A DNA stretch of 42,120 nucleotides from a virus. The stretch spans positions 1-42,120 of the IMG/VR virus record IMGVR_UViG_3300047562_003525. The stretch is one strand, 5' to 3'. A model generated the notes under the pieces. That model was not told the DNA's origin. It saw only the letters and a program-made list of their open reading frames with translations, and ran no database searches. Each line of letters begins with the position of its first letter. The stretch's first letter is position 1. Shown one piece after another: positions 1 to 42,120 of the stretch. A program made the position numbers and the translations under genes.

Positions 1-5
1 AAGGC

Positions 6-599
6 ATGTCGACCAAGGATCGGCAGTCTTCTAGCATGCTCTACAAGTTTCTGGTGTGGGTAGACTCTAAGAAGAAGCGTAAGGTAAAGATCCGCATCGA
101 CAAGTACGATACTTGGAGTGCAGATGCGACCCTCGCGATGATCATCCTCCCGATGCTGAAGCAGTTGAAGGAGTATAAGCATGGTTCCGCAATCGTAGAC
201 CTTGAAGACGTGCCTGAAGCTCTTAGGTCAACAAACACCGAGATCTATGAAGCACAATCATCGTTCGACTTCTACGACGAAGCGGTGATCGAAGGAGCTC
301 CTGACATCCATGCACGGTGGAGTTGGGTACTCGACGAGATGATCTGGGCGTTCGAACAGATTCAACCTGATGTCGATTGGGAAGAGCAGTATCGAACAGG
401 TGAGATCGACATGCGATGGAAGAAGACCGAGAAGAGCTACATCGACCCAGAGACAGGAGAAACAAACTTCGTCCACGAGATGGTTCGAGGGCCTGATGAT
501 ACGTATCAAGCCGACTATGAAGGCATGAAGAAGCATCAAGCTAGGATCGACAACGGCTTTCGGCTGTTTGGAAAGTACTATCAAGGACTGTGGGATTAA
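6..599 (+). CDS. Conserved T4-type phage protein of unknown function (5' end may lie outside window)
   Basis: The frame encodes 197 residues from the first ATG, but it is open to the left edge of the window, so the true start may be upstream; ATG at 36 (MLYKFLVW) is another option. The core (residues about 30-72, KIRIDKYDTWS...PMLKQLKEYKHGS) and the later DEMIWAFEQI...WEEQY segment match what I remember of a protein common in T4-like and other large phages, whose function is not known to me. It is acidic and tryptophan-rich, with no signal peptide or membrane segment. The stop is one base before the start of the dexA-like gene, so the two are probably co-transcribed. I am confident the gene is real and make no functional claim. 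Confidence 0.8.
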   Translation: MSTKDRQSSSMLYKFLVWVDSKKKRKVKIRIDKYDTWSADATLAMIILPMLKQLKEYKHGSAIVDLEDVPEALRSTNTEIYEAQSSFDFYDEAVIEGAPDIHARWSWVLDEMIWAFEQIQPDVDWEEQYRTGEIDMRWKKTEKSYIDPETGETNFVHEMVRGPDDTYQADYEGMKKHQARIDNGFRLFGKYYQGLWD

Positions 600-600
600 C

Positions 601-1197
601 ATGAACGCTGTCATCTATGACTTTGAAACTCTTGGCCAAGATCAGGCTAAGAGCGCAGTGGTTTCTTTCGCGATGCTTGAATTCTCGATGCCCAGACTCA
701 TGAGTGATGTACCATATACGTTCGAGCAGCTCATCGATTCAGCACACGTGATCAAGTTTGATGTGACAGAGCAGCTCGAAAAGTATAGTAGGACCATCTC
801 GAAAGATACGTTGAAGTGGTGGACAGAGCACTCGAGCGAGAAGGCGAGGAACCAACTCAAGCCTTCCCCTGAAGATAGATCAATCTCGGAACTTTACGAC
901 TTCATCGACCAGAGGATCAACCTAAAGAACGTTACCAGGACGTTCACACGAGGGAACACGTTTGACCCGATGTTCCTTCAATACTTGATGGAGCAATGCG
1001 GTAAGCCGATGCCTTTTCACTGGAGAAGCATCCGTGATACAAGGTCTATGATCGAAGGGATGTCTATCGGGATGGACCTCGACAACGCTTACATCCCATC
1101 AGACCTTGAACACAAGTTCATCAAGCATGATCCTGTCCATGATATCGCTATGGACGTGATGAGGATGCAGTACTTGGCTCAAGCTATCTTGCGCTGA
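601..1197 (+). CDS. dexA: DexA-like 3'-5' exonuclease (DEDDh family)
   Basis: This 198-residue protein resembles T4 exonuclease A along its length (T4 DexA is 227 aa). Exo I is seen as D7-F-E9, Exo II as RGNTFD with D122, and Exo III as HDPVHD with H176 and D181 in the H-x4-D spacing of DEDDh enzymes. Shared landmarks between them include IKFD and a TLKWW segment. The family degrades DNA from 3' ends with two metal ions; in T4 the enzyme is non-essential. I chose ATG 601 over the longer in-frame start at 568 because 601 places the DFET motif at the usual N-terminal distance and leaves one base after the upstream stop. Confidence 0.85.
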   Translation: MNAVIYDFETLGQDQAKSAVVSFAMLEFSMPRLMSDVPYTFEQLIDSAHVIKFDVTEQLEKYSRTISKDTLKWWTEHSSEKARNQLKPSPEDRSISELYDFIDQRINLKNVTRTFTRGNTFDPMFLQYLMEQCGKPMPFHWRSIRDTRSMIEGMSIGMDLDNAYIPSDLEHKFIKHDPVHDIAMDVMRMQYLAQAILR

Positions 1198-1245
1198 CAC
1201 GAGAAACCTCATCTATGGTATAATGGTTTAAACCATGGAGCCAAA
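1194..1245 (+). promoter_or_regulatory. Extended -10 promoter with an overlapping 14-bp palindrome
   Basis: The 48-base gap before the GTG-start gene contains TGGTATAAT: an extended -10 (TG 1216-1217, TATAAT 1219-1224). An imperfect -35 (CTGACA, 1194-1199) lies 19 bp upstream and overlaps the dexA stop. The perfect palindrome ATGGTTTAAACCAT (1223-1236) begins inside the -10 and covers the expected transcription start, a position suited to an operator. A GGAG (1237-1240) serves as the ribosome binding site for the start at 1246. The promoter match is seen directly; the operator role is inference. Confidence 0.6.
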
Positions 1246-1890
1246 GTGAACATCTTCTACCTTCACCCATCGCCTCGAGACTGCGCTAGCATGCATCACG
1301 ATAAGCATGTCGTCAAGATGATCATCGAGTATGCTCAACTCTTGTCGACCGCACATCGGATGATCGATGGTGAACTCGTAATGGGTCTCACAAAGACTGG
1401 TCGCAAGGTTAAGAGGTACCAGCTTCCTGACAGTCGAGATGGTATCCTCTATGCTGCAACTCATGCCAACCATCCATCTGCAAAGTGGACTCGTCACTCA
1501 AAGCAAAACTATGAGTGGCTCGCCGAGATGTGGTATGAACTTCTACTTGAATACACCCATCGCTACGGGAAGCGTCACAAGACAGAAGACTTGCTTGAAG
1601 AGCTTTGTACTGCTCCGCGCAACATCGAAGACAAAGGGTTCTCTCCTCCTTGGCGTGCGATGCCTGACGACGCTAAGATCGAAGACGACTCGCTCCTTTC
1701 TTATAGGAACTACTACGTGACCTATAAGTACAAGATGGCGCGTTGGACCAACAGAAAAGCTCCGGTATGGTTCGAAGATGGGATATATAAACTATATGGA
1801 GACAAGATCCATACCGTCTTGAAAGACAGGGATCACAAGTCGATTCAACAACCAACCTACAAAACCAGCAATGCCAACATACTGCTTTAA
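1246..1890 (+). CDS. Conserved phage protein of unknown function
   Basis: A 214-residue protein starting at GTG 1246 with GGAG five bases upstream. The pattern DKHVVKMIIEYAQLLSTAHR near residues 19-38, a basic middle part, then HPSAKWTRHSKQNYEWL and, near the C-terminus, NRKAPVWF is one I recognise as a conserved family in T4-like and marine phages, but I know no established function. Many conserved His, Asp and Trp residues could indicate an enzyme; this is only an impression. It follows its own promoter, and its last 20 bases overlap the next gene. There is no signal peptide or membrane helix. Confidence 0.8.
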   Translation: MNIFYLHPSPRDCASMHHDKHVVKMIIEYAQLLSTAHRMIDGELVMGLTKTGRKVKRYQLPDSRDGILYAATHANHPSAKWTRHSKQNYEWLAEMWYELLLEYTHRYGKRHKTEDLLEELCTAPRNIEDKGFSPPWRAMPDDAKIEDDSLLSYRNYYVTYKYKMARWTNRKAPVWFEDGIYKLYGDKIHTVLKDRDHKSIQQPTYKTSNANILL

Positions 1891-2116
1891 GAACAAGGAT
1901 ACTGGAGAGGTGATCGAGCGGTTCATGTCGATCACTGCTCGAGAACGATTCTTGCAAGATAACCCACAGTTAGAAACGACCATCTCAGGAGCACCTATGC
2001 TTGTTGACTCAGTTCGACTCGGCATCCGAAAGCCAGATTCTGGTTTTCGAGAAGTGCTAAAGAAGATCCATACAAAAACTCCTGGAAGTCAACTAGATAA
2101 GACGAATCACTTCTGA
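1871..2116 (+). CDS. Small conserved phage protein, FmdB-like N-terminus without zinc cysteines
   Basis: An 81-residue protein whose start overlaps the preceding gene by 20 bases in another frame. The N-terminus MPTYCFKNKDTGEVIERFMS resembles the beta-hairpin start of FmdB/zinc-ribbon regulators (MPxYxF...G...E), but the paired CxxC cysteines are missing; only Cys5 is present. The C-terminal part is basic with a conserved-looking SGFREVLKKIH segment. Proteins of this kind occur in many T4-like phages without assigned function. No good Shine-Dalgarno sequence is visible, so translation is probably coupled to the upstream gene. Confidence 0.65.
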   Translation: MPTYCFKNKDTGEVIERFMSITARERFLQDNPQLETTISGAPMLVDSVRLGIRKPDSGFREVLKKIHTKTPGSQLDKTNHF

Positions 2117-2210
2117 CGCCCGTAGTGATTCTCTTTGGAGCGGGCGAAACTATATCATGCGTTAGTGACCATTTCGCTCGTATTTTTAGGCGAAACTAAG
2201 GAACTAACGC
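2117..2210 (+). promoter_or_regulatory. Structured leader upstream of phoH (two hairpins, one direct repeat)
   Basis: This 94-base non-coding gap is unusually structured. CGCCCG (2117-2122) pairs with CGGGCG (2141-2146). GCGTTAG (2159-2165) pairs exactly with CTAACGC (2204-2210), whose last base touches the phoH ATG, and inside it TTTCGC (2172-2177) pairs with GCGAAA (2190-2195). The 10-mer GGCGAAACTA occurs twice (2143-2152 and 2189-2198). The phoH Shine-Dalgarno AAGGA (2198-2202) lies between the inner and outer stems. A cis-acting translational or transcriptional control element is a reasonable inference; no known riboswitch is recognised. Confidence 0.5.
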
Positions 2211-2987
2211 ATGTCTAGAAAAGTAGCAGCAACTAAGAGTGAAGACGATGATAAGTACTGCCCAAGGGTAAGTAATACCCTAAAGATCCGTATCGATCAT
2301 CTAAAGACATTTTCACCTCTGACCGAGAACCAAAGGATATTTTTCGAATCTTACAAGAGAGGAGACTACTTCATAGCACTTCATGGCGTAGCAGGGACAG
2401 GTAAAACTTTCTGTGCTCTCTATAAGGCTCTCGAAGAAGTCCTAGACAAGAGTAACCCGTTCAATAAGATCATCGTAGTGAGATCAGCTGTTCAATCTCG
2501 CGAGATCGGTCATCTGCCTGGAGACGCTACCGAAAAGATGGAGATCTATCAGCAACCATACCACCAAATCTGTGAAACACTATTTGGGCGTAAAGATGCA
2601 TGGGATCGCCTCGAAGAACAAGGTCACGTCGAGTTCATCTCTACCAGCTTCATCCGAGGCATGAGTTTTGATGACGCTATCATCATCGTCGATGAGATGC
2701 AAAACTTAACTTACGAAGAGATCGATACGGTCATGACACGGGTAGGACATCGTTCGAAGATCATCTGGTGTGGAGACTATCGCCAGACTGACCTAAACAA
2801 GAAGAAGAACGACGTAAGCGGGATCTTGAAGTTCTTTGATATCGCTATGCACATGTCAGCGTTCACAAAGATTGAGTTTACTGTCGACGATATCGTTAGA
2901 TCTAGCTTAGTGAAAGACTACATCATCGCTAAGATCAAGTATGAAGACACCATGGAAGCCTTTGGACAGCTAAAGAAAGTTGCGTAA
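2211..2987 (+). CDS. phoH: PhoH-like P-loop ATPase
   Basis: A 258-residue PhoH-family NTPase. The Walker A motif GVAGTGKT is at residues 59-66 and Walker B IIIVDE at 157-162 followed by MQN, as typical for this helicase-superfamily-1-related family; IIWCGDYRQTDL near residue 185 is the sensor-like motif GD.QQ. The family is widespread in phages, especially marine myoviruses, and its role in infection is unresolved (ATP-dependent RNA/DNA metabolism is suspected). Start is ATG 2211 with AAGGA eight bases upstream inside a structured leader. Its stop overlaps the next start by one base (TAATG), so the two are translationally coupled. Confidence 0.93.
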   Translation: MSRKVAATKSEDDDKYCPRVSNTLKIRIDHLKTFSPLTENQRIFFESYKRGDYFIALHGVAGTGKTFCALYKALEEVLDKSNPFNKIIVVRSAVQSREIGHLPGDATEKMEIYQQPYHQICETLFGRKDAWDRLEEQGHVEFISTSFIRGMSFDDAIIIVDEMQNLTYEEIDTVMTRVGHRSKIIWCGDYRQTDLNKKKNDVSGILKFFDIAMHMSAFTKIEFTVDDIVRSSLVKDYIIAKIKYEDTMEAFGQLKKVA

Positions 2988-3637
2988 TGTTCAACCATAT
3001 ACATCATGATATCCCAAAGTTGAAGAGGATCGACGCAGAAGATGGCCGCGTCTACGAGACACCGACTGGTAAAAAGTACCCGTCGGTGACCTCAGTGGTA
3101 GGCATCCTTGGAAAACGTGAGATAATGGAGTGGCGTGAAAGGGTAGGAGAGGAGGAAGCTAACCGAATCTCTACCCGAGCCACAAAACGAGGGACCGCGA
3201 TTCATAGCTTGTGTGAAGGGTATCTCAAGAACGAAGAAGTCAACCCAAGCATCTTTGATCTTGAGATGTTTACTTCGATCAAGCCTATCCTCAACAAGAT
3301 CGATAACGTAAGGTGTCTAGAAACTCAGCTGTTCTCGCATCACCTTAGGGTAGCAGGAACAGTTGACTGCGTCGCTGACTTTGAAGGCAAGATCTCGATC
3401 ATCGACTTCAAGTCTTCACGTCGGGTTAAGACACGTGACGAGATCGAAACATACTTCCTTCAAACTTCAGCGTACTCAGTGATGTTCGAAGAACTCACCG
3501 GGATCCCAATCACTAGGCTTGTCATCATCATGGGTGTAGATAATGACAAGCCGCTAACATTCATCGAGCACCGAGATGACTGGATTGACAAGTTTATCGA
3601 GGTGAGACAGGACTACCTCAAACTCTATAAAAAGTGA
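2987..3637 (+). CDS. PD-(D/E)XK nuclease (RecB/Cas4-like phage exonuclease)
   Basis: A 216-residue protein with the RecB-type PD-(D/E)XK layout: GTAIH at residues 69-73, E112, D127 in GTVDCVADF, D140-x-K142 in IIDFK, and a downstream Q-x3-Y (QTSAY) helix. This is the arrangement of RecB-like/MGME1-like phage exonucleases that degrade or trim DNA ends during recombination and replication. There is no iron-sulphur cysteine cluster, so it is not a full Cas4. It is coupled by a 1-base overlap to phoH upstream and overlaps the following gene's start, in a likely polycistronic unit. Confidence 0.85.
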   Translation: MFNHIHHDIPKLKRIDAEDGRVYETPTGKKYPSVTSVVGILGKREIMEWRERVGEEEANRISTRATKRGTAIHSLCEGYLKNEEVNPSIFDLEMFTSIKPILNKIDNVRCLETQLFSHHLRVAGTVDCVADFEGKISIIDFKSSRRVKTRDEIETYFLQTSAYSVMFEELTGIPITRLVIIMGVDNDKPLTFIEHRDDWIDKFIEVRQDYLKLYKK

Positions 3638-4134
3638 TGAAGAAGAGACTATTAGCCATAGCGGTGTTGCCGTTGGTCATGGTATCAACGCTGAACTCGT
3701 ATGAGTTTAAACCCTATGAATTTCCGTTAAAGCTTACGAAAGCACAGAGCAAAGAGGTTGAGTGTTTAGCTCTCAACATCTATCGAGAGGCTCGAGGCGA
3801 ACCCCATCTCGGGATGGTCGCGGTGGCTTTCGTCACGATGAATCGTGTGTTCAACGAAGATTTTCCATCGACCGTCTGTGAAGTAGTTAAGCAAAGGAAC
3901 AAAACTACATGCCAATTTTCTTGGTATTGCATGAAAGGTTTACCCAATATAAACCCATATAACTACGAATATATAAAAAGGATAGCCACTCTAGTTTACG
4001 TAAACACAGATAAGATAAAGGATCCAACAAAGGGTGCACTGTTTTATCATGCAGACTACGTAAAACCTAGATGGAGCTTTCGGATGAAGAAGACTACCAC
4101 TATCGGTAAACACATATTCTATAGGGATGCATAA
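3637..4134 (+). CDS. Secreted SleB-type cell wall hydrolase (putative endolysin)
   Basis: A 165-residue protein with a lysine-rich N-terminus and hydrophobic stretch (residues 5-18) that looks like a signal peptide or signal-anchor, followed by a Hydrolase_2/SleB domain: CLALNIYREARGE around residues 43-55 with catalytic Glu51, GMVAVAFVTMNRV, a CQFSW motif and GALFYH. This family cleaves peptidoglycan glycan strands. It is the best endolysin candidate in the window, and export by the host Sec system is inferred. The frame can begin at GTG 3634, but ATG 3637, whose A is the last base of the upstream TGA, is the more ordinary start. Cysteines in the mature part could form disulphides. Confidence 0.85.
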   Translation: MKKRLLAIAVLPLVMVSTLNSYEFKPYEFPLKLTKAQSKEVECLALNIYREARGEPHLGMVAVAFVTMNRVFNEDFPSTVCEVVKQRNKTTCQFSWYCMKGLPNINPYNYEYIKRIATLVYVNTDKIKDPTKGALFYHADYVKPRWSFRMKKTTTIGKHIFYRDA

Positions 4135-4136
4135 CT

Positions 4137-4694
4137 ATGATGGAAAAACTAAACCGCGAGTTGAATCAAGAAAATCTACAACACAACTACTTCGTCATCA
4201 TGGATGAGATCGCCACTGATACGCTGAAACCTGCGATCGAATGGATCGTAGAGGCTAACTTCTCTCAGCAACGACCAGACGTCTTGACTCTCATCTTATG
4301 CTCACCTGGAGGTGAACTCGACCCGGCGTTTGCGTTGATCGACATGATGAGAGGATCTTCGATCCCCGTGAGGACCATTGGGCTTGGTCAGATCGCATCA
4401 GCGGCGTTGCTTATCTTCATGAGTGGTAAGAAGGGAGAACGCATCCTAACTCCCAACACGAGCGTGATGTCACACCAGTACACGTGGGGAACTTACGGTA
4501 AAGCGCACGAGCTCATGGCCACCGCGAAGCAGTTCGATGTCCTTTCCCAGAAGTTGATCAAACATTACAAGAAGTGCACAGAGCTCGACGAAGAGAAGAT
4601 CCGAAACTACCTCTTGCCTCCTCAAGACGTGTGGCTCAGCGCGCAAGAGTCACTAAAGTTGGGTCTTTGTGACATCGTCAAGGACCTAAAATAA
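4137..4694 (+). CDS. ClpP-like serine protease
   Basis: A 185-residue ClpP-fold peptidase. The catalytic triad is visible: S88 in GQIASAALL, H113 in SVMSHQ (25 residues later, as in E. coli ClpP), and D164 in QDVWLSAQESLKLGLCD. The oxyanion/substrate strand SPGGELD is at residues 56-62. Two adjacent ATGs (4137, 4140) follow AGGGA about nine bases upstream, and the gene starts two bases after the SleB stop. Phage ClpP-like proteins can act as head-maturation proteases or work on host proteins with host Clp ATPases; nothing here decides between these. No head genes lie nearby, which argues weakly against the prohead role. Confidence 0.9.
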   Translation: MMEKLNRELNQENLQHNYFVIMDEIATDTLKPAIEWIVEANFSQQRPDVLTLILCSPGGELDPAFALIDMMRGSSIPVRTIGLGQIASAALLIFMSGKKGERILTPNTSVMSHQYTWGTYGKAHELMATAKQFDVLSQKLIKHYKKCTELDEEKIRNYLLPPQDVWLSAQESLKLGLCDIVKDLK

Positions 4695-4700
4695 AAAATG

Positions 4701-4730
4701 TGGTATAATCTCCCTGAAGGAGATTTTTTT
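4701..4730 (+). promoter_or_regulatory. Extended -10 promoter superposed on a hairpin that holds the ribosome binding site
   Basis: TGGTATAAT (TG 4701-4702, TATAAT 4704-4709) is an extended -10 without a clear -35. AATCTCC (4707-4713) and GGAGATT (4719-4725) form a perfect 7-bp stem with a 5-base loop, followed by T to 4730, and ATG 4731 follows directly. The 3' arm contains the Shine-Dalgarno GGAG. A transcript started here (about 4716) would lack the 5' arm, while read-through from the clpP-like gene would contain both arms. The elements are seen directly; the regulatory consequence is inference. Confidence 0.6.
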
Positions 4731-5009
4731 ATGAACATGATTGACACTGAACTTGAACTCAAGATCTCACAGGCGTCCCGTGAAGGTGACTCCTCTAAGA
4801 TCATATGGATAAAACACGAGCTTGTCACGAAGCGAGAGATGTTGAATAGATGGTTCGACAAGTATCTCGACCTCTTCAGCGAGAAGATGTCTACCCTTGA
4901 AAAGGATGATCCAGTCTGGAAGCTTTACCATAAAAAGTTCTCAGAGTATGAAACTGTGAATCACGCTATCAAAACAGCTAACTACTTCTTGGAGAAGGAT
5001 CGTGTTTAA
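4731..5009 (+). CDS. Small alpha-helical hypothetical protein
   Basis: A 92-residue charged, probably all-helical protein (MNMIDTELELKISQ...). I do not recognise the family. ATG 4731 is chosen over an in-frame ATG at 4698 because the latter would sit inside the promoter and hairpin, while GGAG (4719-4722) precedes 4731 with suitable spacing. It has no cysteine motifs, signal peptide or membrane segment. Its stop overlaps the GTG start of the gp33-like gene by eight bases, which suggests joint expression with the late-transcription coactivator; any functional link is conjecture. Confidence 0.7.
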   Translation: MNMIDTELELKISQASREGDSSKIIWIKHELVTKREMLNRWFDKYLDLFSEKMSTLEKDDPVWKLYHKKFSEYETVNHAIKTANYFLEKDRV

Positions 5010-5220
5010 AAGTTCATCGGCATTCTCTCTCCACATCGAAGAGTTGGCAGCGACCCTTAAGATCACCCATATGGATGCAGTACTACACTACTGCGAAGAA
5101 AATTTCATCGAACCAGATGATATCAAGATGCTGATCAATAAGACTCTAAAAGACAAGATCGAAAATGACATGATCGAAGCTAACATGCTTCCACGAAGGG
5201 CTACTCTAGAAATTTCCTAA
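5002..5220 (+). CDS. 33: gp33-like late-transcription coactivator
   Basis: A 72-residue protein beginning at GTG 5002 after GGAGAAGGAT. The pattern FSLHIEELAA...HMDAVLHYCEENFIEPDDIKMLINKTLKDKIE is that of the short gp33 proteins of T4-like environmental phages. In T4, gp33 binds the RNA polymerase beta-flap and links sigma-gp55 to the sliding clamp gp45 for late transcription. The assignment is supported by position (T4 also clusters 59, 33 and 32) and by T4-like late promoter motifs elsewhere in the window. gp55 and gp45 are not in this window. Overlap with the upstream gene indicates coupling. Confidence 0.7.
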   Translation: MFKSSSAFSLHIEELAATLKITHMDAVLHYCEENFIEPDDIKMLINKTLKDKIENDMIEANMLPRRATLEIS

Positions 5221-5231
5221 CAGGAGGTATT

Positions 5232-5522
5232 ATGAGCGATCCAGAAACCAAAGAGAAGAGAAGCAGACGTTTCTTGAAGAGTGAATCTATCGTAGAGAAA
5301 CGTTATCGATTTATCAAGTCTACCAACAAGGGTTTGAAGGAAAAGTACGAGACAGAGAAGCATCGATTGTGTGACTCAACTGGTGTAAACTGTGGAAACT
5401 CAAACTGCGTAATGTGCAGTAACCCTAGGAAGATCTTCAAAGAGAAGACCATACAAGAGCAATCATTTGAGCAAGATAGGTTGTGGAACTATCGGGAGCC
5501 TCGAGATGAAGATGCGCTGTGA
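5232..5522 (+). CDS. Small four-cysteine (zinc-knuckle-like) phage protein
   Basis: A 96-residue basic protein with cysteines at 47, 54, 59 and 62 in the arrangement C-x6-C-x4-C-x2-C followed by SNPRK, a pattern I recall from a conserved small protein of T4-like environmental phages without known function. Four closely spaced cysteines suggest zinc binding and possibly nucleic-acid contact. The ribosome binding site AGGAGG (5222-5227) is close to ideal, so expression is probably strong. It sits between the gp33-like and gp59-like genes, again pointing to DNA or transcription work. Confidence 0.75.
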   Translation: MSDPETKEKRSRRFLKSESIVEKRYRFIKSTNKGLKEKYETEKHRLCDSTGVNCGNSNCVMCSNPRKIFKEKTIQEQSFEQDRLWNYREPRDEDAL

Positions 5523-5652
5523 TGACATCAATCAAGTCTATGTGTGGGTCGATGTCGATGAGAAACCAGTGAGCCCATTCTTCGACTATGAAGATGATGC
5601 GATCATGTGGAAAGAGATGAAAGAAGCAGGAAAAGACAGAGAAAACGAATGA
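5506..5652 (+). CDS. Very small acidic hypothetical protein
   Basis: A 48-residue reading frame (MKMRCDDINQ...) that starts inside the end of the preceding gene and ends overlapping the gp59-like start as ATGA. The start is chosen because GGGAG (5494-5498) lies about seven bases before ATG 5506; an in-frame ATG at 5512 is also possible. The sequence has VYVWVDVDEKP and a DYEDDAIMWKEM segment that look like a compact beta-hairpin plus helix. No family is recognised. The frame being flanked by overlaps on both sides supports a real gene, but evidence is modest. Confidence 0.5.
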   Translation: MKMRCDDINQVYVWVDVDEKPVSPFFDYEDDAIMWKEMKEAGKDRENE

Positions 5653-6269
5653 CAGGATACGAAGCTTATAAGTACTACCTCGCGCTGAAGCTCCACTTCA
5701 CCACAGATAAGTACGACGTATTTGAGCAGAACGGACGGGTGTTCTGTAAGAAAGAGTCGTTCGGCAAACGAAACGACAAGATGCTTTTTGAAAGGATGGC
5801 AGCCAAGAAGCCTACACCACGAGAGTTCATTGACTTCTGTGTCGCAAACTTTGCGCACTATAACTTACAGATGATGTATGATCAGAGTGAATCTGAAACC
5901 ATCCACAAGTCTTGGGTCACAAACAAAGAGAAGCTTACCTACCTTTTCATGCAGCAATGCAGCGCGATAGAAAGGGAGTGTCAAGGTAAGGATCCATTCA
6001 AGGTAGTCAACGGGGTTCCTCCTCTCATGTCTATGTACTTGAGCGGAGAAGTTGGGATCGAAACGATGTCGATCTTGAACACCTTCGAAGGGTATCTCCA
6101 AAAGTGGGGCGCCCTTTCATTCCTCTGGGGCACTCAATTCAGGACGATAAATAAGATAAAGAAATTTGTGAAGTTTGATTATAATAGACTACACAGCATC
6201 TACACCAACACACTAAAGGACAATTCGGAAGAACCTGATCATGGGACGAACATTTCGCCAAGCACGTGA
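5649..6269 (+). CDS. 59: gp59-like loader of replicative DNA helicase
   Basis: A 206-residue protein, close to T4 gp59 (217 aa). The start MTGYEAYKYYLALKLHF...KYDVFEQNGRV parallels the T4 N-terminal segment (VYKLYLMIKQH...KYDVIKYNW), followed by the KRNDKMLFERMA motif corresponding to T4 KRRDKYFFQKLS. gp59 loads helicase gp41 onto forked DNA and contacts gp32, which is encoded two genes downstream. ATG 5649 overlaps the upstream stop (ATGA); the longer in-frame start at 5607 adds only a low-complexity basic stretch and is less likely. The last 29 bases overlap the next gene. Confidence 0.8.
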   Translation: MTGYEAYKYYLALKLHFTTDKYDVFEQNGRVFCKKESFGKRNDKMLFERMAAKKPTPREFIDFCVANFAHYNLQMMYDQSESETIHKSWVTNKEKLTYLFMQQCSAIERECQGKDPFKVVNGVPPLMSMYLSGEVGIETMSILNTFEGYLQKWGALSFLWGTQFRTINKIKKFVKFDYNRLHSIYTNTLKDNSEEPDHGTNISPST

Positions 6270-6444
6270 ACATGACGATGACTCGTCAAAGGGCAAAAAG
6301 ACTTCTAAGCATTCAAGGAATATTCCCGGAAAGGGGATGAGGATCTTAAATGAACCTGAAGATTTATACGATGATCTTGATGATGATCTAGAGTATGAAT
6401 ACAACGACGATACTACGCAATACTACGCAAACAGGAGAAAATAA
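6241..6444 (+). CDS. Small acidic-tailed hypothetical protein between gp59 and gp32
   Basis: A 67-residue protein with a basic, disordered first half (MGRTFRQAREHDDDSSKGKK) and a very acidic, tyrosine-containing second half (DLYDDLDDDLEYEYNDDTT). Small proteins with this bipartite charge are common between replication genes in T4-like phages; I know no function. It overlaps the gp59-like gene by 29 bases and ends one base before gp32. Composition suggests an intrinsically disordered protein that might contact ssDNA-binding or helicase-loading proteins, which is inference only. Confidence 0.6.
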   Translation: MGRTFRQAREHDDDSSKGKKTSKHSRNIPGKGMRILNEPEDLYDDLDDDLEYEYNDDTTQYYANRRK

Positions 6445-6445
6445 G

Positions 6446-7372
6446 ATGGATATCGCTACACTGCGCAAGATGAGAAACACCGACTTCGGCAAGATCTCAC
6501 AACAATTTGAAAATATCGCCAACCCGAAGAGTGAAAGTAACTCGTATACCGACACTCGGTTCTGGAAGCTCGATCCAGATAAGGCTGGAAACGCTTCAGC
6601 TACCATTCGCTTCCTACCTCGCACTGAAGGGGATGACCTTCCATGGGTCAGCATCTTCTCTCACGGGTTTCAAGGACCTACAGGCAAATGGTACATCGAG
6701 AACTCATTGACCACGATCGGTGAACCTGATCCAGTTGGTGAACTCAACTCAAAGCTGTGGAACTCTACCACTGACGACAACGCACCCGCTCGGAAACAAG
6801 CTCGCGCTCAGAAGCGTAAGCTGTCTTACATCGCTAACATCCTCGTGATCAGCGATCCTAAGCATCCCGAGAATAACGGTAAGGTCTTCCTCTTCAAGTT
6901 CGGGAAGAAGATCTTCGACAAGATCATGGACAAGGCTCGTCCTACCTTCGAGGAAGATGAACCTCTCAACGTCTTTGACCTTTGGGAAGGTGCTGACTTC
7001 AAGCTTCGTCAAAAGAAGGTTGAAGGCTATCCTAACTACGATCAGTCTGTGTTTGAAAGTAAGTCTCCTATCTTTGGTGGAGATGAAGACAAGATCCTGA
7101 AGGTCGTGAACTCTCAGCATAAGCTCTCTGAGTTCCTTGATCGCAAGAACTTCAAGTCTTACGAAGAGCTATCTCGTAAGCTTGCTATGGTCTTGAACAC
7201 CGAAGAAAAGGTGACAGCATCTCAAAGGACAGTTGCGGTTGAGAAGGATGAAGAAGAATTCGTCCAAGAGGTTAAGAAGCCTACTCAGCAAGTTAAGGTC
7301 TCGAGACGAGTAGAGGAAGAGGATGACGATGATGCCATCAGCTTCTTCCAAAAGCTAGCTAACGAAGCTTAA
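6446..7372 (+). CDS. 32: gp32-like single-stranded DNA-binding protein
   Basis: A 308-residue protein (T4 gp32 is 301 aa). An N-terminal basic segment (MDIATLRKMRNTDFGKISQQ) corresponds to the cooperative-binding region, the central OB-fold region includes the ATIRFLPR and WYIENSLTTIG segments, and the C-terminus is acidic (EEEDDDDAISFFQKL), as needed for protein contacts. The protein contains no cysteine at all, so the zinc site of T4 gp32 (one His, three Cys) is absent. ATG 6446 has AGGAG (6433-6437) upstream; the ORF extends further 5' but inside the previous gene. The gene is followed by a strong hairpin. Confidence 0.9.
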   Translation: MDIATLRKMRNTDFGKISQQFENIANPKSESNSYTDTRFWKLDPDKAGNASATIRFLPRTEGDDLPWVSIFSHGFQGPTGKWYIENSLTTIGEPDPVGELNSKLWNSTTDDNAPARKQARAQKRKLSYIANILVISDPKHPENNGKVFLFKFGKKIFDKIMDKARPTFEEDEPLNVFDLWEGADFKLRQKKVEGYPNYDQSVFESKSPIFGGDEDKILKVVNSQHKLSEFLDRKNFKSYEELSRKLAMVLNTEEKVTASQRTVAVEKDEEEFVQEVKKPTQQVKVSRRVEEEDDDDAISFFQKLANEA

Positions 7373-7373
7373 G

Positions 7374-7397
7374 AAAAAGGGGGACTTAGTCCCCCTT
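7374..7397. terminator. Bidirectional intrinsic terminator between gp32 and the tape-measure gene
   Basis: AAGGGGGAC (7377-7385) and GTCCCCCTT (7389-7397) form a perfect 9-bp stem with a 3-base loop. On the minus strand the hairpin is followed by a T run (A run 7374-7378 on the plus strand), so it is a textbook terminator for the leftward tail operon. On the plus strand it is followed by TTGTTGTAT, a weaker U tract, just after the gp32 stop. It separates two convergent transcription units. Confidence 0.85.
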
Positions 7398-7403
7398 GTT
7401 GTA

Positions 7404-10400
7404 TCAGAATACGACTGCTCTTCTATCCATATATCGGTTAAGAGCGCTATCTTGGTTTCGTAACGGGACTGGAGCCACTATATTCTGTCGGTTATTAGCT
7501 ACGTTTGTTGTAGCAGCGTTCACGACCACTGGAGCTTGTTGAGCATTTGCATCCATCTTCATCTGGTCATTGCGCACAGACTTATCATAGACATTTTGTG
7601 ATAACCCTGGAAGAGGCGATACTGTGGGTTTAGAAAGTTCTTTGTACTTAGGATCTTTTAATAGATCTGAAGCTTTTGCGTACCCGACGTCTACCTTCCA
7701 TTGATCCCACCGAGTAAGCTTTTGGTAATCTGCGTCTTCCTTTAGTATCTCAACCGACGAACTGATATCTTTCTTTTCGTCTGAAGAATTCTTGAGTAGT
7801 CTAAACGCTCTGTTAGATATTTGAGCACGACCTCTTTCATCTACTTGTAAGCCCGCAGCCTTAAGCTGTTCAGCTGTATCTTTATCAACGGTGAGCGAAG
7901 AGGTTCCAGTTTTAGTATCAAATGCAGCGCTTATTCGTTTAGATGAAGATTCAGATCCTGTAGTTTTTCCTGTTACGTCAGCGGTAGATGTGCTTGTTCT
8001 TTCTCGTTGTATGACTGCTGACCTTTCATCTGTGACCGTAGAAGCAGATCGAGTTACAGTTTTAGAACTAGTACGACCTTCAGGTTCATATGAAGTTGAC
8101 GACGAAACATTAGTATCTGCATTAACTTTAGTCTCATCTTTTCCTGGTCTAAACGGGTAGAATGGTCCGATAGATATCTCTTTGCCTATGAGAGGGATAG
8201 TATACTTAAACTCAGGGATACCAACATACTCAAATATGCCCTTCAGCTGTTCAGGTATCTTTTTGAAGAAATCTACAAGGGGAGAGAAGAACTTATCTAG
8301 AGGCTGCGCGATATACTTGTCGATCATGCCAGTAATCTTGTCGAATAAACTTTTGACTGGATCGATGATGTACTCTTGAGCGATGCCTTCGATGTCTGAA
8401 ACCATGCCCTCTATAGGTTGGACGACAAACTCATTGAATATGCTTTTTAACTTATTAAATAATCCAACCAATGGCTCTAAGACCATCTCTTTGAATAGTT
8501 TACCAAGCGTTGGAGCTTCAGATATCTTCTTGAACTCTTCTTCTCGGCGTTTAACTTCTTCTTCTAAGTTTGCTTCATATTTGGCAGCTTCTTCTTCGGT
8601 CATCTCGCGACCACCCTGAGAGAGGATATTATCCCTAGCTGCTTCCCTATTAAATACCCCATTACTCATCATGGTTGAAGTCATGATATTGCCATTAGCA
8701 TCATAACCTACTGCTCCGACTCTAGCAGCTCCAGAAAAATTTTCTCTTCGGCGTTTAGCTCTATCTAGTTCTTTCTGCGCTTGCTCTTCGCTCTTTCCAA
8801 AACCAAGAAAATTTTTCACAGAACTTATCTTCTCAGAGATCCAATCTCCGATAGAAGAAACCAGGTTGATGACAGAATCTATCGCGCCTTTAAAGATATC
8901 TGTGATGTTTATAGCATCTAATTTCTCTTTTACCTTATCAAACCCAAATAGACCTGCAACCCAAGAAACTGCAGACTTTATCATGTTTGGAACGGTCGAT
9001 AGTAAAGATGCCAGCATATCTGATGCGCTAAAGTTCTTGAATAAGTTAGATACCCAAGTTCCTATCGATCCGATGAAGTTGAATACCCCGTCAACAACTT
9101 TCTTCGTCAAATCTTGAAAAGAAAACGAATCTAGCGCTTTCTCTACTGCGTCAAACCCTAATGCTCCTGCGACCCAAGATATAGCGCTCTTGATTAGATC
9201 CAAGACTCCACCGATAAGGGAGTTAAATAGCCCAGTTATAGCACCCTTGATTGCACCTACTATGCCTTCCTTTTCAAAACCTTCTATGGCTCCTTTAACC
9301 GTATCCCAAACTGCCATTATCACGGTAAGTGGTAAAGCTAGCTTTTCGAAGATAGGTATTACTGCTTTAAATATCTTTGCAAAATCGTCGAGGTAAGATT
9401 TTATAAGGTTGAAAAAACCCTTTACTTTATCTACGACAGAAGTAAAATATTTAACGGCATCAGAAACAAACTTAGAACTACCTTCTAAAACACCGAATGC
9501 TTTCTTAACGTCAGAAAAGAATCCTAATGGGTTTGGGATCCCTTTCGGTATCTTAAGAAGCATATCATCTATGAAAGACATCACCCTAAATGGGATATCA
9601 GAAACAAACTTTCCAAACCTAGAAAGTTGAGTGCTAACTAATTCATCTATAGTATCGATTATCTTTGGTATCTTGGCGATAAACCTATTGAAAGCCTTTT
9701 TTACATCATCTATGGTTTCAAATATAACCGTTCCAACAGATTTCAGTGCTTTCTTTAAATCTGGAAAAGCATCTAAGAATGTATCGATAAACTTAAGTAT
9801 CTTTTTCCCAAAACCTTTAGCGATATCTAAAACAAAATCTGCGGCTTTTAATAGCCCTCTCCCCATGCTGGTTAGGATCTTTACATAACCTTTGACTAAA
9901 CCAGCTATGGCACCAAGAGATACCGCTAAACCCGTTAATATGAAACCAAGCTTTGGTAAACTTAATGAAGAGGATTCTTTCTTTTCGTCTTTATCTCTTT
10001 TAGCAGTATTATCACGTATGTCTTCTAATACTTCTGTCTGTTTGGCTTGTTCCTTTAATGAACTTTCTTCCCTTCTTACGCCTTCGACTTCGTTTTCCCT
10101 TGAGGTTGAAGGGATCGCACTAGAAGAAGATTTATTATCATTGATTTCGATAAGACGATTTATGCCCTTATTTAATGATATCTGAGCATCATCAAGTGTG
10201 GCGAATGTTTGGATTATGCTATCATTTACTTCTTTTAGGCCATTGATGACAGCATCAAGCTGTTCATAGACGGTCATATGAAGGTCAGCGATATTCTTGT
10301 CGATAGAAGCAAGAGAGACGCTAGAGTCTTCTTTTTGAACTTTAACGCTGTCACCTGTATTATCTACGATGAGCTTAAGGTAGCTTTCTTGCTTCTTGAG

Positions 10401-10412
10401 AAGTTGTTCCAT
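7404..10412 (-). CDS. Tail tape measure protein
   Basis: A 1002-residue protein with tape-measure features: a charged coiled-coil N-terminus (1-150), hydrophobic segment (about 152-175), long amphipathic helical region, and a disordered Ser/Thr-rich C-terminal part. A duplicated unit is visible: SAISWVAGALGFD (from 409) and SAVSWVAGLFGFD (from 480) lie 71 residues apart, each followed by similar helices. No lysozyme motif is seen. By the usual rule of about 0.15 nm per residue this would correspond to a tail near 150 nm (inference). It is the functional counterpart of T4 gp29 and is last in the leftward operon, right after gp26 and its -1 frame. Confidence 0.85.
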   Translation of the reverse strand: MEQLLKKQESYLKLIVDNTGDSVKVQKEDSSVSLASIDKNIADLHMTVYEQLDAVINGLKEVNDSIIQTFATLDDAQISLNKGINRLIEINDNKSSSSAIPSTSRENEVEGVRREESSLKEQAKQTEVLEDIRDNTAKRDKDEKKESSSLSLPKLGFILTGLAVSLGAIAGLVKGYVKILTSMGRGLLKAADFVLDIAKGFGKKILKFIDTFLDAFPDLKKALKSVGTVIFETIDDVKKAFNRFIAKIPKIIDTIDELVSTQLSRFGKFVSDIPFRVMSFIDDMLLKIPKGIPNPLGFFSDVKKAFGVLEGSSKFVSDAVKYFTSVVDKVKGFFNLIKSYLDDFAKIFKAVIPIFEKLALPLTVIMAVWDTVKGAIEGFEKEGIVGAIKGAITGLFNSLIGGVLDLIKSAISWVAGALGFDAVEKALDSFSFQDLTKKVVDGVFNFIGSIGTWVSNLFKNFSASDMLASLLSTVPNMIKSAVSWVAGLFGFDKVKEKLDAINITDIFKGAIDSVINLVSSIGDWISEKISSVKNFLGFGKSEEQAQKELDRAKRRRENFSGAARVGAVGYDANGNIMTSTMMSNGVFNREAARDNILSQGGREMTEEEAAKYEANLEEEVKRREEEFKKISEAPTLGKLFKEMVLEPLVGLFNKLKSIFNEFVVQPIEGMVSDIEGIAQEYIIDPVKSLFDKITGMIDKYIAQPLDKFFSPLVDFFKKIPEQLKGIFEYVGIPEFKYTIPLIGKEISIGPFYPFRPGKDETKVNADTNVSSSTSYEPEGRTSSKTVTRSASTVTDERSAVIQRERTSTSTADVTGKTTGSESSSKRISAAFDTKTGTSSLTVDKDTAEQLKAAGLQVDERGRAQISNRAFRLLKNSSDEKKDISSSVEILKEDADYQKLTRWDQWKVDVGYAKASDLLKDPKYKELSKPTVSPLPGLSQNVYDKSVRNDQMKMDANAQQAPVVVNAATTNVANNRQNIVAPVPLRNQDSALNRYMDRRAVVF

Positions 10413-10414
10413 CT

Positions 10415-10594
10415 TTATCTCTTTTCCATCTTTTGTTTTTCTTCTTCGAGATGCTTTATTAACAGAGTTACATAAATTTCCCTCTCAAATGGAATCATAT
10501 TCTCTATATCACGCAAACTGTATTTATGATATTGCATCAAGGCAAAGTTTGAAGTGTAGTGGTTAGATAGGCTTTCATGTGAGAGGGCTATCAG
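10415..10594 (-). CDS. -1 frame extension of gp26 (tail assembly chaperone GT-like domain)
   Basis: Directly after the slippery site at the end of gp26, the -1 frame is open for 59 codons (LIALSHESLS...). It includes FALMQYHKYSLRDIENMIPFE in two parts: an aromatic/His segment and a D/E-rich helix start, similar in pattern to the second chaperone frame of many tailed phages (HYHW...ei..mp..er). It stops two bases before the tape-measure ATG. An internal ATG (10537) would give a 40-aa protein but has no Shine-Dalgarno sequence, which favours production by frameshifting as a 295-aa gp26 fusion. The frame is too short to appear in ordinary ORF lists. Seen: open frame and slip site; inferred: expression mode. 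Confidence 0.65.
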   Translation of the reverse strand: MIALSHESLSNHYTSNFALMQYHKYSLRDIENMIPFEREIYVTLLIKHLEEEKQKMEKR

Positions 10595-11301
10595 AAAAAA
10601 TTCTCAAGTCCTCTTAAGACGTGAGTGTGGTTGAAGCTACATACAGGACATTTCCATTTGACTGTATGCTCTAACTTAGGCATGGTTTCAAAGAAACTCT
10701 GGATCTTCGCAAACTGCTCTTGTGTTAGGTTGTTGATGAAGTTCTCGAGTTCCTCTTTACTTTGATCGATCGCAGGGTATACTTGATCTTCGTCATAGAT
10801 CGAATCGATGCATGACATGATAACCTCAAAGATAGACTCGACACTGTTCTCGTTGCCTCTAACTTTACTAGCGAGTGAGAAGCTTGGATACTTCATCTTG
10901 ACGCCAACTTCACCAAATAGCTTGATGTTAGCACTATGACCTTCATCAAACTGGACGTCGATCTTCGTGATGTCGAGTGAATACTTGTACTTAGCTTTTG
11001 GATCCTTGCACTCATTGCATGAGAACAATAGTTCACTGATTTCTCCGACAGATTTGCCTCTGAGTTGAAGGAAGATGTATTCGATATCAAACAACGCAAG
11101 CTTATCGGGATCTACCTTATCTAAGATGCATGACTTGATGATTTCTTTTGTCGTGTTAAGCATCACCTTTTCATCTTCGCTCTGCTGAGCGATCATCAAC
11201 GCCTTCTCTTCCTTCACGAGGAATGGTCTATACTTTACCGTTTTCTTGGTAGAAGGGATCGTGAGTTCGTAGATAGGAGTGTTTAGTACTGGTAACGGCA
11301 T
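10591..11301 (-). CDS. 26: gp26-like baseplate hub / tail assembly protein
   Basis: A 236-residue member of the T4 baseplate gp26 family; the signature KYRPFLVKEEKALMIAQ is at residues 23-39, and a conserved C-terminal CPVC...H region follows. Two cysteine pairs (C95/C98 and C218/C221) with nearby histidines could bind zinc. In T4, gp26 is required for hub assembly. Here the gene lies immediately upstream of the tape measure and ends on a -1 slippery heptamer, the position and form of lambda gpG, so it is likely a tail assembly chaperone as well. ATG 11301 overlaps the gp16-like stop by one base. Confidence 0.85.
   Translation of the reverse strand: MPLPVLNTPIYELTIPSTKKTVKYRPFLVKEEKALMIAQQSEDEKVMLNTTKEIIKSCILDKVDPDKLALFDIEYIFLQLRGKSVGEISELLFSCNECKDPKAKYKYSLDITKIDVQFDEGHSANIKLFGEVGVKMKYPSFSLASKVRGNENSVESIFEVIMSCIDSIYDEDQVYPAIDQSKEELENFINNLTQEQFAKIQSFFETMPKLEHTVKWKCPVCSFNHTHVLRGLENFF
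10594..10600 (-). promoter_or_regulatory. Programmed -1 ribosomal frameshift slippery site, U UUU UUC
   Basis: In the minus-strand mRNA, gp26 ends AAU UUU UUC UGA. The heptamer U UUU UUC (10600 down to 10594) has the X XXY YYZ form; both tRNA-Phe can re-pair after slipping back one base, and the zero-frame stop follows immediately, which is known to favour shifting at several sites. A weak 5-bp stem GATAG/CTATC (10566-10592) starts just after it and is not convincing as a stimulator by itself. Confidence 0.65.
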
Positions 11302-11720
11302 TATGATTCACCTCTCTTGGTTTTATTAAGCATATTCAACAATTCTGTAGTGCTTCCAACAAATATTGCATTGTTGTTGATGGTTTTCGCAGGATCTTCC
11401 TTCTCTTTAGGCTTAAGAAGGTTCTTCTTAGCTTGAAGGTCGATCAGCTGGTGGTTTATATCTGAGAGGTTTTTCATGAGACCTCCCACAACTTCAAAGG
11501 CTCTTGGGTGTTCTGAAGATTTTGCTACCTCAAGAGCATGCTCTAGTGCGCTAGATCCATCTTTTAAGATATTATAAAGGTTACTACGTACGACTTTGAA
11601 GTCAGCTTCGTCTTCTTCTGACATAGCCGCTTCAGGCTTTGAAGTAGAAACGTCAACGATTTCACCTTTTGAGATGGGTTCTACTTCAAATATCTCGCTT
11701 AACTTTTCATCTATCTTCAT
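11301..11720 (-). CDS. 16: gp16-like small terminase subunit
   Basis: A 139-residue helical protein with the T4 small terminase pattern: NLYNILKDGSSALEHALEVAKSSEHPRAFEVVGGLM (residues about 47-82) followed by a helix LIDLQAKKNLL. The family forms rings that recognise and feed DNA to the large terminase gp17, which is not in this window. It is slightly shorter than T4 gp16 (164 aa). Start overlaps the previous gene's stop as ATGA and its own stop overlaps the gp26 start by one base, so it is embedded in the late leftward operon. Confidence 0.75.
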   Translation of the reverse strand: MKIDEKLSEIFEVEPISKGEIVDVSTSKPEAAMSEEDEADFKVVRSNLYNILKDGSSALEHALEVAKSSEHPRAFEVVGGLMKNLSDINHQLIDLQAKKNLLKPKEKEDPAKTINNNAIFVGSTTELLNMLNKTKRGES

Positions 11721-12439
11721 GTCGTCAATGCACCATTCCCCACAAATTCATTTGACCTATCAGCTGTGGCAAAATTATCTGAATCTTGAATGTTTTGTTG
11801 ATTTTCAGAGTAATTAGTGGTCACAAAGTTATTAGGCTGACTTCCGAATGTATCTATAGTACGCTGAGAAGTTTCTGGTTCTATACCACCAAGTTTATTT
11901 ATGCCCATAGTATCAATGGTGTAGAATTGGTATGTCATGTCGACTGTTAAGCGCATGACATCTTTTCCATTATAATCTAACTGTATCGCCCCTAACCCCT
12001 TTGGATAGCACCTATTCAATACTATCTGGTATCTAGCATCTTCTTGCATGTCATAAACTATGATCGGTATCTTATCAACGAGGTAATCTTCGGCGTAACG
12101 GAAATCACGAGTTTCTTTATTTTGGATAACGTCGATCCAATCATCGAAGAAGGTCTTGACATACATTGAACCATCAACGTAAAAGTTCATAGAGACTTGT
12201 CCATATAACTTTTCATATGGAACTTCTCGAAATTCTCCGTAGCTTCTAACTTGATTAGACGAATAAGTAACTCCTGGCATCGTAACCTGCTCACAGAAGG
12301 CAGTTATCATATTCATGTTACTTGTGTAGATTATCCTTCTTCCTTGAAGACCTTTTGGGATAGTTAGTTGGACGAGGAAGTGTGATGTTCTCGCCATCCC
12401 GTTTTTCATGTATGATTTAAAATCATTTAGTGAAGCCAT
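11717..12439 (-). CDS. Tail-tube-fold protein, probable gp54-like tube initiator
   Basis: A 240-residue protein of the gp19/gp54 tail-tube family: N-terminal FKSYMKNGMARTSHFLVQLTIP, central SYGEFREVPYEKLYGQVSMNFYVD and C-terminal VDMTYQFYTIDTMG correspond to the strands that stack in tube rings. It is longer than the tube protein gp19 (163 aa) and shorter than T4 gp54 (320 aa). Because it lies near baseplate genes (gp48, gp53, gp27), gp54, the first tube ring on the baseplate, is more likely than gp19. The C-terminal 50 residues are polar and Asn/Gln-rich. It overlaps the upstream gene by 13 bases. Confidence 0.6.
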   Translation of the reverse strand: MASLNDFKSYMKNGMARTSHFLVQLTIPKGLQGRRIIYTSNMNMITAFCEQVTMPGVTYSSNQVRSYGEFREVPYEKLYGQVSMNFYVDGSMYVKTFFDDWIDVIQNKETRDFRYAEDYLVDKIPIIVYDMQEDARYQIVLNRCYPKGLGAIQLDYNGKDVMRLTVDMTYQFYTIDTMGINKLGGIEPETSQRTIDTFGSQPNNFVTTNYSENQQNIQDSDNFATADRSNEFVGNGALTT

Positions 12440-13008
12440 GGCTTAGCATCCTCCCAAACTGTTCTCTTATCTGCCTTAACGAATCTTTCAGTCGGTAGCA
12501 TCATCGCGGTATGCCAGTCTGAAGGTTTTATTTGGATAAACATAGATTTTACATGTTCGGTTAAGTAATGCTTTACACATGGAGTAGCGATATCAAACTT
12601 ACTCATGGATCCGATCAATGACCATGAGTACTTGATCCTAGTCTTTTCGTCGAGTGATTTATTAGTCGCGAAGTCCATCAACCTAACGAATAACTTAACC
12701 CTCCAATAGTTTGGGAGGTAATGCAGGTTCAAACCCATGAAACCATCTGCCATCTTTTTATAAGGGAATACCATAGGAAACCTATCATAATATGGCAACT
12801 GTTCTTTATATTTTGGATCATAATAAAACATGTAAAGGCTTCCAGGAACTATCACATTCGTATTATGTTCTTGACGAAGCAATAAACCTGGCATTATCGG
12901 CTTCTTAGCAAGCAGCGTTACTTGTTGCTGAAACCAATTCCTAGTCTTGGTCTCTATAGTTTTATCATACCGATACTTATTGAAAACTCTTAATAGGTCT
13001 TCTGCCAT
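12427..13008 (-). CDS. Conserved T4-type virion-assembly protein, possibly DNA end protector (gp2)
   Basis: A 193-residue protein with a conserved motif FYYDPKYKEQLPYYDRFPMVFP near residues 61-82, then GLNLHYLP. I recognise this as a recurring late protein of T4-like phages. In T4 the gene order 3-2-4 places gp2 (DNA end protector) next to gp4; here it also adjoins gp4, so gp2 is possible, but the protein is shorter than T4 gp2 and I cannot confirm homology. It starts one base into the gp4 stop (TAATG), indicating co-translation. No catalytic motif is visible. Confidence 0.55.
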   Translation of the reverse strand: MAEDLLRVFNKYRYDKTIETKTRNWFQQQVTLLAKKPIMPGLLLRQEHNTNVIVPGSLYMFYYDPKYKEQLPYYDRFPMVFPYKKMADGFMGLNLHYLPNYWRVKLFVRLMDFATNKSLDEKTRIKYSWSLIGSMSKFDIATPCVKHYLTEHVKSMFIQIKPSDWHTAMMLPTERFVKADKRTVWEDAKPWLH

Positions 13009-13451
13009 TATAGTCCTAGCTCTTTCTCTGTTAAAACTATGAAGCTATAGTTTCTATCTTTAGCATACTCTTCTGCATACTTCCATTTTGCTTGGTTAAC
13101 CAAGAACTTCTTAGATTCTTCTAAGTATTTAACTTTGTTGTTGCTTTTCTTTGGCATCACTGTTTCTTTTTGTGGTTTTATCTCTACTAAGAACACTCGG
13201 TTATCCTTAGTCTTTATCTTAAAGTCTACGAAATACCTATGCATCTTTCCATCGACTGGCGATAAGTACGGGATTATGGTTTCTTCTGATGACCATTTAA
13301 CTATGGCTGGATTACGATCACACCATAACGCAAACCTAGTCTCCCAACTCGACCTCATGATTATGTTAGTAGGGTCTCCTGCATATTTTTCTGGAAACAT
13401 TGGAACATACTTTCTCTTGTGGTACACTTTATGTCTCTTCTCCTCATTCAT
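13008..13451 (-). CDS. 4: gp4-like head completion protein (TnsA-type nuclease fold)
   Basis: A 147-residue protein (T4 gp4 is 150 aa). The N-terminus RKYVPMFPEKYAGDPTNI is characteristic. A TnsA/PD-(D/E)XK-like active site is visible: E37, D76 in YFVDFKIK and E90-x-K92 in LVEIKP. In T4 gp4 is needed to finish filled heads so that tails can attach. The start is set at ATG 13451 (MNEEKRHKVYHKRK), matching the family length; a longer frame to 13517 would overrun the divergent promoter region and the gp48 gene. It is first in the leftward late operon. Confidence 0.85.
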   Translation of the reverse strand: MNEEKRHKVYHKRKYVPMFPEKYAGDPTNIIMRSSWETRFALWCDRNPAIVKWSSEETIIPYLSPVDGKMHRYFVDFKIKTKDNRVFLVEIKPQKETVMPKKSNNKVKYLEESKKFLVNQAKWKYAEEYAKDRNYSFIVLTEKELGL

Positions 13452-13498
13452 TTTGTATCGAGATATAAATAGAGTATATCCTTTACTATTTATTCCAC
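13452..13498. promoter_or_regulatory. Divergent T4-like late promoters between gp4 and gp48
   Basis: The 47-base gap between two divergent late genes holds TATAAATA (13464-13471) on the plus strand, an exact match to the T4 late -10, 27 bases before the gp48 ATG, and AATAAATA on the minus strand (13494-13487), a one-mismatch match, 35 bases before the gp4 ATG. Late promoters in T4 need only this -10 element plus gp55, gp33 and gp45; a gp33-like gene is at 5002-5220. No strong Shine-Dalgarno sequence precedes gp48. Confidence 0.7.
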
Positions 13499-14665
13499 AT
13501 GCCATCAATAGATACACTGCTAGAGCAAGAAGCTCGAAATCGAGAAAGCCTAGAGATAGGGATAGATACGTCTAGGTATATGCCTAGAAGCGATTATAGA
13601 GCTTCGTACTTTGATAACAAAGAATATAACGTCACTGGCTTGAGTTACCCTCAGGACGTAGTCGACAGTCGAGAGTATGGTGGGAATAAGGTCATATTCT
13701 ACATCAACGTATCTGTAGATTCACGAGTATTTAAGGCTCCAGGCGGTCAAACAGAAACCGTTACAGGCGTTGAGCGTGATATGCGAGGTGCTTTAGTCGG
13801 TAATCGATTCAGCACTGGAGCTGTCGTCGCGGCGACAAGTGTAGCAACTGCAGCTTCTGTCGCGGGACTCTCTGAGATATTTAGGATCAATACTGGGTCG
13901 ACAGTTGGTAATGCTTTGGCGGGTGGTGCTATCAGTGCTGGCTCAACAGCCTTGATAGCATCAAACGTGAATAACCAAGAAGCCGCCCCAGGAGAAAAGA
14001 AAGAACCTACGTTCTCAAGACCTCAGAAGAGGTTGAAAGCTGCGGTTGCTTTATACGTTCCAAACCAACTTTCAGTAAGGTATAGTGCTGGTTGGGGAGA
14101 AGAGGATACGATGGCCTTAAGTGCTTTTGCACAGGGTGGAGAAGAGATCAAGAGAGCGTTCTCCGGAGAAGGATTAACAAACGTTGGTGGTTTAGCTCAA
14201 TCTGTACTTACTTCGGTTGCGTTAGACAAAGGTCCATTCGGCACAAGTTTAGGTATAGCGTCAGGTTTGGCAGCTAACCCCAAGAAAGAACAAGCATTTA
14301 AGAACGTTGACTTTAGATCATTTACGTTTGATTACCAGTTTGCTCCGAGGTCGAGCAGTGAAGCTAAGAACATGTTGAACATCATCAGGTTGTTCAAGTA
14401 TCATATGCATCCAGAATTCAAGGATGAAACTGGATTCTTATACATCTATCCTTCAGAGTTTGATATCGTCTATTATAAAGGAGCTCGTGAAAACCTAAGC
14501 ATCCACCGTCATTCATCATGCGTCTTGACTGAGATGAACGTTAACTACACACCAAACGGGATATTCACAACTTTTGAAGATGGTACACCAACCCAGATAA
14601 ACCTTTCCATGACATTCAGAGAGCTCATGCTCATGTCTAAGGAAACAATCGAGAAATACGCATAA
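13499..14665 (+). CDS. 48: gp48-like baseplate tail-tube cap
   Basis: A 388-residue protein (T4 gp48 is 364 aa). The C-terminal third has the diagnostic region FRSFTFDYQFAPRSSSEAKN followed by IIRLFKYHMHPEF and FLYIYPSEFDIVYY (residues about 278-325). A middle Gly/Ala-rich hydrophobic region (about 115-165) is typical of the family's internal segment. gp48 sits between the hub gp27 and gp54 and starts the tail tube. It is the first gene of the rightward baseplate operon, following an exact T4-like late -10. Its stop overlaps the gp53 start (TAATG). Confidence 0.85.
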   Translation: MPSIDTLLEQEARNRESLEIGIDTSRYMPRSDYRASYFDNKEYNVTGLSYPQDVVDSREYGGNKVIFYINVSVDSRVFKAPGGQTETVTGVERDMRGALVGNRFSTGAVVAATSVATAASVAGLSEIFRINTGSTVGNALAGGAISAGSTALIASNVNNQEAAPGEKKEPTFSRPQKRLKAAVALYVPNQLSVRYSAGWGEEDTMALSAFAQGGEEIKRAFSGEGLTNVGGLAQSVLTSVALDKGPFGTSLGIASGLAANPKKEQAFKNVDFRSFTFDYQFAPRSSSEAKNMLNIIRLFKYHMHPEFKDETGFLYIYPSEFDIVYYKGARENLSIHRHSSCVLTEMNVNYTPNGIFTTFEDGTPTQINLSMTFRELMLMSKETIEKYA

Positions 14666-15438
14666 TGTACTTTCAAAACTTTCCAAAGATATTCTATGAT
14701 GTAGATAAGTCTGATGGAGACTTTAGTCTACTTACGCTCGTAGACATAACAAAAAACGTACGAGTTATCAAGAGGGTCTTAGAGAACATTACCCTTTATG
14801 ATGAGTATGACATGATGGATGGAGAGACTATCGAGTTGGTAGCAGAAAAGGTTTATGGAAACCCTGAGCTTCATTGGATACTGATGTTGGTTAACCAGAA
14901 GTATGATTATATCCGTGATTTTCCATTATCTTCTGCAGAATTAGATGAATATATTGAAGCTTCATATGGGATAGAGAAGTTTTCAGTTAGACACTATGAA
15001 AAAGATGGTATAATATCAGAAGCTCGTGCGATACTAAAGGTTCCATCTAACTTCATAACACAATTTAGAGCTACTGACTTCATCACTGGCCCAAGCGGAG
15101 CGGCTAGGGTAGAAGAGATCTTTGAATCAGAAAGTGCACTTAGTTTATTTATGGATCGTGGAGTATTCAAGATGGGTGAGTTATGTCTAAATTCTGGTTT
15201 TAGGTTAGACGAAGATACTACGACAGAACCTTCAACATTTTCATGGAACAATCGATCAAGGTTTAACTTCACTATACCACAAACCGCTAACGCATTTACG
15301 GTAAATGAGCAGTATATCCCTATCACCAACTATGACTATGAAGTTAGAGAGAATGAAAAGAAGAGAAGGATAAAGTTGATAGCTCCTGAGTTGATCCAAC
15401 AATTTATAAGAGAGTTTGAAACTCTGATAGTCAAGTGA
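14665..15438 (+). CDS. 53: gp53-like baseplate wedge protein
   Basis: A 257-residue protein (T4 gp53 is 196 aa). The N-terminus MYFQNFPKIFYDVD and the LysM-like region DGETIELVAEKVYGNPELHWILMLVNQ (from about residue 52) with DFPLSSAELDEYI are hallmarks of the gp53 family. gp53 joins gp25 and gp6 in locking wedges around the hub. Overlap by one base with gp48 and by one with the gp27-like gene shows tight operon coupling. The C-terminal part is longer than in T4. Confidence 0.88.
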   Translation: MYFQNFPKIFYDVDKSDGDFSLLTLVDITKNVRVIKRVLENITLYDEYDMMDGETIELVAEKVYGNPELHWILMLVNQKYDYIRDFPLSSAELDEYIEASYGIEKFSVRHYEKDGIISEARAILKVPSNFITQFRATDFITGPSGAARVEEIFESESALSLFMDRGVFKMGELCLNSGFRLDEDTTTEPSTFSWNNRSRFNFTIPQTANAFTVNEQYIPITNYDYEVRENEKKRRIKLIAPELIQQFIREFETLIVK

Positions 15439-16715
15439 TGCAGTTTAGTACTTCATTAAAGTATGCCGGAGAGGTTACCTTCAAAGAGGCGAGGATATCG
15501 TCTCTTAATGGCCAAACCGCGTTGATCACCAACCAAGTCATAAGCGTAGAGATATTTGAAGATCTATTTGCACCGCTTATAACTCTATCTGTGGTGGTGA
15601 AAGAATCGACAGACTTCTTAAACTTATTCCCGTTTTGTGGTGAAGAATACCTCACCCTAGATATAACTACGCCGACACTATCAATCCCCATAAAGGGAAC
15701 CTTCTATATCTACAAGATATCTGATAGGATATACACCTCTGAAAGAGAGGTAACTTATACCCTAAAGTGTGCTTCGGTAGAGTTTCTAACAGATGCTAAT
15801 ACAAAGATCACGAAGGCATTTTCTGGAAACATAACTGATAACATCACATATCTCTTGGGGAAAGATGGCTTAAATAGCACCAAGCCAGTTTACGCCGAAA
15901 GAACGGCTAATTCAACTAAATTTATAGCTAACTTTTGGAACCCAATAAAGTGTGTGAACTATCTAGCTTCATACGCGTTAAGTTTAAATAACGATTCTCC
16001 CTCATACCTATTCTTCGAGAATCGAGATGGGTTCAACTTCATATCGATCGACTCATTGTTAAAGTTTCCTCCTATCCAAGAATTCGTAAAAGATAACTAT
16101 ACAAGATCTTCGGGTAACGAGTATGATTCTTTGAAGAGTTACGCTAACGTAAACGAAGATTACAAAAGGGTGCTTGAGATAAACATCCCTGTTCTTACTG
16201 ACTATATAGACTCAATACAATCTGGTCAGTTAAAATCGAGGATGATAACCCACGATTTAGTCACAAAGAAATACGCTGTAAAAGACTACTCTGTCAAAAA
16301 GGACACAAAACCTCCAACATTACTTAACCAAAATCCATTATACTCTAAGTATGTTATAGCTAATGCAGCTTCTACACTTGTGGTTTTGCCGAAGCATTAT
16401 ACTTTACATAATGATTTTACTGACACAACTAACACTAAGATTATACAAAAACGTCTAGCTTTCTTCAAGTCACTCGAGAGGTTTAAGGTTAACATCGACG
16501 TCATAGGTAGAACCGATTATACGGTCGGTAAAGTGGTAACGCTTAACGTCCCAAAGGTTACCCAGATAACCAAAGACGACACTAACGTAGTCGACAATAT
16601 GGTTTCTGGTAAATATTTAGTAACAGCCATAAGTCATATCATAAACAGAGAGCGGCACTCTTGCAGGATGGAATTGGTCAAGAATTCAGTAATAACTAAC
16701 TTGAGTAGACAGTGA
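15438..16715 (+). CDS. 27: gp27-like baseplate central hub protein
   Basis: A 425-residue protein with the hub tube-domain pattern of the gp27 family (T4 391 aa): SVEIFEDLFAPLITLSVVVKE followed by a first tube-like domain, IPIKGTFYIYKISDR and EVTYTLKCASVEFL. Trimeric gp27 connects sixfold tube rings to the threefold spike gp5, encoded next. The frame starts at GTG 15435, but ATG 15438, sharing its A with the gp53 TGA, is preferred. The end overlaps the gp5-like start by four bases (GTGA). Confidence 0.8.
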   Translation: MQFSTSLKYAGEVTFKEARISSLNGQTALITNQVISVEIFEDLFAPLITLSVVVKESTDFLNLFPFCGEEYLTLDITTPTLSIPIKGTFYIYKISDRIYTSEREVTYTLKCASVEFLTDANTKITKAFSGNITDNITYLLGKDGLNSTKPVYAERTANSTKFIANFWNPIKCVNYLASYALSLNNDSPSYLFFENRDGFNFISIDSLLKFPPIQEFVKDNYTRSSGNEYDSLKSYANVNEDYKRVLEINIPVLTDYIDSIQSGQLKSRMITHDLVTKKYAVKDYSVKKDTKPPTLLNQNPLYSKYVIANAASTLVVLPKHYTLHNDFTDTTNTKIIQKRLAFFKSLERFKVNIDVIGRTDYTVGKVVTLNVPKVTQITKDDTNVVDNMVSGKYLVTAISHIINRERHSCRMELVKNSVITNLSRQ

Positions 16716-19429
16716 ACATGCTATATACAGGCGTAGTAGAAAATAGACAAGACCCTTTAAAACTTGGAAGATGTCAGGTTAGAGTAGTTGGCGTTCATAC
16801 GCATGATAAGACTATCCTTCCAACCGAAGATCTACCTTGGGCGTATCCTCTTCAACCTATAACATCAGCAGCGATAAGTGGCATAGGTTCTACCCCGCTT
16901 GGGTTAGTCGAAGGGACTTGGGTCGTTGTGATGTTCAGAGACCCCGAAGACATGCAACAGCCTGTGATGTTAGGCTCTGTCGGAGGGATACCACAAAAAG
17001 AGTTTGCTGAGATCGATAGTGACGAAGATGTCTTCATCGCGATAGATTCTATAGCGGCAAGTCAAGAAGTAGACGCGAATGGTAATGTTGTGCCAAGCGG
17101 GTCAACACCATGGTCTACTAAACCTGGTAATGTATTAGCAGATTCTAATGGAAACGTTAGTGGGTCGACTGCCGATCTATCTACTGCGCAGAACGTCGGA
17201 GAAAAAAGTGCTGGAAAGATACCTCCACAAGAAGCACAACCTGGGATAAATGCGTTGAACGCCGCGATGGATGCAGCTGGGATAACTGGAAGATACGCTC
17301 GTGCTGCGATACAAGGTATAGTGGGTGGAGAGTCCGGTTGGATCCCTCAAAAAGAAGGGTTCTCATATTCTGCTGATGCATTGAAAGTAGTCTTCTCGAA
17401 GACTTTTCAGAATAGAGATGAACTAGCTAATAGGTATGCAAGATGGAAAGGTACGCGTGAATCTTTCTTCGACTTAGTCTATAGCCCTGAAAATAATGGT
17501 TCACTCGTAGGTAACACACGACCAGGAGATGGTGCAAGGTTTTATGGTAGAGGGTTGATCCAACTCACGGGTAGAGCGAACTATGTAAGGTATGGTAGGT
17601 TAACTGGTTTAGACCTACTCACACGACCTGATGACCTTTCTGATGACATGGCGATATCTGCACGAGTCGCGGTCGAATACTTTAGGGATAGGGTCGCAGT
17701 AGATCAAAATGACCCTTCATACTTCATGGCTGCGTTGAAAGCAGTTGGAGGAGACAAGAGAGGGTGGCCTAAGAAGGAAAACTACTACAAATACTTCTTA
17801 GGCGAGAGTGTCCCTCCAGATCAAACAGACAAATCGACTGTACCAGGAAAAGAGGTCGAAAACGTCTTGATCGGCATCAGAGGAGTACCTAAGGATCGTG
17901 AGAAGAGTTTGATCGTCGGCTTCTCTGATCCCAACATGAAGTATCCTTTAAGACAATACATCGGTGAACCTGACACTCATAGGTTAGCACGTGGAAGAAT
18001 CGATGGGACGATCGTAGAATTTAAGGATGAGAAGCGAGTAGAGAACATCAAGTGTGCAAACGATTACACATGGACTCAACCTGACATCCCATACAACGGA
18101 AAGTACCCGTACAACAAGGTAACCGAAACAGAATCTGGTCACGTGATGGAGTTTGATGATACTCCTGACAACGAGCGTGTACACATCTACCATCGTAAAG
18201 GGACATACACCGAGATCGACGCTAACGGGACTCAAGTGAACCGTATCGTCGGCGATGGCTACGAGATCATAGATCGCAATGGGTACGTCTACGTAAACGG
18301 CGAATGCAACCTCACGGTTGGTGGAGTCACTCGTATCATGTGTCTAAACGATGCGTTCATCGAAGTTCAAGGCAATACGAAGGGTGACTTCAGAGGAGAC
18401 CTTGAGATGAACGTAGCCAAGGAGATGAGGGTCAACGTAGCAGGAGAGTTTAAGCTAAGAGCTAACGCGATAAAGTTTGAATCTAACACAAACCTCGATG
18501 CCCGTATGGGAGGATACAACCGTCAAACTTCGGGTGGAAGGATCGATTTCAAATCAAACCAAGTCGCTTATATCGATGGTCCTACAGTGCATTTGGCACA
18601 AGATCTATCTTCTGATGCTTCCCCTTCTGGCATAGGTAACCCGATCGATGTTGGCACTAAGACAACCGAGACTTTCACCCAGCTTAAACCACAGCCTAGA
18701 AACCTAGAAGAAGAGATCAAGTTTGAGACTCCTGAAGAAGCTGGAACCGCAGAAGGCCAACAGTATCATCAAGAGAGGCAAACTGGTTCTACTTCGAATC
18801 AAGCAGAAGTGATCGAAGAAGCTCCTAAGCCTGAAAACATCGAAGCTCCTAAGCCTACTAGCTGTGACTTCATATACTCTTCAGCTTCAGTGCCAAACTC
18901 GTACGTCGTACACACCGATGGTCTTGGTTATAAGTGGACTATGGGCGCATTGCTTAGAGGTAAAATTCTAAGGAAACGTGTTTGGGAAGGAAAGACTCTC
19001 ACTGAAAAAGACATCATGTGTAACCTTAAGGGGTTAGCAGAGAATATCCTTGGACCAATCAACGAGAATATTGGGTCGGTAGGAAAGTTATGGACGATCA
19101 CTTCGGTGTATCGTGATGATATCCCTAAAGGTGGAGTGGTTAAATCACAACACATGATAGGATGCGCCGTAGACTTTGTTTGTGGCACCGGTAACTTTTC
19201 ATATAAACTCAACTATGATTGGGCTGTAAAGCTAGCTGCGATACTGCCATACGATCAAATCTTACTTGAGTATAGAGATCCTGGGGTGAACGGGAACAAG
19301 AACAAAGCACGCATAAACTGGATCCATGTGAGCTATAACCCATATGGGACTGGAAGGAAGCAGTCACTTACATTCTTGAATGATAGGACATTCAGAGCTG
19401 GGTTTACCAATTTAGCTCCTGTAGCTTGA
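16712..19429 (+). CDS. 5: gp5-like tail spike hub with GH19-like and M15-like wall-hydrolase domains
   Basis: A 905-residue protein (T4 gp5 is 575 aa). Residues 1-95 form the OB-fold (MLYTGVVENRQDPLKLGRCQVR; GTWVVVMFRDPED). Residues about 175-365 form a GH19 chitinase/muramidase-like domain with E207 in GGESGW and GDGARFYGRGLIQLTGRANY, replacing the GH24 lysozyme of T4. Residues about 465-600 are repetitive strands of the triple beta-helix needle. Residues about 715-885 form a peptidase M15-like domain with zinc ligands H814 and D821 in SQHMIGCAVDF and H872 in NWIHVS. A Glu/Pro-rich linker (660-715) precedes it. It acts at the tail tip in piercing the wall. ATG 16718 is an alternative start. 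Confidence 0.88.
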   Translation: MNMLYTGVVENRQDPLKLGRCQVRVVGVHTHDKTILPTEDLPWAYPLQPITSAAISGIGSTPLGLVEGTWVVVMFRDPEDMQQPVMLGSVGGIPQKEFAEIDSDEDVFIAIDSIAASQEVDANGNVVPSGSTPWSTKPGNVLADSNGNVSGSTADLSTAQNVGEKSAGKIPPQEAQPGINALNAAMDAAGITGRYARAAIQGIVGGESGWIPQKEGFSYSADALKVVFSKTFQNRDELANRYARWKGTRESFFDLVYSPENNGSLVGNTRPGDGARFYGRGLIQLTGRANYVRYGRLTGLDLLTRPDDLSDDMAISARVAVEYFRDRVAVDQNDPSYFMAALKAVGGDKRGWPKKENYYKYFLGESVPPDQTDKSTVPGKEVENVLIGIRGVPKDREKSLIVGFSDPNMKYPLRQYIGEPDTHRLARGRIDGTIVEFKDEKRVENIKCANDYTWTQPDIPYNGKYPYNKVTETESGHVMEFDDTPDNERVHIYHRKGTYTEIDANGTQVNRIVGDGYEIIDRNGYVYVNGECNLTVGGVTRIMCLNDAFIEVQGNTKGDFRGDLEMNVAKEMRVNVAGEFKLRANAIKFESNTNLDARMGGYNRQTSGGRIDFKSNQVAYIDGPTVHLAQDLSSDASPSGIGNPIDVGTKTTETFTQLKPQPRNLEEEIKFETPEEAGTAEGQQYHQERQTGSTSNQAEVIEEAPKPENIEAPKPTSCDFIYSSASVPNSYVVHTDGLGYKWTMGALLRGKILRKRVWEGKTLTEKDIMCNLKGLAENILGPINENIGSVGKLWTITSVYRDDIPKGGVVKSQHMIGCAVDFVCGTGNFSYKLNYDWAVKLAAILPYDQILLEYRDPGVNGNKNKARINWIHVSYNPYGTGRKQSLTFLNDRTFRAGFTNLAPVA

Positions 19430-19430
19430 T

Positions 19431-19979
19431 ATGCCAACATATAAGATAACGTCACAAAGTGGAAACCCGGCAGAGTTACTTCAATTTGTTGATGAAGCTG
19501 CAATCCCAGATCAAACTCTATATCCAATATATGAGTCTGGAAACATATTCACGTATGACATAAAGTTTTATGATGTTGACCCAAATTCTACGCAAGAACT
19601 AATCTATGAGATAGAATCTTTCGCTTATTCGGTGAATGCTTCTGGTCTAAACGCTTCTCAGGTTGACACAAATACTATAAGGGTCAACGGGAAAGTAGAA
19701 AACGTTTTCATAGATTCCTATTTTAAATTTTTGACGAAAGACTATGAAGTAAAGATTCTACCGTCAACGACAACTGACTATCTCACACTGGTAGAATGGA
19801 GTCCACCGTCTACAAGTTTAACTAGCGCGACGCATTCTTTCGAAATGATGTTAATTAACCCTATGATACCCGGTCATGAAGCCGAAAGCCATACTATCAC
19901 TATATTACAACAAGTTCACTGGCAATGGAGACTAGGACTAGCACGATTTCAAGAAATACTATCTAAAGGGGTTTTCTGA
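19431..19979 (+). CDS. Unknown baseplate-operon protein between spike and PAAR tip
   Basis: A 182-residue protein, mostly polar and beta-rich in appearance (FTYDIKFYDVDPNSTQELIYEIESF, split by loops), with a helical C-terminus WQWRLGLARFQEIL. I do not recognise the family. It starts two bases after the gp5-like stop and overlaps the PAAR start by one base, so it is expressed with spike and tip. A role as a tip adaptor, chaperone or minor spike protein is plausible from position only. No signal peptide, membrane helix or catalytic motif is visible. Confidence 0.65.
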   Translation: MPTYKITSQSGNPAELLQFVDEAAIPDQTLYPIYESGNIFTYDIKFYDVDPNSTQELIYEIESFAYSVNASGLNASQVDTNTIRVNGKVENVFIDSYFKFLTKDYEVKILPSTTTDYLTLVEWSPPSTSLTSATHSFEMMLINPMIPGHEAESHTITILQQVHWQWRLGLARFQEILSKGVF

Positions 19980-20293
19980 TGCCAGCTGTAGCAAGAAAAG
20001 ATCAACGAGATAAAGTCTTTTCTCCACATGGTAGTGGCTATAGATGTAGAGCTCCTACTACTCAAGCTACACAAGCTGGATCTAGTAGAGTATTCTCGGA
20101 TGGTATAGGAGTAGTAAGAAGGGGAGATGCTATGAAAGAACATCCTGCGCCTGGTTGTTCTCCTCATGCACCAACTCTAGACATCGGTTCTACACGGGTA
20201 TTCGTAGAAGGTAGAGGTATAGGAAGGATAGGAGATACTTATGGAGGAGAACATCCTATAACCAGCGGATCAGCTAGGGTCTTTGCTGGATAG
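19979..20293 (+). CDS. PAAR-domain tail spike tip (gp5.4-like)
   Basis: A 104-residue PAAR-repeat protein. Three repeats of the SxRVF.....GIGRxGD type are visible (SSRVFSDGIGVVRRGD, STRVFVEGRGIGRIGD, SARVFAG). Candidate zinc ligands of the cone tip are H55, C60, H63 and H92. In T4 the equivalent is gp5.4, which sharpens the gp5 needle. It is located next to the spike as expected. The start ATG overlaps the preceding TGA (TGATG). Confidence 0.93.
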   Translation: MPAVARKDQRDKVFSPHGSGYRCRAPTTQATQAGSSRVFSDGIGVVRRGDAMKEHPAPGCSPHAPTLDIGSTRVFVEGRGIGRIGDTYGGEHPITSGSARVFAG

Positions 20294-20353
20294 TTGAATC
20301 CAGAGATTCATTGTACCACATCTAGGTAGTTAAAAAATCAAATAAATAAGCTT
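20294..20353 (+). promoter_or_regulatory. Gap with small hairpin and late-promoter-like motif before gp25
   Basis: The 60-base gap contains the stem TGAATC/GATTCA (20295-20310, CAGA loop), too weak and without a T run to be a sure terminator, and AATAAATA (20341-20348), one mismatch from the T4 late -10. The motif lies only six bases from the gp25 ATG, which would leave almost no leader; a role as promoter for gp25 is therefore doubtful. Confidence 0.3.
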
Positions 20354-20746
20354 ATGGCAAGAAAAACACGTACCTTCTCAGATTTAGATTTTAACTTCTC
20401 GATACACCCGAGAGACGGCGACGTCGCCTCTAAATATGATGAGGAAGCTATAAAGCAGTCGATCAAGAACTTGATCCTGACGCGTAACTATGAGAGACCA
20501 TTTAGAAGTTATTTGGGGACTCAGTTATACTCGATCTTATTTGAAAATATCTCTCCTCTAACCACCACGATGTTGGAGAGGACGATAAGTGACGTCATCT
20601 ATAACTATGAACCGAGAGTTAACCTCTTAGACGTAGCTATCCGTTACGCTCCTGATAACAATGCAGTTTATGTGACTATCGTGTTTAAGATAATAAATAC
20701 TTCGACACCTGTCGAAGTTAACCTAATACTAGAGCGCACGAGATGA
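20354..20746 (+). CDS. 25: gp25-like baseplate wedge protein
   Basis: A 130-residue protein, matching T4 gp25 (132 aa). The pattern DLDFNFSIHPRDGDVASKYDEEAI, split near its centre, then IKNLILTRNYERPFR and a conserved C-terminal ILERTR strand, belongs to the gp25/lysozyme-like wedge family, which nucleates sheath assembly (handshake with the first sheath ring). It overlaps gp6 by four bases. Its 3' end also contains AATAAATAC (20692-20700), a possible weak late promoter 43 bases before gp6. Confidence 0.93.
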   Translation: MARKTRTFSDLDFNFSIHPRDGDVASKYDEEAIKQSIKNLILTRNYERPFRSYLGTQLYSILFENISPLTTTMLERTISDVIYNYEPRVNLLDVAIRYAPDNNAVYVTIVFKIINTSTPVEVNLILERTR

Positions 20747-22572
20747 CAACAAACAACAGAATAAAAGTTTCAGAACTCGATTATCTTCAGATAAGAGAAA
20801 ACTTAAAAGAGTTTCTCAAAGGACAAAGCCAGTTCACTGATTATAACTTCGAAGGTTCTGCGTTATCTATAATGCTTGACGTGCTGGCGTACAATACGCA
20901 CTATAATGCATTGTACACCAACCTAGCAGTTAATGAGATGTTCCTCGATTCTGCTAGTAAAAGAAGCAGTGTAGTATCGATAGCAAATAACTTTGCATAT
21001 ACACCAGTTTCCGCTAAATGCTCAAGGGCAGTGTTAAGTGTAAACGTCGTCCAGCCTGCTGCGACAGCTCAGATCAAAGTTATCCCTAAGTTTTCGAGCT
21101 TTAGTGCTACTGTCAGTAACGTCACTTATAACTTCTATACCAATACGTCATATTCCGCGCAGTTGAATAATGGAGAGTATGACTTCGAAAGCGTAGAGGT
21201 GTTTGAAGGGATACCTCAAACCTTCTTATTTGTATGCACACAAGAATTAGAAAAGTTTGTCCTTCCAAATACTGGTATCGATACCGCTACGATTGAAGTC
21301 ACTATTAGGACCACTTCAAGTGACGTTATACCTAAAAAGTATGAACTAGCAGACGGGGTGCTTGAACTCACTGAAACGAGTGAAGTCTACTATATCAAAG
21401 AGCTCGAGAGTGGTGAATATGAGCTATCGTTTGGCAGGAACGGTTTGGGCATGCCTATCGCTCCTGGAAATATCATCTCGGTTAGCTATATCGTTCCAAG
21501 TCGTGCAGTCGCAGACGGAGCTTCTCTGTTTATTTACACTGGCCCTTCTTTAAGCGGCACCACGACTGTATCAACACTTTCTACTTCTGCAGGAGGCGCG
21601 GAACCAGAAAGTATCGACAACATCAAATACAACGTTACGCGTTCATTTTATAGTCAAAATAGAGCAGTGACTGCAGAAGATTATGCTTCGCTCATCAAAA
21701 GACTTTATCCAGACCTTAAGTCAGTGACTATTTGGGGAGGAGAGTATAATAATCCTCCTGTATATGGAAAAGTATTCTTATCGATAAGACCAAACAGTAA
21801 AGCGTTCTTAAGCCCCACAGACAAGTCTTACATAAAAGAAACTTTGTTGAAGACTAGAAATATAGTCTCTATAACTCCTGAGATCATCGATCCAACCTAT
21901 ATCGAGCTAGAGATCGAATCAACGGTCTACTATAGCAAATCTAAAACCACAAAAAGTGAAGACCAGATAGTTACTTCTGTCACGAACGTAATCAAGAACT
22001 ATCGTGACGTTAACCTCAATGAGTTTAACAGTGCCTTTAGGATGTCAAAGCTTACTTCAGCTATCGATGCATCAGACTCGGCTATAGTTAGTAACATCAC
22101 AAAATTTACCGCTTATGTAGACGTTACTCCAAAGTACTTAACATTCGGTGAGTATAACATCAACTTTGAAAACCCTGTATATCAATCCCCTGCGGGTGGA
22201 TCTATCAATACTACTGGTTTCTTCATCGATTCTACTGATACGATTTACTATATAAGCGATGACGGTATAGGTAGATTATTCCTTTATAGTTTGATCCCTC
22301 TAACACAGCAAAAAGTCATAAAGAACGCGAATATAGGATCTGTCAACTATCAAACCGGTCAGATAAAAGTTAATGGTTTATACCTAACGAACCTTGCTCA
22401 AACAAACCTATATTTTATGATAAAGACATCGTCATATGATGTGATACCTGTTAGGAATCAGCTGATAGATATCCCAAATGCTAGGATAACCGTATCAGTC
22501 GTCGAAGATACGCTTTCTAGAGGGTTAACTCCATCTAATTCTAAGTATACATTCACGACGAGCAGAAGCTAA
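20743..22572 (+). CDS. 6: gp6-like baseplate wedge protein
   Basis: A 609-residue protein (T4 gp6 is 660 aa). The N-terminus KVSELDYLQIRENLKEFLKG and FTDYNFEGSALSIMLDVLAYNTHYNA are diagnostic of the gp6/gpJ baseplate family. gp6 dimers form the inner ring holding wedges and transmit the sheath contraction signal. Start ATG 20743 overlaps gp25 by four bases (ATGA); the stop is directly followed by the next start, so these genes form one translational unit. No anomalies seen in the coding frame. Confidence 0.92.
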   Translation: MTTNNRIKVSELDYLQIRENLKEFLKGQSQFTDYNFEGSALSIMLDVLAYNTHYNALYTNLAVNEMFLDSASKRSSVVSIANNFAYTPVSAKCSRAVLSVNVVQPAATAQIKVIPKFSSFSATVSNVTYNFYTNTSYSAQLNNGEYDFESVEVFEGIPQTFLFVCTQELEKFVLPNTGIDTATIEVTIRTTSSDVIPKKYELADGVLELTETSEVYYIKELESGEYELSFGRNGLGMPIAPGNIISVSYIVPSRAVADGASLFIYTGPSLSGTTTVSTLSTSAGGAEPESIDNIKYNVTRSFYSQNRAVTAEDYASLIKRLYPDLKSVTIWGGEYNNPPVYGKVFLSIRPNSKAFLSPTDKSYIKETLLKTRNIVSITPEIIDPTYIELEIESTVYYSKSKTTKSEDQIVTSVTNVIKNYRDVNLNEFNSAFRMSKLTSAIDASDSAIVSNITKFTAYVDVTPKYLTFGEYNINFENPVYQSPAGGSINTTGFFIDSTDTIYYISDDGIGRLFLYSLIPLTQQKVIKNANIGSVNYQTGQIKVNGLYLTNLAQTNLYFMIKTSSYDVIPVRNQLIDIPNARITVSVVEDTLSRGLTPSNSKYTFTTSRS

Positions 22573-25386
22573 ATGAGCGTAAATCTACTCCCGATCCTAT
22601 TTAAGAGACAGATACCAGAACACATAAAGTCTGCGTATCCGCTCTTTGTCGACTTCTTGAAAGCGTATCAAGAGTTTCTAAGTCAAACTCAAGCTCAAGA
22701 GCTAGAAAAGTTTCGCGATATAGACACAGTCACAGAGGAGTTTGTCGAAAGGTTTAAGGCTGAGTTAGCTTACAACATCCCTCTTGACGACCTTCAAGAT
22801 AAGAGGATGTTTCTCAAGAACCTTCGAGAGTTTTATCTTTCTCGAGGAAGTGAAGCTTCATACAAATTCATATTCAAAACTTTCTTCAATAAAGACGTTG
22901 AGATATTCTATCCATCGCGACAGATGCTTAGGGTATCTGATGGAAAATGGAAACAAGACGTATCTATATTCGTGCAGAATACTTCATCAACAGCTCCTTC
23001 GTTGTTTCCCCTTAGTGGCAATTATATATCGATAGATTCTGGAGGAAAGAGATTAACTAGTTACGTAGAAGACGTAGTTCAATACTCAAATAATATATTT
23101 GAAGTTTTCATCCAGAGAGATATCGTCAAATCCATAGTAGTTGGAGCAACGATATCATATGTTGAAGATGGGATAACGTATAGTGGTAATGTGCTTCTTA
23201 CTCCTAGATCTATCAAGGTTCTTAGACCTGGAAAAGGATTTAGAGTCGGAGATATATTTAATTTAAGAACAAATACTGGTGAAGGTTGCAAGATCAAGGT
23301 TACACAGGTTGATGGTAATGGTGGTATAATAAAAGCTAAGATACTTAAGTTTTCTCTGGATTATAGCGCTAACTTTTGGTCGTATCTGAATGCTAAAGAT
23401 GGAGCAGTTATTCCCCCTCAAGGATTTTCACAATCTGGAAATATACAAACTCTTACTATATTTGATTTACTGTCACAAAATATAAATGAGTCTGGATTTA
23501 TATCTAGACAAAATTATATGTTTTATGATACTAATATTCCAACTGGGAGTGAAGCGCAAGGAGCTAATCGATTTTTCGCAGACACAACTTATGTAGGTCA
23601 AGTCGATTCACAGATTTATGCAGACAACTTAATCGAATATAACCCTGAAGATCTAGCTCTCATAGAAGTTCAAGTGGGAGCATGTTCGATATATTCTGGC
23701 TACTATCTAGCTCAAGATGGTTTTATATCTGATGAAATTTATATCCAAGATAGTAACTATTACCAGGCATTTTCATACGTCATTAAAGTCGAAGAAGAAC
23801 TTAGAAAATATGCTGATTTAGTAAAAACTATACTTCATCCAGCCGGCATGAAGATGTTTGCTGAATTTCAGATATACAACAACATCAATATATCAGCAAC
23901 TTCTATCTTTAAAAATAGAGTTATCCAGATATCAGATTCATTTCCTACCTTTAATCAGGGCATTGCGTATAGCGACTATGATGTAACGTATGACGCAAAT
24001 GACGTTTTTGTACATACGCCGAAGGCTGGAGCAAGTATAATTTTAACCCCATTTAATACTCTTGCTCATATTCTAGGAAAGAGAGTTTATTCACCGACGA
24101 CTGCATCTACTGTTGATATAGTTAAATTTTTTATTAAGTCTATATCAGTGTCTTATTCGATCGATGAAATTTATCCAGTCAAGTTAGTAGAGAAGCCATT
24201 TGCTGAAACTTCTTTAATTGAATCAAACGCTACTAAGTTAGTAGAGAAGCCATTCGCTGAAACTCCAGCCATCGGATCAAGCAACGTCAAGTTAGTAGAG
24301 AAGCCATTCGCTGAAACTCCAGCCATCGGATCAAGCAACGTCAAGTTAGTAGAGAAGCCATTCAACGAGTCATACGTTACTAATTCAAACGCTACTAAAT
24401 TAGTAGAGAAAGATTCATTTGATGAATCTCAACCAATTGCGTCAAGTAATACCAAGTTAGTAGAAAAACCATTCACTGAAACTCCAGCTATCGGATCAAG
24501 TAATACCAAATTGATAGATAAAGAGTCATTCAATGAATCTCAACCAATTGAGTCTAGCAGTGTCAAGTTAGTAGAGAAAGATTCATTTGATGAATCTCAA
24601 CCAATTGCGTCAAGTAATACCAAGTTAGTAGAAAAACCATTCACTGAAACTTTACCAATAGGGTCTATCACTAATAAAAATTTAGATAAAGCCTTAATCA
24701 ATGAAATACTGAGTATCTCTTCTATTCCAACTAAACTGTTTCATACAGGTTTTACTTCTTCGATAAGTACAACATCTTTATTGCTTGAATACACGGCGAT
24801 TAAACAAATATCTTCTCCGTATAGCTTTAATTCAGCTACGCCGGCATTAAATATTCAATGTCAACCGATAAATTCATCTTACTCTGTAATAGATAGTTCA
24901 ATAATTTTTCCGAGACTTATCGTAAATGAGCCGTTGTTAATATCGAGTCTTTCAAATAATTCATACCAAAGAGCTCTATTGCAGCTGAGTGTGACTGTAA
25001 GTTCTTCTAACAGTGAGAAGATAGAGAAGACTGTGAGTTCTCAATCTAATATATCAGATGTTAATTCATTAAATTTCACTAGAGGTATAGTAAATGAAGC
25101 TGTCATATTGGACGATCAATTTACTTACGTATTTGGACCAGTACGAGAATTTTCTAGCCAAGTTAGTTTGGCTAGTACTATAAATAACAAAGATGCAGCT
25201 AAAACGCTGCCTCAACTAACGATAACCACTTCGTCGACTATAACTTCAAGACAACAAAGTAAAACCATGTCTAGTGAAGCTTCTGTCGATGATTCAGGAG
25301 TTCTGAAATTGAATTCGTATGACTCAGGTGATTATTTTTACCCCAACGCAATCGATTATCAGAGTGATATCATCTCAATAACTTAA
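22573..25386 (+). CDS. Large baseplate wedge protein (gp7 position) with tandem repeats
   Basis: A 937-residue protein beginning immediately after gp6. The N-terminus (LPILFKRQIPEHIKSAYPLF, FLKNLREFYLSRGSEASYKF) is the conserved start of a virion protein found after gp6 in T4-like environmental phages. In T4 this position is held by gp7 (1032 aa), which bridges the wedge, but direct homology is not proven here. Residues about 537-701 are nine tandem 18/19-residue units starting KLVEKPF or KLVEKDSF; the following 235 residues are Ser/Thr-rich and lower in complexity. The first 420 residues look like ordinary baseplate domains. The C-terminus resembles an extended adhesin or fibre stalk more than a wedge. 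Confidence 0.75.
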   Translation: MSVNLLPILFKRQIPEHIKSAYPLFVDFLKAYQEFLSQTQAQELEKFRDIDTVTEEFVERFKAELAYNIPLDDLQDKRMFLKNLREFYLSRGSEASYKFIFKTFFNKDVEIFYPSRQMLRVSDGKWKQDVSIFVQNTSSTAPSLFPLSGNYISIDSGGKRLTSYVEDVVQYSNNIFEVFIQRDIVKSIVVGATISYVEDGITYSGNVLLTPRSIKVLRPGKGFRVGDIFNLRTNTGEGCKIKVTQVDGNGGIIKAKILKFSLDYSANFWSYLNAKDGAVIPPQGFSQSGNIQTLTIFDLLSQNINESGFISRQNYMFYDTNIPTGSEAQGANRFFADTTYVGQVDSQIYADNLIEYNPEDLALIEVQVGACSIYSGYYLAQDGFISDEIYIQDSNYYQAFSYVIKVEEELRKYADLVKTILHPAGMKMFAEFQIYNNINISATSIFKNRVIQISDSFPTFNQGIAYSDYDVTYDANDVFVHTPKAGASIILTPFNTLAHILGKRVYSPTTASTVDIVKFFIKSISVSYSIDEIYPVKLVEKPFAETSLIESNATKLVEKPFAETPAIGSSNVKLVEKPFAETPAIGSSNVKLVEKPFNESYVTNSNATKLVEKDSFDESQPIASSNTKLVEKPFTETPAIGSSNTKLIDKESFNESQPIESSSVKLVEKDSFDESQPIASSNTKLVEKPFTETLPIGSITNKNLDKALINEILSISSIPTKLFHTGFTSSISTTSLLLEYTAIKQISSPYSFNSATPALNIQCQPINSSYSVIDSSIIFPRLIVNEPLLISSLSNNSYQRALLQLSVTVSSSNSEKIEKTVSSQSNISDVNSLNFTRGIVNEAVILDDQFTYVFGPVREFSSQVSLASTINNKDAAKTLPQLTITTSSTITSRQQSKTMSSEASVDDSGVLKLNSYDSGDYFYPNAIDYQSDIISIT
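24181..24675 (+). repeat. Nine tandem 54/57-bp coding repeats
   Basis: Units start at 24181, 24235, 24289, 24343, 24397, 24454, 24508, 24565 and 24622, encoding KLVEKPFAETPAIGSSNV and variants. Unit length is 54 bp, except units 5, 7 and 8 (57 bp, KLVEKDSFDESQPIASSNT type). Units 2 and 3 are identical in sequence, and the unit 5-6 pair is nearly identical to the unit 8-9 pair over its first part, showing recent duplication of both one and two units. Two degenerate copies follow. Confidence 0.95.
25179..25186 (+). promoter_or_regulatory. Possible internal late promoter, TATAAATA
   Basis: An exact T4 late -10 octamer lies inside the 3' end of the gp7-position gene, 211 bases before the next ATG. 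It could give extra transcripts of the small virion gene at 25397, but it is inside AT-rich coding sequence where the octamer can occur by chance. Confidence 0.3.
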
Positions 25387-25396
25387 GGAAAACAAA

Positions 25397-25885
25397 ATGA
25401 TCTTAATCCCAAAATATCAAAACATGTTCCAGTTAACTGGATCTTTATCTATCGTCTTATTAGACGAAGGCATGAAACTAAAGCAAGAAATGTATGTTCC
25501 AAATACAATCGTTGCTAGCGGAAAATCTCACATCGCAAACAGATTAGGTGCAGCTTCTCCTGCTACTAGGATGTCATTCATGGGTATCGGTACAGGTTCT
25601 ACTGCTGTCGTTGATGGTGATCCTGGACTAGGGACCGAAGTCGGAACACGTATAAGCATGACCGGTACTTCTGGATCTAACAGCGTAGGAGTTAGCGGTG
25701 CTACAGTAACGTATCAGGCAACATTCCCTCCATCTAATCCTAATACAGCTGAATCAGTCCTTAGAGAAGCTGGTATCTTCAATGCTTTGACTGCAGGTAC
25801 TATGCTTTGCAGAACTGTGTTCCCAATCGTTACTAAACAAAGTGGCGACACACTAACTATCACTTGGGCTGTTACTGTTTCCTAA
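25397..25885 (+). CDS. Small virion/baseplate protein
   Basis: A 162-residue protein with MSFMGIGTGSTAV near residue 54, a middle GTRISM segment, and a C-terminal REAGIFNALTAGTMLCRTVFP and DTLTITWAVTVS. This pattern is familiar from virion proteins near baseplates of many myophages (domain ending TxTWxxxxS), whose precise function is not known to me. AAGGA lies ten bases before the ATG, the best binding site among neighbouring genes, suggesting a high-copy protein. It separates the repeat-containing wedge protein from the gp8-like gene. Confidence 0.75.
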   Translation: MILIPKYQNMFQLTGSLSIVLLDEGMKLKQEMYVPNTIVASGKSHIANRLGAASPATRMSFMGIGTGSTAVVDGDPGLGTEVGTRISMTGTSGSNSVGVSGATVTYQATFPPSNPNTAESVLREAGIFNALTAGTMLCRTVFPIVTKQSGDTLTITWAVTVS

Positions 25886-25901
25886 TTGAAAAGATAATAC
25901 G

Positions 25902-28514
25902 ATGGCAAACGTCACAACTCTATTAAAGTATGGCTTAAAGACGAACATCGTTAAAGCTATACTTTTTGATGTTCTTACAAACGCTTCTAGGTACTACTAT
26001 TCGTTTGGAAGAAGTTACCCATGGCCTGACGTTGTAAATGAGGGAGGTATAGTATCTAGCGAAACTATACCTCCTTCTGTGATCGATTCTTACAACTATG
26101 AGTTAGAAGTAAGAAGAAATTCAGTTTTTCTAAAATTGATCGACGCGAACGACGTTGCTATCGTCGTAGATAGGAGACAATGGAGGATTGGATTCACGTA
26201 TGATATGTATGATGAATACAGCGATACCAATCCTTCATACAGCGGAGCAACATCCTTAGATCAAGCAAACTTTTACGTCATAAACAGTGATTTTGACGTA
26301 TTTAAGTGCTTGTTCAATAACTACAATAAGCCTTCCTCTATTCAACCGTTTTTAACCGGTGATACGATTACGCCGTTACAGTTAGCAGATGGATATATTT
26401 GGAAGTATATGTACTCTATACCTTTGTCGTTAAGAAATAAGTTTCTTAGTACAGAGTATATGCCAGTTCTTACTTCTTTGACTAGTAGCTTCTATTCAAA
26501 CGGGGCTATCTCTAGCTTTTCGATAGTCGAAAGCGGAAAAAATTTACCAAGATTTAGAAGGATAAAGGCATTCAACATTATCAGTGCAGGAAATGGTTAT
26601 ACTTCACTAACAGTTACTTTTCCTCCTCCTTCGTTCCCGTTACTAGGAACTCAAGCTGCAGTTACGATAGGATTGGATAATAACGGGATACCCACGACCG
26701 TAACACTGACAAAGGGTTCATTTTATCTATTCGATCCTAAACCTACTATAGAATCATCAGAAGGAAGCGGGTTTGACTACACCATAGAATATGAGGACGA
26801 CACTTTCTCTGGATACTCTACCATAGAAATTTTCGGAGATGGTCAAAACGAAAGAAATGCTTATACAATAAAGACTGTAACTCTTGGTGATAGAGGAGAA
26901 TTCACTACAAAGATAGGCGGATCATTATTTAATTTTCCTGATCCAATCGATTTGGCGACAGGAAGAACTCCAAACTTACAGGTTAACTATAGACCTAAAC
27001 AAACTGGTTCAGCATTTATAGGTACATGGTCATACTCCACACTCGAATCTACTATAATCACCGTAGTTAAAACCAATCACGGGTTGTCTGATGACTCAAG
27101 CGTCACTTTAGTTTTTACCAGTGGGTCTGTTAGACCTACTAATGATCAATATACGATAGATGTGATTGACGCAGACACATTTACCGTTGCAACTCCTCAA
27201 GGTTATAATCCTGGATCTAATGAAAATGGTAATGTTTCTATCGACTCTACCATCAGGTTTGAGATAGATACTATAGAATTAGTTGATGAAGGATATGGAT
27301 ATAATAAACCATTGTATTCAATTTCTAATTCTCCAAATACAGATGATGTTCACACTGTAGGTGGGATACTTTTTAACGTTTCATCTGTTGTACTATCTCC
27401 TATCTCTTTAGACTTCAATGTTCCCACGCAAAAGAATCAAGCTGTATTAGTTCCTGTGATAGGAACTAATAAAGAACTGGAGCATATTGTAATTCAAGAT
27501 CCTGGGATAGGATATACTCAAATAACGACTACGTTTAAATCATATGTACGAATAAATAATGATCCTGATGAGCCTGATGAAATTTCTTATAGAGAAATTC
27601 AAGGAACAGATGAAGAAGGTGGCGGGTACTTAGAAGGTTATTCCCCCGCTGTAATAGTGGCTAATATATCTCAAGGAAACTTAGACACTAGACAGTCTGA
27701 TGTTGAAATACTCGCCGTTGATGGATCCATTGAAGTCATAAAGGTTATCAACCAAGGTAATGGATACTCATCTACAGACGTCATACGTGTGATAGGAGAT
27801 GGCACTGGTTGTACAGCAGTTCCAGTCATCGAAGACTCGAGAATCGTTGCGATAAATGTAACAAACCCTGGGGAAGGTTACACTAAAGCAACAGTTGAAA
27901 TAGTTGGAGATACTCGTGTATCTGTTAATAAAGCAGCATTTAGAGCTATCATCTCTCCAAGAGGTGGCCATGGAAAAGATGCTATAGATGAGTTATTTGG
28001 AAGAACCATCGCGTTCTATACTAAACTCGTAGATAATGAAAAGAATCAAGGACTTCAAGTCGATAATGATTATCGTCAAATTTCAATCTTGAAAAATCCA
28101 TTAAAATATGGTCTAAATGAATACTATAGGAATGCCACAGGTTCTGGTTGCGTGTTGCTTATCGTAGATAACACGACAAACAATCAAGATACATATAACA
28201 GATTGACAGATAACTCAATATTAAATGTTGATGCTACGGTTACTCAATATCAATTCATCTTAGTTCATAAAGAAGGCCCAGATGATAAAAATAAGTATAA
28301 ATTATTGTTAAAACCCATTGACAACTATATCCCTTCTGCTGGAGAATCGCTAATATATATCGTTGAAAACGAGATATATTCTATATCTGGATCTGAGGTT
28401 ATAACTCCAAACTTTAATAAGTTCTCTGGGGACATGTTATACATAGATAATCGTGTGGCATTCAACCCTTCAGTAGAACAAGCTGTAACGATCACAACTC
28501 TCATTAGTTTCTAA
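25902..28514 (+). CDS. 8: Enlarged gp8-like baseplate wedge protein
   Basis: An 870-residue protein, much longer than T4 gp8 (334 aa). The first 190 residues carry the gp8 pattern: YYYSFGRSYPWPD (31-43), RRQWR (91-95), LADGYIWKYMYSIP (161-174) and STEYMPV. The remainder is beta-rich with at least five spaced copies of a GxGYT-like turn (nucleotide positions near 26584, 27283, 27499, 27749 and 27863), which suggests inserted repeat domains. gp8 dimers attach to the gp10/gp7 part of the wedge. A new SD-like sequence (AAAAGA) precedes ATG 25902. Confidence 0.8.
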   Translation: MANVTTLLKYGLKTNIVKAILFDVLTNASRYYYSFGRSYPWPDVVNEGGIVSSETIPPSVIDSYNYELEVRRNSVFLKLIDANDVAIVVDRRQWRIGFTYDMYDEYSDTNPSYSGATSLDQANFYVINSDFDVFKCLFNNYNKPSSIQPFLTGDTITPLQLADGYIWKYMYSIPLSLRNKFLSTEYMPVLTSLTSSFYSNGAISSFSIVESGKNLPRFRRIKAFNIISAGNGYTSLTVTFPPPSFPLLGTQAAVTIGLDNNGIPTTVTLTKGSFYLFDPKPTIESSEGSGFDYTIEYEDDTFSGYSTIEIFGDGQNERNAYTIKTVTLGDRGEFTTKIGGSLFNFPDPIDLATGRTPNLQVNYRPKQTGSAFIGTWSYSTLESTIITVVKTNHGLSDDSSVTLVFTSGSVRPTNDQYTIDVIDADTFTVATPQGYNPGSNENGNVSIDSTIRFEIDTIELVDEGYGYNKPLYSISNSPNTDDVHTVGGILFNVSSVVLSPISLDFNVPTQKNQAVLVPVIGTNKELEHIVIQDPGIGYTQITTTFKSYVRINNDPDEPDEISYREIQGTDEEGGGYLEGYSPAVIVANISQGNLDTRQSDVEILAVDGSIEVIKVINQGNGYSSTDVIRVIGDGTGCTAVPVIEDSRIVAINVTNPGEGYTKATVEIVGDTRVSVNKAAFRAIISPRGGHGKDAIDELFGRTIAFYTKLVDNEKNQGLQVDNDYRQISILKNPLKYGLNEYYRNATGSGCVLLIVDNTTNNQDTYNRLTDNSILNVDATVTQYQFILVHKEGPDDKNKYKLLLKPIDNYIPSAGESLIYIVENEIYSISGSEVITPNFNKFSGDMLYIDNRVAFNPSVEQAVTITTLISF

Positions 28515-28528
28515 CGAAAGAGAAAAGC

Positions 28529-31500
28529 ATGGCACTAGATTTCCAAGTTGAACCGTTTTTTGATGACTATTCGGAAGACAAACAATTCTATAAGATCCTC
28601 TTTAGACCCGGGTATGCCGTTCAAGCTAGAGAGTTAAATCAACTTCAGACGATATTATCGGAACAAATCAAACGCCATGGAGATCACATCTTCAAAGAAG
28701 GTGCGATGATCATCCCAGGACAAATCGCGTATGATCTAGATGTATCTTATATCAAATTAGTGGATGCTTCAGGTTTAGATTATACAGCTGCATTCGCCTT
28801 AATACAAGATAAGATAATACAAAATTCACAAGGGGTTTTAGCAAAAGTTATCACTGCTACAATAAAAGAAGGTAACGACGCTTCAACCATCTTTGTAAGA
28901 TACATAGCTTCTGGTATTGACAATTTAGGCAACTCTGTTGCTGAATTTTCTGAAGGAGATTCACTCACGCTACAAGATGGGACTTCGCTTCCTGTCAGTT
29001 TGGTTGTCAGAGACATCTCTGGTTTAGACTATCCTACTGGAAATGCGTCAACTGCTTCTGTTCAAAGAGGTGTTTATTACATAAGAGGAAAGTTTGTACT
29101 TGTTCCCGCACAGACCATCGTTTTAGATAAGTATAGTAATACTCCAAGCTATAGAGTTGGGTTACAACTATCTGAAGAAGTAGTATACCCAGAAGATGAT
29201 GAAACCCTTCTTGACAATGCTTTAGGTTCACCAAACTATGCTGCTCCTGGGGCAGCTCGTCATTATATCGACCTAGTGTTAACTAAACTGGAATTAGACA
29301 GTGACGCAGACACCGACTTTATCGATCTTCTAAGGCTTCGAAACGGCACAGTTCTATTTAAAGTAACTAGGACTGAATATGCTGAATTAGAGAAGACTCT
29401 TGCTAGAAGAACCTATGATGAGTCTGGAGACTATGCGCTTAACCCATTCAACATCAAGGTACGTGAGTATAGATCCAATAACAGAGGAAGAAGAGGAAAC
29501 TCTATAAAGTACATCCAAGGTGATATCATCAGCGTAGTGAACTTAGATGGTATCAACATCAACTATTATGTTTGCACCAACGAAGGAACTTCAGCCCCAA
29601 ACGATTCTGGGATAACCTTTTCACCAAATCCACCACTAGGTTATATCGACGATGGTACAGTTAGATGGGAACACGTAAATCAACCAATATTTAACGATGG
29701 AGTTTACCAGTTTTTCTCTGAAAATGCTCAATTCGCTAACTTTACATTGAATGATCATAAGAGATTGGCTTCGATGGTAGCATATTCTATCGAGCCAAAT
29801 AAAGCTTATGTTAAAGGTTACGAGATAGAAAAGATCGCTACAGAATATTTGCCTGGTTTCAAGTCTAGGTTAATCCCAGTAGGAAGTGCAGCTTTGGCGG
29901 AATATCTAGGTGTAGAATCTTTGCCAGAGATCGATGCTTCGGTTTCTGTTGAAAAAACAGCAAGCATCGATCTATCACTCGGATCTTATGTACTTGCTAA
30001 GAACCTTCGTCATGCTCCAGATTTAGACAAATTTACTACAGTTAACCTATACGATTCAGCGTATACGTATTCAGATAGCACTATCAGCGGTAACATCATC
30101 GGGACTGCACGAGTAAGAGGCATTGAGATCCATAGCAACGTTAGTGGTGTTGAAAACGACGTGTATAAAGTATTCCTATTTGACATCAAGATGATAGGAA
30201 CAAATAAGTTCAATCAAGTTGAATCAATATACACAACTTCTGGGTTTAAATGCAACACTGTCGACAATGATGGAAATTTATCTACCGCAACGTTAGTTAA
30301 TCCAGAAAACTTCTCTTTGATATACCCTATCCCAGATTATGCTATCAAAGAAATTACATCGTTAGATTATACAGTAGTTCATAGACAAGTTAAAACGGGA
30401 AATGGAACTTTAACCGCACCAGACGGGTTTAGCTATGAATCCACCGCTGCTATCGGAAACTATTATGCTATCAGGAATGATACTGGTGCGTATGATTCTG
30501 CAGTTGAATTTAGCGCTTCAGGTAGCACACTGACTATTTCAGGAGCTCAGGCGGCTGAGTATACTATCATATCGACGATAACTACCACTGATAATGCTTC
30601 TGCAAGTACCCTTGTTTCTATCCCAGCAGATTTCACGGATTCCTTCTCGACAGAAGCTGAAGCAAAACCAATCGATAGAATATACACGCTATCAAGGAGT
30701 AATGCTGTCAGAGTCGTCTCTGTTCTCATGAGATCTAATGATGGATTCACATCAAATACAAGCTCGTATACACGAAACATCACTGATCGATTCACGTTTG
30801 ATAACGGTCAATACGAAACTCATTATGGAAATTCAACCTTACGCCTTAAAGATTCTGAAGCATACCCAACAGCTCCTATCCAGATAACTTATGAATATAT
30901 CTTGCCTGCTAGTGACAGCGTTTCTAACGTATTAACAGTAGATTCTTATACTCATGGATCTTCTAACATCGCTTATGAAGAAATACCAGCATTCAGAGAT
31001 TATGATCTCCGAGATTCTCTAGATTTTAGACCTTATGTGAGTGGCGCTGATCTTTACGGAAGAAATGTACCAAAATTCGGAAGAGTCGCGATAGTAAAAT
31101 ACACTAAGTATCTACCAAGAGTTGATAACCTTTCATTGACAGACAGAGGTCAATACTTGGTTTCATACGGTATCCCAAGCGAAAACCCATTAGAACCTAC
31201 GATCCCCTCTAACGCGATGAAGTTAGCTATCGTAGATGTAGAACCGTACACCTTCACTACTGCATACAGCTTAAAGGTCACGCGTATCGATAACAAAAGA
31301 TACACAATGCGTGACATCGGAAAGCTAGAAAATAGAATCAAAGATCTAGAGTACTATACTTCTCTGTCACTGCTTGAAGCAGATACTAATAACCTTAGGA
31401 TCACTGACTCTGACGGGTTGGATAGGTTTCAAAGCGGGTTCTTAGTAGACTCATTTGCTGGTCAAGGAGTTGGTAATACTGCTTCACAAGAATGGAACGC

Positions 31501-34500
31501 GTCGATCGACCATAAGAACAGAGAGTTGAGACCGTTCTTCTCGCAGAGACAAGTCAACTTACTTGAAGTTGTAGATGCTGGTGTAGGATATGAATATAAA
31601 GTAAGCGGTGATATCATCTCTATACCTAAAGATGCTTCTAATCCTGAAGTTGCTATGATCACCCAGGCGAAAGCTAGTAGAGACATAAGCGTGAACCCAT
31701 TTGATGTCGCTACTTTTAGAGGTATCATGTATCTTAACCCATGGAGTGATACATGGTTTGCAACAGATAGAAGACCAGATATCATCATAAACGATGATGG
31801 TCAATATAATGCATTGGTGGCAAAAGCAGAAGCAGACGGAGTACTTGGAACAGTTTGGAACGCATGGCAAGTCTTATTCCAAGGAGAACCCGTGACGACT
31901 GGTTCAAGACTTGATGTTATCTCTTCTGCAGGTCAAGGTAATGCTTTTGCCAAGATCAACACCGAGATCTTAAACGCTAATAATGGTTTTGGTGGAGCAG
32001 GAACTCTTTGGAGAGCGAGATCTACGTTTACCACAGAAGAACTTAATGCTATCGGTATCACTGATGGAAGGTTAAGTGGAACCACTGCTTCGAAGCAGGC
32101 TGCTGGCTCGCGCGTATTGACGATTGAAACTGATGCAGTTGAAATTCTTCAGAGTAGAACTGGTAAGAGAACTTTTATCGAAGATAAAGTCGATTCGAGG
32201 GTCGTTGACGACAGAGTGGTAGAGACTCAAGTCGTCCCATATATCCGTCCACGAGCAGTCTTATTCAATGCAAAGGGTCTTAAGCCAACAACTGACGTTA
32301 ATGCTTTCTTCGATGGGATCAACGTTAATAGGTATATCCAAAAGGCTTTGGTGATCGAAGTTTTACCTATCAGTGGCAAAGGCTATAACTTTGACGTAGA
32401 TAGAAACTGTGGAAAAAATGTAGAGCAAGCAGCTAGACTAGTAGAGATGCCAGCATATGGAGTTGGAACCATCTCGGTAACTAATGGACAAGCAGTAGTT
32501 ACTGGTGTAGGTACCGCATTCTCATCAGAATTTCCTAATGATGGAACTGGAATCCTTATCATCGGAGATGATGAATTTCAAGTTAGCACAGTAACTAATA
32601 ATACATCATTAACTTTATCATCAAATTACTCAGGTACAACTGCAAGCGATATCGCTTATAAAGTTAGAATTCCTAATGTATCTAATCGAGAAGTTGAGGT
32701 AGCTTTTACACACGGAGAAGTTATCACAAACGCAAGAGGAGCTACCGCGATAGTAGTCGGCCAAGAAGTACATAAAGTTGGAGCAGTCGACAAATACTAC
32801 TTACATATACTAAATCGTAAAACTGGTACAGACGGAAAGAACTTTTTAGCTAATGATGTACTAACTGGAGAGTATACAGATACTAATGGCAACTTTGGAT
32901 TACAGCCACAAGTGAAATATGTTATTGCTCCAGTAGATCAACTCACAAAGCTTGATAGCGGAAAAGTAAAAACCTCATACACAGGTCAACTACATGGTTT
33001 ATTCAGGATCCCTAATAATCCTATCGATAGGTTCAAAACTGGTGTCAGAGAGTTAACATTCACTTCAGGGGATGATTCAAAGACTCAAGGCACAACTGAC
33101 GCGCGAGCATACTACGAAGCTAATGGTCTTCTTGAGATCAAACAGAGAACCATAGTTTCTACGAGAACTGCTAACTTAGCTGTCGAAGAGCTTGCACCAG
33201 AAGAAAATAGGATCATCCAAACTACTGATCGTTTGACCCGCGATACTGGATGGTTTGACCCACTTGCACAAACCTTCTTGGTCCAAGAAGAAGGAGGAGC
33301 TTTCCTATCATCAGTAGACTTATTCTTCTCAGCGAAAGATGAGAACATCCCAGTTCGCATCGAGATACGTGAAGTTGTTAATGGATACCCAGGTCAAAAG
33401 GTTCTACCTTTCTCTAGAGTTCAGAAGTCACCGGCAGAAGTACTCACAAGCGCTAATGGTAGCATCGCGACTAAGTTTACGTTTGTGTCTCCTGTATACG
33501 TACAGGAATATACAGAATACGCTATCGTGATACTTTCAGACTCAGCTAAATACTTCGTTCATATCTCGAGAAGCGGAGACGTTGGTTACGATGGCAACCC
33601 CATCTCTGGTCAACCATATAACGGTGTATTCTTCTTGTCTCAGAACGCAAGCACATGGACCGCGTCTCAACTTGATGATCTTAAGTTTGTCCTCAATAAA
33701 GCTCAGTTCAAAACTGGAACATACGCCGCTAAATTCAGTGTGCCTAGGCTTGTGTCTAAAAATCTAGACTTTAACCCACTATATGTCAGATCTGGTCAAT
33801 CGAAGATAAGAGTAGCACATAGAAATCATGGGTTTAAAGTCAACGATCAAGTGAAACTTTCTACTCGTCAATACATCAATAGTTTAGGTGGATTTAGCGC
33901 TGCATCTATATTTGGAGATAAAGGAACTGGAAAACTTCATAACATCATTGATGTTGAAGAAGATACATACGTGATCGACATTGGAGAAACAGAGAGCGCA
34001 GATTCAACTGGAAGGATGGGTGGAGCTTACGTCTATGCAACAGAACATTACGAATACTCTACCGCAATGCTTGACGTTACGAATGTAACTATAGCTGGAA
34101 CCGATGTTAAGTATAAGCTTATCACTCGAGAAAAGGATGACACATCTGAGACATCTACGATAGATATAACAGACAAAGAGAACTATCATTTCATTACGCC
34201 TAAAATCCTTCGTCCTGGTGAAGAGATCAACGATATCGTCCTAGAAGCATACATGACGACAAATAACCCTAACTTATCTCCGATCATAGACACTGGTAGA
34301 ATCTCTTTGACTATGGTGAACAATAAGGTAGATTATCCGACGGTTCACGCGATAAATGACGAAGAATTAGATACGATTAGGTTGCTTACTGGTGCAACAG
34401 TGAATACTTCTACAGCAGAATCTACTAACATTGAGCTAGTTAATAGCAATACAGCTATCAAGGTTAGCACAACCAATACTACTGCTTACAATGCATTATC

Positions 34501-35041
34501 TCAGCTTAGGATAGGAAGCGCTGTTAGGTTTGAAAACGGTGGGTCTAAGATATATTATGTCGCTGAAAAGTATACTGAAACGAGTTCTCTCACACTAGTC
34601 TTTGCGACCGAGAGTTTGACCGAAGTTCCAAGCATATCTTCTGGCACCACTAACATTGATTGGCTATCTCACTATAACAGCGAGATCTCGCCAGATGGAG
34701 GATCAGTCACTTCTAAGTATGTGACTAAGAAGATTAACCTTTCTCGTTCATCTGACTTATTGAGGATCATGTTCTCGGCTCTCATCCCAAATGAAGCCGA
34801 CGTCGAAGTGTATTATAAGACGGGTCAATCCATTGATTCTGAGTTTATTGGATCTAGATACTATAGAGCAGCTCCAACAAGTGCTTATAACAAGTCTGAT
34901 ATCAAATTTAATAACTTAACCTTTGACGTAGAAGGTTTAAATCCATTCAATAGCTTCATCGTTAAGATAGTGATGAAGTCTACGAATACCGCAAAGGTTC
35001 CAAAGATCAAAGACTTTAGAGTCATCGCGTGTGCAGTATGA
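28529..35041 (+). CDS. DUF4815-type giant virion protein (2170 aa)
   Basis: The largest gene of the window. Residues 20-60 (QFYKILFRPGYAVQARELNQ, then QIKRHGDHIFKEGAMIIPG) are the signature of DUF4815, found in large virion proteins of cyanophage-like myoviruses. The middle part includes LRIMFSALIPNEADVEVYYKT-like structural strands near the C-terminus and a VVDDRVVETQVVPYIRPR segment in the central region. It probably forms the peripheral baseplate or fibre-attachment network that in T4 is built by gp10, gp9 and gp11, which are not recognisable here. AGAG upstream of the ATG is the likely SD. The stop overlaps the next start (ATGA). Confidence 0.85.
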   Translation: MALDFQVEPFFDDYSEDKQFYKILFRPGYAVQARELNQLQTILSEQIKRHGDHIFKEGAMIIPGQIAYDLDVSYIKLVDASGLDYTAAFALIQDKIIQNSQGVLAKVITATIKEGNDASTIFVRYIASGIDNLGNSVAEFSEGDSLTLQDGTSLPVSLVVRDISGLDYPTGNASTASVQRGVYYIRGKFVLVPAQTIVLDKYSNTPSYRVGLQLSEEVVYPEDDETLLDNALGSPNYAAPGAARHYIDLVLTKLELDSDADTDFIDLLRLRNGTVLFKVTRTEYAELEKTLARRTYDESGDYALNPFNIKVREYRSNNRGRRGNSIKYIQGDIISVVNLDGININYYVCTNEGTSAPNDSGITFSPNPPLGYIDDGTVRWEHVNQPIFNDGVYQFFSENAQFANFTLNDHKRLASMVAYSIEPNKAYVKGYEIEKIATEYLPGFKSRLIPVGSAALAEYLGVESLPEIDASVSVEKTASIDLSLGSYVLAKNLRHAPDLDKFTTVNLYDSAYTYSDSTISGNIIGTARVRGIEIHSNVSGVENDVYKVFLFDIKMIGTNKFNQVESIYTTSGFKCNTVDNDGNLSTATLVNPENFSLIYPIPDYAIKEITSLDYTVVHRQVKTGNGTLTAPDGFSYESTAAIGNYYAIRNDTGAYDSAVEFSASGSTLTISGAQAAEYTIISTITTTDNASASTLVSIPADFTDSFSTEAEAKPIDRIYTLSRSNAVRVVSVLMRSNDGFTSNTSSYTRNITDRFTFDNGQYETHYGNSTLRLKDSEAYPTAPIQITYEYILPASDSVSNVLTVDSYTHGSSNIAYEEIPAFRDYDLRDSLDFRPYVSGADLYGRNVPKFGRVAIVKYTKYLPRVDNLSLTDRGQYLVSYGIPSENPLEPTIPSNAMKLAIVDVEPYTFTTAYSLKVTRIDNKRYTMRDIGKLENRIKDLEYYTSLSLLEADTNNLRITDSDGLDRFQSGFLVDSFAGQGVGNTASQEWNASIDHKNRELRPFFSQRQVNLLEVVDAGVGYEYKVSGDIISIPKDASNPEVAMITQAKASRDISVNPFDVATFRGIMYLNPWSDTWFATDRRPDIIINDDGQYNALVAKAEADGVLGTVWNAWQVLFQGEPVTTGSRLDVISSAGQGNAFAKINTEILNANNGFGGAGTLWRARSTFTTEELNAIGITDGRLSGTTASKQAAGSRVLTIETDAVEILQSRTGKRTFIEDKVDSRVVDDRVVETQVVPYIRPRAVLFNAKGLKPTTDVNAFFDGINVNRYIQKALVIEVLPISGKGYNFDVDRNCGKNVEQAARLVEMPAYGVGTISVTNGQAVVTGVGTAFSSEFPNDGTGILIIGDDEFQVSTVTNNTSLTLSSNYSGTTASDIAYKVRIPNVSNREVEVAFTHGEVITNARGATAIVVGQEVHKVGAVDKYYLHILNRKTGTDGKNFLANDVLTGEYTDTNGNFGLQPQVKYVIAPVDQLTKLDSGKVKTSYTGQLHGLFRIPNNPIDRFKTGVRELTFTSGDDSKTQGTTDARAYYEANGLLEIKQRTIVSTRTANLAVEELAPEENRIIQTTDRLTRDTGWFDPLAQTFLVQEEGGAFLSSVDLFFSAKDENIPVRIEIREVVNGYPGQKVLPFSRVQKSPAEVLTSANGSIATKFTFVSPVYVQEYTEYAIVILSDSAKYFVHISRSGDVGYDGNPISGQPYNGVFFLSQNASTWTASQLDDLKFVLNKAQFKTGTYAAKFSVPRLVSKNLDFNPLYVRSGQSKIRVAHRNHGFKVNDQVKLSTRQYINSLGGFSAASIFGDKGTGKLHNIIDVEEDTYVIDIGETESADSTGRMGGAYVYATEHYEYSTAMLDVTNVTIAGTDVKYKLITREKDDTSETSTIDITDKENYHFITPKILRPGEEINDIVLEAYMTTNNPNLSPIIDTGRISLTMVNNKVDYPTVHAINDEELDTIRLLTGATVNTSTAESTNIELVNSNTAIKVSTTNTTAYNALSQLRIGSAVRFENGGSKIYYVAEKYTETSSLTLVFATESLTEVPSISSGTTNIDWLSHYNSEISPDGGSVTSKYVTKKINLSRSSDLLRIMFSALIPNEADVEVYYKTGQSIDSEFIGSRYYRAAPTSAYNKSDIKFNNLTFDVEGLNPFNSFIVKIVMKSTNTAKVPKIKDFRVIACAV

Positions 35042-35268
35042 ACAAACTTCTTAAGGTAGAAAGCCACACATCTCTGGTTAGGGATGTTTCTTCTAACGCT
35101 ATCATAAATACTAGCGAGAGCGAGTATGAAAGCTTCAAGAGAAGAAGAGAAGTAGCGCAAAGGCAAAAGATGCAGATAGAATCTCAGGTTAAAGAGATAG
35201 AGTCTATAAAGTGCGAGATAGGAGAGATCAAGACTCTCCTACTCCGCCTACTATCACAAGAAAAATAA
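35038..35268 (+). CDS. Small coiled-coil virion-associated protein
   Basis: A 76-residue protein with N-terminal KLLKVESHTSLVRD...SNAIINT and a helical C-terminus (residues about 30-74) with regular hydrophobic spacing, fitting a coiled coil. The same small protein follows DUF4815 proteins in environmental T4-like phages in my recollection; function unknown, possibly a bridge or chaperone between baseplate rim and fibres. Start is set at ATG 35038, overlapping the DUF4815 stop by four bases, instead of an earlier in-frame ATG at 35029 inside that gene. Confidence 0.8.
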   Translation: MNKLLKVESHTSLVRDVSSNAIINTSESEYESFKRRREVAQRQKMQIESQVKEIESIKCEIGEIKTLLLRLLSQEK

Positions 35269-35280
35269 CGGAAGCGGTTT

Positions 35281-36783
35281 ATGGCACAAAATATCTTAAG
35301 CCCAGTAAGAGTTGCAACTAATGAGAATATATCACTATCGCCTGTCGTCGGAAGAACGATAGACACCATATTGCTTGTCCAAGGTAATAGGGTATTAGTT
35401 AAAGCCCAAAGCAATCCAATCGAGAACGGAATATATGTAGTCCAATCAGACGGATCACTTTCACGAGCTACAGATTTTGCGGTAAACGCTACCCAATTAA
35501 CTTTATCATCGGCTATAATTTTCGTTGAATCAGGTGCAATCTTTGCTGAAACTGGATGGATACTAGAGCCTGATACATTTACTGTCGGCACTAGTGCTAT
35601 AACTTTTAAACGATTCACGATAAATGAAAACCTACAATCGTTAGTAGATGATGTCTTAAGCTATATCGTCTTAAGGCGAGAAAAGGGAAGTCCTTTAACT
35701 AATGATGAATTAGATAATAATTTTCTTTACCTTTCTAACTCAATTGAAGATAGAGTTAGAAAGGTAGACTATACTTCTGACGTTATAATAGCTAAGATTA
35801 AAGAGACGGCCACAAACGCAGCGCTTTTAGACGTCTATAGTGTAAGAGGAAAAACTATAGATGACACCGGCGGCGTATCTTTGGTCACCAAAGATACTGA
35901 TGGAAAAGTAACCGCTGTTTCATTTAGTGGAAATCTGATAGGAAATGCGAATACTGCAACTTCTGCGTCTACTGCAGATTTGGCTGGAAACGTAACAGGT
36001 GTTATCGCTATTGAAAACGGCGGAACAGGGAGAACTAGTGCTTCCGAAGCACGAACTGCTCTTCAGGTAGTTCATAACAAAGGTGATACGATTACTGGAA
36101 AATTAGTGCTAGCAAAACCATCTGGTGATGATATAGCATTACTGAACGTAGGTTCAACAGAACCGCTAAACTCTGTTTCTGGAGATGTTTGGCTCAATGA
36201 ATCAGGCCAAATGAGGTATAACAGGTCGGGTATCATCTACACTCTAGCAACTTTAAGCTCTCCTTCATTTACTGGTACTCCATCTGCACCAACTCCAGCT
36301 TCTAACAGTAACGATGATAGGATAGCTACTACCGCATTTGTGCAAGCATTAAAAGGTGGCTTAGAACTTGAGATCGCTTTGAAAGCAGATGCAGCAACTA
36401 GCTACACCAAGATAGAAACAGATGGCCTGTTAGCTCTTAAGGCAGACGCTGAAGACTTTTATACTAAAACTGCATCAAATGAGAGATACGCTCTTGCCAT
36501 CGACGTTTATACAAAGAATGAAGTATACACGAAGGATACTATAGACTCTAGTCTGAACCTTAAAGCTAATTTAAGTGACGTATACACACAGAGTGATACG
36601 AACGATAAGCTAGCGCTTAAAGCAGATGCAAATGATGTTTACACGATACCTCAAAGCGACGCAAAGTTTGCAACGATTACCTATGTCGATGGGCTTCAAG
36701 ATAAGTGGGGCACCTCTAAGAAGTTTGTTCAAACTGCCGAACCAACAGGAGCTGCTAACGGTGATTTCTGGTTTAAGATCTAA
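35281..36783 (+). CDS. Tail fibre shaft protein
   Basis: A 500-residue fibre protein. Residues 1-115 form the common phage fibre attachment domain (VRVATNENISLS, NRVLVKAQSNPIENGIYVV). Residues about 135-160 (REKGSPLTNDELDNNFLYLSNSI) are a linker seen at fibre N-termini. The middle has GNLIGNANTATSASTADLAGN and AIENGGTGRTSASEARTAL, typical collar repeats, and the C-terminus repeats LKADANDVYT-like units (about 380-465), fitting a trimeric intertwined shaft. No receptor-binding tip domain is obvious, so later genes probably supply the tip. CGGAAG precedes the ATG. Confidence 0.85.
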   Translation: MAQNILSPVRVATNENISLSPVVGRTIDTILLVQGNRVLVKAQSNPIENGIYVVQSDGSLSRATDFAVNATQLTLSSAIIFVESGAIFAETGWILEPDTFTVGTSAITFKRFTINENLQSLVDDVLSYIVLRREKGSPLTNDELDNNFLYLSNSIEDRVRKVDYTSDVIIAKIKETATNAALLDVYSVRGKTIDDTGGVSLVTKDTDGKVTAVSFSGNLIGNANTATSASTADLAGNVTGVIAIENGGTGRTSASEARTALQVVHNKGDTITGKLVLAKPSGDDIALLNVGSTEPLNSVSGDVWLNESGQMRYNRSGIIYTLATLSSPSFTGTPSAPTPASNSNDDRIATTAFVQALKGGLELEIALKADAATSYTKIETDGLLALKADAEDFYTKTASNERYALAIDVYTKNEVYTKDTIDSSLNLKANLSDVYTQSDTNDKLALKADANDVYTIPQSDAKFATITYVDGLQDKWGTSKKFVQTAEPTGAANGDFWFKI

Positions 36784-36788
36784 TACAC

Positions 36789-38957
36789 ATGTCTAAACAT
36801 TATTTAACGTACACGCCAGGTAGTTATTACAAGATTACCGCTGACCTCGATTGTTCAGTAAACGTAGAAGCTATCGGAGGTGGTGGAGGTGGTGGGTATC
36901 GTGGAGAATCTGATGCTTCACGACAGCTTATCTTTAGCTCGCTTAATCTTACCACTACTGCTGGATTCGGAACAGGATTTGGAACTCCTGGAATAAAAAG
37001 GGTAGTGGGTAGTGGATGGAAAACAAAGGGATATAACCAATTTACCACAGATTATTCTATATGGAAATGGGAATCTTATTTTTCTGATGGAGATCCTCCA
37101 CAGTATGGGATAGCTCCAGTAAATGTTTTCGATATAACATTTACCGTAAATTTTCCTGCAGCAGGGCAATATATCATCACTACTGCTGTTGATGATGGTG
37201 GGTTCATAGAAGTGAATGGTATACCGAGGATTAATTTAGCTTGGTCCGTAGAAACTCCAGTCTCCACAGCTATAACTGTTCCCTCTTCTGGCAACAGACA
37301 AGTAAGGTTTTACGTCACAAACTATAATCGGTATTTTGCTGCAGCTTTTACTATAACACAGATACTTGCGCCGGTTGTAAACCAAGGTGGTAGTGGGTTA
37401 AGCGGGACTAAGGTAACAACTAACGGCATAAAACTTAGTAAAGATGAAGCACTCTACGCATTCGTAGGAGAAGGTGGAAAGGCTGCTACTGATGGTTTCT
37501 GGGGCAATGGAGGAGTATCCTTTCAAGGTTATAATGGTGGAAATGGCGGAAAAGCCTTTGGCCGAGGAGGTAACGGAGGAGGTGGTGGAGGAGCTACCTG
37601 TGTATGGAAAGCTTCTAAAAATGACCCATGGAGCTCTATATCTACCGGAGGCCTAGAAGAAACCTTTCGCCCAGGATTCTATGAAACTCCTGGTAACCTA
37701 ATATACACTTCTGGTATCGTAGCACCCGGAGGAGGTGGAGGAGGTGGAGGCGGTTCATCTGGGGTTGCGCTATTTGATGGATCTAGATTACAAACATACC
37801 TCTATAAAAACCAACCTGTAGAAAGCGTTACGTGGAGCTCATATAACCAATTCATGAACCAATATGCTGTCGCAGCGGTTGGAAAGTTTTACACAAGTGG
37901 TTCGCACGACTTCTATAGAAGGATAAGCATCCCATCTTCTGATAACTATCGGGTATTCATAGCTGGAGATGATTATGTTTCGGTCTACTTAGATAATGTT
38001 CCATTGGTAGGAGGAGGAGCAAACTTCACAAGCAGTCAGACTCCAAACTATGTAGATAAGTATATAGAAGCTGGAGAGCATACGATATCAGCATACTATG
38101 AAAACTTTAGTAGCGTTGGTGCATGCGCCATCGCTATAACCAGAGTCAGTAACGGAGAAGTTGTCTGGAATACAAGGTCTAACTTAAACTCACAGATCCT
38201 TAGCACTGAGGTATTTGCGAAGTCTTACGGAGGAAGAGGGGTAAGTAACTCCTTTGAAGGTGGTGCTGGAGGCGGAGGAGGCGGAGGAAGTACCGGAGGA
38301 AGAGGTGGTACCTATCTTTACTCTAATTCTGCGACTGGTGGGTATAACGGTTCACGAGGATTTACTTGGCTTGGAACCGAACTTGGAGTCGGTGCATCAG
38401 GATTTGACACACCGATACTCTATAACGCAGTATCTTATGGTTCTGGAGGTAACGCGGAACAAGACGGCGTTAATGGTTTAGCTGTCATCGAATCTACAGG
38501 ATCACTCAACGTGTATGTTAGAGATAATGGGCAATGGGTTCCAGTTAAAGAGATTAAATATAGAGAAAATGGATCTTGGACCAACGTTACAGAGGTTCAG
38601 GTAAAAGATAACGACACGCTAAAGAAGGTGTTTTCTTACGATAGCATTCCATTGACACAGACTACGATAGGCGTATCAGGTATCACCAGCTATAACGTTA
38701 GGGCATTATCTAACCCTCCAGTTTGGGAAAGACTTCCTCAGTCTCAACTCAAGCAAGTCATATCGATATCACAGAGTGACAGCTCTGGAGATTCATTTAG
38801 TGTGATATCATCGTCGACACAAACGTTTGACGATGGCTCTACCCTTACTACCACAACGTTTAGTGATGGAACCCAGTCTTTTAGCTCAACTGATGCACCA
38901 TCAGATCCTCCTTCTTCAACGGATCCTATCGACGGAAACATCGGCGGAGGATGGTGA
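36789..38957 (+). CDS. Glycine-rich adhesin with two inserted PA14-like domains
   Basis: A 722-residue protein. Poly-glycine tracts at about 30-36, 240-268, 314-322 and 491-507 mark a polyglycine-II-type bundle like the glycine-rich receptor-binding tips of T4-like phages. Two segments between the tracts (about 85-192 and 350-462) look like PA14-type beta-sandwiches (DDGGFIEVNGIPR and GDDYVSVYLDNVPL are the calcium/sugar-loop-like motifs), a domain often binding glycans. The C-terminus (from about 575) has short repeated VPVKEIKYRENGSW-type strands and a Ser/Thr/Asp-rich tail. It likely contacts the host surface; receptor unknown. Confidence 0.75.
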   Translation: MSKHYLTYTPGSYYKITADLDCSVNVEAIGGGGGGGYRGESDASRQLIFSSLNLTTTAGFGTGFGTPGIKRVVGSGWKTKGYNQFTTDYSIWKWESYFSDGDPPQYGIAPVNVFDITFTVNFPAAGQYIITTAVDDGGFIEVNGIPRINLAWSVETPVSTAITVPSSGNRQVRFYVTNYNRYFAAAFTITQILAPVVNQGGSGLSGTKVTTNGIKLSKDEALYAFVGEGGKAATDGFWGNGGVSFQGYNGGNGGKAFGRGGNGGGGGGATCVWKASKNDPWSSISTGGLEETFRPGFYETPGNLIYTSGIVAPGGGGGGGGGSSGVALFDGSRLQTYLYKNQPVESVTWSSYNQFMNQYAVAAVGKFYTSGSHDFYRRISIPSSDNYRVFIAGDDYVSVYLDNVPLVGGGANFTSSQTPNYVDKYIEAGEHTISAYYENFSSVGACAIAITRVSNGEVVWNTRSNLNSQILSTEVFAKSYGGRGVSNSFEGGAGGGGGGGSTGGRGGTYLYSNSATGGYNGSRGFTWLGTELGVGASGFDTPILYNAVSYGSGGNAEQDGVNGLAVIESTGSLNVYVRDNGQWVPVKEIKYRENGSWTNVTEVQVKDNDTLKKVFSYDSIPLTQTTIGVSGITSYNVRALSNPPVWERLPQSQLKQVISISQSDSSGDSFSVISSSTQTFDDGSTLTTTTFSDGTQSFSSTDAPSDPPSSTDPIDGNIGGGW

Positions 38958-38963
38958 TAAATA
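38956..38963 (+). promoter_or_regulatory. Possible late promoter, GATAAATA
   Basis: GATAAATATTAG overlaps the stop of the glycine-rich adhesin and lies 28 bases before the ATG of the S74 fibre. It has one mismatch to the T4 late -10, and its distance to the next gene resembles that of the gp48 promoter. AAGGA follows as ribosome binding site for 38992. Confidence 0.45.
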
Positions 38964-38991
38964 TTAGAAGCAATTTAAGGAACGACACAAC

Positions 38992-40050
38992 ATGGCATTT
39001 CTAAGATTTAGGACAGCTTCTCCATCAGTACCGACAGCTGATGAAACACTTACTGGTGGCTTAACTTCTGCGCAGATAGATGGTAACTTTAAGTCTTTAA
39101 ATGATACAAAGTTAGACAATGCAACTGACAGTCAACAGAACGCTTATTTTGGAGACATACACCTAATCGATGACATAGCTCCCAGTAACTATCTTAAAAT
39201 CACAAATTCAGCAAACTTAACCGATGCTAGAACTCTTTCGATTGACGTAAATAACAATAATAGAACTATCACTCTTGCTGGTGATTTAAATGTACAGTCA
39301 TCTGCTACAGTGAGTGGAATCAATACTGGTGATCAAATTAATATCACTGGAAATGCGAATACAGCAACTACTCTTCAAAGCGCGAGAGCTATCAATGGTA
39401 CCACTTTTAATGGATCCGCTGATATAACTACCTCAAACTGGGGTGCGTCTAGATCTGTGACGATAGGTAGCACTGCAAAAACTGTTAATGGTTCTAGCAA
39501 CGTATCATGGTCATTAGCTGAAATTGGTGCCGCAGTAGTGAATCAAACGATGTTTATTGGCACCACTCAAGTTGCTATCAATAGATCGTCTGGATCATTG
39601 GCTTTATCTGGAATTTCATCTATAGATGGTAGCGCAGCAACTTTCACTAGCACTACACAAAATTCACAATTTAACTCGATAGGAGTTGGAACTGCAGCTT
39701 CTGGTACCGCTGGTGAAATAAGAGCAACTAATAACATTACCGCGTATTATTCTGATGATAGATTAAAAACTAGGATTAGAAACATTGAAAATGCCTTAGA
39801 AAAAATAGTTTTATTAAATGGCTTTTATTATGAAGCTAATGAGACAGCTCAAGCGTTAGGTTATCAAAAGATTCGTGAAGTTGGTGTTTCTGCCCAAGAA
39901 GTACAAAAAGTTTTACCAGAAGTAGTTACTACGGCTCCTATAAGCGATGAATACTTGACTGTTAGGTATGAAAGGATGATACCACTCTTAATAGAAGCAA
40001 TCAAAGAACTAAAAAATGAAATTGAAAACTTGAAGAGAGGATTTAAGTAA
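38992..40050 (+). CDS. Tail fibre with C-terminal S74 intramolecular chaperone
   Basis: A 352-residue protein. The N-terminal 60 residues (FLRFRTASPSVPTADETLTG, QIDGNFKSLNDTKLDN) are an attachment module; the middle carries fibre repeats (GNANTATTLQSARAINGTTF). The C-terminal 100 residues are a Peptidase_S74 chaperone with S254-D255-D256-RLK, where the serine and aspartate are the self-cleavage residues, then VGVSAQEVQKVLPEVV and a terminal coiled coil EAIKELKNEIENLKRGFK. The domain trimerises the fibre and is then cleaved off. AAGGA lies 12 bases before the ATG. Confidence 0.9.
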   Translation: MAFLRFRTASPSVPTADETLTGGLTSAQIDGNFKSLNDTKLDNATDSQQNAYFGDIHLIDDIAPSNYLKITNSANLTDARTLSIDVNNNNRTITLAGDLNVQSSATVSGINTGDQINITGNANTATTLQSARAINGTTFNGSADITTSNWGASRSVTIGSTAKTVNGSSNVSWSLAEIGAAVVNQTMFIGTTQVAINRSSGSLALSGISSIDGSAATFTSTTQNSQFNSIGVGTAASGTAGEIRATNNITAYYSDDRLKTRIRNIENALEKIVLLNGFYYEANETAQALGYQKIREVGVSAQEVQKVLPEVVTTAPISDEYLTVRYERMIPLLIEAIKELKNEIENLKRGFK

Positions 40051-40051
40051 A

Positions 40052-42120
40052 ATGCCAATCTCAGCAACAGGAGCAGTTTCATTTCAAAATCTTCAAACAG
40101 CTTTTGGAGGTTCTAATCCTATTACGTTAGGTGAATATTATAATATAGGTAACTTTACTACCAGTGGGTCATTGCCCACTGGTAGAGGGTATTTTGGTCC
40201 TGGTGATACAGGCACTTCTGGTGTTCCAAATATAATAGAAAGATTAGAATATACCACAGAAGCTATATCTCAAATATCTGCAACAGTCCCAACAAACAGG
40301 CAAACATACGCCGGCGTTAATTCAATCAATAGAGGTTATTTTTGTGGTGGAGCAGATAGCGCAGAGCGAAATAAAATAGATGGATTAAATTTTTCAAATG
40401 AAACGTCTTTTAGTTTGACTGCAGTTCTTTCTCAAGCTAGAATATTTCCAGCAGGAGCCAGCTCTGTTCATAAAGGATATATTGGAGGCGGATCAAATCT
40501 TGCAGTAACTGTACACTATAATGTTATAGATGGGTTAAGATACAGCGACGAAACTTGTAGCGCAACATCTGCTACTCTTGCCCAAGCCAGAACATTTTTA
40601 GCTTCTGTTCAGTCTATAAGTACAGGATACTTTGCCGGAGGACAGACGGCTACAACATTAGTAAACGAAATCGACGGTATTAAGTTTTCCAACGAATCTT
40701 CAGTAAATCCTTCCGCTGCATTAACTAGTACTAGAGTATTTCTTGTAGGAGCTAGCGGGCATGAGAGAGGGTACTTTGCTGGCGGTCAGGTTACTAATGT
40801 AATAAACTCTTTGAATTTTTTAAATGAAACCTCTACGTATCACGATATAACACTTTCAGTTTCAAGAGGCAGACTCGGAGCAGCATCTTCTCAAAGTAAT
40901 GGTTATATTGCTGGTGGATCGACTAGTTCTGGCGCTATAGTATCTTCTAATGTTATAAATGCAATAAATTTTAGTTTACACTCAATCAGGACACTAAGTT
41001 CTGGCTTATTAACGGCTCGTGCCAATATAGCCGGATTTAGCTCAGCGTATCAATATCCAGGACCTACAGGATTAAGCCCTAGTGCAAAAACTACTCAACT
41101 ATCTATCAGTCAGTTCAGAGGGGTAATCAATTATAAAGGTTATTTTGCTGGTGGATATACTGGAAGCTATACAAATGTGATTAATTCTTTGAATTTTTTA
41201 AACGAAACCACTACTACTATATCTTCAGTATTGCCATCTAGCTATGATCAGGGCTCTGGTATTTCAAATACCACTAATGGATATTTTTGCGGAGGAACTA
41301 GTTCTAGAAGTACTATAGTAAGAGTTAGATTTAATGATGAGGCTACTTCTAATATATCGGCCACATTGAGCATAGGTAGAAGAACAATGGCTTCTGTTTC
41401 TAGTTCTACTAGGGGATATTGTGCTGGGGGTTTTTCTACTGCAGATAGTAATATAATTGATGGCTTACAGTTTTCAGATGAAACAGCTATAAATCCATCC
41501 GCAACACTAGTTACAGCAAGAAGAGCCCCTGCAGGTGTTAATAGTGCTTTTAATGGCTATTTTGGGGGAGGTAATATAGGCGGCTTTACTTATTCTAGTG
41601 AGATTGATGGTCTACAGTTTTCAAATGAAACAGCTATAAATCCAGCAGCAGCATTGGCTACGGCTAGACAAGAACTGGCCGGAGTTTATAGCACTACTTT
41701 TGGATATTTTGGCGGCGGTAGAACATCTTCCAGCGACGTTAGTGAAATTGATGGTATAAATTTTAATACTGAAGCAGCTATAAATCCATCTGCAGCACTG
41801 TCTTTAGCCAGAAATAATCTTGCGGCTGTTTCTAGCTCTACAAGAGGATATTTTGCTGGTGGAGCACCTGTCGGAAATAACTATAGTACTGAAATCGACG
41901 GCATACAGTTTTCAGATGAAACAGCTATAAATCCGTCAGCAGCACTATCTCCTGGAAGAAATAGTCTTATGGGATTAGAATACAAAAAGTTTTTGGATCA
42001 ATCTCTAAATACTTTTTGGAAAACGATAAAAGGATATTTTGGTGGTGGATTAGTTAGTAGTTCCCAAAGTTATATTGATGGGATTAACTTTTCAAATAAT
42101 ACCACAATAAATCCGTCTGC
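40052..42120 (+). CDS. Tail fibre of repeated kelch-like beta-propellers (3' end outside window)
   Basis: The frame begins at ATG 40052, one base after the S74-fibre stop with GAGAGG upstream, and stays open for 689 codons to the window edge. The first 30 residues (MPISATGAVSFQNLQTAFGG) are a short attachment module. From residue 46, blades of 44-50 residues recur: GYFAGG...IDGLxFSNET..NPSA.L..AR...AGV. Blade starts are at 46, 95, 142, 192, 240, 284; then a linker; 363, 410, 455, 502, 551, 599; then a second linker; and 661. This pattern suggests consecutive six-bladed kelch-like propellers, a fold often used for ligand binding. Role as host-binding fibre is inferred from position. Confidence 0.85.
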   Translation, partial: MPISATGAVSFQNLQTAFGGSNPITLGEYYNIGNFTTSGSLPTGRGYFGPGDTGTSGVPNIIERLEYTTEAISQISATVPTNRQTYAGVNSINRGYFCGGADSAERNKIDGLNFSNETSFSLTAVLSQARIFPAGASSVHKGYIGGGSNLAVTVHYNVIDGLRYSDETCSATSATLAQARTFLASVQSISTGYFAGGQTATTLVNEIDGIKFSNESSVNPSAALTSTRVFLVGASGHERGYFAGGQVTNVINSLNFLNETSTYHDITLSVSRGRLGAASSQSNGYIAGGSTSSGAIVSSNVINAINFSLHSIRTLSSGLLTARANIAGFSSAYQYPGPTGLSPSAKTTQLSISQFRGVINYKGYFAGGYTGSYTNVINSLNFLNETTTTISSVLPSSYDQGSGISNTTNGYFCGGTSSRSTIVRVRFNDEATSNISATLSIGRRTMASVSSSTRGYCAGGFSTADSNIIDGLQFSDETAINPSATLVTARRAPAGVNSAFNGYFGGGNIGGFTYSSEIDGLQFSNETAINPAAALATARQELAGVYSTTFGYFGGGRTSSSDVSEIDGINFNTEAAINPSAALSLARNNLAAVSSSTRGYFAGGAPVGNNYSTEIDGIQFSDETAINPSAALSPGRNSLMGLEYKKFLDQSLNTFWKTIKGYFGGGLVSSSQSYIDGINFSNNTTINPS
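40158..40185 (+). repeat. Perfect 11-bp inverted repeat inside the kelch-fibre gene
   Basis: CTACCAGTGGG (40158-40168) and CCCACTGGTAG (40175-40185) are perfect complements with a 6-base loop. The element lies in codons 36-45, exactly where the attachment module passes into the first propeller blade. It could act as an mRNA hairpin or mark a recombination joint; the sequence shows only the structure. Confidence 0.85.

Follow-up and report, generated by a model that had tools for sequence, protein, structure and literature searches.

Is the open reading frame between gene 26 and the tape measure gene of T4-type phages a gene of its own, or is it reached from gene 26 by a programmed -1 frameshift, as in the G and GT tail assembly chaperones of phage lambda? 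The question was raised by the window analysed here, a stretch of 42,120 nt (IMG/VR record IMGVR_UViG_3300047562_003525) that is a fragment of an uncultured T4-type phage. A sequence-only reading of this window had proposed to equate gp26 with gpG and to place genes 26 and 51, usually described as separate hub assembly factors, in a G/GT scheme.

Organisation of the gene 26 junction

The gene 26 homologue occupies positions 10591 to 11301 of the minus strand, stop codon TGA included, and encodes a protein of 236 aa, the candidate short chaperone form (G or TAC-N). This protein belongs to PF12322 (T4_baseplate), with an E value of 1.4e-67 and 228 bits against a Pfam gathering score of 24.5, and matches PHROG_150 (baseplate hub; E 4.1e-74); the closest isolate or single-cell record shares 46% identity with it. 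The 3' end of the gene reads GAG AAT TTT TTC TGA, and the slippery heptamer T TTT TTC (10594 to 10600) directly precedes the 0 frame stop codon TGA (10591 to 10593), exactly as the sequence-only reading had stated. Just upstream of the heptamer, the -1 frame contains a TGA stop codon (10604 to 10606), so that a productive shift is confined by the two stop codons to about 13 nt (10603-10591), with the heptamer inside. The -1 frame extension, the predicted T or TAC-C domain, spans positions 10415 to 10594 of the minus strand and consists of 59 codons, which after the slip would be 10594-10418 (peptide LIALSHESL...EKQKMEKR), followed by a TAA stop codon at 10417-10415. The ATG of the tape measure gene (7404 to 10412, minus strand; 1002 aa; PHROG_305, E 2.9e-13; PHROG_58, E 6.9e-12) is located at 10412, 2 nt beyond the stop codon of the extension. 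Both this arrangement and the absence of a Shine-Dalgarno (SD) sequence ahead of the internal ATG of the -1 frame (10535 to 10537) had been correctly read from the sequence.

The order of genes on the minus strand, starting at 11304-12439, is tail tube-like gene, small terminase gene, gene 26, extension and tape measure gene. This is a lambda-like tube-chaperone-tape order into which a terminase gene is inserted. Elsewhere, the window contains a gene of the ClpP-like protease/head maturation protease family (4137-4694) and encodes a structural protein of 937 aa (22573-25386) with tandem repeats of approximately 18-19 residues (KLVEKPFAETPAIGSSN...).

A structure model of gp26 was obtained with a pLDDT of 89.7. 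The first match of this model to the PDB in a Foldseek search was the HK97 tail assembly chaperone 2ob9, which is a weak match (E 1.0). Over the first ~90 residues, VIA-align returned Z scores of 7.5 (3fgx), 7.4 (2ob9), 7.2 (3klu, YqbN) and 5.2 (5ir0), followed by an unrelated match with a Z score of 2.5. HK97 gp13 and YqbN are thus within the top three PDB matches of the N-terminal part, at a Z score of about 7.4 that is middling, and the model is suggestive of an HK97 gp13-type chaperone fold for the N-terminal domain. Comparison of the gp26 profile with the sequences of solved structures gave no match. In a BFVD search, most matches were to hub proteins of the T4 type and to phage proteins without a name, a result that is consistent but not independent evidence.

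Conservation of the slip site and selection on the -1 frame

A Markov model of this region gives a probability of about 0.005 for a 59-codon open frame by chance, and the window has a second in-frame T TTT TTC, within the tape measure gene. Given this modest chance value and the second occurrence, the single sequence is only suggestive. The comparison with relatives that the sequence-only reading had suggested is decisive; it covered 133 distinct gp26 junctions of 180 nt, taken from IMG/VR and from annotated phages. In 126 of the 133 junctions, gene 26 ends with T TTT TTN and an open, homologous -1 extension follows, and since both are shared to this extent, their association is beyond chance; the remaining seven are Ackermannviridae-type loci and that of Vibrio phage K448, for which no relatives were found among viral contigs when it was used as the query. 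Where the contig allows, the -1 frame of the relatives is open for about 50-68 codons. All 100 representatives with less than 85% identity have TTT as the first Phe codon, preceded by a codon that ends in T (AGT, AAT, TCT, GAT, GCT or GGT). Compared with the codon usage of the same genes, log10 P is -17.9 for the T-ending codon and -14.4 for the TTT codon when sequences are treated as independent, and both values are overstated because the representatives share ancestry. At the loci L038, L040-L042, L130, L146 and L150, the heptamer is situated eight codons ahead of the gene 26 stop; the short form gains an 8-residue tail of its own there, and the SD-like element described below is weak.

The extension is, by codon comparisons, under strong purifying selection in the -1 frame only. 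Across 399 pairs, the -1 reading gave a pN/pS of 0.082, whereas the 0 and +1 readings gave 0.85 and 3.24, respectively. When only the 18 codons that follow the slip were counted, the -1 frame value was 0.108, and with only the first 6 it was 0.123, which indicates that the peptide is selected from the slip onwards, before any common candidate start codon. That the open frame beside the T run is a chance product without function, for which the chance value and the further T TTT TTC in the window could be invoked, is refuted by the 126 of 133 conserved junctions and the pN/pS of 0.08, and can be given practically no weight.

The extension might instead be a stand-alone small gp51 that is translated from an internal start or through coupling with termination of gp26, and it is annotated as a separate gene in many records, among them those of S-ShM2, P-SSM2, HTVC008M and phiM9; in the window, ATG 10537 is present. 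However, the annotated 'gp51' starts differ between records, as expected if the extension has no start codon, and the residues ahead of ATG 10537 are conserved, which argues against this codon as the start of a gene. In the -1 frame of the window, the stretch from the upstream TGA (10606-10604) to the 18th codon after the slip contains no ATG, GTG or TTG, and a start codon of these three types within reach is absent in 29 of the 100 representatives. An ATG with a fair SD sequence was present in the -1 frame of only one of the 100, in agreement with the sequence-only reading, according to which a gene with a good ribosome binding site of its own would speak against the frameshift. A gene starting at ATG 10537 or elsewhere was thus ruled out for want of a conserved start or SD sequence. 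Translation as a separate gene would also leave the codons under purifying selection between the slip and residue 18 (pN/pS 0.11) without a shared start ahead of them and the invariant heptamer unexplained, and the same domain is fused in frame in T4-type gp51; this alternative is very improbable. The second frame could also be generated by slippage of RNA polymerase rather than of the ribosome, since the T run comprises six residues in the window and up to eight in relatives with AGT TTT TTT TAA. A T6 run broken by a C is short for slippage of bacterial polymerases, though, and the retained codon phase of T TTT TTN and the fixed spacing of the SD-like element fit a ribosomal mechanism, so that polymerase slippage seems less probable still.

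Predicted frameshift and its putative stimulators

Programmed -1 frameshifting is thus the strongly favoured reading: in the window phage it very probably yields gp26 of 236 aa and a fusion of 295 aa. The majority of ribosomes would terminate at the TGA at 10593 and release gp26, the G or TAC-N form, while a minority would slip by -1 on T TTT TTC, where two Phe-tRNAs would re-pair on TTT TTT, and would synthesize the 295-aa fusion (GT or TAC-NC). The slip is probably aided by an upstream SD-like element and by the adjoining stop codon. In E. coli, U_UUU_UUA and U_UUU_UUU are far less shift-prone than A_AAA_AAG (Atkins et al. 2016, PMC5009743), and the frameshift efficiency may therefore be low. 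We infer that the shift occurs in the window phage and that its products act as chaperones. On the lambda model, gp26 itself would coat the unfolded tape measure protein, whose gene follows immediately downstream, and the extension would recruit tail tube subunits.

The putative stimulator in the window is an SD-like AAGAGGA (10609 to 10615, minus strand), which precedes the heptamer by 8 nt and has an anti-SD pairing energy of -5.8 kcal/mol. Across the family, a purine stretch, typically GAG GGA, is found 7-9 nt upstream of the heptamer, and the mean pairing energy is about -6.8 kcal/mol, as compared to roughly 0 to -2.5 in windows farther upstream. Synonymous resampling gave an expected value of -5.04 for the family against -6.90 observed; for the subgroup of the window, in which the stop codon adjoins the heptamer, the corresponding values were -5.11 and -6.89 (n=30, p 4e-6). 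The element of the window itself showed no excess over its synonymous alternatives (-5.8 vs -5.65). A stable downstream hairpin was not found in the window (z 0.14) or in its subgroup (mean z -0.4), in contrast to the subgroup in which a single codon separates the stop from the heptamer, which has a downstream hairpin with a mean z of -1.74. In the latter subgroup, the covariation score of the hairpin was 0.277, as compared to 0.156 for shuffles and at most 0.164 for slid controls, a signal to be read with the caveat that the hairpin region also codes in the -1 frame. At loci such as L094, L095 and L098, in which the heptamer is followed by one codon and the stop, a covarying hairpin of 11 bp starts approximately 5 nt past the heptamer.

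There are parallels with E. coli dnaX, which also has an SD-like element, some 8-10 nt upstream of its heptamer. Its downstream hairpin is matched in those relatives whose stop codon lies one codon past the heptamer, and its heptamer is of the A type, whereas the window has a U-type heptamer with an adjoining stop codon and belongs to the subgroup without a hairpin.

Loci with a different gene 26 end were also observed. Ackermannviridae (L065 2780-2970; L166, L208, L209 and L210) carry a single PF12322 gene, followed by a conserved and homologous -1 extension (LIFEIDLLSYFVMCDELK...). At the end of gene 26 in these loci, no X XXY YYZ heptamer was found, and a conserved [A/G]TT TTC AT[T/C] precedes the gene 26 stop; they may shift in another way, perhaps on the conserved RTTTTC. 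Vibrio phages K448 and K364 (L068 and L211) equally have no heptamer, and CTT TTY is followed by TAATG at the gene 26 stop, so that either stop-start coupling or a P-site slip is possible. It is tentatively proposed that the set of stimulators is clade-specific, with the SD-like element in both main groups, the covarying hairpin in one of them and a different shift in Ackermannviridae; at present, this is rather a possibility than the expected outcome. Such clade-specific stimulators would be ready natural variants for frameshift assays.

Relationship to T4 genes 26 and 51

The extension matched PHROG_634 (baseplate hub assembly catalyst) with an E value of 1.8e-26, a favourable outcome of the profile search that the sequence-only reading had suggested, with matches of the gp51 type. 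It also matched the last ~50 positions of PHROG_150, a family profile spanned almost completely by T4 gp51, and PF12322 covers T4 gp26 as well as residues 1-201 of T4 gp51. Judged by these profile matches, the extension corresponds to the C-terminus of T4 gp51. The gp26 of the window is homologous to T4 gp26 (hhalign E 3.2e-24), and a profile of in silico G+T fusions aligned with gp51 over 242 columns, i.e., nearly all, with an E value of 4.5e-22. The T4 genes 26 and 51 lie apart and in divergent orientation; T4 gene 26 has neither slip site nor extension, and T4 gp51 ends in the extension domain. By homology, T4 gp51 is then a gp26-like domain and the extension fused in frame, with gp26 as G and gp51 as a fixed GT form, and the proposed equivalence of gp26 and gpG holds on these grounds.

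Two PF12322 genes were found in JSE, 50AhydR13PP and Acj61, and one in each of the 15 remaining records that were searched. Among the records searched, those with the slip site all have a single PF12322 copy, the window being a 42-kb fragment. On this distribution, T4-type phages appear to have swapped the frameshift for a second, permanently fused copy, and the direction of this change is suggested by the widespread occurrence of the slip version. In Campylobacter phage CJLB-13 (L069), the extension domain ends a single open frame of 246 aa that resembles T4 gp51, and this phage apparently represents another lineage with a fixed fusion.

In lambda, too, gpG is the short product and gpGT the longer one made by a -1 frameshift, and their coding region immediately precedes that of the tape measure; the gp26 of the window is larger and has Cys-x-x-Cys motifs. 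The slip sequence of lambda differs from T TTT TTC. T4 was listed as an exception to G-T frameshifting (Atkins et al. 2016, PMC5009743). According to two later articles that cite it, the study of Vladimirov, Gautam & Davidson (Virology 2022, 566:9-15) identified these genes as those of the tail assembly chaperones in T4-like phages (PMC10885494, PMC12846349). One of the two attributes to Vladimirov et al. 2022 the polyT slip sites found within TAC-N genes of T4-like phages (PMC12846349), and the other states that some T4-like phages have one short and one fused long gene in place of frameshifting (PMC10885494). As far as these accounts go, the T4-like chaperone genes described in 2022 are of the same family, with short and long forms and frameshifting in several groups, and the window differs as an uncultured member. 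The abstract of the 2022 study is said to name genes 26 and 51 and to report frameshifting as conserved in several T4-like groups.

The frameshift principle for T4-like phages was thus already published in 2022, and the locus of the window is a new member; the finding made in the window is right yet, going by the accounts of the 2022 proposal for T4-like tail chaperones, anticipated. The SD-like element, the clade-dependent hairpin and the -1 extension of Ackermannviridae without a standard heptamer may be details that have not been described. With these data on uncultured phages, the window adds strong comparative support to the idea, put forward in 2022, of a lambda-type two-form chaperone in T4-type phages. 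The truncated 'baseplate hub assembly catalyst' gene of many records, with its arbitrary starts, should be reannotated as the frameshifted extension of gene 26. In T4, gp51 is an essential hub protein whose function was long called unknown (PMC3004832), and the two-form chaperone reading would explain it.
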